From NCBI GenBank assembly GCA_017798125.1, contig CP059070.1, forward strand, positions 2,666,001 to 2,730,000: a stretch of DNA of 64,000 nucleotides. Reading direction: 5' to 3'. Source of the stretch: Cryomorphaceae bacterium (GTDB lineage: Bacteria > Bacteroidota > Bacteroidia > Flavobacteriales > ECT2AJA-044). This document shows positions 1 to 64,000 of the stretch, in pieces; the stretch's first letter is position 1, and each line of letters opens with the position of its first letter. The position numbers were made by a program, and so were the translations under genes. A model generated the notes under the pieces. That model had not been told where the DNA came from, made no database searches, and saw nothing but the letters and a program-made list of their open reading frames with translations.

Positions 1-1172
1 CGTATGCCCACACGCGCTCGAATCAGGCATTGGCCCTGAACAGCCTGCTCAGCTTGAATCCTCTGGGCGGGAACTCCCCTGCATTGGGCATTCATCCCGC
101 AATGATCGAGGTGCAACAACTCTTTAACTCCGGCAAGCTAGCGTTCATTAGTAATGTCGGCACCTTGGTAGAACCAACGACTTTATCACAGTTTCTGAAT
201 GGCTCGGCTCAAATGCCCTTAGGCTTGTTTTCACACGCCGACCAGATTCAGCAGTGGCAAACCTCCGTTCCACAATCACGAGGCGCACTCGGTTGGGGAG
301 GAAGACTGGCCGATATGCTTCAAAGCATGAATCAGAACCAGAACATCTCTATGAATATTTCGCTTTCAGGTCGGAATGTATTTCAAGCAGGTAATGCCAC
401 AACGGAATACACCATCACCAACAGCGGGACTGGAAGCGTGGGAATCGAGGGATATAACGGGCCAGATTTCATCCACGAAGTGGGGACCGCTGCCGTGGAC
501 AGCCTGATGGACCATCACTACAATGACATCTTCAAAAACACCTACGCCAATGTAGTGAGCAACGCGCAGGATACGCATGAAGTCTTTAGTTCGGCTACAG
601 GTAATATACAACTCAGCACGGCCTTCTCTGAAAATGAACTCTCCCAAAACTTAGCCATGGTGGCCAAAACCATCGGGGCTCGGAACACGCTGGGACTTTC
701 GCGCCAGACCTTCTTCATCAATTACGGAGGATGGGACCATCACGATGAACTCCTCAACAATCAAAACGCCATGCTCACCGTCGTTAGCAAGGCACTGGGC
801 GAATTTGAATCTGCTCTTCAAGAATTGGGGGTCGGGGACCAAGTGACCACCTTTTCCATTTCTGACTTTGCCCGAACCCTTACTTCCAATGGAAATGGGA
901 CCGATCACGGCTGGGGAGGCAATGTCATGGTCATGGGCGGCAATCAAGTAAACGGCGGTCAAATCTATGGCCAGTACCCAGATTTAGCCATCGGTAGTTC
1001 TCTTGATGTTGGGAACGGGGTGCTCATCCCCACCCTTTCGACCGACGAATACTTCGCTGAATTGGCCAAGTGGTTTGGCGTATCGAACAGCGACTTGCTT
1101 TCCATTTTTCCGAACCTATCTAACTTCTATTTACCGAGTTCCACTCCGCCCATTGGATTCATGAATATTTAA
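1..1172 (+). CDS. DUF1501 family protein, 5' end outside window
   Basis: Frame open from base 3 to the TAA at 1172 (389 residues visible), so the gene begins upstream; a TTG at 30 is internal. The segment from LNSLLSLNP through the IHPAM and GGWDHHDELL motifs to the DHGWGG metal-site-like motif is typical of DUF1501 proteins, which have an alkaline phosphatase/sulfatase-like fold and no settled function. In Bacteroidota these are often exported and paired with a DUF1800 gene, which could lie just upstream. The next gene starts 10 bp downstream on the same strand and encodes a T9SS cargo protein, consistent with a surface-protein operon. Family assignment is firm; the role is unknown. Confidence 0.85.
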   Translation, partial: YAHTRSNQALALNSLLSLNPLGGNSPALGIHPAMIEVQQLFNSGKLAFISNVGTLVEPTTLSQFLNGSAQMPLGLFSHADQIQQWQTSVPQSRGALGWGGRLADMLQSMNQNQNISMNISLSGRNVFQAGNATTEYTITNSGTGSVGIEGYNGPDFIHEVGTAAVDSLMDHHYNDIFKNTYANVVSNAQDTHEVFSSATGNIQLSTAFSENELSQNLAMVAKTIGARNTLGLSRQTFFINYGGWDHHDELLNNQNAMLTVVSKALGEFESALQELGVGDQVTTFSISDFARTLTSNGNGTDHGWGGNVMVMGGNQVNGGQIYGQYPDLAIGSSLDVGNGVLIPTLSTDEYFAELAKWFGVSNSDLLSIFPNLSNFYLPSSTPPIGFMNI

Positions 1173-1182
1173 GCCCCCTCCC

Positions 1183-1950
1183 ATGAAAATGAACAAGTTT
1201 ATCGTCACTTTCCTCTGTGTTATGCTCGTCACCGGCTGGGCTCAAGGCCAATGTGTGGAACCGGATGCCTCCATTTGGGATAACCCGTGGCAATCCTGTG
1301 AAGTGAAGCAATGTCCTAATCGCAATCGGGCCGATGGTCATTGGATCATGTACGACTTTGGAGAAATGCGACGGATTTCAAAAATGCACGTTTGGAACAT
1401 CAATGAAACCTCCATCGTGAACCACGGATTCAAAAGCGTCTCTGTAGACTTCTCTTCCAATGGGCGTCATTGGACCGAGCTCGGGACCTACTCTTGGCCT
1501 ATGGCTTCGGGCTCCAACATCTACGGAGGGTTTGAAGGAGCGGATTTCGCCGGCGAATCTGCACGGTACGTCCTTCTATATGCTCACGAAAACTGGGGTG
1601 GTGCATGTTCGGGACTGACTGAGGTCAAGTTCAATTTGATGCGGAACAACGACGATGCTCTGACAGAGTTCTTCAGCGCCATGGAGGATGAGGATGCCCT
1701 ACTCATCTACCCCAATCCTGCTCGAGATCAAGCTTCGCTGGTTTTCCAATCCGCCACCCAAGGCGAAGGGTATATTCAGGTGTTCAACTTCTTGGGACAA
1801 AGAGTCTTCGGTGCTGACCTTGAGGTCTTTGAAGGGCCTAATAGATACACCCTACCCGTAGAAGGTTGGGCCAGTCAGATCTATGTAGTTTCCGTACATG
1901 TTCATGTCGATCAGGAGCCGCTTGTGGGAAAACTAGTGGTCAATCGCTAG
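1183..1950 (+). CDS. Secreted discoidin-like protein with T9SS sorting domain
   Basis: 255 residues. A signal peptide covers about residues 1-22 (hydrophobic run, then AQGQ). Residues about 25-155 resemble an F5/8 type C (discoidin/galactose-binding) domain: WIMYDFGEMRRISKMHVWN matches the usual 'v.Dlg..~~i~~v~lwn' start. The last ~80 residues, from LLIYPNPARDQ to the basic end KLVVNR, form a type A T9SS sorting domain, so the protein should cross the outer membrane by the PorU/PorV route and be surface-attached or released. The start ATG is 10 bp after the DUF1501 stop, suggesting co-transcription. Ligand is not predictable; carbohydrate binding is plausible for the fold. Confidence 0.8.
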   Translation: MKMNKFIVTFLCVMLVTGWAQGQCVEPDASIWDNPWQSCEVKQCPNRNRADGHWIMYDFGEMRRISKMHVWNINETSIVNHGFKSVSVDFSSNGRHWTELGTYSWPMASGSNIYGGFEGADFAGESARYVLLYAHENWGGACSGLTEVKFNLMRNNDDALTEFFSAMEDEDALLIYPNPARDQASLVFQSATQGEGYIQVFNFLGQRVFGADLEVFEGPNRYTLPVEGWASQIYVVSVHVHVDQEPLVGKLVVNR

Positions 1951-1986
1951 GCATTTCGGTACGAACGGCAAATCCACGAGGGCTAC

Positions 1987-2009
1987 ATATCGGCCCGTAG
2001 GGTCAAAAA
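1987..2009 (+). repeat. Hairpin element copy A (intergenic)
   Basis: ATATC head, arm GGCCC, loop GTA, arm GGGTC, then AAAAA. One arm position is a G-T wobble, so pairing is kept in RNA but not perfect in DNA. It lies in the 91-bp gap before the sulfatase gene. Confidence 0.65.
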
Positions 2010-2041
2010 GATATTATCTTAGGGCACCTAAACCCTCTTCT

Positions 2042-3793
2042 ATGAAAAAGTTGCTCGCACTTTTAGTGATTTCTAGTTTGGTCGTTGGCTGCGGAAGCCC
2101 ACAAGAATCAGAAAGTCAGGAAGCCGAAGCGGCGACCCCGATGAACGTTCTCCTCCTCGTTGGGGATGATATTGCCTTTGGAGATCTCGGCATATACGGG
2201 TCTGAAATCAACACACCGAACTTTAGTCGACTAGCGGAATCAGGTGTTCGCTTTACGAATTTTCATGCCTCTCCTGTATGTTCAGTCACGAGGTCCATGT
2301 TGCTTACGGGTTGCAACAACATAGAAGTTGGTCTAGGCTCGTTCGACTACTCCTTTTATCCACCGTCAAAAGGACAACCGGGATACGAGGGCTATCTAAC
2401 AGACAACGCGCTTCCCATAACACAGCTCTTTAAGGATGCTGGATACGAAGTCTACAAAGCGGGTAAATGGCACTTGGGAGGCGAGGCCGCCGGCGGTTAC
2501 GGACCGCTCCATTGGGGCTTCACCCGTGAATTTGGGATTCTTTCTGGGGGATCGAACCACTGGAATAATTTGAGAATGACTCCGGACTTCACGGATCCGG
2601 ATTATATGAACAAGAAATTTGAGGAGCACTGGACCCTCGATGGGGAGCACTACGACCGGCCCGAGGGCATCTACTCCGGAGAACTCTACACCAATCAAAT
2701 GATCGACTTCATTGAGGAGGGAAGAGAAGCCGGCAACCCTTGGTTCGCCTATATGGCCTTTACCACGGCGCACTTCCCTATTCAAGCACCGCCCGAACTT
2801 ATCGACAAACACTACGAATTCTACCTTGAGAAAGGATATGAAGGTCTCAAGCAGTTCCGCTACGAACGCCTCAAAGAAAACGGCTTGATTTCAACCGAGG
2901 CAGACCCTTCTCCAGAAAACGACCTGGTGAAAAAATGGGACGAATTAAGCGAGGAGGAAAAGCGTTTTCAAGCACGAGTGTTTGCTACCTATGCCGCGGA
3001 AATTGAGGACCAAGACAATCGTATTGGCCAGCTTTTGGACTACTTGTCTGAAACGGGTCAATTGGACAACACCATGATCGTGTACATCTCGGATAACGGT
3101 CCGGAAGGAATGGAGGCGGAAAATCCGCACACAGGAAATGCAGAGTTCGGTCAGTGGATCGCCAACAATTACGACACTTCCTTTGAAGGGATTGGAACCG
3201 CTAACTCGAGCAACTACATCGGCACTTCTTGGGCCAATGCCGCGACTGGCGGGCTTTCTTGGTGGAAGTGGTTTGTTGGCGAAGGAGGCGTTCGCGTTCC
3301 TATGGTCATTGTACCTCCTGGCGCCTTCAGCAGCGATTACGACCGATCGGGAGAGATGAGTAATGCCGTGATGTCGGTCAAGGATCTTCCCATGACTATA
3401 CTGGACTACGCGGGAATTGATCATCCGGGCAGTGAATACAACGGTAAAACCGTGGCCGCTCCGAGCGGTATCAGTGCACGCCCCTACTTGGAAGGTACTT
3501 CAGATATCGTTCGCTCTGAGGATGACTGGTACGCCTTTGAACTGTTCGGAAACGCATACTTGATGAAAGGCAATTACAAGTTGATGAAAGTTCGTCCTGG
3601 CATGTTCGGAGATGGCATTTGGCATCTGTACAACGTTGTGGACGACCCTTCTGAACAACACCCACTCGAAGAGGAGCTTCCTGAGCGATTTCATGAAATG
3701 ATGGCTCTCTACACCGCCTACGAAGCAGAGCACAATCTGGTTGCAGTGGATTCTGAATGGAATGCTTTCCAAGCGGCGAGCGAAGGAAACTAA
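2042..3793 (+). CDS. Arylsulfatase-family lipoprotein
   Basis: 583 residues. Lipobox VVGC places the lipidated cysteine at residue 17. The N-terminal metal motif (GDD, residues 41-43) and NTPNFSRLAESGVRFTNFHA are classic for family S1 sulfatases. The catalytic cysteine to be converted to formylglycine is Cys80 in the signature C-S-V-T-R, followed by SMLLTG; the usual proline/alanine at the third position is valine here. AGKWHLGG, YISDNGPEGME and EGGVRVPM provide the other active-site Lys/His/Asp/Asn positions. It should hydrolyse sulfate esters in the periplasm or at the cell surface, commonly of sulfated polysaccharides in marine Bacteroidota; the actual substrate is not predictable. No maturase (anSME) gene is in the window. 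Confidence 0.9.
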   Translation: MKKLLALLVISSLVVGCGSPQESESQEAEAATPMNVLLLVGDDIAFGDLGIYGSEINTPNFSRLAESGVRFTNFHASPVCSVTRSMLLTGCNNIEVGLGSFDYSFYPPSKGQPGYEGYLTDNALPITQLFKDAGYEVYKAGKWHLGGEAAGGYGPLHWGFTREFGILSGGSNHWNNLRMTPDFTDPDYMNKKFEEHWTLDGEHYDRPEGIYSGELYTNQMIDFIEEGREAGNPWFAYMAFTTAHFPIQAPPELIDKHYEFYLEKGYEGLKQFRYERLKENGLISTEADPSPENDLVKKWDELSEEEKRFQARVFATYAAEIEDQDNRIGQLLDYLSETGQLDNTMIVYISDNGPEGMEAENPHTGNAEFGQWIANNYDTSFEGIGTANSSNYIGTSWANAATGGLSWWKWFVGEGGVRVPMVIVPPGAFSSDYDRSGEMSNAVMSVKDLPMTILDYAGIDHPGSEYNGKTVAAPSGISARPYLEGTSDIVRSEDDWYAFELFGNAYLMKGNYKLMKVRPGMFGDGIWHLYNVVDDPSEQHPLEEELPERFHEMMALYTAYEAEHNLVAVDSEWNAFQAASEGN

Positions 3794-3819
3794 TTGAGCG
3801 GGGCTCAAAATAACCGACT

Positions 3820-4713
3820 ATGAAAACCACAATTCTTCTTAGTTTCTTAAGTCTTGGCCTGAGTTCATGCCTCCTCCTCGACAATTCTTCGAGTCAAGAA
3901 ACCTCCGAAGCTCCGATTGCGCAGCAAGTCCTGGAACAGAGTGAAATCTTGCGCCAATCGGCTGAAAACTACCGAGAAGTAGCGGTTCTCGATCACCACA
4001 AAATGGCGGCTGAGGAAGGGGTGTACACGCCTCCGGCCATCTTACATCTGTATTCAGATCCGGAAATCAACACCCCGCTCATCAAGATCAACCCGAGGAC
4101 CGGTTTGGACCTCCCGCTCAAAGTTCTCATCTATTCGGAACCCGACACCAACGAGGTATTTGTAGCCGAAACTTCTGGTGCGTTTTTGTGCCTACGGCAC
4201 GATGTGCCTTTCGAAGCCGCAAACGACCACAACGCGGCGCTTGAGTCTTTGCTCGATTCCACAGGCTTAGAGCCTCGCGAAACGGACTTGGACTCCGTAG
4301 GACTCAACTTCGGAATTGTAGAGCTGCAATCGGATTACAACTTTGATACAACGGTGGCCCAACTTAAGGCCATCGTCAATGCTCAATCCGACACTCGGTG
4401 GTTTGGGGAGGTAGACTATCGAGCCGATGCCCTGGCCCTTGGGGACAGCATACAGCCTTGTACCTTGCTCCTCTTTGGAGGACCCGCACCCGGTGGAAAG
4501 GCAATGATGACCACACCGCGCATTGGTCTTGATGCCTTTTGCCAAAAGCTACTCGTATACGAAGCAGAAGACGGTCACGTCCATGTCATTTACAACGACA
4601 TCCCGGCCTTTGCCCAACTCTACTACGGTCTACAAACCAAGCCTCAAGAGCTCATCCGTCAGCGATTGGAGGCTACCTTTACGAGTGCCATAACCCGCAA
4701 TACCGAAGAATGA
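3820..4713 (+). CDS. Lipoprotein with two DUF302 domains
   Basis: 297 residues with lipobox LSSC (lipid Cys17). The pattern 'hlysdPeiNTPLIkiNPrtGLDLPLKVLIY' (about residues 77-107) and the later 'LLLFGGPAPGGKAMMTTPRIGLDAFCQKLLVYE' (about 215-247) are two copies of the DUF302 core. The domain is of unknown function and its substrate cannot be inferred. Starts 26 bp after the sulfatase and overlaps the next gene by 4 bp (ATGA at 4710-4713), so a shared transcript is likely. A copy of the dispersed hairpin lies inside the gene at 4183-4205, where it encodes CLRHDV at the end of the first DUF302 domain. Confidence 0.8.
   Translation: MKTTILLSFLSLGLSSCLLLDNSSSQETSEAPIAQQVLEQSEILRQSAENYREVAVLDHHKMAAEEGVYTPPAILHLYSDPEINTPLIKINPRTGLDLPLKVLIYSEPDTNEVFVAETSGAFLCLRHDVPFEAANDHNAALESLLDSTGLEPRETDLDSVGLNFGIVELQSDYNFDTTVAQLKAIVNAQSDTRWFGEVDYRADALALGDSIQPCTLLLFGGPAPGGKAMMTTPRIGLDAFCQKLLVYEAEDGHVHVIYNDIPAFAQLYYGLQTKPQELIRQRLEATFTSAITRNTEE
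4183..4205 (-). repeat. Hairpin element copy C (inside DUF302 gene)
   Basis: Read on the minus strand: ACATC head, arm GTGCC, loop GTA, perfect complementary arm GGCAC, then AAAAA. It is antisense to the gene; the coding strand reads C-L-R-H-D-V through it. Confidence 0.7.
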
Positions 4714-5360
4714 AAAAACTCCTCGCCCTACTCCTTTGCCTTCCTCTTTGGTCCGTGGCACAAGACAGTCCATTGGGAAACTGGATCAATTACTTCGGAA
4801 ACAAGGTCATCAACGAACAGTGGAATTGGCATAACGAGGTCCAATACCGGAATTATAACGCTATTGGTGATCTAGAACAGCTTCTGATCCGAACGGGTGT
4901 GGGTTACAACCTGACCGAGGGCAACAACAACGTTTTGCTTGGATATGGATATATCCTCAGTGAAAACTACGTGGGCGAAGAGGAAAAAGAAAGTGTTAAC
5001 GAACACCGAATCTTTCAGCAATTCATCACCAAACATGCGATCGGCGTGGTCAACGTACAGCACCGATATCGCTTTGAGCAACGCTGGGTCGAGTCCGATT
5101 TCAAGATGCGTCTTCGCTACTTCCTGTCCCTAAATATTCCACTCAACAGAAAGCCCATCACGGACGGAAGTTGGTACGGTTCGGTGTACAATGAAATCTT
5201 CCTGAATACGGGAGAAAATGTGTTTGACCGTAACCGCTTGTACGTAGCCTTGGGACATCAGTTCTCCAAGAAATTCCGTTTAGAAGTAGGCTACATGAAC
5301 CAATACCTACCGGGATTGGATCGGGATCAAATCAACATCAACTCCTTTTTGACCTTTTAG
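4710..5360 (+). CDS. DUF2490 family outer-membrane beta-barrel-like protein
   Basis: 216 residues from ATG at 4710, chosen because MKKLLALLLCLPLWSVAQ is a clean signal peptide and the start overlaps the previous stop (ATGA); the frame is open further upstream but inside the DUF302 gene. The body has alternating aromatic beta-strands (GNWINYFGNKVINEQWNWHNEVQYR start, C-terminal YMNQYLPG...INSFLTF) as in DUF2490 proteins, which are predicted outer-membrane barrels of unknown function. Last gene of the surface-protein cluster; an 11-bp gap separates its stop from a dispersed hairpin copy. Confidence 0.75.
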   Translation: MKKLLALLLCLPLWSVAQDSPLGNWINYFGNKVINEQWNWHNEVQYRNYNAIGDLEQLLIRTGVGYNLTEGNNNVLLGYGYILSENYVGEEEKESVNEHRIFQQFITKHAIGVVNVQHRYRFEQRWVESDFKMRLRYFLSLNIPLNRKPITDGSWYGSVYNEIFLNTGENVFDRNRLYVALGHQFSKKFRLEVGYMNQYLPGLDRDQININSFLTF

Positions 5361-5370
5361 GGGAAATGAG

Positions 5371-5391
5371 GCATCGCGCCGTAGGCGCAAA
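5371..5391 (+). repeat. Hairpin element copy B (intergenic)
   Basis: GCATC head, arm GCGCC, loop GTA, perfect arm GGCGC, then AAATT. It occupies about half of the 42-bp gap between the DUF2490 gene and the acyltransferase gene. Confidence 0.7.
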
Positions 5392-5402
5392 TTCAAGTCC
5401 AT

Positions 5403-6560
5403 ATGGCACACCCTTCAAAATCGGAACGACTTCACGCCTTAGACGCCTTGCGCGCCATCATGATGCTCTTGGGGATCGTCATTCATTCCGCCATCACTTA
5501 TGGAACAGTCGACTACGGGAGTGCTTGGAGTTTGAAGGATCCCGTAAATCACTGGTCCAATGATTTTATCGTTGCCTTTATCCACGCCTTTCGCATGCAA
5601 ATCTTCTTCTTGGTTTCAGGCTTCTTTAGCGCCCTGCTCTTTTACGATCGATCGCCAGGACGCATGATTCAAAATCGCGTGAAGCGCATTGCCCTTCCCT
5701 TTATCGTTTTTCTCTTTGTTCTGTGGCCAAGCATCAAATTCGGTTTTGTCTATACAGGGTCGGTATTTTCTGGAGAACCTGAATCCTGGGGCCTTGCGGT
5801 GACTGATCTTTGGAGCCTCGGCTCGATCCTCCCCAACAACACCTTCCACCTGTGGTTCCTGTACACCTTGATCTGGATCACTATGTTCAGCATTGGTTTT
5901 GCCTTCTTCTTTGTGCGGTTCAAGAAGATGGCCTCTAAAATCCATCAGGGCTTTCGTTTCGTATTACAGCGACCACTGCTACGCCTGCTCGTCTTGGGGC
6001 TATTGACCATGGGCGTCTACGGGAGCATCAATACGTGGTCCGCTCCGGTGTCCGGATCGTTCATTCCAAACTTTTTGTCCATCGTATACTACCTCTTTTT
6101 CTATCTCATCGGCTGGGTCCTCTTCAAATCCAAGGACCTCCTAGGCCAGATGGAGCGGGGCTTTGGCTGGAACTTCGCCCTAGGTATGGTGCTCTTTTGC
6201 ATTCACTTCTTCCTGTATGATTCGTGGAGCTTCTGGGAGCACGTGGCAATAAAATCGCTGATGGTATGGGGCTTGATTTTCGGAATCACGGGAGCCTTTA
6301 TTCGATACGGAAGTGACCACTCCCCCACTATGCGCTATGTGAGCGACTCCTCCTATTGGGTGTACCTCGTGCACCTGAGCTGGACGGCCTTCTTGCCTGG
6401 GCTACTGGCGGATTGGGCTGTTCCTTCTACGGTTAAGTTTTTGACCGTGGCCGCCATCACATCCGTCTTTTGCTTTGTGACCTACCACTACATCGTACGG
6501 GCCACCTTTATCGGCGCTTTCTTGAACGGACGTCGGTACGAACGTAAATTGCCTCGATAA
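5403..6560 (+). CDS. Acyltransferase 3 family integral membrane protein
   Basis: 385 residues, about ten hydrophobic membrane segments. The N-terminus RLHALDALRAIMMLLGIVIHS matches the acyltransferase-3 family, with the expected histidine (His28) in the first membrane helix. Family members move acetyl, succinyl or other acyl groups from the cytoplasm onto periplasmic or surface sugars (for example OpgC-type glucan succinylation). The later conserved stretch YVSDSSYWVYLVHL (about 315-328) is also typical. Its stop overlaps the methyltransferase start by one base (TAATG), so the two are co-translated. The acceptor molecule is unknown. Confidence 0.85.
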   Translation: MAHPSKSERLHALDALRAIMMLLGIVIHSAITYGTVDYGSAWSLKDPVNHWSNDFIVAFIHAFRMQIFFLVSGFFSALLFYDRSPGRMIQNRVKRIALPFIVFLFVLWPSIKFGFVYTGSVFSGEPESWGLAVTDLWSLGSILPNNTFHLWFLYTLIWITMFSIGFAFFFVRFKKMASKIHQGFRFVLQRPLLRLLVLGLLTMGVYGSINTWSAPVSGSFIPNFLSIVYYLFFYLIGWVLFKSKDLLGQMERGFGWNFALGMVLFCIHFFLYDSWSFWEHVAIKSLMVWGLIFGITGAFIRYGSDHSPTMRYVSDSSYWVYLVHLSWTAFLPGLLADWAVPSTVKFLTVAAITSVFCFVTYHYIVRATFIGAFLNGRRYERKLPR

Positions 6561-7309
6561 TGGACCAAATGGAATTATTGATCGACCTGCATCGAGGCAA
6601 TCCTCGTCAAGGACCGGGAAGCACAGCGAGTACGCTGAGGGCCTTAAAGGCCTGTGGCCTTCCTCGCGAGCAAAGGCTTCGGGTAGCGGATATCGGTTGC
6701 GGTTCAGGGGCGCAAACCCTAGTACTGGCTGAGGAGCTCGAGGCGGATATAGTTGCCGTGGACCTGTTTCCTGAGTTTACGGAAGAACTGAATCATCGCG
6801 CCGTAAGCGCAGGGTTTCATGACTCCATCAAAACGGCTAATGAATCTATGGAGGCCCTTTCCTTGGAATCGGAATCCGTGGATCTCATTTGGTCGGAAGG
6901 GGCCATCTACAGCATGGGCTTTAAAGCGGGGCTCCAGGCTTGGCGTCCATTCCTGCGTCCCAATGGCGTCTTGGCGGTGAGCGAAATCACGTGGACCACA
7001 ACGGATCGACCCCAAGCATTGGAGGAGTTCTGGGGTGCGGAATATCCTGAAGTGGGGACTGCTGAAGAGAAAATGGCCGATCTCCGTGCGGCGGGGTACC
7101 AGGTCCTGGAGCATTTCTTCCTCCCTCCTTCCGATTGGCTCGATGAATACTATCTTCCTTTGGAGCAAAGCTTTGAGGGCTTTCTGGATCGACACCAGCA
7201 TTCAAAAGAAGCTCTTCAAGTTGTTCAGCTCCACCGGGACGAGATTGAATTCTACCGTACCTATCAGGCCTACTACAGCTACGGATTCTACATAGCACAA
7301 AAGGTCTGA
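6560..7309 (+). CDS. Class I SAM-dependent methyltransferase
   Basis: 249 residues. Motif I VADIGCGSGAQT (residues 42-53) forms the S-adenosylmethionine site, followed by the acidic VAVDLF strand and the VDLIWSEGAIY region (motif IV-like); the C-terminal half is helical. Belongs to the ubiE/UbiG-like small-molecule methyltransferase group; substrate not predictable. Shares base 6560 with the preceding stop codon. A degenerate copy of the dispersed hairpin (6793-6810) encodes HRAVSA. Confidence 0.85.
   Translation: MDQMELLIDLHRGNPRQGPGSTASTLRALKACGLPREQRLRVADIGCGSGAQTLVLAEELEADIVAVDLFPEFTEELNHRAVSAGFHDSIKTANESMEALSLESESVDLIWSEGAIYSMGFKAGLQAWRPFLRPNGVLAVSEITWTTTDRPQALEEFWGAEYPEVGTAEEKMADLRAAGYQVLEHFFLPPSDWLDEYYLPLEQSFEGFLDRHQHSKEALQVVQLHRDEIEFYRTYQAYYSYGFYIAQKV
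6793..6810 (+). repeat. Degenerate hairpin copy D (in methyltransferase gene)
   Basis: TCATC head, arm GCGCC, loop GTA, arm AGCGC: four of five pairs kept and no A-run. It may be a decayed copy or chance codon use. Confidence 0.35.
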
Positions 7310-7364
7310 CCACCCCATAGCACGACCTGATTTCCGTATCTTAACCTTCGCAAAAAAGAAGGTC

Positions 7365-7757
7365 ATGCGGGATCATATTGAACTAGACGAATACTTTGAC
7401 ATTAGCCCATCTGCGCTGTACACCGCTTGGCTGACTGGAGAAGAGCATGCAGCGATGACCGGAGGAGCCGCCGAGTCTGTACCTGAAGTGGGAACGGATT
7501 ACACGGCTTGGGATGAATACATCTGGGGGCAGCACCTCGAACTAGTTCCAGATCAACGCATCGTTCAATCCTGGCGATCGACCGAATTTGCGCCCAACGA
7601 GGAAGACTCCGTCGTGACCATCACCTTAACTCCTGAAGGCTCGGGAACCCGGCTCCATTTAAGCCATACAGATATCCCAACGGGCGATGGAGAACGCTAC
7701 CGAAAAGGCTGGATAGAACACTACTTCACGCCCATGAAAAAACACTTCAGCTCATGA
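7365..7757 (+). CDS. SRPBCC (AHSA1-like) domain protein
   Basis: 130 residues. The pattern EYFDISPSALYTAWLTGEEHAAMTGG, then GQHLELVPDQRIVQSWRS and the C-terminal GWIEHYFTPMKKHF is that of the AHA1/START-like helix-grip fold (SRPBCC). Such proteins bind hydrophobic ligands or act as co-chaperone-like factors; ligand unknown. The ATG follows an AAGAAGG purine run at proper Shine-Dalgarno distance, unusual in this window. Overlaps the next gene by 4 bp (ATGA). Confidence 0.8.
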   Translation: MRDHIELDEYFDISPSALYTAWLTGEEHAAMTGGAAESVPEVGTDYTAWDEYIWGQHLELVPDQRIVQSWRSTEFAPNEEDSVVTITLTPEGSGTRLHLSHTDIPTGDGERYRKGWIEHYFTPMKKHFSS

Positions 7758-8890
7758 GAACGGCATGGATTCTATTCTTGGCCCTTATGATCGTTGCCTG
7801 CGGTAAAGATGAACCCACGGGCAATGCTCCCTATGAGCCCACCGAACGCGAGCTGCAAATCATGTCTTGGTTGGAACAGCAACAACTGCCCAACGGGCTT
7901 TTGGAAAGCACTGAAAACAACAACTTTGTTTCGACCTATGACCAAAGCCTGGCCGCGATGTGCTTCATGTTGCATGACGATTTCCAGCGGGCAGAGGCCA
8001 TTTTTGATTTCTTCAAAGGCCGCCGGGCCTCGGAGCTCAATTCGGGCGTTGGAGGATTCTCGCAATTCAGAGATCGCAATGGGGTTCCCGGAAATCATCG
8101 ATGGATGGGGGATAATGCTTGGCTCCTCTTGGCTTTGAATAACCACAAGGCCCTCACGGGCCGATCAGATTACGATGCCCTCATCGCCGATCTGTCATCT
8201 TGGTTGATCTCCCTTCAGGATACCGTCGACGGTGGGCTGTGGGCGGGATACAATGCCGATGATGAATTGCTCGCCTACAAAGTCACGGAAGGCAATCTCG
8301 ACGCCTTCAACGCCATAGATGGCTACACCGATTTCCACGTTCGCTTGATGAGATTCTTTGACGCCCATCGTTGGAACGAGCCAGATCAAGCTCTGATGTC
8401 CTGGCCGGAAAATCCTCCCTATAAATACGCTGTGGATTGCTTTAGTTGGGCGTATTGCGCGTTTCCAGGCTACCCCCACACCACGCTGAGTCGAGCACAG
8501 CGATTCATCAACACACAGACCTCTACCTTAACCGGCGCCTCAATAGAGGGGTATGATATTGACGAAGATCGAGATGCCATCTTCATGGAAGGAACTGGAC
8601 AAATGGCCGTGGCTTGGAAGATATCCGGCAATTCCTTCCAATACGATCGCTTTATGGCTGAGCTCGATAAGGGCTATGTCTTGAGCACACTGCATGAGGA
8701 CGCCGGGGGTTTCCCCTATGCTTCCAATCCGGGAACAGCTTATGGCTCTGATCCTTATTGGGCAGGTGCCGATACGGAAATCGCAATTTCCCCGGGAGCG
8801 TGGTACGTATTTGCGCTTCGCGGCTTCAATCCTTTTGCCCTTGGCCTCGACAAGGAGATTCCAACCGAGGATCTCTTCTGGAACCCTTAA
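7754..8890 (+). CDS. Lipoprotein with predicted alpha/alpha-toroid fold
   Basis: 378 residues; lipobox MIVAC gives lipid Cys16. Recurrent Trp/Gly-rich helical motifs (LEQQQLPNGLLES, WMGDNAWLLLALN, LQDTVDGGLWAGYN, EGTGQMAVAWK, ISPGAWYVFALRGFNPF) recall six-hairpin glycosidases and terpene-cyclase-like toroids. Function not assigned; a role on surface glycans is only suggested by the fold. It ends tail-to-tail with the MFS gene, with overlapping stop codons in the palindrome TTAA at 8887-8890. Confidence 0.65.
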   Translation: MRTAWILFLALMIVACGKDEPTGNAPYEPTERELQIMSWLEQQQLPNGLLESTENNNFVSTYDQSLAAMCFMLHDDFQRAEAIFDFFKGRRASELNSGVGGFSQFRDRNGVPGNHRWMGDNAWLLLALNNHKALTGRSDYDALIADLSSWLISLQDTVDGGLWAGYNADDELLAYKVTEGNLDAFNAIDGYTDFHVRLMRFFDAHRWNEPDQALMSWPENPPYKYAVDCFSWAYCAFPGYPHTTLSRAQRFINTQTSTLTGASIEGYDIDEDRDAIFMEGTGQMAVAWKISGNSFQYDRFMAELDKGYVLSTLHEDAGGFPYASNPGTAYGSDPYWAGADTEIAISPGAWYVFALRGFNPFALGLDKEIPTEDLFWNP

Positions 8891-10200
8891 ACGGGTTGAG
8901 TCAGCTTTGGGGTCCGATCCTTGGGCAACAACAATAGAACAAGGAGAATCGCAAAGAGCAAACTGCTCAAGGCGAACAATTGTGTATGAAGCTCCGCGTA
9001 AAGCAGGCCGCCACCGAGCATTCCGATCATCGATGCCACACTTCCCAAGCTGCTGGCATACCCTTGAACGGCTCCCTGAACTTGGGGAGTTCCCATGCGC
9101 GATAGCTGAGAAAGGTAGGTGGGCCACATGATCCCATTACCCGCAGCCAACAAGATGCCCGCCAGAATGATTAAAGGCAGCTTTCCGGTTGCGATGACCC
9201 CAAACCCAATGGTCAAGATGACAGCCCCAGAAATCAGAATCCACTGCGGCGAACGATGTTTGCTGAGCCATCTGAGTACAGGGCCCTGAAACAGGATCAT
9301 GATCAGACTTGTCCCGGTTAAAAAGAGACCAAGCTCTGTAGTAGTCCAGCCCAGATCATCACTGACGTACAAGGGCATTCCTAGGTAATAGAAACTAAAG
9401 GCCAACCACGTTAAAAAATATACGGCGAACATGACCGGCATGCCTTTGATCGCCAACACCTCTGACCAAGTCGTTTTCGCCTCAGAAGCCTCATTATTGG
9501 TATAGCAATCCTTCTGCTCTACTTGGAAAAATTGACGGATGGACTTCGCCTTTCCTTCGCGGATGGGTCCTTCACATGGCCGGTTTTCGTACATGCGGTA
9601 TTGAATGACAAATAGAGCAATCAGAGAAATGACCGCAGCGGCTATCACGGGGAGCAAAGTCCCCAGTACCGTGGAAGCCAATAAACCTGCAAAGGCCGGC
9701 CCTATGACCATTCCTAAACTACTGGCCGATGCCATCTTTCCAAAATTTGCCTCACGATCATTTTCATCCGTCACATCAGCCAAATAGGCATTGGCTACCG
9801 AAACATTACCTCCGGTATATCCATCCAGCATTCGGGCTAAGAAAATCAGGGCAAGCGGAACAGTCATAACGTAGGAATCGGACTGCCCTCCTTCCCACAA
9901 GGTCCATTTAGGCAAGAGCAATGCCGTGATAAACAAGATCCAAGCCAACAGTGTCCCCCCTTGACTCAACAAAAGAACTCGTTTTCGACCGATTCGGTCA
10001 GACAGTTTGCCCAAGCGAGGTGCACCAAAGAATTGAAAAAAGGGATAAACAGCCCCCAGAGCTCCATAGAGCAAGGCATTTCCGCCCAAGTCGCGCACCA
10101 TGAATATGAGAATGGGCATGACCACGCTGTAACCCAAGACCCCAATAAAATTGACCATTAATATGGGGAGTAATCTATTTTGACTTGGAGAATCGGACAT
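8887..10200 (-). CDS. MFS transporter (TetA-like drug:H+ antiporter family)
   Basis: 437 residues from ATG at 10200; the frame extends 7 codons to a TTG, but MSDSPSQNRLLPILMVNF is the better start. Twelve hydrophobic segments; the GKLSDRIGRKRVLLLS loop between TM2 and TM3 is the MFS motif A, and LARMLDGYTGGNVSVANAYLADVT is the typical TM4/5 region of TetA-like exporters. Presumably exports small molecules by proton antiport; substrate unknown. A longer cytoplasmic loop of about 40 residues (near residues 205-245) separates the two halves, as usual. Confidence 0.85.
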   Translation of the reverse strand: MSDSPSQNRLLPILMVNFIGVLGYSVVMPILIFMVRDLGGNALLYGALGAVYPFFQFFGAPRLGKLSDRIGRKRVLLLSQGGTLLAWILFITALLLPKWTLWEGGQSDSYVMTVPLALIFLARMLDGYTGGNVSVANAYLADVTDENDREANFGKMASASSLGMVIGPAFAGLLASTVLGTLLPVIAAAVISLIALFVIQYRMYENRPCEGPIREGKAKSIRQFFQVEQKDCYTNNEASEAKTTWSEVLAIKGMPVMFAVYFLTWLAFSFYYLGMPLYVSDDLGWTTTELGLFLTGTSLIMILFQGPVLRWLSKHRSPQWILISGAVILTIGFGVIATGKLPLIILAGILLAAGNGIMWPTYLSQLSRMGTPQVQGAVQGYASSLGSVASMIGMLGGGLLYAELHTQLFALSSLLFAILLVLLLLPKDRTPKLTQPV

Positions 10201-10300
10201 GCTCCAAGATACAATTCCCAACAGTGAAAAGAGTCTTCGAACTCATAATAATACATCCATCGGCTCAAGGTTAATTCTTACTAAAATTTCGATTTGGGTC

Positions 10301-10355
10301 TTGCGGAAGTAAAAAGAAACCATCACTTTTGCATCGTTATTTAGAATTAGTCTAA
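10301..10355 (+). promoter_or_regulatory. Promoter with DtxR/Fur-like operator for DUF6607-pirin
   Basis: A -33-like TTG at 10301-10303 and a -7-like CACTTTTG at 10324-10331 (consensus TAnnTTTG, one mismatch) are 20 bp apart. The perfect dyad TTAGA-ATTAG-TCTAA at 10341-10355 falls just past the predicted start site, a repressor position. It shares 11 of 19 bases with the DtxR consensus in the best register. Metal regulation is inferred. Confidence 0.5.
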
Positions 10356-10386
10356 TCTTCAATAAGCTAAAAAATCTGCGGTGAAT

Positions 10387-11289
10387 ATGAAACGATTCAT
10401 TCTCCTTTCCTTTCTGTCAATCACTACTGCATCATTCGCTCAGACCTCTCATCAAGATCAAGACGCCGAAGCCATTAAAGGCATGTGTGGCTGTTTTGAA
10501 GTTGAATTCAATTTCGCTGAAACCTTTGTCTACGCTGAGGACAGCACCTATACCTCTAGCCCGGTTAAACAAGCGTCTGCACTGGAATGGGTGGAGCTTA
10601 TTGAAGATACGGACGACAAGCTGAGTTTACAGCACTTGCTCATTGTAGGACCTCCTCACGCGCCAACCATCGTGAAACATTGGCGTCAGGACTGGCTCTT
10701 TCAGAACACCGATTTCTACGACTACTACGCGGATAATGAGTGGGTACACCTTGAGCGCACTCCGGAAGAAGTGGTTGGTCAATGGACCCAGCGGGTTTAT
10801 CAAACTGATGACCGTCCACGCTATAGCGCAAGTGCCTCTTGGGTCCATGTTGACGGCCGCAGTTATTGGGAAGCGGAATGCTCAGCGCCTCTTCCTCGAC
10901 GCGAATACACCATTAGGGATGATTACAATGTCACTTACCGCCGCAATCGCCACGAGGTAACTTCAGAAGGGTGGATCCACGATCAAGACAACGATAAAAT
11001 TATCCGCACAAAAGGTGAAGAGGACCTCATCGTCGCACAAGAGAAAGGATACAACACCTATCGATTGACGGACCCTAACAGATGCAAAGCGGCGCGAAAA
11101 TACTGGAAACAGAATAAGGATATGTGGAGTCATGTTCGTACCACATGGGAGCAGTACTACGCCAAGCACGAAGACCTTATTCTTCGTGAAGAGGTCGATG
11201 CAAAAACACTCACCCAACACTTGAATGAGGTAGATCCGAAAGCCAAACCAGAGGAAATTGACGAGCTGGTTGGTAAATTCGTGAAATGA
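10387..11289 (+). CDS. DUF6607 family exported protein
   Basis: 300 residues from ATG 10387 (an in-frame GTG at 10381 is less likely). Signal peptide MKRFILLSFLSITTASFAQ. The motif AIKGMCGCFEVEFNFAETF (residues about 31-50) and the repeated Trp-rich beta-strands with R-R-E-Y-T are characteristic of DUF6607, distantly CpeT/CpcT-like. I recall DUF6607 genes occurring near haem uptake genes in Bacteroidota, so a link to iron/haem is plausible but unproven. Preceded by a metal-repressor-like operator, and overlaps the pirin gene by 4 bp (ATGA). Confidence 0.75.
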   Translation: MKRFILLSFLSITTASFAQTSHQDQDAEAIKGMCGCFEVEFNFAETFVYAEDSTYTSSPVKQASALEWVELIEDTDDKLSLQHLLIVGPPHAPTIVKHWRQDWLFQNTDFYDYYADNEWVHLERTPEEVVGQWTQRVYQTDDRPRYSASASWVHVDGRSYWEAECSAPLPRREYTIRDDYNVTYRRNRHEVTSEGWIHDQDNDKIIRTKGEEDLIVAQEKGYNTYRLTDPNRCKAARKYWKQNKDMWSHVRTTWEQYYAKHEDLILREEVDAKTLTQHLNEVDPKAKPEEIDELVGKFVK

Positions 11290-12140
11290 TCCGATACCTC
11301 CTTCCTGTACAGGAAATAGACATGGGTGGCATACCCATCCTACAAGCACTACCCACGCAACGCGTGGAGCAAGTAGACCCTTACTTGCTACTACATCATG
11401 GCGTCATCCACACCAACCCGCTGACAGACGCCATGCACCAGGGAGTCGGGCCGCATCCCCACCGCGGCTTTTCTCCCGTCACCTTTGTCATCGAAGGTGC
11501 AATTCACCATCGAGATAGTCGAGGCCATAACCAAATTGCCCGGGCAGGTGAAGTCCAATGGATGCACGCGGGTGCGGGCATTGTGCACAGCGAGCGACCA
11601 ACCCCAGAACTAGTTGCATCCGGAGGTCACCAAGAGATCATACAGCTGTGGATCAATTCTCCTGCTTCCGCAAAGATGAAAACGCCAACGTATCAGTACT
11701 TGGCCGAGGAAGAAATACCTACATGGTCCGCCGAAGAAGGTATCCGTATCAAGCTTGTAGCCGGAACGTACGACGGACATCAGATAGCTACAGAGACGCA
11801 AAGCCCACTGTTGATTTTATGGGTTGAAGCGGAAGCCGGAAGTACGTGGACCCTCGACATCCCCACCGAGATGAACGCATCGATTTACACGATCAAAGGC
11901 GGCATTTCTATAGAAGGCTTTGGACGGGTGGATGCCCGCACCCTCGCTGTTGCACAGGAGGGGCTCGATCAATTAAGTATAGAAGCTGTTGAATCTGGGC
12001 AATTTCTTGTTTTGGCCGGAGCGCCCATTGGTGAAAAAGTGACCCAATGGGGGCCTTACGTGATGAATTCACAAACGGAAATTATGGAAGCGCTTCGCGA
12101 CTACCAGATGGGGAAAATGGGAGTCCTAATTGAAGAGTAA
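11286..12140 (+). CDS. Pirin family protein
   Basis: 284 residues, bicupin. The iron-binding ligands of human pirin (His56, His58, His101, Glu103) align with His57, His59, His101 and Glu103 here, in HPHRGF and MHAGAGIVHSE. The C-terminal cupin ends with APIGEKVTQWGPYVMNS, also typical. Pirins bind Fe(II); some are quercetinases and some act as redox sensors. Co-transcribed with the DUF6607 gene upstream (4-bp overlap), under the same putative metal-controlled promoter, which fits an iron-dependent enzyme. Confidence 0.9.
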   Translation: MIRYLLPVQEIDMGGIPILQALPTQRVEQVDPYLLLHHGVIHTNPLTDAMHQGVGPHPHRGFSPVTFVIEGAIHHRDSRGHNQIARAGEVQWMHAGAGIVHSERPTPELVASGGHQEIIQLWINSPASAKMKTPTYQYLAEEEIPTWSAEEGIRIKLVAGTYDGHQIATETQSPLLILWVEAEAGSTWTLDIPTEMNASIYTIKGGISIEGFGRVDARTLAVAQEGLDQLSIEAVESGQFLVLAGAPIGEKVTQWGPYVMNSQTEIMEALRDYQMGKMGVLIEE

Positions 12141-12193
12141 GAAGGCCTACTGGATTTCAAATCGACATTTTTCTGAGGATCAAGAACCTTTAA

Positions 12194-12244
12194 TTGAGTT
12201 GACCGTATAATAGTTACTTTTGTCTTATCAATAGTAATACTATT
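12194..12244 (+). promoter_or_regulatory. icd promoter with adjacent dyad operator
   Basis: -7 box TACTTTTG at 12215-12222 matches Bacteroidota TAnnTTTG exactly; TTG at 12194-12196 lies 18 bp upstream as the -33 element. A perfect dyad AATAGT-AAT-ACTATT at 12230-12244 covers the expected start site and leaves only 5 bp to the ATG, so a bound protein would block initiation. The regulator is unknown. Confidence 0.55.
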
Positions 12245-12249
12245 ATATC

Positions 12250-13761
12250 ATGAGCACTACACAAACTACACCTCCTCCGACCCAAACATTGACGAAAGTC
12301 GCCGTTGCACAAGGCGACGGGATTGGACCGGAGATTATGTCTGCTACGCTGCGGATTCTAGAAGCTGCAGGAGCCCCCATTGACCCTGAATTCATTCAGA
12401 TTGGAGAGAAAACCTATTTGAATGGAGACGCCTCGGGTATTGGCGAAGATGCCTGGGAAACCATCAACAAAAACAAACTCATCCTCAAGGCGCCTATTAC
12501 CACTCCTCAAGGTAAAGGATACAAGAGTTTGAATGTAACCCTGCGGAAGTCGCTAAACCTCTACGCCAATATTCGACCCTGTCGTTCCCTTACGCCCTTT
12601 GTTCCCAGTCTTCACCCCAATATGAATGTGGTGGTCGTTCGCGAGAATGAAGAAGACCTCTACGCGGGAATCGAGCACCGCCAAACGCCAGAAGTGCTTC
12701 AATGCTTGAAGCTCATCACCATCCCGGGAAGTCGCAAGATTGTCCGTGAGGCTTTTGAATACGCCCGAACCAATGGTCGCAAAAAAGTGACCTGCATGGT
12801 GAAGGACAACATCATGAAATTAACGGATGGCGCCTTCCACGATATGTTCAAAGAAATTGGCGCCGAGTATCCCGATATCGAACAGGAAGTTCAAATCATC
12901 GACATCGGCGCGGCGCGCTTGGCCTCCAATCCACTGAACTACGACGTAGTGGTCACCCTTAATCTTTACGGAGACATTATTTCAGACATCACGGCAGAAA
13001 TTGCAGGATCTGTTGGACTTGCTGGGTCGGCGAACATCGGAAAGAACTTCGCCATGTTTGAAGCGATTCACGGATCGGCCCCAGACATTGCCGGGCAAAA
13101 CATCGCCAACCCCAGCGGGCTGCTCAACGGAGCAGTGATGATGCTCCAGCACATCGGCGCCACAGACATCGCAGAGAATATTACCAACGCTTGGTTGAAG
13201 ACCTTAGAAGACGGGGTTCACACTGCGGACATCTTCAGCGAGAACTTCAGTACCGAGAAAGTTGGCACTCAAGAATTTGCCGACGCAGTCATTGCTCGAT
13301 TGGGTCAACGCCCCAGCACATTCGAGCCTGCGAAGTACGCTGCTTCATCGCGCCGTGAGGCGCAAAACGAGGTTGTAGAAGAATCGCTTCCAACTCCGAG
13401 CAAGGAGTTAATGGGAGTGGATGTCTTTTTAGACCACGCGAATAAGGATGCTCAAAAACTCGGAGAGGCCTTGAGTTCTTTAGAAGGCGCGCCACTGAAA
13501 TTGAAGATGATTACAAACCGCGGGGTAAAGGTTTTCCCGAATGGCAATCCTGAGACCTTCTGCACGGACCACTGGCGATGCCGTTTTGTGAGTTTGGACT
13601 CCAATATTCAAGTATCTCCACCGGATTACCGACCTGTTCACGCCCTTGAAGTCATCGAGCTTCAGAAAACGCTGACTGAGCATGGTTTTGATGTCATCAA
13701 AACGGAAAACCTGTACTTCTTTGACGGAGATCGCGGTTTTAGTCTTGGACAAGGCGAGTAA
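12250..13761 (+). CDS. icd: Isocitrate dehydrogenase with C-terminal extension
   Basis: 503 residues; oxidises isocitrate to 2-oxoglutarate in the TCA cycle. GDGIGPEI (23-30), the substrate loop LRKSLNLYANIRPCRSL (98-114), RENEEDLYAGIE and NLYGDIISDITAEIAGSVG mark the beta-decarboxylating dehydrogenase family. The Thermus/Rickettsia-type form has an extra C-terminal domain, here from about residue 385. The cofactor motif HGSAPDIAGQNIANP carries Asp279, Ile280 and Ala286 where NADP-dependent E. coli IDH has Lys344, Tyr345 and Val351, predicting NAD+ rather than NADP+. A dispersed hairpin copy at 13345-13367 encodes part of the interdomain linker. Has its own promoter and a strong terminator. 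Confidence 0.9.
   Translation: MSTTQTTPPPTQTLTKVAVAQGDGIGPEIMSATLRILEAAGAPIDPEFIQIGEKTYLNGDASGIGEDAWETINKNKLILKAPITTPQGKGYKSLNVTLRKSLNLYANIRPCRSLTPFVPSLHPNMNVVVVRENEEDLYAGIEHRQTPEVLQCLKLITIPGSRKIVREAFEYARTNGRKKVTCMVKDNIMKLTDGAFHDMFKEIGAEYPDIEQEVQIIDIGAARLASNPLNYDVVVTLNLYGDIISDITAEIAGSVGLAGSANIGKNFAMFEAIHGSAPDIAGQNIANPSGLLNGAVMMLQHIGATDIAENITNAWLKTLEDGVHTADIFSENFSTEKVGTQEFADAVIARLGQRPSTFEPAKYAASSRREAQNEVVEESLPTPSKELMGVDVFLDHANKDAQKLGEALSSLEGAPLKLKMITNRGVKVFPNGNPETFCTDHWRCRFVSLDSNIQVSPPDYRPVHALEVIELQKTLTEHGFDVIKTENLYFFDGDRGFSLGQGE
13345..13367 (+). repeat. Hairpin element copy E (in icd interdomain linker)
   Basis: TCATC head, arm GCGCC, loop GTGA, perfect arm GGCGC, then AAAA. It encodes SSRREAQN, between the catalytic domain and the C-terminal extension, in frame. 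Confidence 0.7.
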
Positions 13762-13780
13762 AACGCTCTTAGCATAAGTG

Positions 13781-13816
13781 AAGGCCTTGCGATTTCCGCA
13801 GGGCCTTTTTATTTTA
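13781..13816 (+). terminator. Rho-independent terminator after icd
   Basis: An 11-bp stem (13781-13791 with 13797-13807, one G-T pair), loop ATTTC, followed by TTTATTTT. It separates icd from the Crp/Fnr gene. Confidence 0.9.
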
Positions 13817-13837
13817 ACAGCATCAGTACACCCACCT

Positions 13838-14434
13838 ATGGCCGATTTGGCATCCACTGTACGGTTTTTAAAAGACACCTTCACCACGGTCAGCCTCAAC
13901 GACCTCACGGAGATTGTTAAGGCCTCGAAAATCCGGAAGTATGAAGCGGGGACCCTATTGCTGCATCAAGGTGAAAAGGAAACAGACGTGCGTATTTTAA
14001 TGAGTGGACTTGTGCGCTTGTATACCATGCAGAGCGATGGAGAAGAGAAAACTCTGGCCTACATGGAGCGCGGTGATCACGTCGCTTCGGTTCAAACGGT
14101 ACTTCGTGGAGAAGCCGGTCTGTTCTACGCGGAGGTCATGGAGCCCATTCAGTGCCTTCAGTTCGATTCCAAAGTAATGGACGAGCTCGAGAAAAGGAAT
14201 CCAAGATTACAACAGTTCAAGGTTCGGGGTATGGAACGGGCTCTGGATAAGATGATCGACTTGGTTCAATTCCACATCCTATACAAACCGGAGGAGCGTT
14301 TCAAAGTCTTTGCCGAACGTCATCCCAAATTATTGGATCGCGTTTCTCAGAAGAACTTGGCGTCTATGCTCGGAATGACGCCAGTATCGCTCTCGCGGAT
14401 CAAGAACCGGCTCAAAGAAGAAGAAAATGATTGA
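13838..14434 (+). CDS. Crp/Fnr family transcriptional regulator
   Basis: 198 residues from ATG 13838; the frame is open upstream but there it runs through the icd terminator. Residues about 10-120 form a cyclic-nucleotide-type beta-roll (EAGTLLLHQGEKETDVRILMSGLVRLY); the C-terminal helix-turn-helix is QKNLASMLGMTPVSLSRIKNRL (about 171-192). There is no cysteine cluster for an Fe-S centre, so it is not FNR proper. In Bacteroidota such proteins respond to diverse or unknown signals. A 20-bp FNR-geometry palindrome begins right after the stop codon and may be its own target. Confidence 0.85.
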   Translation: MADLASTVRFLKDTFTTVSLNDLTEIVKASKIRKYEAGTLLLHQGEKETDVRILMSGLVRLYTMQSDGEEKTLAYMERGDHVASVQTVLRGEAGLFYAEVMEPIQCLQFDSKVMDELEKRNPRLQQFKVRGMERALDKMIDLVQFHILYKPEERFKVFAERHPKLLDRVSQKNLASMLGMTPVSLSRIKNRLKEEEND

Positions 14435-14454
14435 GAATTAACAGACGTTAATTC
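14435..14454. promoter_or_regulatory. 20-bp perfect dyad after crp gene
   Basis: GAATTAAC, spacer AGAC, GTTAATTC. The inner TTAAC-N4-GTTAA has the half-site length and spacing of FNR-type sites (TTGAT-N4-ATCAA). No T-run follows, so it is not a terminator. It starts at the base after the regulator stop and lies 53 bp before a small ORF. Confidence 0.5.
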
Positions 14455-14507
14455 GGTTCCCGACGATTTGCCCTTGTTTTGCTTCGTAGAACAAACAAAT
14501 CCCCACT

Positions 14508-14612
14508 ATGAACCGCTTCACCACCCCGCGCACCCAACAACTTCTCATCAAAATCGCCTGCGCCACTTTCTTTCCATTGATGTACCTCATTGGGCACGCC
14601 ATAGCGGCCTGA
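14508..14612 (+). CDS. Possible 34-residue membrane peptide
   Basis: ATG 14508 to TGA 14612. After a short basic N-terminus with TTPRTQQLL, residues about 13-34 (IKIACATFFPLMYLIGHAIAA) form one membrane helix. It lies just downstream of a 20-bp palindrome and of the Crp/Fnr gene and ends 5 bp before the stop of an opposing small gene. I do not recognise the family; coding status rests only on composition and placement. Confidence 0.4.
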   Translation: MNRFTTPRTQQLLIKIACATFFPLMYLIGHAIAA

Positions 14613-14617
14613 GGACT

Positions 14618-14824
14618 TCAGGGGTGGTCGTAAAAATGACCGTCTTCCCATCGCTTATCGCTTTCGACACCATCTTTGAGGACTTTATAGACCATCCAAA
14701 AGACCGGAATCGGACTTAAGAAAAACAATAGCGAAGTTAGGGGTACAATACCCAGGAATGGAGAAAGGGCATAGAGTACTAAGTAAAGTGTGGCCAGGAG
14801 AATCGGGCCTTTGACGTTTTCCAT
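14618..14824 (-). CDS. Small two-helix membrane protein
   Basis: 68 residues: two hydrophobic helices (about 7-24 and 27-46) followed by a charged tail KVLKDGVESDKRWEDGHFYDHP. Typical of short conserved membrane proteins of Bacteroidota, function unknown. It stands alone on the minus strand, convergent with the 34-residue ORF and divergent from the alpha/beta hydrolase. Confidence 0.6.
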   Translation of the reverse strand: MENVKGPILLATLYLVLYALSPFLGIVPLTSLLFFLSPIPVFWMVYKVLKDGVESDKRWEDGHFYDHP

Positions 14825-14917
14825 ATTCAGTGAACATCCGCGAGGTTTTATTGGTTCATCGGCGCAGTTAGTTCTCTGAAAAAGAATACCTTATTGGTCA
14901 ACCTTCAACCCTAGACC

Positions 14918-16276
14918 ATGCGTATTGTCGGAATCCTAGCCCTCCTCCTATCCTCATTCTTTGTTTCAGGCCAAGTCCTGCACTGGAAAACGGAGCCGGA
15001 AGGACATTACCGAGGAGCTTACCAATGGGAGCATTCCCTGCAGTTTATCGATGCTGAAATATATCGAGAAGGAGACGCCCTTATGATCCGTTCGCGTATC
15101 CCGGAATGGACCGATTACGGCTTCCTCGAAAGTGAAATGCAAAGGGACAGCGTTGGCCTCTATACCTTCAATACTTATTGGGGGAAGACAACGGCCCGAT
15201 TCGACTCCGTATACAGAGAGTGGATTGGTCATGTGGACTACGACTTAAGTCGCCTTGACTTCCATATGAAAGCCGTCGTTCGTCCGGGAAAAAACAATCC
15301 CGTTGAAAAGACAGATTGGACCATCAATCGAGGTGAGGTTCAACTAAACGGAGAGCTTTGGGTTCCCGCGAGTACAGAACCGCTACCCCTCGCTATTCTC
15401 ATCCATGGACGAGGTTGCGGCGATCGATCCGGATTTATCGGTAAAGCGGAAGCCTTGAGCAAGCAGGGAATTGCCGTGTTTATGTACGACAAGAGAGGAA
15501 CCGGGCAAAGCACCGGAGATTGCGCACTGGCCGTCCACGATGAATTGGTGGCTGACGCCGTAGCTGTTTTCGACACCCTGACCAGTCAAGAGGCCTTTAC
15601 GCCCGGACGTTCTGGATTTATCGGTTACAGCGCAGGCGGCTGGATCAGTCCGGCGGCCTCGGCCAAATGCAATCCGAAACCCGGTTTTCTAATAACCGTA
15701 GTGGGGCCGGCAACCTCGGTGAAAGGACAACAACTCGACGGAGCTCGAGCCTTTGGAAAGGTGTACGGCTATTCACAAGCGGACTCCCTGGCCATTGAGC
15801 GCTATACGAATTTGACCTTCGAAACCCGCAACCCCTCCAAGACCTACAAAGAAATGCGCAGATTGCTCGATGAAGGTCAGGGTAAATCTTGGTTGAACTG
15901 GCTTGAGGACACCGATATTCCCTCCAGTCCTGAGGCCATTTCGGAACTCTGGGTTCAGCGTTTTAGCTATGATCCTGGACCAGATCTCCAAAGTCTTCAG
16001 ATACCTGTTTTGAGCCTCTTGGGCGGCAGTGATCCTGTGGTACCCTGGGAAACCAACAGCGCTCGATTCATGGAAGTCATGGCCAATAATCCGTATGCTC
16101 GTTGTGTCATAATGCCCAAGGCGAGTCACGGAATGGAACACGGGGATCGTCAAGTTGAATTGGATATTGACCTTTGGTTCAAACCCTCCTACTACAAGTT
16201 TGATCGCGTTGCTCCTGGGGTCTACGAGGAAATCATCGATTTCATTCATAAAAAAACCGCCACTGGAGTCCAGTAG
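14918..16276 (+). CDS. Exported alpha/beta hydrolase
   Basis: 452 residues with signal peptide MRIVGILALLLSSFFVSGQ. After an N-terminal beta domain (about 20-140), the hydrolase core contains the oxyanion HGRGCGDRSG, the nucleophile elbow GYSAGG (Ser238), the acid loop LGGSDPVVPWE and the catalytic histidine in KASHGMEHG. The layout resembles prolyl-peptidase/esterase-like periplasmic hydrolases; substrate unknown. The stop codon TAG lies inside the downstream bidirectional terminator hairpin. Confidence 0.85.
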   Translation: MRIVGILALLLSSFFVSGQVLHWKTEPEGHYRGAYQWEHSLQFIDAEIYREGDALMIRSRIPEWTDYGFLESEMQRDSVGLYTFNTYWGKTTARFDSVYREWIGHVDYDLSRLDFHMKAVVRPGKNNPVEKTDWTINRGEVQLNGELWVPASTEPLPLAILIHGRGCGDRSGFIGKAEALSKQGIAVFMYDKRGTGQSTGDCALAVHDELVADAVAVFDTLTSQEAFTPGRSGFIGYSAGGWISPAASAKCNPKPGFLITVVGPATSVKGQQLDGARAFGKVYGYSQADSLAIERYTNLTFETRNPSKTYKEMRRLLDEGQGKSWLNWLEDTDIPSSPEAISELWVQRFSYDPGPDLQSLQIPVLSLLGGSDPVVPWETNSARFMEVMANNPYARCVIMPKASHGMEHGDRQVELDIDLWFKPSYYKFDRVAPGVYEEIIDFIHKKTATGVQ

Positions 16277-16285
16277 CGGTCTTTT
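16256..16285. terminator. Bidirectional terminator between hydrolase and hsp20
   Basis: Stem ACCGC-C-ACTGG / CCAGT-A-GCGGT (one mismatch, 3-nt loop), with an A-run on the left and CTTTT on the right, so it can act on both strands. It overlaps the last codons of the hydrolase gene. Confidence 0.8.
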
Positions 16286-16307
16286 GGGGATATATAGACG
16301 CCTGTGC

Positions 16308-16742
16308 TTAGGCGATACTGATTTGACGCGGAGCCTGCACCTTCGCTTCTTCTCTCTTAGGAATCGAAATATTCAAGATTCCATCCTCATACGTGGCTCC
16401 GATCTCCTGCATGTCTGCGCTTTTGGGAAGTTTAAAACGGCGCTCAAAGCTTCCATAGTTAAATTCCTTACGCGCAAACTTGCCCTTGGTTTCCTCCTCC
16501 GTGCTAACCTCGGCAGAGACCACCAATGTTTCGTTTTCTAACTCAATTTTGAAGTCCTCCTTCTTGAGTCCTGGGGCCGCAAAAGCCAATCCAAAGGCAT
16601 CGTCGTGCTCGACAATATTCACAGCAGGTGACGTTCCTTTTGCGCGAGTCACGAAGTCGTCGTGAAAAAGATCACGCATAAAAAAGTCGTCGAAGATGCT
16701 GGGGAAAGCCGGTTTGCGGTTGTGTTTGATCAATGTCATCAT
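16308..16742 (-). CDS. Small heat-shock protein (Hsp20/alpha-crystallin)
   Basis: 144 residues from the ATG at 16742; an open extension to 16967 would run through the promoter and is rejected. The alpha-crystallin domain spans about residues 40-135: AFGLAFAAPGLKKEDFKIELENETLVVSAE, the YGSFERRFKLP loop, and the C-terminal ISIPKRE. Acts as an ATP-independent holdase for unfolding proteins. Regulation is the interesting part: a sigma-54-type promoter and two upstream dyads precede it (separate entries). Confidence 0.93.
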   Translation of the reverse strand: MMTLIKHNRKPAFPSIFDDFFMRDLFHDDFVTRAKGTSPAVNIVEHDDAFGLAFAAPGLKKEDFKIELENETLVVSAEVSTEEETKGKFARKEFNYGSFERRFKLPKSADMQEIGATYEDGILNISIPKREEAKVQAPRQISIA

Positions 16743-16808
16743 TGTATGTTTTAATCGTTGATTATCTGGTTTGTTGAAGACCCTTGTTCGCGTCTTCCCC
16801 CTCCTTAA

Positions 16809-16825
16809 GTCAAGATGTGTGCCAG
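16809..16825 (-). promoter_or_regulatory. Sigma-54-type -24/-12 promoter of hsp20
   Basis: Minus strand reads C-TGGCACA-CATC-TTGA-C, against consensus TGGCACR-N4-TTGC: only the last base of the -12 box deviates. Predicted start near 16800, leaving a leader of about 58 nt. Confidence 0.65.
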
Positions 16826-16829
16826 TGGG

Positions 16830-16853
16830 TTTTTGGGCCTCACGGTCCGATAA
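16830..16853 (-). repeat. Hairpin element copy F (in hsp20 promoter region)
   Basis: Minus strand: TTATC head, arm GGACC, loop GTGA, arm GGCCC (one mismatch), then AAAAA. It sits between the -24 element and the upstream dyads. Confidence 0.5.
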
Positions 16854-16855
16854 AA

Positions 16856-16903
16856 TGACCGATTTACATGTCATTATGGCGTTTTTGGCTCGATTTATAT
16901 GCC
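16856..16903. promoter_or_regulatory. Two phased dyads upstream of hsp20 (candidate enhancer sites)
   Basis: Unit 1 (16856-16873) is TGAC..GTCA and unit 2 (16887-16903) is GGC..GCC. Both enclose the same core CGATTTAYATG, at 16860-16870 and 16891-16901, exactly 31 bp apart (about three helix turns). They lie about 55-105 bp upstream of the predicted sigma-54 start, where activator sites belong. Confidence 0.5.
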
Positions 16904-16930
16904 TTTTTGGCGGTTTCAGGAGTCCTGCCC

Positions 16931-17554
16931 CTACCAAAGTCCGCGGAGCAAGACCAGCGCACCCCATAGAACAAGCCCTCCAGCTAAGAGTCGCTGGAAG
17001 CGAAAGACCTGTCGTGGTCGAGCCAACTTTTTAAGCCGCTCTGCGCCGAGAATTTTGAAGGCGTCGGCCAGAATGAAAAAGAAGAAAGTAGCACCAAAAT
17101 GAAGCCCTAGTGTCCGAGGCTCCATGTTGTATCGGCTTCCTACGAGAAGAACCACAGTCACCCAAAACAAGATGACTCCGGGGTTCACGATATTCAGTAA
17201 AAAACCCTTGGTGAATAAGCCCAGCATTTTCCGAGTACTGGGTATGTGCTTTTGAGAAGGTCTTTGATAGCGAAAGGGCTTGACAAAAAGATAGACACCA
17301 TAGGCCATGATGGCTACTCCCCCGACGATGAAAAACCAAGGGTTGTCCTGTACTAGATGCTCCAATTGACGCGAGGCTAGGTAGGCCAGGATTAGGCAAA
17401 AGAGATCACTGGTCAGTATTCCCAAGTCCAAAACTGCCGCAGCAAGTGGCCCCTTGGAAATACTGGTATCCAACAACACAAAAAAGACCGGGCCAATAAG
17501 AAAGGCCAGAAGGATTCCGAGCAAAGCTCCCTGCAGCAAGAGCTCCAACATCAT
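16931..17554 (-). CDS. LysE/RhtB family exporter
   Basis: 207 residues with six hydrophobic segments. GPVFFVLLDTSISKGPLAAAVLDLGILTSD (about 22-51) is the family signature, and GFLLNIVNPGVILFWVTV (about 113-130) the second. Exports amino acids or related small metabolites. Last gene of the five-gene minus-strand operon; its start overlaps the GT39 stop by 4 bp (ATGA). Confidence 0.88.
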   Translation of the reverse strand: MMLELLLQGALLGILLAFLIGPVFFVLLDTSISKGPLAAAVLDLGILTSDLFCLILAYLASRQLEHLVQDNPWFFIVGGVAIMAYGVYLFVKPFRYQRPSQKHIPSTRKMLGLFTKGFLLNIVNPGVILFWVTVVLLVGSRYNMEPRTLGLHFGATFFFFILADAFKILGAERLKKLARPRQVFRFQRLLAGGLVLWGALVLLRGLW

Positions 17555-19269
17555 TCCGTAAGAATCATGTTGACGGCAGGGCCAGTGAGTGTCGGATGAA
17601 AATAGTCCTTTTGCAGGCTTACACGAGCCAGGTAGGCGCCGGGCTCAGGCCAACGGTCCACAACGACTTCGTAACTACGCGTTTCTCCCGGCCCCCAATC
17701 GAGTTGGCGCATTCGAGCGAGCTTTACGGTATCTATGATTGCTTTGTTCACCTTGAGGCTTGAGGTGATCCAAACAGGGTAAGCATCTGGGAAATGCACA
17801 GAATCGGCTGATTCATTGGTGACCTGAACCACAAGGGGCAACGAGGAAGAGGCAGACCACTCGGCGGGAAGTTCGACATCGACCCGTAGGGTATTCAAAG
17901 AATAATAAGCGGAGTCGATCATATATCGGGTGCTGTCTCCAAAACTGTGCTGGAAGCCAAACTTCTCTTTCTTGGGCATGCCCCCAACCCAATAAACGGT
18001 TTCACCCCAATGCAGGGTGTCCAAGGGCCAGGCATCGTACTGGGTCAAACGATAGCGGATGCTGCTCTCGGCATGTGCCGGAATGCCTGTATAGTACCAA
18101 TAGCGGCTCGGGTGCTTGTATCCGTCGTAGAAAACAATGGGGTATTCGGTAAGCTCTTGCTGTATTTCTAGAGCCTTCTGCTTGTTGAAGTGAAACTCTT
18201 TGAGCTGCCCTTGGGTGGAAAACTCACCCAGAGGTACAGCGACCAGGAACCGCAGCAACATTACAAATCCAGTGGAACCCCAAAACAAGGGAATACTTAT
18301 GCGGCGGAGCTTGGCACTCCGCTCTTTGCTCAAATAAACGTAGGTCAGCACCACGGCCGGGATGAGCATGGGTGCCGTCCAGTTCCCTTCCACCAGGCCG
18401 CGAAAGCTCATGAGTAAAAAGAAACCCAAGAAGCCCCAAAACTGCACCTGCATCACCCGGAGGAATCGCTTTGCGGGGTCATTGCTGTAGGTCGGGAATC
18501 GCTTTAAAAAATGGCCAGCCGCCCGGAATACGATCCAAAAACTCAGCGGGCCCAAGACTAGGATCTGGGTTAAGAGATATCCTGTAGTGAAATCGATGCG
18601 GTAGTCGACATCCGCCCGCTCCAGGAGGTGGTATTGAATGCTCGGGTAGTCGTTTTGTACTTGCCAAAGTATATGCGGAGCATAGAGTACAGCAGAGACT
18701 GCTGCGATGAAGTAGAACTTAGGATGCACAAAGAGCCTTGGCAGAGCTATGAGGGTGAAGAAGATAATCAGGACGGCGTGATACTTGGCGTAGATCATTC
18801 CCGTAACAGCGACCAGAAGCCAGAGTGTAGAGCGCCAATCCTCCCGTTCCAGAAAGGCCTTGAGGGCCAAAAAGTAAAGTGTCGTGAAGAAGAGCAAGGG
18901 CGCATCTGGAACCGTGATGAATCCAAAGACATGAAAAAGGGGAAGGCTTAAAAAGAGTGGCAGAAACAACCGCAAGTCCAGCGATTTGCCCGGCATGAGC
19001 TGCATCAGCATCGATAGGCTAGCCGTGGACAAAATTGCTGTGAGTAGTCGGGTGAACACAGGGCCATGACCCAAGAGCTCACCAATGGCAATCATCACCA
19101 TGATAGCCGGCGGATGATCGAGATAGCCCCAATCGGGAAATTGCGTGTAGACCCAATAATAGGTCTCATCGTTCATTAACCCAGTTGTCCCTGCCTGAAT
19201 CAAATTCAGCAGGAACCAACTCAATAGAATCCAAGGAGTGGATTTGGGTAGTGAAGACATTAGGCGCAT
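17551..19269 (-). CDS. GT39/ArnT-like membrane glycosyltransferase
   Basis: 572 residues from ATG 19269 (ATG 19260 equally possible; the TTG at 19278 is weaker). About 10-12 membrane helices in the first 340 residues. MNDETYYWVYTQFPDWGYLDHPP gives the acidic DE site and the conserved H-P-P of the PMT_2/GT39 family, which transfers sugars from polyprenyl-phosphate donors. The C-terminal ~230 residues are soluble and periplasmic, ending in a beta-sandwich-like region. A hairpin copy at 17876-17899 encodes the NTLRVDVELP stretch of that region. Acceptor unknown. Confidence 0.85.
   Translation of the reverse strand: MRLMSSLPKSTPWILLSWFLLNLIQAGTTGLMNDETYYWVYTQFPDWGYLDHPPAIMVMIAIGELLGHGPVFTRLLTAILSTASLSMLMQLMPGKSLDLRLFLPLFLSLPLFHVFGFITVPDAPLLFFTTLYFLALKAFLEREDWRSTLWLLVAVTGMIYAKYHAVLIIFFTLIALPRLFVHPKFYFIAAVSAVLYAPHILWQVQNDYPSIQYHLLERADVDYRIDFTTGYLLTQILVLGPLSFWIVFRAAGHFLKRFPTYSNDPAKRFLRVMQVQFWGFLGFFLLMSFRGLVEGNWTAPMLIPAVVLTYVYLSKERSAKLRRISIPLFWGSTGFVMLLRFLVAVPLGEFSTQGQLKEFHFNKQKALEIQQELTEYPIVFYDGYKHPSRYWYYTGIPAHAESSIRYRLTQYDAWPLDTLHWGETVYWVGGMPKKEKFGFQHSFGDSTRYMIDSAYYSLNTLRVDVELPAEWSASSSLPLVVQVTNESADSVHFPDAYPVWITSSLKVNKAIIDTVKLARMRQLDWGPGETRSYEVVVDRWPEPGAYLARVSLQKDYFHPTLTGPAVNMILTE
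17876..17899 (+). repeat. Hairpin element copy G (inside GT39 gene)
   Basis: ACATC head, arm GACCC, loop GTA, arm GGGTA (four of five pairs), then TTCAAAG. It is antisense to the gene, which reads T-L-R-V-D-V through it. Confidence 0.5.
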
Positions 19270-19290
19270 TGGAACCAAGTTACCAAACCT

Positions 19291-21705
19291 TTAGAAATCG
19301 ACCCGAAGGGCCACCATCCAATTTCGACCCGGAGCTACTACACCAGAGCTGTAGGTTCGGTACCGGAGATCAAATAGGTTCTCCACTCCTCCGTTGATCT
19401 GTACCCGAGGGTGCACTTGATAAAATGCCTTAAAATTTAGCGTATACCACGAAGGACTGTGGAGGTTTCCGTTCTCGTCCAACTGATAAATCGTTGGCTT
19501 ACGACGCTCACTGGGCGCCAATCGGTCCCAGGGCATCTCGCCATTGAATTGCGCGTTGAGATCGCCTTTGAAACGCTTCGCCTGATAGGTTACGTGAACC
19601 GATCCAAAGCTTGGTGCAACATGCCTCAAGGCATCTCCAGCCTTGGTTTCACCCCGTGTAAAATTGTAATGAGCCTCTAAAGACCAATTGCGGTTAAGGT
19701 CACCCATAACACTAAGCTGAAACCCATAAACCGTGGCACTTTCCGCGTTTTGAAGGGCTTGTACCTGACTGGGCGTTCCGTCGTAAATGATGGTGTCTTG
19801 ACCATTGAAGGTATAGTCGTCTCGGACCATCGCGTCATCCAGAAACGTAAAGAATCCAGCCGCCTCTACTTTCCAACGATCCGCAAGGCGTCGCGTAGCG
19901 ATCAGGTCGAGGTTGTAGGCGTACTCTGGACGCAAATCCGGATTGGGCACCACTACAATTCCATCCCCACTATCGAAGATTTTACCCATATCGTCGATGT
20001 TCGGAGCGCGAAATCCACTGCTTAGATTGGTATTGAACTGCCACGCCTCAGTCGGGCGCCAGGCCAATCCAAAGCTCCCGTTCCATGCGTTGTTGTTCAG
20101 CTCCACTTGACTAAAGGGAAAAGGGAAAAACGCGGAGTCAAATTCCGCATAAAGACCTACGTAGTTAATCCGCAGACCCGTCAACATCGAGAGCCGTTCA
20201 CTGACCTTGTATTCAAGGCTGGCGTACAGCGCTGCTGTCTTCCAACTCGAACCATCCGGATAGCGAGAGGCAACCTCATCAACCTCATTACTGACAATGT
20301 TCAAGCTACGACCCGTGGAGTTCACCCGATTAAAGACATACTCTCCACCGTAATAGAGTTGATGTCTATCGCTCAGCGCCTTTTCAAAATCGACATTAAT
20401 GGAATACGCATCTACTTCTTCAAAGCGCTCGCGCAAGAGGTCCTCTCCAAATTTGCGATCATGGCGACTCTCTTCAAAATGCTGGTAAGCGACCGTAAAG
20501 CGCGCTTCTTCATAAAGCGCAGTGGGTTTCGATAAACGAGCGCGCAAATGATGCATGATCCATTTTTGCGGACCGTAGTACCATTCTGCATTGGTGAACG
20601 AACCATCGTCTTCTTTTTGAATCAAGCGATCATAGCGCTGTACCTCACTGGTTTCAGAATAGTGAAAGGCGTAGGTCAAATCCCAGTCTTCACCGGGCTC
20701 GTAGATCAGCTTCTGCATGAAATTCCACTGATCGTAGGCCGTAGGGACCTGCTCCTGGGCATCTTCGTTGGTGATGACGGTATCCTTTCCATCGATTCGC
20801 GCTTGCCAAGTTGGCCGAAGCAGTGACTCAGAACCCTCAGAACCCATCCTCAAGTTTCCAAAGGTGCTGGAGGTAAAGCTGGTCACAAAGCCCCAATGAT
20901 CATTCTTCAAGCGAATATCCCCGTGGTAGGTCTGTTCCATATTTGCGGAAGAGAAGCGCGCCGCGCCATGGCCGTACAGATATGATGCCTCGTTGGGTGA
21001 AGTCCCGGCATCCAGGGTGTGAAAATCCATTACGCCACCAATGGCATCTGAACCGTAAATAACGGATCCAGGGCCAAAAATGACTTCTGTGTTTTGTGTG
21101 GCGAACGGATCTAAGGAAACCACGTTTTGCACATTCCCCTCTCGAAAGATGGCCGTGTTCATCCGAACACCATCAACTACTAAGAGCACTCGATTCGTAC
21201 TGAAGCCGCGGATCATCGGCGAACCACCACCCTGCTGGCTTTTCTGGATATATACTTCTCCTGAGGAGCCCAGCAAATCTGCAGCGGTTTGTGGGTTTTG
21301 CAATCGTGCCTCCTTCAAGGATACTTGAGTAATCTTGATCGGCACATCGGCCTTGTCTTGCTCCCAGCGATTCGCCGAAAGCACTACCTCATCCAGATTC
21401 ACTTTGCTCTCCTGCAGATAAACCACATAGCCCGCATTCACGACCTCATCCAAACTGATGGTCGTGGCCTGATAGCTGGCATGTTGCACAAAAAGCTGCT
21501 TGGCCTCGCCACTCAAAGAGGCACGGTTGAACAGTTTAAACGGCACCTTGCCCTGAAAGTCTGAAATCGCCGAAACCGAATCGCTGTAGACATAGGCATC
21601 CTCGATGGGCTCAAGGTTTTGAGCATCGAGAATTTGAATGCTTTGGCCTACGGCCAGATGCGCGAAGCCCACCAAGCCCAGCACTATGGCGATAAGTTGT
21701 TTCAT
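19291..21705 (-). CDS. TonB-dependent receptor, haem/haemoglobin type
   Basis: 804 residues. Signal peptide to about residue 20 (AVGQS), then a CarboxypepD-regulatory-like beta domain (about 22-105), a plug with PMIRGFSTNRVLLVVDGVRMN and GPGSVIYGSDAIGGVM (about 165-225), and a 22-strand barrel ending in aromatic MVALRVDF. The NVQNVVSLDPFATQNTEVIFGPGS pattern is that of HmuR/haemoglobin-transferrin-type receptors. It should import haem or another iron source using TonB energy. Sits 29 bp after the S9 peptidase gene and 21 bp before the GT39 start. Confidence 0.88.
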   Translation of the reverse strand: MKQLIAIVLGLVGFAHLAVGQSIQILDAQNLEPIEDAYVYSDSVSAISDFQGKVPFKLFNRASLSGEAKQLFVQHASYQATTISLDEVVNAGYVVYLQESKVNLDEVVLSANRWEQDKADVPIKITQVSLKEARLQNPQTAADLLGSSGEVYIQKSQQGGGSPMIRGFSTNRVLLVVDGVRMNTAIFREGNVQNVVSLDPFATQNTEVIFGPGSVIYGSDAIGGVMDFHTLDAGTSPNEASYLYGHGAARFSSANMEQTYHGDIRLKNDHWGFVTSFTSSTFGNLRMGSEGSESLLRPTWQARIDGKDTVITNEDAQEQVPTAYDQWNFMQKLIYEPGEDWDLTYAFHYSETSEVQRYDRLIQKEDDGSFTNAEWYYGPQKWIMHHLRARLSKPTALYEEARFTVAYQHFEESRHDRKFGEDLLRERFEEVDAYSINVDFEKALSDRHQLYYGGEYVFNRVNSTGRSLNIVSNEVDEVASRYPDGSSWKTAALYASLEYKVSERLSMLTGLRINYVGLYAEFDSAFFPFPFSQVELNNNAWNGSFGLAWRPTEAWQFNTNLSSGFRAPNIDDMGKIFDSGDGIVVVPNPDLRPEYAYNLDLIATRRLADRWKVEAAGFFTFLDDAMVRDDYTFNGQDTIIYDGTPSQVQALQNAESATVYGFQLSVMGDLNRNWSLEAHYNFTRGETKAGDALRHVAPSFGSVHVTYQAKRFKGDLNAQFNGEMPWDRLAPSERRKPTIYQLDENGNLHSPSWYTLNFKAFYQVHPRVQINGGVENLFDLRYRTYSSGVVAPGRNWMVALRVDF

Positions 21706-21734
21706 TGGCGTTTTTTAAACAAAAACCAAGCCGC

Positions 21735-23861
21735 TTATTCGGTAATCCCTTCTAGATCAAGAATGAATGCGTACTCCATAGCGGTCTCTTTGAAGCGCTG
21801 GAATCGGCCCGATGCACCGCTGTGACCCGCCTCCATATTGGTGTGCAGCAAAAGCTTGTGATCATCCGTCTTCATCTCGCGCAACTTGGCTACCCATTTG
21901 GCCGGCTCCCAATACTGCACCTGACTGTCATGAAGTCCTGTAGTCACCAATAAGTGTGGATAGCCCTTGGCCTCTACTTGATCATAGGGTGAATAACTCA
22001 AGATGTAGTTGTAGTATTCTTCGTCGTTCGGATTCCCCCACTCATCGTACTCCCCTGTCGTCAGCGGAATGCTTTCGTCCAGCATGGTTGTCACAACATC
22101 CACAAAAGGAACGGCCGCAATGACTCCGTTGTAGGTCTCTGGAGCAATATTGATGATGGCACCCATCAACAAACCTCCTGCTGAACCACCCAAGGCATAG
22201 AGGTGATCAGCACTGGTGTACCCCGCTTCAATCAGGTGTTGGCTGCAGGCCACAAAATCCGTAAAGGTGTTTTTCTTGGTCAGCATCTTTCCGTTCTCGT
22301 ACCAATCTCGACCGAGGTATTGGCCACCTCGGATGTGGGCAATAGCGAAGACAAACCCACGATCCAACAAGGAAAGCCTGCTGTAGCTAAAGCCCGGATC
22401 AATCGTGGCTCCATAAGAACCGTAGCCGTAGATCAAGGTAGGATTAGCACCATTCTTCTCAACGCCTTTTTTGTAGACTACGCTCATCGGAATTTGGGTA
22501 CCATCATCCGCGGTCGCCCATATGCGCTCTTCAGCATAATCTTCTTTGTTGAATGTACCGAGCACGCGTTGCTCCTTTTTGACGGTTCGCTCGCGCGTAA
22601 CCATGTCGTAATCGATCACACTGTTCGGCGTGGTCAAGCTACCATAGCCGTAACGCAGCGTTTGAGAGTCAAATTCAGGGTTGTTTCCAACCCCAGCCGT
22701 GTAGGTTTCACTGTCAAAGGCCATGTAGTGAGCCTCACCTTCCCATGGACGAATCTGGATTTGATTGAGCCCATTGGTGCGCTCCTCGAGTACCAGGTAA
22801 TCCTTGAAGATCTCGATGCCCTCGAGCAGCGTTTCTTCTCTATGGGCCACGACTTCTTCCCAAGTATCTTTACCCCCTTGGTCCACCCCGGTGCGCATCA
22901 ATCGGAAGTTCTTGGCTTCCCAATTGGTCAACACGTAGAAATGATCCTCAAAGTGAGCAATGCGGAACTCTAGATCACGTTCACGAGGCTGCAAAACGCG
23001 GAACTCTCCTGTTGGATCGTCCGCCTTCAGTACGCGATACTCATCCGAAACGGTTGAACCGCTTCCAATAACGATGTACTCTTTGGATTTAGTCGTGTAC
23101 ACGTAGGTGTAGAAAGTGGCGTCCTCTTCGTGAAAGACCTCTACATCATCACTCGCTGGTGAACCCAAGCGGTGACGGAAGATCTTATAGCTTCTCAAGC
23201 TTTCATCCTTAATGGCGTAGAAGGTGTGCTCATTATCAGCGGCCCAAGTGGCGCGTCCCGTGGTATTGGGAATGGAATGCTCGTAGAGCTCTCCGGTTTC
23301 GAGGTTTTTGAAATACACGGTGTAGATTCGGCGACTCACCGTGTCGACACCATAGCTCAAGATCTTGTTGTCCGGAGACATACTGAGCCCAGTCACCTGA
23401 TAGTAGTCGTAGCCTTCCGCCATCTCGTTGACATTCAACATGACTTCTTCCTCGGCGTCCAGAGAACCTTCTTTACGGCAGTAAATCGGATACTCTCCAG
23501 TCTCCACAAAACGGGTGTAGTACCAGTAACCGTTCAAGAAATAGGGAACCGACGCGTCGGCCTTCGGTATACGACCAACCATTTCTTCGTAGAGTGCTCC
23601 TTGAAAATCCTCTGTGTGCCCCAATACGGATTGGGTGTAGGCATTCTCCGCTTCCAGATAGGCAATCACCTCGGGATTCTCGCGCTCATTGAGCCAATAG
23701 TAAGGGTCAACTCGCGTATCGCCGTGAATGGTGAGGTCTTTATTGATCTTCTTTGCAACGGGTGCGTTCATGTCTTGAGTGGATTGATTTGCGGGATCAA
23801 CAGTAGGGCTGCATCCGGCCGTGAGGCCGAAAATCGCGCAAAGGAATAAAAAACGATTCAT
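21735..23861 (-). CDS. S9A prolyl oligopeptidase / oligopeptidase B, lipoprotein
   Basis: 708 residues. Lipobox LTAGC gives lipid Cys17, so it is periplasmic and membrane-anchored, unlike cytosolic E. coli PtrB. The beta-propeller fills about 75-420. The catalytic domain has the serine in GGSAGG, aspartate in GLHDSQV and histidine in EAGHSG. DESIPLTTGEYDEWGNP is the oligopeptidase B signature region. Cleaves short peptides, probably after basic residues. The dispersed hairpin copy at 23811-23833 encodes its signal peptide FGLTAGCS, including the lipobox. Confidence 0.9.
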   Translation of the reverse strand: MNRFLFLCAIFGLTAGCSPTVDPANQSTQDMNAPVAKKINKDLTIHGDTRVDPYYWLNERENPEVIAYLEAENAYTQSVLGHTEDFQGALYEEMVGRIPKADASVPYFLNGYWYYTRFVETGEYPIYCRKEGSLDAEEEVMLNVNEMAEGYDYYQVTGLSMSPDNKILSYGVDTVSRRIYTVYFKNLETGELYEHSIPNTTGRATWAADNEHTFYAIKDESLRSYKIFRHRLGSPASDDVEVFHEEDATFYTYVYTTKSKEYIVIGSGSTVSDEYRVLKADDPTGEFRVLQPRERDLEFRIAHFEDHFYVLTNWEAKNFRLMRTGVDQGGKDTWEEVVAHREETLLEGIEIFKDYLVLEERTNGLNQIQIRPWEGEAHYMAFDSETYTAGVGNNPEFDSQTLRYGYGSLTTPNSVIDYDMVTRERTVKKEQRVLGTFNKEDYAEERIWATADDGTQIPMSVVYKKGVEKNGANPTLIYGYGSYGATIDPGFSYSRLSLLDRGFVFAIAHIRGGQYLGRDWYENGKMLTKKNTFTDFVACSQHLIEAGYTSADHLYALGGSAGGLLMGAIINIAPETYNGVIAAVPFVDVVTTMLDESIPLTTGEYDEWGNPNDEEYYNYILSYSPYDQVEAKGYPHLLVTTGLHDSQVQYWEPAKWVAKLREMKTDDHKLLLHTNMEAGHSGASGRFQRFKETAMEYAFILDLEGITE
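23811..23833 (+). repeat. Hairpin element copy H (in S9 peptidase lipobox)
   Basis: GCATC head, arm CGGCC, loop GTGA, perfect arm GGCCG, then AAAA. It is antisense to the gene, whose lipobox GLTAGC is encoded by it. Confidence 0.65.
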
Positions 23862-23864
23862 AGT

Positions 23865-25307
23865 CTAAGTATTAACACGGCGGCTAAGCATCCAAAGGCC
23901 CAGGAAGGTCAGCGCACCGTTTATGATGAGTAGTTCAAAACCAAAGGAGAATCCAAACCAGCGGTCCGCGTTGCTATTCATGACATAACAAAGCACGGGC
24001 GAAGCTACAGCCATAGCGGGGACCCAGCGATCGATCACCGTTCTTTTGGTAAAGAGGCCAAAAGCGTATAAACCAAGCAAGGGACCATAGGTATATCCAG
24101 CCGCCGTGAAGACCGCAGCAATGACGCTTTGATCATTGATTTGCTTAAAGATAAGGATCACAATGACCAGAACAGCGCTGAATCCGATGTGGACCATCTT
24201 TCGCAATCGAGGTTGGCGATCCGCATCCATCTTTTCGATGTCTAAGAAATCAACACTAAAACTCGTGGTCAGAGATGTCAGTGCGGAATCCGCGCTCGAA
24301 TAGGCCGCGGCAATCAACCCCAACAAAAAGAAGATACCTACGGCCAAGCCCAAACCACCTTGTGTGGCAATAGTCGGGAACAGATCGTCTCCCGTTGCGT
24401 CAATTCCCGTTTCCGCCGCGTATTGATACAGCAAGACACCAAGGGAAAGAAAGAGCAGGTTGACAAAAACCAAGATGGCGCTGAACCAATACATGTTCTT
24501 TTGCGCGTCACCAATCGAGCGGCAGCTCAAATTCTTTTGCATCATATCTTGATCCAATCCAGTCATCACAATAGTGATAAAGGCACCGGCCAAAAAGCGT
24601 TTGGCAAAATGACGACCGTCTTTCCAGTCTTCCCAGAAAAAGATTTGACTTCGGGCATCCCCGTCCACCGCCGCCACGAGTTCACTGAAGGAATAATCCC
24701 AATGTTGGGCCAAAAGCACAGCAGTTATCACGGCAGCGAGCAGCATAAACGCAGTCTGCAAGGTATCGGTCCAAATGATGGTCTTAATACCACTGCGAAA
24801 GGTGTAGATCCAAATCAAGGCAATGGTCACGATCACGGTGACTTCAAAAGGAATCTCAAAGGCGTCAAACAAGGCGATTTGCAAAACAGTGGCCACAACG
24901 AAGAGCCGCAGCGACGCCCCAATAATTCGCGAAACCAAGAAAAAGAAGGCCCCGGTTTTGTAACTCCAGAAACCAAAACGCTGATCTAAATAGGTATAAA
25001 TGGACGTCAGCTGAAGGCGGTAATACAAGGGGAGCAATACCTGAGCGATGACGGCATACCCCACCAAATACCCCAGGACCATTTGCATATAGCTCATCTG
25101 ACTGTCCGCCACCCAGCCCGGAACCGAAATAAACGTGACTCCAGAAAGCGAGGCTCCGATCATTCCGAAGGCTACCACATACCATGGAGAGGTGCGATTC
25201 CCGAGGAAAAACGTGTTGTTGTCGTCTTTGCGCCCAGTCAGCGCGGAAATTCCGATCAGGACGGCAAAATAGCCGAGTAAAAGACTCAATACGAGGAGCG
25301 GTGACAT
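23865..25307 (-). CDS. Sodium:solute symporter (SSS) family protein
   Basis: 480 residues, about 13 membrane helices. [33 protein letters not shown] (about 33-65) is the SSS family core near the sodium site, and [22 protein letters not shown] is the second signature. Imports a small organic solute with sodium. First gene of the operon symporter-peptidase-receptor-GT39-LysE (3-bp gap to the next), and divergent from recR with only 39 bp between starts. Confidence 0.9.
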
Positions 25308-25346
25308 GGTGCAAAGATGTTAAAAAGGATGAATTACCTTTACCTC

Positions 25347-25967
25347 GTGAACTTCAGTTCAAAACTCATCGAGGACGCGGTACACGAGATCGCCAAGCTT
25401 CCGGGCATCGGACAGAAGACTGCCTTGCGTCTGGCGCTGCATCTGCTCCAGCGTGAAGAGCGCGAGGTGGCCCAGCTTTCGGAGTCTCTTTTGCGCCTAC
25501 GGCGCGATGTCAAATTTTGCCGCAAATGCCACAACATATCCGATGCTGATATCTGTGCCATCTGTGCCAACCCCTCCCGCGAGGAATCAGTCCTCTGTGT
25601 GGTGCAAGACACACGCGATGTAATGGCTATTGAGAACACCTCTCAATACAAAGGTCGATACCACGTGCTGGGAGGACTCATTTCGCCCATGGACGGTATC
25701 GGACCCAGCGACCTCAATATTGAATCATTGGTAAAGCGATGCGCCGAAAACGATGTTTCAGAAGTCATCCTGGCCTTGAGTGCCACGACTGAAGGGGATA
25801 CCACGAATTTTTATCTGTACAAGAAACTGCGAGACTTAGACGTTCAGATGACGACCTTGGCTCGAGGGGTTTCTGTAGGGGATGATTTGGAATACGCAGA
25901 CGAAGTCACCCTCGGCCGCTCCTTGCAGCATCGAATACCCTATGAGAATTCACTGAATCGCCTATGA
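25347..25967 (+). CDS. recR: Recombination protein RecR
   Basis: 206 residues from GTG at 25347, chosen because Bacteroidota RecR starts M-N-F-S-S-K and this gives the usual ~205-residue length; an ATG at 25329 would add six residues. HhH motif [17 protein letters not shown] (about 16-32), zinc finger [16 protein letters not shown], and a TOPRIM domain from [13 protein letters not shown] onwards. Works with RecF/RecO to load RecA at gaps. Overlaps the next gene by 4 bp (ATGA). A perfect hairpin copy encodes L-R-L-R-R-D-V just before the zinc finger. Confidence 0.93.
25488..25510 (-). repeat. Hairpin element copy I (inside recR)
   Basis: Minus strand: ACATC head, arm GCGCC, loop GTA, perfect arm GGCGC, then AAAAG. 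It is antisense to recR and encodes part of LLRLRRDV. Confidence 0.65.
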
Positions 25968-27946
25968 AACTAAGCGTCATCATTGTCAACTACAATGTGC
26001 GCTTCTTTTTGGAGCAGTGCCTCGGCTCGGTCTATGTAGCTATTGACGCGGCGAAGTCCCACAACGCACAATACGACATAGACGTATTCGTGGTGGACAA
26101 CAACTCCAAGGATGATTCTCTAAACATGGTTCGTGATCGATTCCCCCAGGTACGTGTCATCGCTAATTCAGACAACCCGGGCTTTTCCAAAGCGAACAAC
26201 CAGGCCATTCGAGAGAGCTCAGCAGAATACGTTCTTTTGCTCAATCCGGATACCGTAGTTCAAGAGGACACCTTCTACGCGGTACTGGATTACATGGAGG
26301 AGCACGAAGACGTCGGAGGCCTCGGAATTAAAATGCTCGATGGACAAGGCAACTTCCTGCGTGAGAGCAAGCGCGGTCTCCCGGCACCGATGACCGCCTT
26401 CTACAAGATATTTGGATTGTCCAGCCTCTTCCCTAAGAGCCCTACCTTCTCTCGATACCACATGGGGCATCTTTCCGAGAACGAAAATCACGAAGTTGAG
26501 ATTCTGGCCGGAGCCTTTATGCTCATGCGCAAGAATGTCCTTGACCGAATAGGACTCTTGGACGAGGACTACTTCATGTACGGCGAGGACATTGATCTGA
26601 GCTATCGTATCATTCTCGATGGCAAAAAGAATGCCTACTTCGCCGATTCGAAAATCATCCATTACAAAGGCGAGAGCACCAAGAAGGGCTCCTTAAACTA
26701 TGTCTTCGTTTTTTATCAGGCGATGATCATCTTCGCCAAAAAGCACTTTAGCTCTCGCAACGCCGCACTATACTCTTTATTGATCAACACTGCCATCTAC
26801 TTCCGTGCTGGACTCGCTGTTGTTCGCCGATTCTTCGACCGCATTGCCTTGCCTCTTTTTGACGCTCTTTTACTTTACGGCGGGATGCAGTACCAAAAGG
26901 AATACTGGGAAGTGAACCACCGTTTCGTGGATGGTGGGGGTTATCCACCAGAATACGACTATATCTACATGCCCGTATATATTACCTTTTGGCTTGTGAG
27001 TATGTTCCTGGCCGGCGGCTATGACAAACCGGTACGCATCGCCAAAATCATTCGCGGCCTAGTCGGTGGCTCTTTGGCTATTCTGGTCATTTATTCCCTC
27101 CTACCCGAAAGTCTTCGGACCTCTAGAGCACTCATTCTACTGGGTAGTATTTGGGCTATTTTGGGCATCCCGCTCAGTCGCTGGCTTTTCCATGCACTGA
27201 AAATGAAAGGGTTTGCCTTCGAAAATGATCAAAAACGCATGGTGACCATTGGAAACCCGGCGGAGGTCCAGCGCGTGAGAGGTCTCTTTTCCCACGCAGA
27301 CGGGCATCAACGATGGATGGGCTACGTGGCCGTAGACTCCTTGTCCACGGAATTACGCGACGACCATTACCTCGGCGGCCTCCATCAACTCGAAGAAATT
27401 GTCCAGGTCTTTGATATTGAAGAGCTAGTCTTCTGCGGATCAGACTTGAGCCACAGTCAGATTATCGACTACATGGAACGGCTTAGACGCCCTGGAGTAG
27501 AGTTTCGAATAGTTCCTTCGGGAACCGACTTTATGATCGGAAGCCAGCAAATCATTACGCCAGATGACTTGAGTTCGGTCGATCTCAGCTCGCTTCTTCG
27601 CAATCCCGTTCGACGCAACAAGCGTCTTCTGGACCTCTTCATTGGACTTGTAGCACTTCTACTTAGTCCTGTACTCGTCTTTATTGCCGGTCCAGGGCTA
27701 TTCAAAAACATTTTTGGTGTCCTCCGCGGTTCATACTCTTGGGTGGGTGTAGCTCCTGTTCAAGGAATTAGCGCGACTCCCCTTGGGATACTCGACGTAC
27801 GAGATCGAAAACCGACAACCGAGGAAAAGTCTATTGAGGTTGTGCAAAAACTCAATGCCCTTTACGCACGAGATTACCGTATTTGGCTGGATATAAGCAT
27901 GATATTCCGCAATCTGAAAAAGCTGGGAAGAAAGCCCGGAGGGTGA
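25964..27946 (+). CDS. GT2 glycosyltransferase fused to sugar-phosphotransferase-like remnant
   Basis: 660 residues. Residues 1-~235 are a GT-A family 2 domain: [34 protein letters not shown] and GEDIDLSYR (nucleotide and metal sites). After a hydrophobic patch (about 270-300), residues about 320-415 contain membrane helices, followed by a Rossmann-like domain ([16 protein letters not shown]..., about 425-530) as in polyprenyl glycosylphosphotransferases. The end, [22 protein letters not shown] and [17 protein letters not shown], matches the first and last parts of the bacterial sugar transferase domain, with the catalytic middle mostly absent. Likely transfers a sugar in surface polysaccharide or lipid synthesis. 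Confidence 0.8.
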
Positions 27947-27980
27947 ACCATTTCGGTTTTAGGTCCTTAAAAAGAAAGCG

Positions 27981-27988
27981 TAATTTTG
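27981..27988 (+). promoter_or_regulatory. -7 box of the E2 gene promoter
   Basis: TAATTTTG matches TAnnTTTG; start expected near 27994, with a leader of about 24 nt. Confidence 0.6.
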
Positions 27989-28017
27989 CGGCCTGCACAA
28001 AAAGAAGAAACACATCC

Positions 28018-29352
28018 ATGGCTCAAGAAGAATTGATCATGCCCAAGATGGGCGAGAGTGTTGCCGAGGCAACGATCATCAAATGGTTAAAAGAAGAAGG
28101 AGAAACGGTTGAGCTGGAAGAGCCCGTTCTCGAGATTGCTACAGATAAGGTTGACTCCGAAGTCCCTTCTCCGGTAGAAGGTGTACTCGTTAAGAGACTC
28201 TTTAACGAAGACGATGTCGTTCAAGTAGGTCAAGCGATCGCCGTCATCGAGACCGAAGGCAGCGGCGCCTCTGCAGCTCCGGAAGCCGCAGCCGAATCCA
28301 CTCCAGAACCAGCACCTGTTGCGGCCGTTGAAGAGCGCGTGGCCGAAGCCGTAGCTGCGACTGCTCCGGCATCAGACATTCCAGCGAACTCAGATAGCGA
28401 GCGATTCTATTCTCCGCTGGTGCGCAGCATTGCACAGAAGGAAGGGATTGGATTTGAAGAACTGGAGGGTATTGCAGGAACCGGACAAGGTGGTCGGGTG
28501 ACCAAAAAGGATATGCTGAACTACGTGGCCAACAGAGGATCAGCTCCTGTGACTCCAGCGGCTGCTCCCGTAGAGCCCTCAACCCGAGCAACCCCAGCAG
28601 CCAAACCAGCTCCGGCAAAGAGTGGCAATATTGCCCTTAACCCCGGAGATGAAATTGAAGAAATGGACCGCATGCGCAAACTCATTGCGCACCACATGGT
28701 CGAGAGCGTGCAGACTTCTCCACATGTGACGAGCTACGTTGAAGCCGATGTCACCAACATCGTCAACTGGAGAAATAAGATCAAGAATGACTTCTTGGCT
28801 CGCGAAGGGGAAAAAATGACCTTTACCCCACTCTTTATTGAAGCCATTGTCAAGGCGATTAAAGACTTCCCTCAGATCAATATCTCTGTAGATGGAGAGA
28901 ACATCATCAAGCGTAAAGACATCAACGTTGGAATGGCTGCTGCCCTTCCAAGCGGAAACTTGATTGTTCCGGTCATCAAAAACGCGGATCAATTGAATTT
29001 GGTAGGTCTTACGGCGAAAGTCAACGACTTAGCGTCACGAGCACGCGCCAATAAGCTCAGCGCTGATGAGATTCAAGGAGGAACTTACACCATTACCAAT
29101 GTTGGAACCTTTGGAAATGTGATGGGTACTCCGATCATCAACCAACCCCAAGTTGCCATCATGGCGGTAGGAGCCATCCGCAAAAAGCCAGCGGTTATCG
29201 AGACCGAATACGGTGATATGATTGGTATTCGCCACATGATGTTCTTGTCTCACTCCTATGACCACCGTGTTGTAGACGGTGCTTTAGGTGGCCAATTCGT
29301 GCGTCGAGTGGCGGACTACTTGGAGCAGTTTGATGTGAACCGCGAAATTTAA
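28018..29352 (+). CDS. Dihydrolipoamide acyltransferase (E2) of a 2-oxo acid dehydrogenase
   Basis: 444 residues from ATG 28018, directly downstream of a good promoter; the frame is open 45 codons upstream. Lipoyl domain 1-~78 with lipoyl Lys44 in EIATDKVDS; an Ala/Pro/Glu-rich flexible linker; E3-binding domain about 124-165 (SPLVRSIAQKEGIGFEELEGIAGTG); second linker; catalytic domain from about 210 with the active-site HRVVDG near the C-terminus. Transfers acyl groups to CoA. The exact complex (branched-chain, pyruvate or 2-oxoglutarate) cannot be fixed from sequence alone; E1 and E3 genes are not adjacent. Confidence 0.9.
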   Translation: MAQEELIMPKMGESVAEATIIKWLKEEGETVELEEPVLEIATDKVDSEVPSPVEGVLVKRLFNEDDVVQVGQAIAVIETEGSGASAAPEAAAESTPEPAPVAAVEERVAEAVAATAPASDIPANSDSERFYSPLVRSIAQKEGIGFEELEGIAGTGQGGRVTKKDMLNYVANRGSAPVTPAAAPVEPSTRATPAAKPAPAKSGNIALNPGDEIEEMDRMRKLIAHHMVESVQTSPHVTSYVEADVTNIVNWRNKIKNDFLAREGEKMTFTPLFIEAIVKAIKDFPQINISVDGENIIKRKDINVGMAAALPSGNLIVPVIKNADQLNLVGLTAKVNDLASRARANKLSADEIQGGTYTITNVGTFGNVMGTPIINQPQVAIMAVGAIRKKPAVIETEYGDMIGIRHMMFLSHSYDHRVVDGALGGQFVRRVADYLEQFDVNREI

Positions 29353-29371
29353 CATCGGCCCGCAGGGCCAC
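29352..29371 (+). repeat. Hairpin element copy J (after E2 stop)
   Basis: ACATC head beginning on the last base of the TAA stop, arm GGCCC, loop GCA, perfect arm GGGCC, then ACATT. It fills more than half of the gap before the exonuclease gene. Confidence 0.65.
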
Positions 29372-29386
29372 ATTCTTAGAACGCCT

Positions 29387-30160
29387 ATGAAACTGAACCT
29401 CCACCGCCCCATGTGTTTCTTCGATCTCGAAACGACCGGGACGCAAATTGCCCGTGACCGTATTGTCGAGATGGCCATCTTGAAGGTATTTCCGGACGGC
29501 AGCGAAGAAAGCTATACGTGGAGGGTAAATCCAGAAATGCCGATTCCTGCGGAGACCACCGCCATTCATGGTATCAGTAATGAAGATGTTCAGAATTCTC
29601 CGACGTTTAAAGAACTGGCACCCAGGGTCATGGACATTATTAAGGACAGTGACTTGGCTGGGTATAACTCCATGAAATTCGACATCCCGTTGTTGGCTGA
29701 GGAGTTTCTTCGTGTGGGACAAGATATCGACATGAGTAAGTTTCGCAGCGTGGACGTCCAGAACATCTTTCACAAAATGGAGCAGCGCACGCTGGTTGCC
29801 GCTTATAAGTTCTATTGTCAGAAAGACTTGTCGAACGCGCACAGTGCAGACGCGGATACTCGAGCTACTTATGAAGTCCTCTTGGGACAATTGGAGCGTT
29901 ATGATGAATTGGAGAACGACGTAAAGTTCCTCAGTGATTTCAGCCAGCGCAAGAACGCACCAGCGGATTTGGCAGGTTTTATTGTTTACGACAAGAATGG
30001 GCGTGAAGTCTTTGGATTCGGAAAGTATCGAGGACGCGCTGTAGAGGAAGTGCTCGACGAGAATCCGGGATATTTCGCCTGGTTGCAGGATGCAGATTTC
30101 CCGCTGTATACCAAGCAGACCATCACGCGCATTAAACTGCGCAAATTCGGTCAGTCGTGA
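29387..30160 (+). CDS. DnaQ-like 3'-5' exonuclease
   Basis: 257 residues. DEDDh exonuclease: FFDLETTG (Asp13, Glu15), the middle aspartate in GYNSMKFDIPLL, and HSADADTRATYEVL (His and last Asp). The C-terminal region FGKYRGRAVEEVLDENPGYFAWLQ is a small extra domain often fused to such nucleases in Bacteroidota (DUF3820-like). Likely DNA or RNA trimming/repair; not necessarily the polymerase III epsilon subunit. Its stop overlaps the next start (GTGA). Confidence 0.88.
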   Translation: MKLNLHRPMCFFDLETTGTQIARDRIVEMAILKVFPDGSEESYTWRVNPEMPIPAETTAIHGISNEDVQNSPTFKELAPRVMDIIKDSDLAGYNSMKFDIPLLAEEFLRVGQDIDMSKFRSVDVQNIFHKMEQRTLVAAYKFYCQKDLSNAHSADADTRATYEVLLGQLERYDELENDVKFLSDFSQRKNAPADLAGFIVYDKNGREVFGFGKYRGRAVEEVLDENPGYFAWLQDADFPLYTKQTITRIKLRKFGQS

Positions 30161-30762
30161 AAATCCTGTGCATCGGACGGAATTACGCCAAGCACGCGGC
30201 AGAATTGGGCAACGAGGTACCTACTGAACCCGTCTTTTTCGGAAAACCAGATAGTTCGCTTCTCCGCCCGAATCAACCCCTCTTCTACCCCGAATTCACG
30301 TCAGATCTTCACTACGAATGTGAATTGGTCGTTCGCATCAAGAAAGTGGGAAAGCACATTCAAGAGAAGTTTGCGTACAAGTACTACGACGAAATTGCCC
30401 TGGGCATCGACTTTACGGCACGAGACATTCAATCCGCATGTAAAAAGCAAGGGCTGCCATGGGAAAAAGCCAAGGCCTTTGACGGAAGTGCGGCTCTTGG
30501 AAGCTTTGTTCATAAGGACACCTTGGAGGAGCCGTATGGCTTTCGCTTGGAGAAAAACGGTGAGGAAGTTCAAGTGGGAAGTTCCTCAGACATGATTTTC
30601 TCTATTGACCGGCTCATTTCCTACCTCTCCAAATTCTACACCTTTAAAATTGGAGATCTTATTTTCACGGGCACTCCGGAGGGCGTTGGTCCCGTGCAAA
30701 TTGGCGACGAATTGGTTGCTTTCTTGGCCGGCGATGAGAACCTCAGGTTGCGGATTAAGTGA
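30157..30762 (+). CDS. FAH-family hydrolase/isomerase
   Basis: 201 residues, GTG start at 30157 overlapping the exonuclease stop. MKILCIGRNYAKHAAELGN, the metal-binding YECELVVRI and GIDFTARDIQ, plus FTGTPEGVGPVQIGD near the end, define the short fumarylacetoacetate hydrolase family (acylpyruvase, oxaloacetate decarboxylase or hydroxyhepta-diene-dioate isomerase). Binds Mg2+ or Mn2+ through three acidic residues. Distinct from the full-length fumarylacetoacetase at 47518. Precise substrate unknown. Confidence 0.85.
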   Translation: MKILCIGRNYAKHAAELGNEVPTEPVFFGKPDSSLLRPNQPLFYPEFTSDLHYECELVVRIKKVGKHIQEKFAYKYYDEIALGIDFTARDIQSACKKQGLPWEKAKAFDGSAALGSFVHKDTLEEPYGFRLEKNGEEVQVGSSSDMIFSIDRLISYLSKFYTFKIGDLIFTGTPEGVGPVQIGDELVAFLAGDENLRLRIK

Positions 30763-30811
30763 CCCAACGCTGGCGCGATATTTCCCGTTTTTAATTGGAC
30801 GCTGAAATCGT

Positions 30812-30819
30812 TATTTTTG
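30812..30819 (+). promoter_or_regulatory. -7 box of first giant T9SS gene
   Basis: TATTTTTG matches TAnnTTTG, 30 bp before the ATG at 30850. Confidence 0.55.
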
Positions 30820-30849
30820 GCATCCTATCCTGAAAAGAAGACTACATCT

Positions 30850-33800
30850 ATGAAAAAGATTCTACTCTTGGCCGTCGCGGTCGGTGCATTCCTTTGTTCC
30901 AACGCACAGACCCAGGCATTCACTGAGAAGTTCGAATTACCTGGAGGCGCCGACAGTGTGTCCTCTGTCGGTACACCTGCTTGGACGATCAACACCACCT
31001 ATGCGTCCGAAGGGGTACAGAGCATGCTCGGCACCATTGGAACGGCCTCCACAACGTACTTGGAGTCGAACACGTTCAGCACCATTGGCAATACTTTTAT
31101 TCGCCTCGAATTTGACCACATTTGTAAGATTGAGTTCTTCGATAGCGGTACCATTGAGGTTTCGAGTGATGGTGGGGCTACTTGGACCCAGCTCACTTGT
31201 ACAGAATACCTAGGGACTGGAACCTTCTGTGGATCGGGAAATAAATTTGCGAGTAACACCTATCTCGTTTGGGATCCTGCCAACCCATCGGCGCAACCCA
31301 ACAACACTTGGTGGCAGACCGAGACCTTTGACATGTCAACCTTCTTGTCCAATACGGCAACGGCAAAGGTTCGCTTCAAGCTTACAGATGGGAATAACAA
31401 CGGCTCAGGAGGTAACTACGGATGGCTTGTAGACAATATTCGCGTGGTTGTAGCACCATGTGAGCTCATTCCACCAGTCGTCACTTTGAACTCACCGGTT
31501 TTTCAGGATACAGCATACATCACCGGGCCATTCAGTATTGGAGCAACCATTACTGATGCTTCAGGAATTGATTCCGCAGTTGTGGTATATAACGTAAACA
31601 ACGGACCCAACGATACTATTCCGATGACTGCCGGAGCAGGTGGCATCTACAACGGGGTCATTCCAGCTCAATTGCTTTTGGATCAAGTGTGCTATCAAGT
31701 TGTGGCTTGGGATTCTTCAGCTTGTGGTAACATCACCAAGACACCGAATCCAGGTTTCAACTGTTTTTACATCAGCGATGCCCCACCCCCCAACTGTGTA
31801 GGCGCTCCAATTTCAACATTCCCATGGACCGATGATTTCGAGGCATTTGTTCCTGGAACGGCCAACTTCGGGGCAGGCGTATGGGGATCCATCTGCTGTA
31901 ACTGGGAGCGATTCCCCTTAGCGAGCGCATCTTCGGGATATGGGTGGTGTGTTCGTGCTCAAAGCACACCGAGCTTTAGTACAGGTCCTGATTTCGACAA
32001 CACCTCTGGAAATGGAAACTTCATGTACACGGAGGTTCCTTTCGGCTCAGGTGGGGATACGGCGACCTTGACAAGCCCATGCTTGGATTTGGACGGTATG
32101 GTAGCTCCTCAAATGGAATTCTACTACCATATGACTGGTTCAGGATGTGGTACTTTGGAAGTACTGGTGAATAACGGGGTAACCTGGACGAATGTGTTTA
32201 CCATTCAAGGTCAGCAGCAACCTACCACCACCAGTCCTTGGACTAAAGTGAATATCCCTCTTTTCCTCTTCGCAGGAAATATCGTACAAATCAAATTCCG
32301 CACAACAGCGACAACGAATACTGCTGGAGACATTGCTATTGACGACGTTTCCGTCTTTGAACCACAGCCGATTGACGGTGCAATTATCGGCATTACTGCT
32401 CCACCTGTAGAATCTTGTGGGTTCAGCACGAATGAAGACGTCATTGTACAAGTCTTCAACGCGGGAACAACAGCCCAGGACACACTGCCTGTGGCCTATA
32501 CCATTAATGGGTCTGGTGTAATCATTCGCGATACCATTTATCAAAACCTATTGCCGGGTGACACCTTGCTTCACACCTTTAGCCAAGGTGCTGACTTGAG
32601 TCAAGGAGGGGTTACCTACAACATCCTTTCTTGGACTGAATTCATCGGAGAACAAGGAGTTGGTAACGACACCCTCTACGGATACAATGTGTTGAACTCA
32701 TTGACTCCTCCACCTTACATTCAGGACTTTGAAAACTTCAGTTCTGGATCACAAAATGCCATTGAAGGTTGGGTTCAGAGTACTACGGACGACGACGACT
32801 GGACCTTCCTTTCAGGATCCACCACCTCTGGCGGAACAGGACCTCAGTTCGATCATACCACAGGAACGGCTGCAGGGATTTACGCCTACATGGAGGTATC
32901 TCAAGTAGCCAATGGTGAAACGGTAGAACTCATTTCACCTTGTTTGGACTTCTCACTTTCCCCAACGCCGAAAGTGGAGTTCTGGTATCATATGCTCGGA
33001 CCTCAAATTGGAACCTTGAATTTGGATGTACAAGACACCTCAGGTACTTGGGTGAATGAATGGAGCCTCAGTGGTGATCAAGGAGATCAATGGACCAGTG
33101 CTTTGGTGGACCTTACCCCTTATGCCTTCCAAAACGTAAAAATTCGATTCCGTGCTCAATCCTTAGGATGTTGTGCAGGAGATATCGCTATTGACGATAT
33201 TTTCATCTTCCAACCGCAACCGAATGATGTAGGTGTTGCAGATATTCTTTCGCCTCTGGACTTCGGATGTGACCTTGGGCCTGCGGTACCTGTTACCGTG
33301 CAAGTGACCAATTACGGTACCAGTACTCAGGACACCATTCCAGTCAGTTATGTCCTGGATAATGGAACAGTCGTAACGGATACATTATTTACCACGCTTA
33401 ATCCAGGGGATACTGTGGCCTTTACTTTTGCCACGACCATTGACTTGAGTACACCAGGAACGACATACAACTTGGATACTTGGACCGATCTTCCTACGGA
33501 ACAAACCTTCTTGAATGACAGTATAAACGGATATACAGTAGTGAATACCTTGCTGGTTCCTCCTTTCATTCAAGACTTTGAATCCTTCAGCCCTGGCCAG
33601 GTTCCTTCGGACAACTGGGAACAGGACAATCTAGACGATGACGACTGGACGTTCCAAGCCGGTGGAACCACGAGTGCCAATACCGGGCCTACCGTCGACC
33701 ATACACTGGGAACTGCATTGGGTATGTACGCCTACATGGAAGTAAGCCTTGTCGGAAATGGTGAAGTGGTTAATCTGATTAGCCCTTGTATTGACTTTAC

Positions 33801-36135
33801 GAATCTGATTGCACCTAAACTGAGCTTCTGGTATCACATGTGGGGAACTACAATTGGAACCCTATCCGTTGATATCCTGGATACCAATGGTGTATACAAC
33901 CAGGTTTGGACCCTTTCAGGAGACCAAGGCAATGTGTGGCGCGAAGGATTTGTCGATTTGACCGCTTATGCTGGTACCATTACCAAAATCCGCTTCCGCG
34001 CACAATCTCTCGGTTGTTGTGCAGGAGACATCGCCATTGATGACATTAATGTTTACGAACCACAGCCAAACGATGTCTCGATGAGCGCCATAGTCTCTCC
34101 GAGCTCTACAGGATGTGATTTGAGTGCTACTGAAGCTGTCATCGTCGAAATTGTGAACCTCGGACTCAATCCACAAACTAGCATTCCTGTTCAGGTTACT
34201 GTTGCGGGACAGCCAACGGTTACTGGAACATGGACGGGTACACTGAACCCAGGCGATACCGTACTCTACACGCTGCCAGGAACAGTTGATATGAGTACAC
34301 CAGCCACGGCCTACAACGTAAGTGGATCTACCAATTTACCAGGTGATCAAGTTCCTTCGAACGATACCATCAGTGGTATTGTGGTTGAGAACAGCCTACA
34401 GCTTCTTCCGTACGTAGAGCCATTCACCACATTTACACAAGGTGGAGGTACTCCAGCACTTCCAGGAACACTGGATAACTTCTGGACACGTTCTTCGACC
34501 GGAGGTGACGGTGGGTACAATTGGCTCGTTCAATCAGGTCCTACTGGAAGCTTTGGCACAGGACCGAATGGAGACAACACTACGGGAACCGGGAACTATA
34601 TGTATGTAGAATCCTCTTTTGGAGGAACCGGTGAAGTGGCGACCTTGACCTCGCCCTGTCTTGATTTGAACTGGTACTCTGCCCGAGTAGATTTCTACAC
34701 CCACATGTTTGGGGCTCAAACCGGAATCATGTTCTTGGACATCCAGGACACCACAGGTGTTTGGACCAACCTCTGGACATTGGCCGGACAGCAGCAAACA
34801 AGCGAGCAGGATCCGTACCAGCTAAACTCGATTGACTTGAGTGCTTATGTAGGACAATTTGTGAAGTTGCGCTTCCGTGCCCAGAAAACTGGATTCACAT
34901 CTGGAGATATGGCCTTGGATGACATCAATGTATATCCTGTATATCCAAGTGCTGGAGTCAACGAAATCACTGTTTCTCCGAGCAACTTCTTCATCTTGCC
35001 GCAGGCAAGCCCCGTAAGTGCAGAGATTGAGAATACCGGATTATTGGATTTGGATCACTTTAAAGTGACTCTTGAGATTGACAACAACACCATTGTTACC
35101 GACAGCTTGTTCTTCCCTGTTCCTCTTGGTCCAGGACAGACAACAACACATACCTTCAGCCAGATCTGGCAAGCAGATCCAGGGGCGCACACCATTTGTG
35201 TGTTCACTGAGGAACCGAACCTGCAGATCGACGGATTCCCTAGTGATGACACCTTGTGTTACGTTGCTACAGTATTTGACTCTACATCAGTCTTCCCGTA
35301 TTGTAACAACTTCGATGGTGGTCAAGAACCTTTGGTAGCCTTGAACTACATCACCTACGAACCTCAAGGAAATGTTTGGGAAGCGGGTACGCCAAACCAA
35401 ACCGTGATCAACGGAGCGTTTAGTGCACCAAATGCTTGGATGACTGGACTGAATGCCGATTATGAGCCTCGTGATAGCTCAGCTCTATTCTCTCCCCTGT
35501 TCAACATTAATCCGGACAGCTGCTATAAAATTAGCTTCTATCACTCGTACAAAACGGAATCCTTCCAAGACGGTGGAGCTGTAGAATACTCTACGGATGG
35601 CGGAGCCACTTGGACTTCTATTGGAAGCGTTGGAGCCGATTGGTACAACACTCAATTCACCATCGGATTGTCGAACACCACCCCTGGAAATCCGGGATGG
35701 ACCGGAACTTCAAACGGATGGGAGTACGCTGAACGCACTGTCCAATTCGCTTCTGGAGGCCCAGTAATTTTCCGCTGGAGATTTGGAGCTGACTTCTCTA
35801 TTCAAGATGAGGGTTGGGCCATCGACGATATTTGTATCGAAAACATCGGCTCTTGTAATCCAACAAGCGTCGAAGAAGAAGCATTGCTTGCGGTCAGTAT
35901 TTATCCGAACCCTGCTTCCGATCAAATCCAAATCACCGTTCCCGATCTGACCGAACCCGTGACCGCACAAGTTGTGGACGCATACGGATCATTGGTTACG
36001 GAATTTGCCTTAGAGCCTAACGGCTCGATGAGTGATGTACAACTCGATGTTCGTCAGTGGGCAGCGGGAGTCTACTTCATCCAAATCAGCCAAGGACGCT
36101 ATCACCAGAGCGAAAAATTCGTGATTTCGCGATAA
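30850..36135 (+). CDS. Giant T9SS-secreted multidomain protein 1
   Basis: 1761 residues. Signal peptide to about residue 19 (CSNAQ). N-terminal beta-sandwich module (~20-205) with TWTQLTC and GNYGWLVDNIRV; an Ig-like 'ITDASGIDSAVVVY' domain (~207-310); then repeating pairs of a MAM-like jelly roll (starting ~322, 623, 905 and 1186; motifs LTSPCLD, FWYHM, GDIAIDDI) and a CARDB-like Ig domain (GCDL...EAVIVEIVNLG). A last MAM-like module begins ~1480 (FPYCNNFDGG). The T9SS type A domain starts ~1682 (SIYPNPASD). Expected to be a surface or released adhesin. Own promoter and terminator; paralogous to the next two genes. Confidence 0.85.
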   Translation: MKKILLLAVAVGAFLCSNAQTQAFTEKFELPGGADSVSSVGTPAWTINTTYASEGVQSMLGTIGTASTTYLESNTFSTIGNTFIRLEFDHICKIEFFDSGTIEVSSDGGATWTQLTCTEYLGTGTFCGSGNKFASNTYLVWDPANPSAQPNNTWWQTETFDMSTFLSNTATAKVRFKLTDGNNNGSGGNYGWLVDNIRVVVAPCELIPPVVTLNSPVFQDTAYITGPFSIGATITDASGIDSAVVVYNVNNGPNDTIPMTAGAGGIYNGVIPAQLLLDQVCYQVVAWDSSACGNITKTPNPGFNCFYISDAPPPNCVGAPISTFPWTDDFEAFVPGTANFGAGVWGSICCNWERFPLASASSGYGWCVRAQSTPSFSTGPDFDNTSGNGNFMYTEVPFGSGGDTATLTSPCLDLDGMVAPQMEFYYHMTGSGCGTLEVLVNNGVTWTNVFTIQGQQQPTTTSPWTKVNIPLFLFAGNIVQIKFRTTATTNTAGDIAIDDVSVFEPQPIDGAIIGITAPPVESCGFSTNEDVIVQVFNAGTTAQDTLPVAYTINGSGVIIRDTIYQNLLPGDTLLHTFSQGADLSQGGVTYNILSWTEFIGEQGVGNDTLYGYNVLNSLTPPPYIQDFENFSSGSQNAIEGWVQSTTDDDDWTFLSGSTTSGGTGPQFDHTTGTAAGIYAYMEVSQVANGETVELISPCLDFSLSPTPKVEFWYHMLGPQIGTLNLDVQDTSGTWVNEWSLSGDQGDQWTSALVDLTPYAFQNVKIRFRAQSLGCCAGDIAIDDIFIFQPQPNDVGVADILSPLDFGCDLGPAVPVTVQVTNYGTSTQDTIPVSYVLDNGTVVTDTLFTTLNPGDTVAFTFATTIDLSTPGTTYNLDTWTDLPTEQTFLNDSINGYTVVNTLLVPPFIQDFESFSPGQVPSDNWEQDNLDDDDWTFQAGGTTSANTGPTVDHTLGTALGMYAYMEVSLVGNGEVVNLISPCIDFTNLIAPKLSFWYHMWGTTIGTLSVDILDTNGVYNQVWTLSGDQGNVWREGFVDLTAYAGTITKIRFRAQSLGCCAGDIAIDDINVYEPQPNDVSMSAIVSPSSTGCDLSATEAVIVEIVNLGLNPQTSIPVQVTVAGQPTVTGTWTGTLNPGDTVLYTLPGTVDMSTPATAYNVSGSTNLPGDQVPSNDTISGIVVENSLQLLPYVEPFTTFTQGGGTPALPGTLDNFWTRSSTGGDGGYNWLVQSGPTGSFGTGPNGDNTTGTGNYMYVESSFGGTGEVATLTSPCLDLNWYSARVDFYTHMFGAQTGIMFLDIQDTTGVWTNLWTLAGQQQTSEQDPYQLNSIDLSAYVGQFVKLRFRAQKTGFTSGDMALDDINVYPVYPSAGVNEITVSPSNFFILPQASPVSAEIENTGLLDLDHFKVTLEIDNNTIVTDSLFFPVPLGPGQTTTHTFSQIWQADPGAHTICVFTEEPNLQIDGFPSDDTLCYVATVFDSTSVFPYCNNFDGGQEPLVALNYITYEPQGNVWEAGTPNQTVINGAFSAPNAWMTGLNADYEPRDSSALFSPLFNINPDSCYKISFYHSYKTESFQDGGAVEYSTDGGATWTSIGSVGADWYNTQFTIGLSNTTPGNPGWTGTSNGWEYAERTVQFASGGPVIFRWRFGADFSIQDEGWAIDDICIENIGSCNPTSVEEEALLAVSIYPNPASDQIQITVPDLTEPVTAQVVDAYGSLVTEFALEPNGSMSDVQLDVRQWAAGVYFIQISQGRYHQSEKFVISR

Positions 36136-36156
36136 CACCTGGTCTAGATAACACAC

Positions 36157-36188
36157 AAAGCCGGCCCTTCCGAGGTGCCGGCTTTTTT
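36157..36188 (+). terminator. Terminator of giant gene 1
   Basis: Stem AAAGCCGGC / GCCGGCTTT with an 11-nt loop followed by a T-run. Confidence 0.88.
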
Positions 36189-36189
36189 A

Positions 36190-36218
36190 TTGGTCACAAT
36201 TCTATTTCGCTATATTTG
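36190..36218 (+). promoter_or_regulatory. Promoter of giant gene 2
   Basis: TTG at 36190-36192, 18-bp spacer, -7 box TATATTTG at 36211-36218; the ATG follows 25 bp later. Confidence 0.65.
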
Positions 36219-36242
36219 GTAGTTACTCTTTAACCTAAACCT

Positions 36243-39200
36243 ATGCGATTGAGATCTTTACTACTCATAATTTTGTCCCTTTGTTGGTCATTTAGCTTTG
36301 GACAAACGGTCGCTTTTACAGAGAATTTTGACTTACCATCTGGAGCGGATAGCATTTTCTTCACGGGTACTCCAGCCTGGGCGACAACCACAGCCTATAG
36401 TTCTAGCCCTACCCAGAGTTACCTCAACACTCCTCCTCTTGCAAGCAATACCTACTTCGAAACCAACACGTTCTCTACAGTCGGAAATACCTTCGTAATC
36501 CTCGAGTTTGATCACATCTGTAAAATTGAGTTTTTCGACGCCGCAACCATCGAGGTGTCCGGCGACGGCGGAGTTACCTGGTTTCAACTGCAGTGTTCCA
36601 ACCCTGTAGGAGACGTCTATCTTGGTCAAGGAACCTTCTGCGGCTCCGGGAACAAATTTGCCTCGAATGCCTACTTGGACTGGGATCCAGCCAACCCTAC
36701 TACTCCTCCTCAAGCGAGCTGGTGGCGAACAGAGACCTTCAATGTTTCCCAGTGGCTCGGGAACACCGCGACTGCAAAGGTCCGCTTCAAATTGGCCGAC
36801 AACAATAACAACGGCGCTGGGAACAATTACGGATGGCTGGTAGACAATATCAAGGTCACCATGGACCCTTCAGAACTGTTCCCTCCTACTATTTCCCTGA
36901 ACGCCCCAGTTTGGCTGGGACCCACTTCAAGTCCTGGACCGTATTTGATCTCTGCTGATGTTGTTGACGGATCGGGAATTGATACCGTGATGTGTGTTTA
37001 CTCACTCAACGGTGCTCCAAACGACACCATCGGATTGATCAACACGGTCGGAGACACTTACGAAGACACCATCCCAAGTGCCGTGATTGGAGATTCCATT
37101 TGCTATCACATCTACGCTGTAGACGCTAGCCCTGCCGCAAACTCGGCAGTAGAACCAACAATCGGCTGCAACACCTTCACTATTGTTCCCGCACCACCTC
37201 AGATTCAACTGGGCAATGGAACCATTGTAAACACCGGAACATCCTATCCGGCCCCCTACGGGCACTGGTTTAATGGAGCACGACATCAGATGCTGATCAC
37301 TGCGGCCGAAATGAATACGGCCGGTGTATCCATTCCCATTTTCTTTCAATCTCTCGCCTTTAATGTTACCGGAGTGAACGGAACAGCCTTGAGTGATTTT
37401 GAGATCAAAATGGGCAATTACTCCAGCAACACGCTGACAAATTGGGTAACTACTGGTCTGACCAGTGTATTCTATGCGCCGACATACACGGAGGTAGCTG
37501 GATGGAATACACACACCTTCCAAACGCCCTTTCAATGGGATGGTGTAAGCAATATCATCGTAGAGGTGTGCTTTAATAACTGGCCCAATGGATTTACGAA
37601 CAATGCCATCGTTCAACAAACCTCATATGGTGGAACGCGAACCATATATTATCGGAGTGATTCGGACGGTAACCTTTGCGCCAACAATTCTGCTTTTGTT
37701 ACCACCTCCAATAATCGGCCCAACATGCGGTTCGATCTTGCCTTGCCACAAGATGATGACTTTGGCTCACTGTCGTTCACAACTCCTGTTGAAGGTGGTT
37801 GTGATCTCACAGCTTCGGAACCTGTAACAGTGGTCTTTAAAAACTTTGGCTTGGTCGATCAGGATACCCTTATTTTCAACTATCAACTAGATGCAAATCC
37901 CGTTGTTACGGACACTGTTTACCAAACCGTAATCGCAGGTGACACCGTTTCTCATACTTTCTCAACACCAGCGGATTTGAGTACGGGGGGCACTACCTAT
38001 ACCTTTAAGGCATGGACATCTCTGCCTGGAGACAACAATGCCTTCAATGACACCATTTCTAATTACTCGATCACAAATACCCTGACCAATGCGACCAACT
38101 TAACCCAGGACTTTGACAGCTGGGTGGCAGGTGGTCAAGCACTTGGAGATTTCTGGGAGCAGGATCCTACAGACAATTACAATTGGACCGTAGGTACAGG
38201 GGCCTCTCCAGGAGCCAACACCGGTCCAAATGGTGACCACACTTCTGGAACAGGAAACTACCTGTATACGGCAAACACCTTTACTGCTGTTCTAGCCCGT
38301 TTAATCTCTCCTTGTTTGGACTTTTCCGGGAATACCTATCCGAAGATGGATTTCTGGTATCACATGAACGGGAACGGTATCGGAACGCTTGCGGTCGACT
38401 ATTTGGATAGTACGGGAACCTGGGTGAATGCTTGGACCCTTTCGGGGCAGCAAGGAACAGCTTGGCAAAAAGCCATTGTCGATTTAGCCCCGTTGGCCAA
38501 CCAAGTGAGCAAAATTCGAATCTCACATACGACCGCAGGGTTTGGTTGCGAGTTAGCAATCGATGATATCTTTATTTATCAATCTGCGGCGGACGATGCA
38601 ATCATGAACAACATCATCCAGCCTTTCCCGCAGCTCGCTGCAGGGGCTTCTGAAGTTGTGGAAGTGGAGTTCTTTAACAATGGCTCCAACAACATCACCA
38701 GTTTAGACTTGGGATACATCATTGGGACTTCTGCACCGGTAATAGAGACATGGACCGGAAACTTAGCTCCGAGCACGTCTGCTACCTACACTTTCACTAC
38801 AAACTTCACGGTGCCTGGAGGTACGTTTGATGTTTGTGCCTTTACCGATCTGGCAGGAGATGGCCTTCAATCCAATGACTCTCTTTGCACTACCGCTACA
38901 GGGATCCAAACCTTTATGCCGCCTTACGTTGACGACTTTGAAAACGGTCAAGGAAGCTGGACTACCGGGGGGAATACCGATTTATTCGAACTGGGTCAAC
39001 CCACGGGAGCCGTAATTAATGCTGCAGCCTCCCCCACAAACGCGTGGGTTACGGACTTGGATGCGCCTTATGTCAACAATAGTCAGGCTTATCTCTTCTC
39101 TCCCTACTTTGACTTCGGAACTTTAATCAATACGGCCTTGAAGTTCAAGCATTGGTACAGTACCGAGAATAGCTGGGATGGAGGTCGATTGGATATATCA

Positions 39201-40655
39201 ACCGATGGCGGCCAAACGTGGTCCGTTCTGGGAGCATTCCAAGATTCAACTTGGTACAACGATGACATCATTACGTCATCCGGCCAACCGGGTTGGACCG
39301 GATCCTCCAATGGATGGCTTGATGCCTATTACCCCCTATCGCAATTGAATGGAGTCACTGGTCTGGTTCAATTCCGATATGAGTATACTTCTGATGGATC
39401 CGTCATAGGCGGTGATGGATGGGGAATCGATGACTTCGAAATTGAAGTTCCTGTTCAATTCTCAGCGGCCACTTCTGATATTGTCGTTTCTCCGAGTAAC
39501 TTCTTCATCCTTCCCGCGGCAAGCCCTGTGAGTGTAGACGTTACTAATACTGGGGAACAAGATTTGAGCAGCGTGCTGGTAACACTGGAAATCGATAACA
39601 ACACAATTGTCACGGACTCGCTGTATTTTGCAGTTCCATTGGCGAAAGGTTCGAGCACAACCCACACGTTTAGTTCAACTTGGCAAGCCGACCCTGGTGC
39701 ACACACCATTTGTGCCTATTCTTCTAATCCTTCAGGTGTGCTTGATGAATTCACATCAGATGACACTACTTGTTATGTGGCAACCGTATTCGATTCAACA
39801 AGCTCATTCCCTTATTGTAATGACTTTGACGGGGGTCAAGCTCCACTGGTCGCTTTGAATTACATCACTTATGAACCCGGAGGAAACCTCTGGGAATCGG
39901 GTACGCCGAATCAGACCATTATCAATGGAGCTTACAGTGGGTCAGGCGCTTGGATGACGGGGCTGAATTCAGATTACGGATCAAGAGATAGTTCTGCACT
40001 TTTTTCTCCTGTGCTCAATGTAAATCCTGATTCATGTTACAAAATCAGCTTTTTCCATGCCTACCATACAGAACCCTATCAAGACGGTGGAGCCGTCGAG
40101 TTTAGTCAAGATGGCGGGGTCACATGGACTTCCATAGGTAGCCCTGGTGCCAATTGGTACAATGAATGGTTCATCATTGGACTATCAAATCAATCTCCAG
40201 GAAATCCCGGGTGGACGGGAACTTCCAATGGTTGGGAATACGCTGAACGCACCGTGAAGTTCCCGCAGGCAGGAACTACAATAATTCGCTGGCGTTTTGG
40301 AGCTGACTTCTCGGTACAAACGGAAGGATGGGCCATAGACGACATCTGTATTGAAAACATCGGATCTTGTACGCCAACAAGCATCGAGGAAGCTCCATCG
40401 GCCTACGCGATTGGTCTCTGGCCCAACCCATCAAACGGATCATCCGTACTTAGTATTGAACTGGATGCTGCCAAGACTATTGGGTATTCCGTTGTCAATA
40501 CGCTTGGGGAAGTTGTCCTTTCTGGAGCACTTGACGGGGTAAGCGGAACAAACGAGATCAATCTGCGAATGGAAGACATCGCCAATGGAATATACTACGT
40601 GGATATTCACATTGACGAACACAGAACCACACGCAAGTTGCTGATATCTAAATAA
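36243..40655 (+). CDS. Giant T9SS-secreted multidomain protein 2
   Basis: 1470 residues. Same N-terminal module as protein 1 (ICKIEFFDAATIEVS, NNYGWLVDNIKV) and the same 'VDGSGIDTVMCVYSLNGAPNDT' Ig-like domain, then a module absent from protein 1 (~319-500: GNGTIVNTGTSYPAPYG, NIIVEVCFNN, NRPNMRFDLAL). Then a CARDB-like domain, one MAM-like unit (~620), a CARDB unit, a DUF-like jelly roll (~892, PYVDDFENGQGSW) and the terminal MAM-like module (~1187) nearly identical in layout to protein 1. T9SS type A domain from ~1389 (GLWPNPSNG). The shortest of the three paralogues, with fewer repeat units. Confidence 0.85.
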   Translation: MRLRSLLLIILSLCWSFSFGQTVAFTENFDLPSGADSIFFTGTPAWATTTAYSSSPTQSYLNTPPLASNTYFETNTFSTVGNTFVILEFDHICKIEFFDAATIEVSGDGGVTWFQLQCSNPVGDVYLGQGTFCGSGNKFASNAYLDWDPANPTTPPQASWWRTETFNVSQWLGNTATAKVRFKLADNNNNGAGNNYGWLVDNIKVTMDPSELFPPTISLNAPVWLGPTSSPGPYLISADVVDGSGIDTVMCVYSLNGAPNDTIGLINTVGDTYEDTIPSAVIGDSICYHIYAVDASPAANSAVEPTIGCNTFTIVPAPPQIQLGNGTIVNTGTSYPAPYGHWFNGARHQMLITAAEMNTAGVSIPIFFQSLAFNVTGVNGTALSDFEIKMGNYSSNTLTNWVTTGLTSVFYAPTYTEVAGWNTHTFQTPFQWDGVSNIIVEVCFNNWPNGFTNNAIVQQTSYGGTRTIYYRSDSDGNLCANNSAFVTTSNNRPNMRFDLALPQDDDFGSLSFTTPVEGGCDLTASEPVTVVFKNFGLVDQDTLIFNYQLDANPVVTDTVYQTVIAGDTVSHTFSTPADLSTGGTTYTFKAWTSLPGDNNAFNDTISNYSITNTLTNATNLTQDFDSWVAGGQALGDFWEQDPTDNYNWTVGTGASPGANTGPNGDHTSGTGNYLYTANTFTAVLARLISPCLDFSGNTYPKMDFWYHMNGNGIGTLAVDYLDSTGTWVNAWTLSGQQGTAWQKAIVDLAPLANQVSKIRISHTTAGFGCELAIDDIFIYQSAADDAIMNNIIQPFPQLAAGASEVVEVEFFNNGSNNITSLDLGYIIGTSAPVIETWTGNLAPSTSATYTFTTNFTVPGGTFDVCAFTDLAGDGLQSNDSLCTTATGIQTFMPPYVDDFENGQGSWTTGGNTDLFELGQPTGAVINAAASPTNAWVTDLDAPYVNNSQAYLFSPYFDFGTLINTALKFKHWYSTENSWDGGRLDISTDGGQTWSVLGAFQDSTWYNDDIITSSGQPGWTGSSNGWLDAYYPLSQLNGVTGLVQFRYEYTSDGSVIGGDGWGIDDFEIEVPVQFSAATSDIVVSPSNFFILPAASPVSVDVTNTGEQDLSSVLVTLEIDNNTIVTDSLYFAVPLAKGSSTTHTFSSTWQADPGAHTICAYSSNPSGVLDEFTSDDTTCYVATVFDSTSSFPYCNDFDGGQAPLVALNYITYEPGGNLWESGTPNQTIINGAYSGSGAWMTGLNSDYGSRDSSALFSPVLNVNPDSCYKISFFHAYHTEPYQDGGAVEFSQDGGVTWTSIGSPGANWYNEWFIIGLSNQSPGNPGWTGTSNGWEYAERTVKFPQAGTTIIRWRFGADFSVQTEGWAIDDICIENIGSCTPTSIEEAPSAYAIGLWPNPSNGSSVLSIELDAAKTIGYSVVNTLGEVVLSGALDGVSGTNEINLRMEDIANGIYYVDIHIDEHRTTRKLLISK

Positions 40656-40675
40656 TTAGACCTGATCATACACAG

Positions 40676-40706
40676 AAGCCCGGTTCAATTTGGACCGGGC
40701 TTTTTG
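40676..40706 (+). terminator. Terminator of giant gene 2
   Basis: Perfect 9-bp stem AAGCCCGGT / ACCGGGCTT, 9-nt loop, then TTTG. Confidence 0.88.
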
Positions 40707-40732
40707 TTTCGGCTTAATTGCCCCCTAACTGT

Positions 40733-40740
40733 TATATTTG
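40733..40740 (+). promoter_or_regulatory. -7 box of giant gene 3
   Basis: TATATTTG, identical to the -7 box of giant gene 2, 30 bp before the ATG. Confidence 0.6.
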
Positions 40741-40770
40741 TTGATTACGACCTTAACCTGAGTTCACTAT

Positions 40771-43700
40771 ATGAAAAAGCTACTACTCTCCTTTGCAACG
40801 CTTTTGACCTCAATGGCTGTTTTTGGCCAAACCATCGTATTTCAAGAAAACTTTGATCCACCCTCTTTGGCTGACAGTGTGACCTCAACAGGCTCACCTG
40901 CTTGGGCAATCGACAATACGCTGAGCGTAAGCACACCCAACAGCATGGGGAATCAAGTTGGATTGTCTACTTCAAATTTCTTGGAAACGAATACCTTCTC
41001 AACGGTAGGTAACACCTTCGTCATTTTAGAATTCAGTCACATTTGTAAAATCGAATTCTTTGACGCGGGTACCATTGAAGTTTCCGATGACGGAGGTACT
41101 ACTTGGACTCAGCTTACTTGCCCCCAGTACTTGGGAACAGGAACATTCTGCCAATCCGGAAATAAATTCGCGTCCAATGCTTATTTAGTCTGGGATCCAG
41201 CCAATCCAGGAACCGTACCTACCAATACATGGTGGCAAAATGAAACCTTTGATGTTTCAACACTACTTGCCAATACGGCCCAGGCAAAAGTTCGTTTCAA
41301 ACTTCAAGACGGCAACAATTCCGGTGCTTCTGGTAACTACGGATGGTTGATTGACGACATTAAAGTAACTGCTGCTCCTTCAGAATTGAACCCTCCAGTA
41401 GTCACACTGAATGCCCCGGTACTGTTAGGGGGTGTCAGTAATACGGGACCGTTCACTGTTTCGGCTGATATAACTGATGCCTCTGGAATTGATACTGCGA
41501 TGGTCATCTACTCCTTTAATGGTGCTCCAGATGATACGGTTGGCATGACCAACACCATGGGATCTACGTTTGAAGGTATTCTTCCTGCTGCCGTAATTGG
41601 AGACACCTTCTGCTATCGAGTTCGTGCGGTTGATGCCTCGCCTGCATTGAATGAGGCCTTTGCCCCTTCCACAGGATGCAACCAATTCATCGTTGTACCT
41701 GCGCCTAGCCAAATCACATTGGGGACAGGAACCATTCAAAACACCAATACGTCTTATCCCGCACCCTATGGAAACTGGTTTAACGGCGCAAGACATCAAA
41801 TGCTAATCACGGCGACAGAGATGGCTGCAGCTGGTGTTAATGGATCCATAGACTTTCAAAGTCTAGCTTTCGATGTCGTCCAGGTCAACGGAGTTGCCTT
41901 GACAGATTTTGAGATTAAAATGGGGAACTATTCTGGCACAGCCCTGAACTCTTTTGTCACGGCAGGAATGACCAGTGTTTTTTCGACCACTTCATATACG
42001 GAAACTCTTGGTTGGAATACCCACACCTTCCAAACTCCATTCCAGTGGGACGGTGTTAGCAACATCATTGTCGAAGTATGTTTTAACAACTTCCCCAATG
42101 GTTTCACGAACAATGCCATTGTTAACCAAACCGGATATGGCGCAACAAGAACCATTTTTTACATCAGCGATACTGATGGTTCCCTCTGTACCAATCCGAA
42201 TGGATTTGTTCAACAGTCCAACAATCGCCCCAATATGCGATTCAACATCGGAAGCCCTCAACCAAAGGACTTTGGTGTTCTAGCCATAGAAAATCCCGTA
42301 AATGGCGGATGTGGGCTTTCTGCAGCGGAACCCGTTGAAGTTCTGCTGAAGAACAATGGTACGGATGACCAGGATACCATCTATGTGCACTACATTTTTG
42401 ATAATGGACCACAAGTAACCGACACCATTTATCAGCTCGTGGCGGCAGGAGATACACTTCCATATACGTTTAACAGCACCGTTGACGTCAGTACCGGAGG
42501 ACAATCCTACACACTTACCGTTTGGACGGATCTTCCCGGAGACTTTAATTTCTTCAACGATTCAGCCACTACGGTAATCGAGAATACATTGACAGGTGTT
42601 CCACTTACACAGGACATCGATGGATGGGCACTTGGAACAGTGTTTGGTGATTTCTGGGAAAACAGCGCTAGCGGAACATTATGGACAGTAGGCACAGGTA
42701 CCAGTCCAGGCTTTAACACTGGACCTTCAGGTGACCATACTCCGGGCTTTGGAGGAAACTATGTCTACCTACCCGAGAACTTCGCCCAGCAAACAGCCAC
42801 GATGACCTCTCCTTGTTTAGACTTCAGTACTTCGTTGGCGCCAAAACTTTCGTTTTGGTACCACATGTGGGGAACGGGTATCGGAACCTTGACGGTTGAA
42901 GTCCGAGACACAAACAATGTATGGGTTCCCGCTTGGAGCTTATCCGGAGATCAAGGGAATCAGTGGAACGAGGCCCTAGTCGACCTCGCTCCTTATGCCG
43001 GTCAGGTCACTAAGATTAGATTCATCGGAACGAACGTCGCATTTAGTGGCGAGACAGCTTTGGATGACATTTTCATCTTTGAGCCTCAACCGAATGACGT
43101 TGTGCTTGCTGGTGTAGTAGAGCCCTTCCCGAACGGCTGTGGCTACGGAGCAGCGGACAGCGTTCGTGTTATGGTATCGAACTTTGGAACACTCACTCAG
43201 GACACCATCCCGGTTGGATACGACTTGGACGCCAATACAACGGTCTGGGATACATTGTACACGACGCTGAACCCCGGCGATACGGTCATCTTCACGTTCT
43301 CTACTACCGCAGACTTGTCTGTGACTGGAACGACCTACAACTTTGATTTCTTCACAGGGCTTCCAAACGATCAGAACACGGTCAATGATACCCTATCTGG
43401 ATATTCCATCTTTAACCCGAATTCGATCATTGCTTTCCCTCACCTCGAGGACTTTGAATCTTTTACAGCTGGTGGAGGAAATGGAACAGTTCCGGGAGTG
43501 CTCGCCAATGATTGGGAGCGCAGCCCTGAGCCAACTCAGTTTGGCGACTACGGGTGGTTGGTACAAGTTGGACCAACGGGTAGTTTTGGAACTGGACCCA
43601 GTGGTGACAACACCCCTGGACAAAACGGTTCTGGAAAGTACCTCTACACTGAAGCAAATGGTGGGGTGACCTTTGACGAAGCAACTCTTACAAGCCCATG

Positions 43701-46065
43701 TGTCGACTTTGCCAACTTATCAAGCCCAGCAGTCGAATTTCATATACACCGTTTCGGATTCCAACTGCCTGATGTGTTTATCGAGGTATATTCTGGAGGA
43801 GTTTGGAACACGGTAGATACTTTGACCGGTCAGATACAAACTAGTGAAATCAATCCATATGTGCGCCATCAAACAGATCTCTCGGCTTTTGCAGGAGAGA
43901 ATGTAAAAGTCCGCTGGCGTGCCATAAGTCAAGGGTGTTGTGCAGGTGATATGGCCTTGGATGATGTTCGCTTCTATGAAGTGGTTCCAGACGATGCTGC
44001 CGCCCTGGCTATACTTCAGCCCGGAGGATTGACTGTCGGCGGTCAAGCGACCACCGTTGAAATGCAAATTTTCAACTACGGAACCAACACCATTACCGCA
44101 ATGGACCTCGGTTTCTTCGTCAATAACGGTACTCCAACGATTGAATCGTGGACAGGTAGCTTGGCTCCAAATGCTTCGACCACTTATACTTTTACAGGAA
44201 CGTTCAATGCTCCTCAAGGAACTTATGACTTGTGTGCCTTTACAGACTTGACGGGAGACATGGCACCGTTAAACGACACGACTTGTAAAACAGTGGTCGG
44301 TCTTTCAACCTTCGTTCCTCCATATGCTACAGATTTTGAAAGCGGACAGGGAAGTTGGGCCGTTGATGGAGGGCTACAGCAATGGGAACTCGGCACACCA
44401 AGCGGATTCACCATCAACGCGGCAAATTCACCGGTGAATGCCTGGATGATTGACTTGGACGGATCTTATGCAAACAACTCAAATGACTATTTGTACAGTC
44501 CACTGTTTGATCTCAGCACCCTGTACAGCACCGAATTGCGCTTCTCAAATCGGATAGACTGCGACAACTTTGGTGATGGCGGTCAAGTTGAAGTGAGTAC
44601 AGATGGAGGCCAAACATGGAGCGTTTTGGGCGTTCTGAATGATCCTCTCGGGACCAACTGGTACAACACCAATTCAGGGTTCCCTCCTACACCAGCGTGG
44701 GCTGGAAACAACGTTTCTTGGACCAATACTACCTTTGATCTGAGTGCCTTCGACGCCAGCCCTGGTTTGATCCAGTTCCGTTTCCGATTCTTCTCTGATG
44801 GATTCTTCCCATTTGGTGATGGATGGGCCATAGATGACTTTGAAATTTTTGTGCCCATTCAAAATAGTGCGGCAACTGTTGACCTCGGTATTGGCGCAAA
44901 CAGTGCCTTCGTACTTCCAGATGACGTTCCGGTTTCTATGTGGATCGAAAATACTGGTGTAGCACCGTTGACTTCGGTTGAAGCGAATTTGGATATTGAC
45001 AATGGAACGTTCACTTTGACCGAACCAGTGGTCATACCTACTCCTCTGCAACAGGGAGACAGTATACTGCACACCTTCAGCCAGCTCTGGACGGCCTCAC
45101 CAGGGCCACACACAGTATGTGTGTATACCTCGAATCCGAACGGAACTGCGGACACCTTTACGCAAGATGATACGCTCTGCGCATTGATATCCGTGTTTGA
45201 CTCTACTGGAGCCTTCCCATACTGCGATGATTTTGACAGTGGCTCGCCTCAGTGGGTGACCTTCAATGCCTTTGACTATAGCCCGACGACCCAATGGGAA
45301 GTTGGAACGCCAAGTCAAACGGTTCTGAACGGGGCGTACAGCGGTACTAATGCTTGGATGACTGGTTTGAACTCAGACTATGAGGACAACGACAGCAGTG
45401 CCTTGTATACTCCTGTATTCAATGTGAACAATACCAATTGTTACCGACTCGACTTTTATCATAGGTACTTCACGGATGAATACGAAGATGGCGGAACAGT
45501 TGAATACACCCAAGACAATGGTCTCACTTGGACCACGGTAGGATACGCCTTTGACCCCATGTGGTTTGACAGTCAATTCATTACTGGTTTAGGCTCTATT
45601 AATCCTGGAATTCCCGGATGGTCTGGAACAAGCGCAGGATGGCAGTTTGCTACACATGACATTAAGTTTGACAATGTTGGAGCAACGGTCATTCGATTCC
45701 GATTTGGATCCAATTTCACGGGAAGAAACGAAGGATGGGCCATTGATGATGTATGTTTTACTGAGATTGCTCCGTGCATCATTTCCGTGGTAGAATACGA
45801 TGGAGCTAGCTTCGAGTTCGCTCAACTTGAGCCTAACCCTGCCAGAGACTATACCAGATTGCGATTTGAAGTCTCTCAAGCTGGAACGGTTGATTTTGTC
45901 TTGGTGAATTCCTTTGGTCAGGTGGTAACCGAGCAGACGTTTGACGCTCAGGTTGGCGAAAACCTCATCGACCTTGATCTAACCGAGTGGCCAGCAGGTG
46001 TGTACTTCATCAATGCCCAACACCCGGGAGGTATGGCTACGGAACGTTTGATTATCACCAAATAA
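40771..46065 (+). CDS. Giant T9SS-secreted multidomain protein 3
   Basis: 1764 residues. Signal peptide to about residue 20 (AVFGQT). N-terminal module and Ig-like domain as in proteins 1 and 2, the ~311-490 jelly-roll module shared only with protein 2 (GTGTIQNTNTSYPAPYG), MAM-like units at ~610 and ~890, the 'PYATDFESGQGSW' module at ~1185 shared with protein 2, and the terminal module at ~1481 (FPYCDDFDSG). T9SS type A domain from ~1685 (LEPNPARDY) ending RLIITK. Combines modules of both neighbours, consistent with tandem duplication plus module shuffling. Probable surface adhesin or matrix protein. Confidence 0.85.
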   Translation: MKKLLLSFATLLTSMAVFGQTIVFQENFDPPSLADSVTSTGSPAWAIDNTLSVSTPNSMGNQVGLSTSNFLETNTFSTVGNTFVILEFSHICKIEFFDAGTIEVSDDGGTTWTQLTCPQYLGTGTFCQSGNKFASNAYLVWDPANPGTVPTNTWWQNETFDVSTLLANTAQAKVRFKLQDGNNSGASGNYGWLIDDIKVTAAPSELNPPVVTLNAPVLLGGVSNTGPFTVSADITDASGIDTAMVIYSFNGAPDDTVGMTNTMGSTFEGILPAAVIGDTFCYRVRAVDASPALNEAFAPSTGCNQFIVVPAPSQITLGTGTIQNTNTSYPAPYGNWFNGARHQMLITATEMAAAGVNGSIDFQSLAFDVVQVNGVALTDFEIKMGNYSGTALNSFVTAGMTSVFSTTSYTETLGWNTHTFQTPFQWDGVSNIIVEVCFNNFPNGFTNNAIVNQTGYGATRTIFYISDTDGSLCTNPNGFVQQSNNRPNMRFNIGSPQPKDFGVLAIENPVNGGCGLSAAEPVEVLLKNNGTDDQDTIYVHYIFDNGPQVTDTIYQLVAAGDTLPYTFNSTVDVSTGGQSYTLTVWTDLPGDFNFFNDSATTVIENTLTGVPLTQDIDGWALGTVFGDFWENSASGTLWTVGTGTSPGFNTGPSGDHTPGFGGNYVYLPENFAQQTATMTSPCLDFSTSLAPKLSFWYHMWGTGIGTLTVEVRDTNNVWVPAWSLSGDQGNQWNEALVDLAPYAGQVTKIRFIGTNVAFSGETALDDIFIFEPQPNDVVLAGVVEPFPNGCGYGAADSVRVMVSNFGTLTQDTIPVGYDLDANTTVWDTLYTTLNPGDTVIFTFSTTADLSVTGTTYNFDFFTGLPNDQNTVNDTLSGYSIFNPNSIIAFPHLEDFESFTAGGGNGTVPGVLANDWERSPEPTQFGDYGWLVQVGPTGSFGTGPSGDNTPGQNGSGKYLYTEANGGVTFDEATLTSPCVDFANLSSPAVEFHIHRFGFQLPDVFIEVYSGGVWNTVDTLTGQIQTSEINPYVRHQTDLSAFAGENVKVRWRAISQGCCAGDMALDDVRFYEVVPDDAAALAILQPGGLTVGGQATTVEMQIFNYGTNTITAMDLGFFVNNGTPTIESWTGSLAPNASTTYTFTGTFNAPQGTYDLCAFTDLTGDMAPLNDTTCKTVVGLSTFVPPYATDFESGQGSWAVDGGLQQWELGTPSGFTINAANSPVNAWMIDLDGSYANNSNDYLYSPLFDLSTLYSTELRFSNRIDCDNFGDGGQVEVSTDGGQTWSVLGVLNDPLGTNWYNTNSGFPPTPAWAGNNVSWTNTTFDLSAFDASPGLIQFRFRFFSDGFFPFGDGWAIDDFEIFVPIQNSAATVDLGIGANSAFVLPDDVPVSMWIENTGVAPLTSVEANLDIDNGTFTLTEPVVIPTPLQQGDSILHTFSQLWTASPGPHTVCVYTSNPNGTADTFTQDDTLCALISVFDSTGAFPYCDDFDSGSPQWVTFNAFDYSPTTQWEVGTPSQTVLNGAYSGTNAWMTGLNSDYEDNDSSALYTPVFNVNNTNCYRLDFYHRYFTDEYEDGGTVEYTQDNGLTWTTVGYAFDPMWFDSQFITGLGSINPGIPGWSGTSAGWQFATHDIKFDNVGATVIRFRFGSNFTGRNEGWAIDDVCFTEIAPCIISVVEYDGASFEFAQLEPNPARDYTRLRFEVSQAGTVDFVLVNSFGQVVTEQTFDAQVGENLIDLDLTEWPAGVYFINAQHPGGMATERLIITK

Positions 46066-46089
46066 GCCGAATAGAATAAAACACAAAAG

Positions 46090-46118
46090 AAAAGCCCCGT
46101 TTTGAACGGGGCTTTTTT
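46090..46118. terminator. Bidirectional terminator between giant gene 3 and glyA
   Basis: Perfect 12-bp stem AAAAGCCCCGTT / AACGGGGCTTTT with a 3-nt loop; A-run and T-run on the two sides serve the convergent glyA gene as well. Confidence 0.9.
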
Positions 46119-46141
46119 GATGCTTTACTTTTTCACTCTCA

Positions 46142-47413
46142 CTACCATTGGAATAGCGGCAGCGGCGACATCAACTCTGCCACCTGTGCTTTCAAATTGG
46201 TCAGTTTAGCCTCATCAGATGCAGCCATAATGCTCTCATCAATCAAGCGCGCAATCTCCGGAATATGAGATTCATTGATCCCACGAGTGGTAATCGCGGG
46301 AGTCCCAATTCGAATACCCGAAGTCACAAATGGCGACTTATCATCAAATGGAACCATGTTCTTATTCACCGTAATCTCAGCCTCGCCTAACGCTTTCTCA
46401 GCATCCTTCCCTGTAATGTCCTTGTTGCGCAAATCTATGAGCATACAGTGATTATCGGTTCCTCCCGAAATAATATTGTAGCCTCGTCCAACGAGCTCAT
46501 CAGCCAACAACGAAGCATTGGCCTTAACGCGCTCCTGATAACTGTAAAAACCATCTGTTAAAGCTTCACCGTAGGCGACTGCCTTTGAAGCAATAACGTG
46601 TTCCAGAGGGCCTCCTTGAGTTCCAGGGAATACAGCACTATCCAAAAGCGAGGACATTTTGCGCACCACCCCTTTCATGGTCTTTAGACCAAAAGGATTT
46701 TCAAAATCCTTGCCCATCATAATCATTCCTCCACGTGGGCCGCGCAAGGTCTTGTGGGTAGTCGTGGTAATAATATGGCAATGCGGCAGAGGATCAGCCA
46801 ACAATCCTCGGGCGATCATTCCACTCGGATGGGAGATATCGGCCAGCAACAATGCACCGACTGAATCCGCAATTTCGCGCAAGCGAGCGTAATCCCAATC
46901 GCGAGAGTAAGCAGAAGCTCCACAAATAATCATCTTGGGTTGCTCGGCCTTAGCCTTATCAGCCACCTTATCGTAGTCAATTAGTCCAGTATCGGGCTCC
47001 ACCCCATAAAAGGTCGCTCTGTATAGTTTCCCTGAGAAATTGACCGGCGAACCGTGGGTCAAGTGCCCTCCATGTGCTAGGTCAAAACCCAAAATCGTAT
47101 CCCCCGGTTGCAAACAGGCTAAGAAAACGGCTGCATTGGCCTGAGATCCTGAATGCGGCTGAACGTTTGCGTACTCGGCCCCAAAAAGCGTTTTCGCTCT
47201 TTCGATGGCCAGCGTCTCTACTTGGTCAACAACTTCACATCCTCCGTAATATCGTTTCCCTGGAAATCCTTCCGCATACTTGTTGGTCAAAACCGAGCCC
47301 ATCGCTTCCATGACTTGGTCCGATACGTAGTTTTCAGAGGCAATAAGCTCAATGCCATGAGTTTGGCGCTGGCGTTCCTGTTCAATCAGGTCGAAGATTT
47401 GCTGATCCCGCAT
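46142..47413 (-). CDS. glyA: Serine hydroxymethyltransferase
   Basis: 423 residues from ATG 47413 ([13 protein letters not shown]); the open frame to 47452 passes through the promoter and is rejected. PLP-binding lysine in [24 protein letters not shown] and [20 protein letters not shown] are the family's N-terminal signatures. Converts serine and tetrahydrofolate to glycine and methylene-THF. Transcribed alone, convergent with the giant genes. Confidence 0.97.
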
Positions 47414-47427
47414 AGTCGAAAATTTAA

Positions 47428-47445
47428 GTGACAAATATAAGTCAC
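47428..47445 (-). promoter_or_regulatory. glyA -7 box inside a GTGAC dyad
   Basis: Minus-strand -7 box TATATTTG (47432-47439). A perfect dyad GTGAC-N8-GTCAC (47428-47445) brackets it, so a dimeric repressor could occlude the promoter. Confidence 0.5.
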
Positions 47446-47482
47446 AGACCACAGCTCACCACACCTTCTCCGTGGATTTAAA

Positions 47483-47490
47483 TACCTTTG
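47483..47490 (+). promoter_or_regulatory. -7 box of fahA
   Basis: TACCTTTG matches TAnnTTTG; the ATG is 27 bp downstream. Confidence 0.6.
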
Positions 47491-47517
47491 CGTTCATCAC
47501 AAAAAGAACCCCACACG

Positions 47518-48798
47518 ATGAGCATTTTTGCGAACGACCCCAACCGCACTTCTTGGATACCCGTGCCCTCGAATTCCGATTTTCCAATTCAGAATATTCC
47601 TTTCGGAGTGTTCCTACGGAACGATGATTCCGTCTGCATCGGTTCGCGCATCGGAGATACCGCAATTGATCTCGGGGCACTTCAGCAACTCGGGTACTTT
47701 GAAGGAATTGACCTCCCAGAAGGCGTGTTTATGGAGTCGACTTTAAATGCCTACATGGATCTCGGCGTTACGGTAAACCGCGAGATCAGAAATCGGATTG
47801 CCGAATTGTTTGATGACAAAAACGATCGCCTTAAAAACAACACGGCCCATCGAGAAGCTGTACTCGTTCCCGTGGGTGAAGTGGAAATGCTTCTTCCTGT
47901 GGAGATTGGAGATTACACCGACTTTTATTCCAGCAAAGAACACGCCACCAATGTCGGAACCATGTTCCGTGACCCTAACAATGCATTACTTCCTAACTGG
48001 CTCCATATTCCCGTTGGGTATCACGGTCGAGCCTCCTCTGTGGTTGTGAGTGGAACGGAAGTTCGTCGTCCCATGGGACAGACCCTGCCGGCCGATTCAG
48101 ATACGCCGGTCTTTGGCCCCAGTAGACTTTTAGACTTCGAGATGGAAATGGGATTCTTGACCCGTTCTGGAAAGCCGTTGGGAGAGCAAATCACCACTGC
48201 TGAGGCGGAAGACTATATCTTCGGAATGGTCCTCTTCAACGACTGGAGTGCTCGAGATATTCAGAAATGGGAGTATGTCCCCCTTGGTCCCTTCTTAGCC
48301 AAGAATTTTGCCAGTTCCATGTCCCCTTGGATTGTTACGATGGATGCGCTTGAACCATTCCGAGTAGCCGGCCCTGTTCAAGATCCAGAGCCCCTTCCCT
48401 ACTTGCATTTTGAAGGTGACAAGAGCTATGATATTCAACTCAGTGTTCATATTCAACCGGAAGCCACGGAGGAAACGACTGTGTGTAAAACCAACTTCAA
48501 GCACATGTACTGGAATATGGTGCAGCAGTTGACCCACCACACCGTAAACGGCTGTAACATTCAGTCTGGTGATCTTCTGGCCAGTGGCACCATCAGTGGC
48601 CCCACTGAAGATAGCTACGGGTCAATGCTGGAAATCACCTGGCGGGGAACCAAGCCCGTTTCAATGGCCGATGGCAGCGAGCGGAAGTTTATCCAAGACG
48701 GCGATACGGTCATCATGCGTGGACACTGTGAAAAAGACGACTTGCGGATTGGGTTCGGCGAAGTCAGCGGACGTGTTCTCCCTGCCATGAAGCACTAA
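47518..48798 (+). CDS. fahA: Fumarylacetoacetase
   Basis: 426 residues from ATG 47518 (start preceded by a promoter; upstream frame extension rejected). N-terminal SH3-like domain to ~120, then the catalytic domain: YTDFYSSKEHATNVGTMFR (catalytic His and metal Asp), PVGYHGRASSVVVSGT, DFEMEMGF (metal Glu residues), NDWSARDIQKWEY, and LLASGTISGP. Last step of tyrosine and phenylalanine catabolism, yielding fumarate and acetoacetate. Other tyrosine-pathway genes are not in the window. Confidence 0.95.
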   Translation: MSIFANDPNRTSWIPVPSNSDFPIQNIPFGVFLRNDDSVCIGSRIGDTAIDLGALQQLGYFEGIDLPEGVFMESTLNAYMDLGVTVNREIRNRIAELFDDKNDRLKNNTAHREAVLVPVGEVEMLLPVEIGDYTDFYSSKEHATNVGTMFRDPNNALLPNWLHIPVGYHGRASSVVVSGTEVRRPMGQTLPADSDTPVFGPSRLLDFEMEMGFLTRSGKPLGEQITTAEAEDYIFGMVLFNDWSARDIQKWEYVPLGPFLAKNFASSMSPWIVTMDALEPFRVAGPVQDPEPLPYLHFEGDKSYDIQLSVHIQPEATEETTVCKTNFKHMYWNMVQQLTHHTVNGCNIQSGDLLASGTISGPTEDSYGSMLEITWRGTKPVSMADGSERKFIQDGDTVIMRGHCEKDDLRIGFGEVSGRVLPAMKH

Positions 48799-48821
48799 AA
48801 GCACGCACAACTGGTCCGCTC

Positions 48822-48846
48822 TTTTGTTACCCTTTTGTTACCTTTA
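48822..48846 (+). promoter_or_regulatory. Tandem TTTTGTTACC repeat and -7-like box before rel
   Basis: TTTTGTTACC occurs at 48822-48831 and 48833-48842, 11 bp apart. TACCTTTA (48839-48846) is a one-mismatch -7 box ending only 5 bp before the ATG, which would give a nearly leaderless mRNA. Confidence 0.4.
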
Positions 48847-48851
48847 CTTAT

Positions 48852-51098
48852 ATGCAAGAGGCGATTGACTTAGAGCAGGAGAATAAGGAGATCAGGAACC
48901 GATATCGATCGTTGCTGCGGAGTGCCAAATACCCGCTCACAAAAGAAGAAAAGAAGACCATCCGAAAGGCCTTTGACTTGGCCTTAGACGCTCATAAGGA
49001 TCAGCGCCGAAAATCGGGTGAACCCTATATCTACCATCCTATAGCGGTCGCTCAGATTGTGGCTCGAGACATTGGTTTAGGTCACGTTTCCATCGTTTGT
49101 GGATTGCTTCATGATGTCGTTGAAGATTCCGATTATACCCTTGAAGATATTGAACGACTCTTCGGAGAGAAGGTCGCGCGCATCATCGATGGATTGACCA
49201 AGATTTCAGGTGTTTTCGATCGGGATGTGAGCGTTCAGGCGGAGAACTTCCGCAAGATGCTGCTGACCCTTTCAGATGACGTTCGTGTGATTCTCATCAA
49301 GCTTTCTGACCGTCTGCACAACATGCGGACCTTGGAGTCCATGGCGGCGCATAAGCAGCGGAAGATTGCCTCGGAAACACTCTATATCTACGCCCCATTG
49401 GCGCATCGCCTCGGGCTGTACGGAATCAAAACAGAACTTGAAGACCTTGGCCTGAAGTACACAGAACCTGAAGTGTATGAGGACATTCAACAGCGCTTGA
49501 TCGATAGCAAGCAAGAGCGCGTGAAGTATATCCAGCAATTCTCTGGACCAATTCGCAAGGCCTTGAACAAGGAGGGTATTGATTTCAAAATCAAGGGGCG
49601 TCCAAAGAGTATCTTCTCAATCCGAAAAAAGACCTTGAGGCAGGGGATTTCCTTTGACGAAGTTTATGACAAGTTCGCGATTCGAATCATTGTCAATTCG
49701 GACGAAGAACACGAAAAATCGGAATGTTGGAAAGTCTATTCCATCATCACGGATTTCTACAAGCCCAATCCCGATCGCTTGCGCGACTGGATTAGCACGC
49801 CTAGAGCAAATGGCTATGAGTCTCTACATACAACCGTAATGGGGCCAAAAGGTCATTGGGTAGAGGTACAGATTCGATCCGAGCGCATGGATGAAGTTGC
49901 CGAGGTGGGCTATGCCGCGCATTGGAGGTACAAGGAAAATGGAGCCGAAGTCACGGCCAAGCAGCGGGAAAGTCAACTCGAAGGTTGGATCAGCAAAATC
50001 CGTGAACTGCTTGAAAATCCCGAAGCGAACGCGCTAGACTTTATTGATGATTTCAAGCTGAACCTCTTTTCAGATGAGGTCTTTGTTTTTACACCAAATG
50101 GGGATTTACGGACTCTACCAAAGGGGGCAACCGCCTTGGATTTTGCCTTTGACATACATACCGAAATTGGGGCCAGGTGCTTGGGTGCCAAAGTCAATGC
50201 TAAGCTGGTTCCATTGAGTTATCAACTCAAAAGCGGCGATCAGATAGAAATTCTGACCTCCATAAAGCAGAAGCCCAAGGAGGACTGGATGAATTATGTG
50301 GTTACGGCGAAGGCCAAAACCAAGATCAAGAATGCACTGAAGGAAGAGAAAAAGGCCATTGCTGAAGAAGGCAAGGAAATATTGATCCGCAAGTTGAAGC
50401 ACCTCAAGGTTCAGTTCAATGAGAAAGTGCTCAATGAATTGACGCGGTATTTCAACCTTCCTACTTCACAGGAAGTTTTCTATCAGATCGGAACTGGAAT
50501 CATTGATAATAAAAGACTCAAAGCCTTTGCCACGGATCGCAGTGGTGGAATCTATAACTACCTTCGATCCCGGTTTACCCGAAGACCGAACTCCCCGATT
50601 CGATCAATCAACGAGACCGATTCGGATAAGAAAGATCAGATTCTGGTTTTTGGTGATGATGAGGAACAACTGCAGTACAAGTTGTCCAAGTGCTGCAACC
50701 CCATTGCAGGAGATGACGTGTTTGGTTTCTTGACCATTAACGAAGGGATTAAAGTACATAGAGTGGACTGTCCGAACGCTTTACGCCTACAGTCGAACTA
50801 CGCGTACCGGATTATTAAGGCACGATGGGTGTCATCGGACCGTAGGGACTTCCTCGCCATACTAACCATCAAGGGAATTGATCGCTCAGGCTTAGTCAAC
50901 GAGTTGACCCGGGTCATTTCAAACATGATGAAGGTGAATATCAAGTCCATCAACATCTCTGGAAACGACGGTATTTTTAGCGGAAACATCACTGTGGCAG
51001 TACATGATACGCACCACTTGGAACAGTTAATTGAGAAAATCAAAAAGATTGATGGTGTGCGAAGCGTGAGCCGAAGCCTAAAGAAAGAACGGTCTTGA
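48852..51098 (+). CDS. Bifunctional (p)ppGpp synthetase/hydrolase (Rel/SpoT)
   Basis: 748 residues. HD hydrolase domain ~35-180 (YIYHPIAVAQIV, GLLHDVVEDSDY, KLSDRLHNMRTL); synthetase ~240-350 (KIKGRPKSIFSIRKK, YDKFAIRIIVNS, ANGYESLHTTVMGP); TGS ~400-460 (VFTPNGDLRTLPKGATALDFAF); C-terminal zinc-finger-like CCNPIAGDDV and ACT ~670-748. Intact HD residues predict hydrolase activity as well as synthesis of the stringent-response alarmone. First of the rel-fur-purA block. Confidence 0.95.
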   Translation: MQEAIDLEQENKEIRNRYRSLLRSAKYPLTKEEKKTIRKAFDLALDAHKDQRRKSGEPYIYHPIAVAQIVARDIGLGHVSIVCGLLHDVVEDSDYTLEDIERLFGEKVARIIDGLTKISGVFDRDVSVQAENFRKMLLTLSDDVRVILIKLSDRLHNMRTLESMAAHKQRKIASETLYIYAPLAHRLGLYGIKTELEDLGLKYTEPEVYEDIQQRLIDSKQERVKYIQQFSGPIRKALNKEGIDFKIKGRPKSIFSIRKKTLRQGISFDEVYDKFAIRIIVNSDEEHEKSECWKVYSIITDFYKPNPDRLRDWISTPRANGYESLHTTVMGPKGHWVEVQIRSERMDEVAEVGYAAHWRYKENGAEVTAKQRESQLEGWISKIRELLENPEANALDFIDDFKLNLFSDEVFVFTPNGDLRTLPKGATALDFAFDIHTEIGARCLGAKVNAKLVPLSYQLKSGDQIEILTSIKQKPKEDWMNYVVTAKAKTKIKNALKEEKKAIAEEGKEILIRKLKHLKVQFNEKVLNELTRYFNLPTSQEVFYQIGTGIIDNKRLKAFATDRSGGIYNYLRSRFTRRPNSPIRSINETDSDKKDQILVFGDDEEQLQYKLSKCCNPIAGDDVFGFLTINEGIKVHRVDCPNALRLQSNYAYRIIKARWVSSDRRDFLAILTIKGIDRSGLVNELTRVISNMMKVNIKSINISGNDGIFSGNITVAVHDTHHLEQLIEKIKKIDGVRSVSRSLKKERS

Positions 51099-51129
51099 TT
51101 TTGTATTTTCACACCCTAATTAGAACGGA

Positions 51130-51591
51130 ATGGTGACACCCGACCACCAAGAGCAAGTCAAGGAAGTTTTTACGACTTATTTAGAGCAAAACGGACAGCG
51201 GAAGACGCCGGAGCGCTTTGCCATTTTGAAGGAAATCTACGATCAAAAGGATCATTTTGACGTGGAGTCTTTGTACATCAAAATGAAGAATAAAAACTAC
51301 CGGGTTTCTCGGGCGACCTTGTACAATACCATTGAACTTTTATTGGACAGCAACTTGGTGCGCAAGCATCAATTTGGCAACAACCAGGCGCAATACGAAC
51401 CCTCCTTTTACGACAAGCAGCATGATCACGTCATTATGACGGATACAGGAGAGGTCATTGAGTTTTGCGACCCGCGAATTCAGCAAATCAAGTCTTCAAT
51501 TGAAGACCTCTTGGGTGTCAAAGTATTGAGTCATTCTCTGTACCTTTACGCCCTTAAAAATCCTCCCGCTGAGGGAGATTCAGAATCATAA
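51130..51591 (+). CDS. Fur family transcriptional regulator
   Basis: 153 residues. Winged helix ~15-85 ([32 protein letters not shown]), dimer domain with [20 protein letters not shown]. There is a single cysteine and no CxxC pair, so the structural four-cysteine zinc site of many Fur/PerR proteins is absent. Could be Fur, PerR or Zur-like. 31 bp after rel and 10 bp before purA, so probably co-transcribed. A candidate to act on iron genes such as the DUF6607 operon, but the operator there looks more DtxR-like. Confidence 0.9.
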
Positions 51592-51601
51592 CCATACGAC
51601 C

Positions 51602-52867
51602 ATGTCGGTAGATGTATTGCTCGGGCTCCAATGGGGCGACGAAGGAAAAGGAAAGATCGTTGACGTATTGACGCAGAAGTACGATGTCATTGCGCGTTTT
51701 CAAGGTGGACCCAATGCAGGACACACCCTCGAATTTGACGGTATCAAGCACGTTCTTCACACGATTCCTTCTGGAATTTTCCATGACGACACAGACAATG
51801 TGGTTGGAAATGGAGTTGTGATTGACCCGGTTATCTTCTGCCGTGAATTGGAGGGCCTGAGAACGCGCGATGTTGAGTTCACCGAGAAGTTATTACTCTC
51901 GCGTAAAGCGCATTTGATCTTGCCCACACATCGCTTTTTGGATGCGGCTTCAGAGCAAGCAAAGGGTAAAAAGAAGATTGGATCGACACTGAAGGGAATT
52001 GGACCCACATACATGGACAAGACGGGTCGTAATGGATTGCGTCTAGGAGATATTGAACTTCCCGACTTCAAAGAGCGCTATGAGACCCTTCGCAAGAAGC
52101 ACATCGATATGCTGAGTCACTTCGACTACGAATACGATCTGGAAGAAGTAGAGCAAGAGTGGTTCGAAGGGATCGAGAACTTGAAGAAATTGACGCTGAT
52201 CGATAGCGAACAATATATGGCCGATGCGATTGCAACGGGCCGCAAGGTATTAGCAGAAGGAGCTCAAGGTTCACTCTTGGACATTGACTTTGGAACCTAT
52301 CCATTTGTTACTTCATCGAACACGATCGCCGCTGGCGCCTGCACTGGATTGGGGATTGCGCCGAACCGCATTGGCAATGTGTTCGGAATTTTCAAGGCCT
52401 ACTGCACCCGTGTGGGTAGCGGCCCCTTCCCTACTGAGCTAGAAGATGCTGACGGCGAACGCATGCGCGTAGCTGGTCATGAGTTTGGCTCAACGACTGG
52501 ACGTCCACGTCGGTGTGGATGGTTGGATTTACCGGCATTGAAATACGCGATCAACGTCAATGGCGTGACCGAGCTTATGATGATGAAGGCAGATGTACTT
52601 AGTGGATTTGATACGCTCAAGGTTTGTACCAAGTACCTCTACCGAGGTGAAGAAATTAGTCATCTTCCGTACTCACTGAACGAAGACCTCATTGAGCCGA
52701 TCTACGAAGAACTTCCGGGCTGGAGTGAGGATTTAACTCAGGTGACTGATGTCAATAATCTACCTCAGGCCTTGAAGGACTACATCACCTTTATTGAAAA
52801 GGAGTGCGGCGTACCCGTGAAGTTGGTTTCTGTAGGACCGGATCGCGTTCAGACCTTGCTCCGATAA
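51602..52867 (+). CDS. purA: Adenylosuccinate synthetase
   Basis: 421 residues. GLQWGDEGKGKIVD (8-21) is the GTP/IMP catalytic loop; GPNAGHTL, GTTLKGIGPTYMDK-like STLKGIGPTYMDKTGRNGLR, and TTGRPRRCGWLDL follow in order. Makes adenylosuccinate from IMP, aspartate and GTP in purine synthesis. Ends convergent with lhgO, with a hairpin element copy directly after the stop. Confidence 0.97.
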   Translation: MSVDVLLGLQWGDEGKGKIVDVLTQKYDVIARFQGGPNAGHTLEFDGIKHVLHTIPSGIFHDDTDNVVGNGVVIDPVIFCRELEGLRTRDVEFTEKLLLSRKAHLILPTHRFLDAASEQAKGKKKIGSTLKGIGPTYMDKTGRNGLRLGDIELPDFKERYETLRKKHIDMLSHFDYEYDLEEVEQEWFEGIENLKKLTLIDSEQYMADAIATGRKVLAEGAQGSLLDIDFGTYPFVTSSNTIAAGACTGLGIAPNRIGNVFGIFKAYCTRVGSGPFPTELEDADGERMRVAGHEFGSTTGRPRRCGWLDLPALKYAINVNGVTELMMMKADVLSGFDTLKVCTKYLYRGEEISHLPYSLNEDLIEPIYEELPGWSEDLTQVTDVNNLPQALKDYITFIEKECGVPVKLVSVGPDRVQTLLR

Positions 52868-52889
52868 GCATCGGCCCGTAGGGCCAATT
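52868..52889 (+). repeat. Hairpin element copy K (between purA and lhgO ends)
   Basis: Begins right after the purA stop: GCATC head, arm GGCCC, loop GTA, perfect arm GGGCC, then AATTC. It is the only visible structure in the 30-bp gap between two convergent genes. Confidence 0.7.
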
Positions 52890-52897
52890 CATAGGAC

Positions 52898-54106
52898 TTA
52901 ATTCCAGGAGAAGTACTCTTCGGCCATTTCCGCTATTTGCTCTGCGATGGCCAGGCTTGCTGTTGCCGCTGGTGAAGGAGCGTTGAGTACGTGGATGCTG
53001 TTGCCCCGATGCTCGATCCGGAAATCATCTCGCGTATCACCATCGGTCCCCAGCAAAAGGGCACGAACCCCCGCGCGGCCCGGTCTTATGTCTTCCATAG
53101 TCAAGCTTGGAATCATCCGCTGAAGTGTTTGGAGGAAGAGCTTTTTGCTGAAGGCACGTCGGTACTCTCCTATCCCGTAGGCCATGTTCTTGGTGAATAA
53201 TTTCCAAGTGCCGGCATAGGTCAAGGCGTCAACTGTATCCCGCAGATCGAAATCCGTCTTGCCATATCCTTCGCGCTTGAAGGTGAAGACGGCATTTGGT
53301 CCACATTCGATTTCTCCATTGGTCATTCGGGTGAAGTGAACACCGAGAAAAGGAAACTGCGGGTCGGGAACGGGGTAAATCAAGTGCTTGACCTTGTGCT
53401 TACCTGTTTCTGTGAGTTCGTAATAATCCCCTCGGAATCCCACCACACGCTCCGGTAGTTTGACTCCGTCTTTTCTAGCAAGACGGTCGGCCTGCAACCC
53501 AGCGCAAAAAATGAGTTCCTTGGCCTGGTACGTGCCCTTCTGGGTGACGATGGTCGAATGTCCATCGTGGTGTTTGATTCCTCGAACTTCTTCACCGAGC
53601 TTCAGGTGACTGTTTTCGTTTTTAGCACTGGCTATTTCCGCCATTTTCTCGGTAGCCCCTACATAGTCGATGATTCCGGTTACAGGCACATAAAGTCCGG
53701 CCACGCCTTCCACATGAGGTTCATGCTCTTTGATTTGAGCGCCCGAGATTTTCTCTAAGCCTTCAATTCCGTTGGCAATTCCGTTCTGGTAGATTCTCTC
53801 CATCTGAGGCAGTTCTCGCTCTTCCGTAGCGACAATGACCTTTCCACAGACGTCGTGGGCCACTCCGTGCTCTTGAGCGAAGGCCACCAGAGCTTTTCGT
53901 CCTCGGACGCAGTTCTTGGCCTTCAGGGATCCTGGAGTGTAATATAACCCGGAGTGAATAACTCCGGAGTTATTTCCGGTCTGATGTGCCGCCAAGTGGT
54001 CTTCTTTTTCAAGTAAGAGAATTGACTTTTCCGGATACCTTTTCTGTAGTTCGTACCAGGTGGCGGCTCCAATAATGCCTCCACCGATGACGGCTAAATC
54101 GTACAT
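52898..54106 (-). CDS. lhgO: L-2-hydroxyglutarate dehydrogenase/oxidase
   Basis: 402 residues. FAD-binding AVIGGGIIGAATWYEL (5-20), HQTGNNSGVIHSGLYY and KAKNCVRGRKALVAF are the LhgO signature; the C-terminal RPGRAGVRALLLG and LNAPSPAATASLAIAEQI complete the FAD site. Oxidises L-2-hydroxyglutarate to 2-oxoglutarate, a metabolite-repair step feeding the TCA cycle. 6 bp downstream of the DUF5777 gene. Confidence 0.92.
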   Translation of the reverse strand: MYDLAVIGGGIIGAATWYELQKRYPEKSILLLEKEDHLAAHQTGNNSGVIHSGLYYTPGSLKAKNCVRGRKALVAFAQEHGVAHDVCGKVIVATEERELPQMERIYQNGIANGIEGLEKISGAQIKEHEPHVEGVAGLYVPVTGIIDYVGATEKMAEIASAKNENSHLKLGEEVRGIKHHDGHSTIVTQKGTYQAKELIFCAGLQADRLARKDGVKLPERVVGFRGDYYELTETGKHKVKHLIYPVPDPQFPFLGVHFTRMTNGEIECGPNAVFTFKREGYGKTDFDLRDTVDALTYAGTWKLFTKNMAYGIGEYRRAFSKKLFLQTLQRMIPSLTMEDIRPGRAGVRALLLGTDGDTRDDFRIEHRGNSIHVLNAPSPAATASLAIAEQIAEMAEEYFSWN

Positions 54107-54112
54107 GCTGAC

Positions 54113-54991
54113 TTACTTTCTTACGACCGTGAATACTCGAGAAATATTAAACCCAAAGAAGATATCTCCATCTACCCAGCGGCCCGCCGTTTCTCCAATA
54201 AATGCGGTCTCAAACATACCTCGACTGTTGGTCAAATGCAATTGAAAAACGTGGCCTCCTGTTTCGATATCGAAGCCGATCGAAAAACTGTTGTTAAAGG
54301 GGTCGTCTTGTTCCACTTGCGTAATCAGGCGAGCGTGGTACTCCGCGTTCAGACTTAAGCGATTGGTCAATTTAACACGGCCTCCAACGCCTAAAGCGAA
54401 CTGATCGTTGTTCATTTCATTGGTCAGGACGAGGTTATCGTGCAAGTAGCTCGGAATTACGGCTAGCGAAAAGGCCTTGCTGAATTTTCGGGCAAGAATG
54501 ATTTGATGGGCATAGCTGATCCTTTCGGTAAAGGTGGGCTGATATGCATCTTCAGGAATTCGAAGGCTATTAATGTACATGCCCGAATACCAGGTCACAG
54601 ACAAGGGCATATTCTTCGCACCACTACTTTGTCGAAGGAGTTTAATTTTCAAATTCCCCTCGTAAGTCTTCTCAAAGGATGATCGGGCAAATCCTACTTG
54701 AATATTGTCCGTGATTCCGTAGTCGAGTCCAAGACGAATCGTTGCATTGTCCAGTCCGAATAGTTCATAAGCTCCATCGCTCAACTTTCCGAAGCGGTGA
54801 CTGATGACAAAGCGAAGCACACCAGCCGAAGCTGTCTCATTGCTCTGTACATTGATGATTCGTGAGTCCTTAAAGGTGGCAAAGGCGTAATCGGTTGTTT
54901 CTTCACCCTCGGACAAAAGGTCCAGCAAATCGTCTTGGGCTTGAATCGCCCCTGAAATCAAGACAGCGGCAAGCAGTAGAAGTCGTTTCAT
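54113..54991 (-). CDS. DUF5777 family beta-barrel protein
   Basis: 292 residues. Signal peptide MKRLLLLAAVLISGAIQAQ; then ATFKDSRIINVQSNETASAGVLRFVISHRFG, a hallmark of DUF5777, and alternating strands ending in aromatic FFGFNISRVFTVVRK as in outer-membrane barrels. Function unknown. Directly follows the small cytochrome-like lipoprotein (4-bp gap), an association I recall in Bacteroidota. Confidence 0.8.
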   Translation of the reverse strand: MKRLLLLAAVLISGAIQAQDDLLDLLSEGEETTDYAFATFKDSRIINVQSNETASAGVLRFVISHRFGKLSDGAYELFGLDNATIRLGLDYGITDNIQVGFARSSFEKTYEGNLKIKLLRQSSGAKNMPLSVTWYSGMYINSLRIPEDAYQPTFTERISYAHQIILARKFSKAFSLAVIPSYLHDNLVLTNEMNNDQFALGVGGRVKLTNRLSLNAEYHARLITQVEQDDPFNNSFSIGFDIETGGHVFQLHLTNSRGMFETAFIGETAGRWVDGDIFFGFNISRVFTVVRK

Positions 54992-54995
54992 AGGA

Positions 54996-55361
54996 TCAAT
55001 TTTGAGGAGCTCCGGCGTCTACCCAAGCTTCAATTCTTTCAATATTACACGTCGGTAGTTTTCCTGCTGGTGGCATAAGTAGGGGATCACCAGGAGCTCT
55101 GTTGATGCGGTTGACGAGGAGACCATTATCCGCCACTTTCTTGACGTCATCGTAATCGTTCAAATCCAAGTTAGCCGCAGGGAAAGATCCCCCATGACAG
55201 CCTTCAAAAGCGCAACTCTGGGTCATCAGAGGCTCTATCACTTCAGAATAGGTGACATTGGTGGTATCGCAACCAGAGGAATGGAGATCCTCAACGTTAT
55301 TGTAGCTACAACTGGAGGCCAAACCAATGACTATGGCGGCGAGAATTATCGCTTTTTTCAT
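54996..55361 (-). CDS. Small cytochrome c-like lipoprotein
   Basis: 121 residues. Lipobox ASSC gives lipid Cys18. A possible haem motif C-A-F-E-G-C-H (Cys50, Cys55, His56) is CX4CH rather than CX2CH, and Met96 in LLMPPAG could be the distal ligand. The layout EVIEPLMTQSCAFEGCHGG...LDLNDYDDV...RIEAWVDAGAP is that of planctomycete-type cytochrome c domains. May carry electrons at the periplasmic face; haem attachment at CX4CH is unproven. Confidence 0.75.
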   Translation of the reverse strand: MKKAIILAAIVIGLASSCSYNNVEDLHSSGCDTTNVTYSEVIEPLMTQSCAFEGCHGGSFPAANLDLNDYDDVKKVADNGLLVNRINRAPGDPLLMPPAGKLPTCNIERIEAWVDAGAPQN

Positions 55362-55426
55362 TCCTTCTATCGTGTAAATGAGTCCCTTAATATACGTTCT
55401 TAAAAGAGACCGATAAGGAATAATGT

Positions 55427-56752
55427 TTACCGCTCTTTAACCCGATAAGCTGCAAAGCGATGGCGCATGGGCCAAAGGGCCAGAATGGCGAAAACGAAGA
55501 AAAGGCTTAGCGCCATGATGGACATACGCATGTTCCCTGTTAAAGACTCCAGTAAGCCATAAATGAAAGTCCCCAAGATGATGGCCACTTTCTCCGTTAC
55601 ATCGAAAAAGCTGAAGAAACTCGTGTGTTTGGTAGCGTCTTCTGGAAGCATTTTACTGTAGGTTGAACGGGCCAGGGCTTGCACTCCGCCAAGAACTAAT
55701 CCCACGGCCGAGCCCAAGGCAAGGAATTTGTACTGAACAATAGGGTCATCGGCCTGCAAGGCAAAAGCAACACCACCCATAGACGCCCAAACCAAGAGGG
55801 AGGCAATCAGTGCGCGGATGTTTCCGATCCTTGAACTGAGATAGGAGAAAAACTGCGCTCCAACAATCCCGAGGAGCTGTATCAAAATAATGGTCCCAAT
55901 TAGGTAGGTCGACTCCAATTCCAATTCCTTTTCTCCAAAAAGACTAGCGACGTAAATAATGGTCTGAACACCAACGGAGAGCATGAAAAAGCCAATGAGA
56001 AAACGCTTGAGATCTGCCATTTCACCCAATTGTCTCCAAACAGATCGTAGTGCTCGGTAGCCGTTCCCAAGGACGTCTTTGGTAATCTTACCCCCATCTC
56101 TGGGTTCAGGCAAGCGACGAAAGGTAAACTGCGCAAAACCTATCCACCAAACGGCCACCATGAGAAAACTGATCCTAGACGCCTGACCCGAGTCGGCCAA
56201 ACCAAAGGTCTCGGGCTGAAGGATCATCGCCAAGTTGGCAATGAGTAGCAAGGTTGCCCCGATATATCCGTAGCTGAAGCCCATGGCCGAGGTTGCGTCT
56301 TGTTGATCTTCAAAAGCGACCTCTGGTAAATACGCGTTGTAGAAAACCAAGCTTCCCCAAAATCCAACACTGGCAATGACACTCAAGGTCAAGGCCAAGC
56401 CTACATTTTCTCCATTGAAAAAGTACAGACCAGCACAGGCGGCCGCACCGATGTAGCAAAAGACTTGAAGGAATCTCTTTTTAGAGCCAGAGTAATCCGC
56501 TATTCCGGACAGAATAGGCGACATTATGGCAACCAATAAGAAACTAAAGGACAAGCAGTAGCTGTAGATGACCGTATTCTCCCAATCCGTTCCTAAGAAC
56601 CGGACCAAATTGTTCTCCTCACCCGTGGTGACCGACCCATAATAGATCGGGAACACGGCTGTGGCAATGACTAAGGAATAAACCGAATTGGCCCAATCGT
56701 AAAAGGCCCATCCACGTCTTGCTCGCTTCGATCCTTTAATGAACTCAGGCAT
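55427..56752 (-). CDS. UMF1-type MFS transporter (Atg22-like)
   Basis: 441 residues, about 12 membrane helices. The start [29 protein letters not shown] is the UMF1/Atg22 family signature. The central loop about 215-250 is cytoplasmic. Substrate unknown (amino-acid efflux in yeast Atg22). Its start overlaps the aconitase stop by 8 bp, so it is translated from the aconitase mRNA. Confidence 0.88.
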
Positions 56753-59015
56753 TCGCCTCCTGAGCTCGGATCAAATTCAAGGCCGAACCGGCACGATACC
56801 AAGCAATCTGGTTTTCGTTGTAGGTATGGTTTGCAGTAATGGTGTCTTTGCTTCCATCGCTGTGTACGATCTCGATGGTCAACGGCTTACCCGGTGCAAA
56901 CTCGTTCAAGTCAACAAAGTTGAAGGTATCGTCCTCGCGTACTTTGTCGTAATCGTGCTCGTCTGCGAACGTCAAGCCCAACATTCCTTGTTTCTTCAAG
57001 TTGGTTTCGTGGATACGAGCAAAGGATTTAACCAATACCACCTTGACGCCAAGATGGCGAGGCTCCATTGCCGCGTGCTCACGACTTGATCCTTCACCGT
57101 AGTTGTGATCTCCGACAACAACTGTTCCTACTCCCTCTGCTTTGTAAGCACGCTGAGTATCAGGAACAGCTCCATAAGATCCATCCAATTGGTTCTTCAC
57201 CAAGTTGGTCTGATCATTGAAGAAGTTCACCGCTCCAATCAACATATTGTTGGAAATATTGTCCAAGTGACCGCGGAAGCGCAACCACGGCCCGGCCATG
57301 GAAATGTGATCCGTTGTACACTTACCCTTGGCCTTGATCAGAAGACGAAGACCCGTCATATTCTCACCGTCCCAGGGCTGGAAAGGTGTCAAAAGCTGAA
57401 GGCGCTTACTGTCTGGTGCAACCTCAACCGAAACTCCAGATCCGTCTGCCGCCGGGGCCTGATATCCGGCATCCTCTACTGCGAAGCCAGAAGGAGGCAT
57501 TTCGATACCCATTGGCTCTTCGAGCTTCACCTCTTCACCATTTTCATTGGTCAAGGTGTCCGTCATCGGGTTAAAGGTCAGATCTCCTGCTATCGCAAAG
57601 GCCGTCGTCAACTCTGGAGAGGCGACGAAAGCGTGCGTGTTCGGGTTACCGTCGTTACGCTTGGCGAAGTTCCGGTTGAACGAGGTAATAATGCTGTTCT
57701 TGCGGTCTGGATCGTCCATGTGACGCGCCCATTGACCAATACATGGTCCACAAGCATTGGCCATAACAACTCCGCCCATTTGTCCGAAGGTGTCCAAGAT
57801 TCCATCGCGCTCTGCAGTGTAGCGAACTTGCTCACTTCCAGGAGTAATGGTAAAGTCAGCCTTCGGCTTGATGCTTTTGTCAATAGCCTGCTGTGCAATA
57901 GAAGCCGAACGTGTCAAGTCCTCATAACTCGAGTTCGTACAAGAACCGATGAGGCCTACTTCCAAACGCTCTGGATAGCCATTGTCTTTCACCGCTTGAG
58001 CAAACTTGCTCAAAGGCCAAGCCAAATCTGGCGTGAATGGGCCATTGATGTGCGGCTCTAATTCGTCTAAGTTAATTTCGATCAACTGATCGTAGTATTC
58101 AGATGGATTCTCCATTACCTCATCATCTGCTCTGAGGTGAGCCGCATTGGCGTCTGCCAAGTCCGCGACTTCCGCACGATCTGTTCCGCGTAAGTATTCT
58201 CCCATTTTGGCGTCATAGGCAAACAGTGAAGTTGTAGCTCCAATTTCTGCTCCCATGTTACAAATGGTTCCTTTTCCGGTACAGCTCATGCTTTCAGCTC
58301 CGGGTCCAAAGTATTCCACGATGGCTCCCGTTCCTCCTTTCACAGTGAGGATTCCGGCTACCTTCAAAATAACGTCTTTCGCGGAGGTCCAACCGTTCAG
58401 TTTACCGGTCAAACGCACTCCGATGAGTTTTGGGAATTTCAGCTCCCAAGGCATTCCAGCCATAACGTCTACCGCATCAGCTCCACCAACTCCAATCGCT
58501 ACCATTCCGAGACCACCGGCGTTTACCGTATGAGAATCGGTTCCGATCATCATCCCGCCTGGGAAGGCGTAGTTCTCCAATACCACTTGGTGAATAATCC
58601 CGGCACCTGGCTTCCAGAAGCCAATGCCGTATTTGTTTGAAACCGTAGACAAGAAGTCGAATACTTCTTTGTTGATGTCCAAGGCTTTGGTCATATCTGC
58701 TTCAGCTCCGCTTTCCGCTTGGATCAAGTGATCACAGTGTACCGTAGAAGGAACTGCTGCTTTGACTTTCCCCGCTTGCATGAACTGCAACAAGGCCATT
58801 TGGGCCGTTGCATCCTGCATGGCTACACGATCCGGAGCAAAGTTGACGTAGGATTTGCCGCGTTCAAACGCTTCTGAAGCTGCGCCATCTGTCAAGTGTG
58901 CGTAAAGAATCTTTTCGGTCATCGTCAGAGGACGACCAACGACTTCACGCGCTTTTTCGATACGCTCCGCCATGCGGCCGTATACTCCTTGGATCATGTC
59001 AATATCAAATGCCAT
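56745..59015 (-). CDS. Aconitate hydratase
   Basis: 756 residues, mitochondrial/AcnA-like type. The three [4Fe-4S] cysteines are in [14 protein letters not shown] and [31 protein letters not shown] is the family signature, and [23 protein letters not shown] with [17 protein letters not shown] forms the C-terminal swivel domain. Isomerises citrate to isocitrate, supplying the NAD-type IDH in this window. Own promoter at 59056-59063; followed by the overlapping UMF1 gene. Confidence 0.96.
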
Positions 59016-59055
59016 AAGGGATCTTTTTTATATTCGTAGAGTGCTGAAAGGATTG

Positions 59056-59063
59056 CAAAAATA
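59056..59063 (-). promoter_or_regulatory. -7 box of the aconitase gene
   Basis: Minus strand TATTTTTG matches TAnnTTTG; the ATG follows 40 bp later. It is in the 106-bp divergent gap with the ABC permease gene. Confidence 0.6.
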
Positions 59064-59121
59064 GCAAATTAACCCTTGTTTTTAAAGCCTTCCCTAACGG
59101 CTGGATTTGTACCTTGTCACC

Positions 59122-60372
59122 ATGAAAATGTTCTCCTCTGTTTTCCTTGAAAATGTGCGCCAAGCGGTGGGCTCCATCAAAGCGCAATCGCTCCGTGCCG
59201 CCTTGACGATGACCGTCATTGCCATTGGAATTACGGCACTTGTGGGCATACTTACGTCGATCGATGTAATCAAAGGCAGCATTACCGACAATTTCTCTCG
59301 AATGGGGGCCAACACTTTTACCATTCAGAATGCCGGGATGACCATTCTCTTCAACAACAATGGAATTCGCCCCAAACGACATGCGCCGATCAGTATTCGC
59401 GAAGCCCGAAGCTTTAAAGACCGATTTGATTTCCCCGCATCTGTTTCGCTATCCATGCGGGCCAGCGGATCGGCACAGCTGCAGCGGAACGAGAAAGAGA
59501 CGAAGCCCAATATGCAGGTCATGGGTATTGATGAAAACTACCTCATGACGGGCGGCTATCAATTGGGCAGCGGCCGGAATTTCATCAAGCAGGAGATCGA
59601 AGACAACCGCCCCTTTACCATCATTGGTCCCGACGTAGTAGACTATCTTTTTGATCCGGGCGAAGATCCGATCGGTCAGACCATTACTATTTCAAAGCAG
59701 CGATTCAAGATCATTGGCGTATTGGAGTCCAAAGGATCATCGGCAGGGTTCGGCGGGGATAATGTTGCCTTAATCCCGATCCAAAAGGCACGGCAAGTAT
59801 ACAGCTACCCCAATCAGAGTTTTCAGATCTCCGTCATGACGGAGAGCACCCAAGACCGAGAGGCGGCCATCAGCTACGCCAGCGGGCTCATGCGCGCCGT
59901 TCGCAAACAGCACCCCACCGAAGAAGAGAGTTTCAATATTCAGTCCAGCGACAACTTGAGCCAACTGCTCATCGAACAGCTCAGTACGGTGATTTTCGCG
60001 ACGGTTACCATTGCACTCATCACTTTATTTGGAGCGTCTATTGGCCTTATGAATATCATGCTGGTAAGCGTAACCGATCGAACTCGCGAAATCGGAATCC
60101 GAAAAGCCATCGGGGCCAAAGCGCGCAATATCCTGATCCAATTCTTGGTTGAAGCCGTTATTATCTGCCAAATCGGTGGACTTATCGGTGTCGCACTGGG
60201 CATCTTGGTGGGTAACGTATTGAGCTTCCAATTCGATGCACCTTTTCTCATTCCTTGGACCTGGATTTTCACAGCCTTCCTGGTCTGCTTAGGTGTTGGA
60301 ACTCTTGCTGGTTTCTACCCAGCACTCAAAGCGGCTCGCCTTGACCCGATCGAATCCCTTCGTTACGAATAG
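59122..60372 (+). CDS. MacB/FtsX-type ABC transporter permease
   Basis: 416 residues from ATG 59122 (the TTG at 59107 is less likely). One N-terminal helix ([20 protein letters not shown]), a large MacB_PCD periplasmic domain (~50-280), and three C-terminal helices with [27 protein letters not shown] (FtsX family coupling region). The ATPase partner is not adjacent. May export lipoproteins, peptides or lipids. Divergent from aconitase. Confidence 0.9.
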
Positions 60373-60389
60373 GATTTCTTACCTTACTG

Positions 60390-61190
60390 ATGATGAAACT
60401 GCGTCTTATTCTTTTGGTTTTGGGCCTTACGGCCCGATGCACTCTATTCGCCCAAGAGGCCTACCCATTGAACTCCGATCGCCCCGGGCAAACCTTTGCG
60501 AGCTCAACCACTCAAAAAGGAGCATTCCTCATACAAGCAGGACTGGATTGGAACTACGTTTCCGATTTCCAAGATTCCTACCAAACGCCCATCTACTTGC
60601 GGTTTGGTGCCGGAGATCGACTCGAACTCAACGCGGGAATCACGCCAATCTTTAACAATGTACTCAGTCCCTTCCCCACCTTCGAGCTTGGACTCCGCTA
60701 CCACATTCTCCGAAGCGATCAGTGGAACATTACAGGTCAATTTCGATACTACGGTGCCGATGGTTTCGTCCTCGGAACCTTGAGCTCTTATTGGGGTCAA
60801 GGAAACATCTCATACGGCTGGATGAACGGTGCAAGTTTGAACTCCACCGTGGCCTTCGTTTACGCCACCAGTGAAATTGGCTCATCACTTATTTCAAATG
60901 GCGCAGACCTATACATGACATTGAACTACGGTTTCTCTATCGGCTCCAAGTGGTCGGGATTCGTCGAATACGCAGCATTCCCCACATCTTTCAATTCCGA
61001 TAACGATCAAGTGGCTTATCAGCTTGGGGTGTACGAAGGGTTCGACCTCGGAGTTGCCTGGTTGGTTCAACCAGATCTACAGCTGGATTTATTCACCAAC
61101 TTTCCTTTCCAAATTGGGAGTTCGAACGGGTCAGCCGTTATTTCTGAAGCCTTCCTGAGTATAGGTGCCTCTTGGCGTGTAACGAAATAA
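60390..61190 (+). CDS. MetA-pathway-type outer-membrane protein
   Basis: 266 residues. Signal peptide MMKLRLILLVLGLTARCTLFAQ; mature start YPLNSDRPGQTFASSTTQKGAFLIQ matches PF13557-type 'phenol MetA degradation' outer-membrane proteins ('..tDRPdqTes...'). Amphipathic strands end in GASWRVTK. Function not established. A hairpin element copy makes up part of the signal-peptide coding region at 60418-60440. Starts 17 bp after the ABC permease. Confidence 0.75.
   Translation: MMKLRLILLVLGLTARCTLFAQEAYPLNSDRPGQTFASSTTQKGAFLIQAGLDWNYVSDFQDSYQTPIYLRFGAGDRLELNAGITPIFNNVLSPFPTFELGLRYHILRSDQWNITGQFRYYGADGFVLGTLSSYWGQGNISYGWMNGASLNSTVAFVYATSEIGSSLISNGADLYMTLNYGFSIGSKWSGFVEYAAFPTSFNSDNDQVAYQLGVYEGFDLGVAWLVQPDLQLDLFTNFPFQIGSSNGSAVISEAFLSIGASWRVTK
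60418..60440 (-). repeat. Hairpin element copy L (in signal peptide)
   Basis: Minus strand: GCATC head, arm GGGCC, loop GTAA, perfect arm GGCCC, then AAAA. It is antisense to the gene, which reads GLTARC here, almost the same peptide as copy H gives. Confidence 0.65.
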
Positions 61191-61192
61191 AC

Positions 61193-62098
61193 ATGGAAAA
61201 CGAAGCAGCTCAACAGATCCGGTGGGATCAACCCTTTTGGGAATATGCTTTAATCATCATCGCCGCATTCGTCATTGCGACGATTCTATCGAGACTGATC
61301 AACTTTTTCCTCAATCGCTTTTTCAACTCCAGCTCCCTCATTCTCAAAGTAGACCCTACGCGGTACCGTTTCTTTAAGAATGCGATGACCGCCCTCATTT
61401 ACTTGATGGCCATCTTCACGGTGATCTATACCATTCCTGAGTTCAAAGCACTTGGTCTCACCCTTTTTGCCGGCGCGGGAATTTTCGCGGCCATCCTTGG
61501 TTTCGCCTCACAACAAGCGTTTAGCAACATCATCAGCGGTCTATTTATCGTGATCTTCAAACCTTTCCGAGTCGGAGACATGATTCAAGTCGGCACCTTA
61601 AATCAAGGAATTGTCGAGGACATCACCCTTCGCCACTCGGTCATCCGAAACTTCGAGAACCGTCGAATTGTGATTCCGAATTCCGTGATCAGCGCCGAGA
61701 CCATCACCAATTCGAGTATCGTTGAAGAACGTACCAATACCCGAATTTACCTTTCCGTGAGCTATGATACCGATTTGGACGAGGCCATCGGATACGTACA
61801 AGAAGAGATTGAAAAGCATCCGGACCTCATTGACTGGCGAAGCCCGGAGGATATTCAAGCAGGAGCGGACAAGGTAGTTGTCATGGTCACTGAGTATTTG
61901 GACTCCGGCATCCAGCTCAGGGCCAACGCTTGGTCCAAAGATCCCATCACCGGATTCATGATGAAATCCGATCTCTTAAAAGCCATCAAGAAACGTTTTG
62001 ATCAAGAAGGAATAGAGATTCCCTTCCCATATCGGACGGTGGTATACAAAACGGACATCGAAACGGAAAAGGCCGAAACCCGGAAGAATAAGTCATGA
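61193..62098 (+). CDS. MscS family mechanosensitive channel
   Basis: 301 residues from ATG 61193, 2 bp after the previous stop. Helices at about 16-40 and 65-85, then the pore helix LGLTLFAGAGIFAAILGFASQQAFSNIISGLFIVIFKPF (TM3, Gly/Ala-rich), and the beta domain FRVGDMIQVGTLNQGIVEDITLRHSVIRNFENRRIVIPNS. Opens under membrane tension to release solutes on osmotic downshock. Overlaps corA by 4 bp (ATGA). Confidence 0.93.
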   Translation: MENEAAQQIRWDQPFWEYALIIIAAFVIATILSRLINFFLNRFFNSSSLILKVDPTRYRFFKNAMTALIYLMAIFTVIYTIPEFKALGLTLFAGAGIFAAILGFASQQAFSNIISGLFIVIFKPFRVGDMIQVGTLNQGIVEDITLRHSVIRNFENRRIVIPNSVISAETITNSSIVEERTNTRIYLSVSYDTDLDEAIGYVQEEIEKHPDLIDWRSPEDIQAGADKVVVMVTEYLDSGIQLRANAWSKDPITGFMMKSDLLKAIKKRFDQEGIEIPFPYRTVVYKTDIETEKAETRKNKS

Positions 62099-63153
62099 GC
62101 GCCAAGAGAATCAGCTACCTACCCAAGTTCGGTAAGCCGCCCGGATCTGTAGACTACACGGGTGTTCATCGACAGGAACCAGTGCGGATGGACCTGATTC
62201 GATACAACAGCGAAGGTGTCGAAATCATACCGCTTCATAGTGTTGAGGAGTTTGATGCGCATTTCCGAGCCGGCGATCGTCACTGGCTAAGGGTTTTTGG
62301 TCTGCACGATGCAGATGTTCTTCGTGCCGTAGGCACTCGCTTTAACATTAGCGATCTGGTCTTGGAGGATGTAGCCAACGCACGGCACAGCCCAAAAAGG
62401 GAATTGTACGACGACTATGGGCTCTTCATCATGAAGCTCTTCTATCAGAATGACAAGGGGGAGCTTCACACGGAGAATGTCAGTTACCTCCTTCAGAAAA
62501 ACGTATTAATCAGCTTTAGTGAGCGGGCGGAAGGACATTATCAGCCCCTTCAAGATCGAATAAAAAAGTCTCGAGGACAGATTCTCGAAGGTGATTTGGA
62601 CTATTTGCTCTTCGCCCTGATGGATCTTCTTGCAGACTATACCATACTTTTAATCGACAACCTAAGCGAGGAAATCGACGCCCTCGAAGTCGAAGCGGGT
62701 CGAGACCGCAGTGGCCGCATCGTGGAGAGCATTATTCAAAAGAAGCGCGAGATCATCATGTTGCTGCGCAACTTCATACCGCTTCAAGAAATGGTGAACT
62801 TGAATCACGAGCAGTTCTCTCTGATCCATCCAGAGAACGAGCCATACTTCGCCGATCTCCGAGGAATGATCAAGGCCAATGTGGGACAGCTTGAATTCCT
62901 TCGAGAACTTCTGAGCGACTTGGTGGATATCCATTCCTCCTTGATGGATCACCGCATGAACCGGACCATCTACACCCTGACGTTGATTTCAGCAGTATTC
63001 ATTCCACTGACCTTTATTGCCGGACTCTACGGAATGAACTTTGACAACATGCCAGAACTGCATTACCCCAATGCATACCGCATCACCCTTGGGGTAATGG
63101 GCGTCATTGCCATTGGCATGCTGCTGTACATGAAAAGAAAGAATTGGTTCTAG
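62095..63153 (+). CDS. corA: CorA magnesium/cobalt transporter
   Basis: 352 residues. Long cytoplasmic domain (1-~290), then two C-terminal helices with the selectivity motif YGMNFDNMPEL between them and the basic end MKRKNWF. Forms pentameric Mg2+ channels. Co-transcribed with the MscS-type channel, a common ion/osmotic pairing. A weak hairpin-like match lies at 62319-62336 (encoding LRAVGT). Confidence 0.95.
   Translation: MSAKRISYLPKFGKPPGSVDYTGVHRQEPVRMDLIRYNSEGVEIIPLHSVEEFDAHFRAGDRHWLRVFGLHDADVLRAVGTRFNISDLVLEDVANARHSPKRELYDDYGLFIMKLFYQNDKGELHTENVSYLLQKNVLISFSERAEGHYQPLQDRIKKSRGQILEGDLDYLLFALMDLLADYTILLIDNLSEEIDALEVEAGRDRSGRIVESIIQKKREIIMLLRNFIPLQEMVNLNHEQFSLIHPENEPYFADLRGMIKANVGQLEFLRELLSDLVDIHSSLMDHRMNRTIYTLTLISAVFIPLTFIAGLYGMNFDNMPELHYPNAYRITLGVMGVIAIGMLLYMKRKNWF
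62319..62336 (+). repeat. Weak hairpin match M (in corA)
   Basis: Arm GTGCC, loop GTA, perfect arm GGCAC, but the head is TCTTC and the 3' A-run is missing. May be chance. Confidence 0.3.
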
Positions 63154-63159
63154 TGAACC

Positions 63160-63582
63160 TTACTTCATTATAGGGCTTTGCATGTCACAAGCTTGAGGAC
63201 AGTTGGTTGCACCTCCAGGAGTGGCAATCATATAGCCCTCGGTGAGATCGCTCCCTGCTTCGGTTGCCACCACCACATTAGACATGTCGCCTTCAGCCGT
63301 TACGCCATAGTAGATTCGTACACCGTCGGCGTCTCCATTTTGAGAGAGCACGTCCTGGGCGGCGGCTACGGCCGTGGAACTAAGTTGGATCGCCTGCAAC
63401 GGGCCATCAACCGATGCTGGGTTGGTTCCAAGGTAATTATCGTGAAGGGCTTTGGCGGTGGTAACACTGATTCCGTCGCCTCCCTCTTGCGGGGTCGCTA
63501 CAGTAAAAGAGTAAATGGCAAATAGGCTGGCACAAGCCAAGACTCCTGCCGTAAATGACTTCATGTGGGGATTGAGTTTCAT
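63160..63582 (-). CDS. Small exported protein of unknown function
   Basis: 140 residues (an ATG at residue 7, position 63564, could also start). Hydrophobic signal FTAGVLACASLFAIYSFTVA, then ITVTTAKALHDNYLGTNP-type sequence (ISVTTAKALHDNY...), a GVRIYYGV strand and a C-terminal cysteine pair NCPQACDMQ. I do not recognise a characterised family. Convergent with corA (6-bp gap). Confidence 0.65.
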   Translation of the reverse strand: MKLNPHMKSFTAGVLACASLFAIYSFTVATPQEGGDGISVTTAKALHDNYLGTNPASVDGPLQAIQLSSTAVAAAQDVLSQNGDADGVRIYYGVTAEGDMSNVVVATEAGSDLTEGYMIATPGGATNCPQACDMQSPIMK

Positions 63583-63663
63583 GAGAACGGGGTTAGGTTG
63601 TTTCCGCTGAAATTACCAAATAATTAGAGGAAATAGAAAAGAGTCCTATTTTTAACCTTGGTC

Positions 63664-64000
63664 ATGAACCTCCAAACAACGTCCAAAATACTCGCGCTAT
63701 TCCTAGTGCTCTGTGCCTTCGGCACGATGGCCCAACAGCGCCCTATGCCCCCCAATCCTTCGTGGGATCAAATCGCGGAAACCTCGATTGAAAACGGCAA
63801 ACTCGACCTCCTAGACCAGAAGGGGCGATGGGTTCGTCAGGGATCCGGAAATCCCGAAACCCAAGACTCCTTGACCCATGTTCTAGCTCAACTTTTTCAG
63901 GAAGACCTCGCGCCCAGGGACTATACACGCTCCATGGAGCTCTACCTCATCAATGGCCCACTGCTGACCCAAAGCCGAGAAGCCTATGGACTCTTGAAAG
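63664..64000 (+). CDS. Exported protein, 3' end outside window
   Basis: 112 residues visible from ATG 63664 to the window edge, no stop. Signal peptide MNLQTTSKILALFLVLCAFGTMA followed by QQRPMPPNPSWDQIAE. The visible mature part (NGKLDLLDQKGRWVRQGSG..., MELYLINGPLLTQSREAYGLL) matches no family I know. A hairpin copy falls in its signal-peptide region. TATTTTTA about 15 bp upstream is a -7-like box. Confidence 0.7.
   Translation, partial: MNLQTTSKILALFLVLCAFGTMAQQRPMPPNPSWDQIAETSIENGKLDLLDQKGRWVRQGSGNPETQDSLTHVLAQLFQEDLAPRDYTRSMELYLINGPLLTQSREAYGLLK
63710..63730 (-). repeat. Hairpin element copy N (in signal peptide)
   Basis: Minus strand: CCATC head, arm GTGCC, loop GAA, perfect arm GGCAC, then AGAG. 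It is antisense to the gene and encodes the signal-peptide end CAFGTMA. Confidence 0.5.

Follow-up and report, generated by a model that had tools for sequence, protein, structure and literature searches.

The locus described here bears on how the heat-shock response is controlled in the Bacteroidota, a dominant phylum of guts and oceans. Start-site mapping in Flavobacterium psychrophilum has placed sigma-54 promoters at groESL, lon, dnaK, grpE-dnaJ, htpG, skp and clpB, the activators being left open by the authors (PMC9723704), and a 2025 survey predicts that sigma-54 promoters are enriched at the Bacteroidota chaperone genes for IbpA, GroES, GrpE and DnaK (PMC12316311). The genome under study (2.84 Mb, one contig) is assigned to this phylum by the nearest relatives of its hsp20, all of them from Bacteroidota, and by its TAnnTTTG promoters; it was found to have a sole Hsp20 gene. 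It is located in the window, that is, the whole 64,000-nt stretch of DNA analyzed, with a co-directional gene of the LysE type (16931-17554) on its 5′ side. The features of the locus, in window coordinates, are as follows:

16308-16742, minus strand: hsp20, small heat-shock protein of 144 aa (Pfam HSP20, 8.7e-27)
16809-16824, minus strand: sigma-54 -24/-12 element TGGCACACATCTTGAC, backed by its shuffle score, its conservation in the sister species and its recurrence at Bacteroidota hsp20 genes
16837-16847, minus strand: possible degenerate third site GACCGTGAGGC, centre 18 bp before the TGG, GNC-N5-GNC outline only
16860-16870, plus strand: proximal copy of the core proposed by the first-pass annotation, CGATTTACATG, mostly dyad flank and not conserved in the sister species
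16869-16881, minus strand: proximal putative activator dyad CGCCATAATGACA, centre 51 bp before the TGG (about -77), held-out matrix score 15.2
16891-16901, plus strand: distal copy of that core, CGATTTATATG, likewise mostly dyad flank and not conserved in the sister species
16900-16912, minus strand: distal putative activator dyad CGCCAAAAAGGCA, centre 82 bp before the TGG (about -108), held-out matrix score 12.1

A putative sigma-54 element upstream of hsp20

On the minus strand, nucleotides 16824-16810 read TGGCAC-ACATC-TTGA. When compared with the sigma-54 consensus TGGCAC-N5-TTGC, the -24 half and the spacing are perfect and the single departure is an A in place of the -12 C. A match to the consensus save for one base had been claimed by the first-pass annotation; this holds, and the element is moreover kept, as CTGGCAYRCANNTTGACT, in a sister species of the same genus whose Hsp20 is 73% identical and whose upstream region has strongly diverged. 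When the 200 nt upstream of hsp20 were shuffled 4000 times with dinucleotides preserved, 10 of the shuffles reached its score. As the -12 sequence seen most often at hsp20 promoters of the Bacteroidota is TTGA itself (37/98, TTGC being found in 23/98), the apparent mismatch is normal for the phylum. Taking the -12 position at 16810 as reference, transcription is predicted to start near 16798, which would leave a 5′ UTR of about 56 nt.

The absence of an rpoN or NtrC-type gene had been named beforehand as an argument against sigma-54 control. The genome encodes RpoN (PF04552, 9.1e-54; TIGR02395 above its cut-off) together with six strong Sigma54_activat proteins.

Two dyads precede the sigma-54 element at a fixed spacing

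The minus-strand order upstream of hsp20 is CGCCAAAAAGGCA ... CGCCATAATGACA ... TGGCACACATCTTGAC. The two upstream sites, proposed from the outset to lie 31 bp apart, do so exactly. They had been drawn as TGAC-N10-GTCA and GGC-N11-GCC dyads sharing the core CGATTTAYATG; as neither these arms nor the core are kept in the sister species while two 13-bp dyads of the form TGNCA-N3-TGNCA (16869-16881 and 16900-16912) are, the real dyad is shifted from the one described. The sister species carries CGACAAAAAGTCA as distal and CGCCAATATGACA as proximal counterpart, with the same 31-bp spacing and the same 51 and 82 bp to the promoter. The arms of the distal dyad are GCC/GGC here and GAC/GTC in the sister species, a compensating change by which the symmetry is kept. 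The repeated sequence TTTTTGGC, also pointed out by the first-pass annotation, belongs in part to the distal dyad and in part to the neighbour of that dyad. In the shuffle set described above, two dyads of the observed quality never turned up (0 of 4000), nor did dyads and sigma-54 element jointly (0 of 4000).

The possible third site, GACCGTGAGGC, fits the phase and has GGCCGAGAGGC as its counterpart in the sister species, but with a matrix score of -7.5 it is weak.

Searching the genome with CGATTTAYATG, the check initially suggested, returned two matches, both of them upstream of hsp20, and the non-conserved core was discarded as a regulon motif. A search for single TGNCA-N3-TGNCA dyads gave 404 matches in this genome versus 340 for the reversed pattern; the 32 places read among the matches listed, with about half of the genome covered, yielded no additional phased pair next to a strong promoter. 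Within the window, strong single dyads are present at 51429-51441 and 56519-56531, inside genes which we take, by eye, to encode a Fur-like regulator and an MFS-like transporter. They are not accompanied by a strong in-phase sigma-54 element and are probably due to chance.

The dyads recur across the phylum on one helical face

The comparison was extended to 107 Bacteroidota hsp20 upstream regions, 77 being loci from named genomes and 30 coming from genomes of the order, this one included. The sigma-54 score exceeded the 95th percentile of shuffles in 53 of the 107, versus 1 of 107 reversed controls, and the TGNCA-N3-TGNCA dyad recurs upstream of these elements, with a total of 186 sites versus 10 in the reversed controls. 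The dyad matrix was trained on the named-genome set alone (134 sites in 77 upstream regions versus 7 reversed); when applied to the 30 held-out regions, it detected 52 sites, at least one in 28 of them, versus 3 reversed. A strict pair pattern, TGACANNNTGNCAN{7,29}TGNCANNNTGNCA, was also tried and matched in 3 of 196 genomes, being too strict.

Sites are mostly 31-32 bp from one another, followed by 20-22, 41-42 and 62-64 bp, and the distances from dyad centre to TGG cluster at 18-19, 29-30, 39-41, 50-52, 60, 71-73 and 81-83 bp. The 51 and 82 bp of the hsp20 gene studied here fall on these peaks. The dyads are phased to the sigma-54 promoter with a period of 10.55 bp (vector strength 0.90, n = 185), and hence occupy one helical face relative to it. 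The compared sequences share ancestry and their counts are not independent, which is addressed in part by the reversed controls and by a reduction to about one locus per genus; in the reduced set, a dyad is present in 54 of 59 loci (5 reversed), with the same period of 10.55 bp and a vector strength of 0.89 (n = 104).

The Flavobacterium species sampled depart from this pattern: in all nine of them (L085, L087, L100, L103, L107, L110, L111, L113 and L119) both the dyads and the sigma-54 element are missing at hsp20. These nine species nonetheless have RpoN and the miaB-linked EBP described below.

These data bear on whether the element at hsp20 is a chance match, the gene being transcribed from an ordinary sigma-A promoter. 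The A at -12 would be in line with this, and so would the frequency of the plain pattern TGGCACN5TTG, which was rejected as a regulon search because it occurs near chance level (25 genome matches versus 19 for the reversed pattern). Nevertheless, no TAnnTTTG box is found within the 200 nt upstream of hsp20, element and both dyads have been kept in the sister species within a diverged region, the arrangement recurs across the phylum and the joint shuffle count is nil. We consider a chance match very improbable.

grpE-dnaJ and groESL as further candidate members of the regulon

The layout of dyad and phased sigma-54 element is also found upstream of grpE-dnaJ, in all six genomes tested (this one and five others with a readable grpE). 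In the present genome:

L311:1764-2318 (within G000:C1:1705500-1709500), minus strand: grpE, with dyad TGACATTGTGACA centred 19 bp before TGGCCTGCCTTTTGAT

We propose grpE-dnaJ, from the arrangement of these sites, as a second member of the regulon. groES has a conserved TGGCAYAATTTCTG element with a dyad or half-dyad near 19 bp from it, and 30 of 34 groES upstream regions contain a dyad, versus 3 of 34 reversed. The site in this genome is imperfect (TGACAAAATGTAC, 18 bp before TGGCACAGTTTTGG). As some of the groES dyads overlap a hairpin resembling the secG terminator, groES is the weaker case. In the secG-groES intergenic region (e.g., in L223 and L238), a dyad-like TGACAAGCTGGCA recurs as part of such a terminator-like hairpin, its distance to the sigma-54 element of groES being 39-41 bp.

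A candidate activator encoded in the groESL cluster

One of the six sigma-54 activators is encoded in the same cluster as groESL, in the order topA / miaB-EBP-lptE-TPR-secG-groES-groEL:

C1:265099-266349 (L153:5099-6349): miaB-linked EBP (PF00158, 2e-68; HTH_8, 1e-12)
L153:3536-3548: dyad of the miaB operon in this genome

The GAFTGA-type loop of this protein reads GSFTGA. Its AAA+ part matches the solved domains of ZraR, NtrC, FleQ and PspF, but the protein reaches no NCBIfam family cut-off; with the PspF model TIGR02974 it scores 269 bits, below the 443.55 demanded. A Pfam search recognized neither a Response_reg domain nor any other N-terminal or sensor domain. As the EBP has no sensor domain of its own, the stress signal must come from elsewhere, be it the level of the EBP, a partner protein or chaperone titration. 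Orthologues were found in 38 of 38 further genomes, and so was RpoN, so that the presence or absence of these two proteins, universal in the sample, was dropped as a discriminator. Across 39 orthologues, 20 of the 41 residues of the HTH are invariant and LGISERTLYRKIK is unchanged, the stretch before the HTH being variable.

The miaB operon itself has a site. In the 38 clusters where miaB is readable (that of this genome and 37 others, L221-L258), exactly one strong dyad is present upstream of miaB in every case, versus 4 of 38 reversed, and there the dyad is not accompanied by a strong sigma-54 promoter in phase with it. A TAnnTTTG box follows 16-21 bp downstream of the dyad in 34 of the 38, which would place the dyad over the -33 region of a sigma-A promoter. 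As read from the sequence, this is the layout of autorepression.

That lone dyad is operator-like, and it suits another explanation, namely that the dyads are operators of a separate HrcA-like heat-shock repressor and that the sigma-54 promoters are activated otherwise. However, sites that stay in helical phase with the sigma-54 promoter from 19 to 100 bp away are what one expects for an activator and not for a repressor, and the operon at which the dyad sits encodes an EBP with its own HTH. Furthermore, the CIRCE inverted repeat (TTAGCACTC-N9-GAGTGCTAA) is absent from the 400 nt upstream of hsp20, where no half-site core is present either. We consider a separate repressor unlikely.

The hsp20 dyads might also be bound by another of the six activators, in the form of a two-component response regulator. 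Candidates exist among the six: in four response regulators a receiver is present and the AAA+ domain is followed by a C-terminal region; by Pfam, three activators besides the miaB-linked EBP have an HTH, and in one more the HTH went unrecognized. Against this stand two observations. No dyad pair was seen near the genes of these regulators, two of which have sigma-54-like elements of their own nearby. In addition, genome G038 has just two strong sigma-54 activators, one of them devoid of an HTH, and still the strong sigma-54 element at its grpE is preceded, at 19 bp, by a perfect dyad. As G038 has no other HTH-bearing activator, the miaB-linked EBP is favoured by elimination; grpE was used for this, the hsp20 locus of that genome (L144) being left out because its start codon lies upstream of the match. 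We regard a response regulator at the hsp20 dyads as quite improbable. The first-pass annotation had called for an NtrC-type regulator; sigma-54 activators are indeed present, but the one acting here is probably a sensor-less EBP instead of an NtrC-type response regulator.

A response regulator with a sigma-54 AAA+ domain and no recognized DNA-binding domain was noted at L151:4735-5949 and L192:1249-2421, both on the minus strand. Similar proteins of 384-413 aa occur in most genomes searched; in only a few genomes does this HTH-less EBP lie close to dnaJ.

Discussion

The best-supported reading of the locus remains the activator-driven sigma-54 control of hsp20 suggested at the outset: RpoN and activators are present, the element is conserved and the dyads are phased. 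At a probability of about 0.8, we propose that the miaB-linked EBP activates hsp20, grpE-dnaJ and groESL through sigma-54 and the dyads, and represses its own sigma-A promoter. RNA polymerase with sigma-54 would transcribe hsp20 from the -24/-12 element at 16824-16809. The EBP, most likely that of the miaB-EBP-lptE-TPR-secG-groES-groEL cluster, would bind both TGNCA-N3-TGNCA dyads and would open the promoter by means of its AAA+ ATPase. At about -77 and -108, the dyads are separated by three helical turns and lie on the helical face which such sites share relative to the promoter. This EBP would act likewise at grpE-dnaJ and groESL; at its own operon it would sit over the -33 region of the sigma-A promoter and repress transcription, giving a self-limiting heat-shock switch. 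Because the same sites recur at chaperone genes and at its own promoter, the miaB-linked EBP is the likely master switch. From these sequence features we infer EBP binding, activation and autorepression, as well as heat or envelope stress as the signal. Speaking against this reading, the experimental sigma-54 map comes from Flavobacterium, whose sampled species lack the hsp20 sites.

If correct, one gene and one binding site are now proposed for the obligatory activator of sigma-54 chaperone promoters, and the dyad provides a handle for mapping the regulon across the phylum. Enhancer-dependent promoters do not usually have sites phased so strictly (10.55 bp) and at so short a distance, and the pattern suggests that the contacts have a fixed geometry instead of being made by free looping; the sites are nearer to the promoter than classical enhancers, which, DNA being stiff, suggests a stiff, short-range arrangement. 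More tentatively, the core heat shock of the Bacteroidota might be run by a single sensor-less, self-repressing sigma-54 activator acting at short, phased range, its activity being set directly by chaperone availability, for example by the GroEL encoded downstream or by a DnaK system holding it inactive. Doubtful as this still is, regulator and sensor would then reside in one conserved cluster, with no heat-shock sigma factor or repressor.

With respect to previous work, hsp20 fits the sigma-54 (SM4) chaperone regulon of F. psychrophilum, which has the same kinds of targets (PMC9723704). Neither that study nor the 2025 survey (PMC12316311) names an activator or a site; what is put forward here is the dyad with its phasing, together with a cognate EBP that would repress its own operon. 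Our literature search, mostly without subscription papers, found no paper naming the activator, its site or its autorepression. Sigma-54 control of chaperone genes had already been mapped in F. psychrophilum; activator, site and autorepression appear to be new.

HrcA-CIRCE and sigma-32 control the same kind of targets (groESL, grpE-dnaJ, hsp20), but here the sigma factor would be a different one and control would be positive, and CIRCE is absent at hsp20. PspF and NtrC bind paired sites about three turns apart, and both repress their own promoters. Like the miaB-linked EBP, they are AAA+ activators with a C-terminal Fis HTH, and PspF also has no regulatory N-terminal domain. The miaB-linked EBP differs from both in that it falls below both NCBIfam cut-offs, in the sequence of its putative site and in its proposed chaperone targets; unlike the PspF and NtrC sites, the dyads described here come as close as about 19 bp to the -24 element and keep a strict phase.
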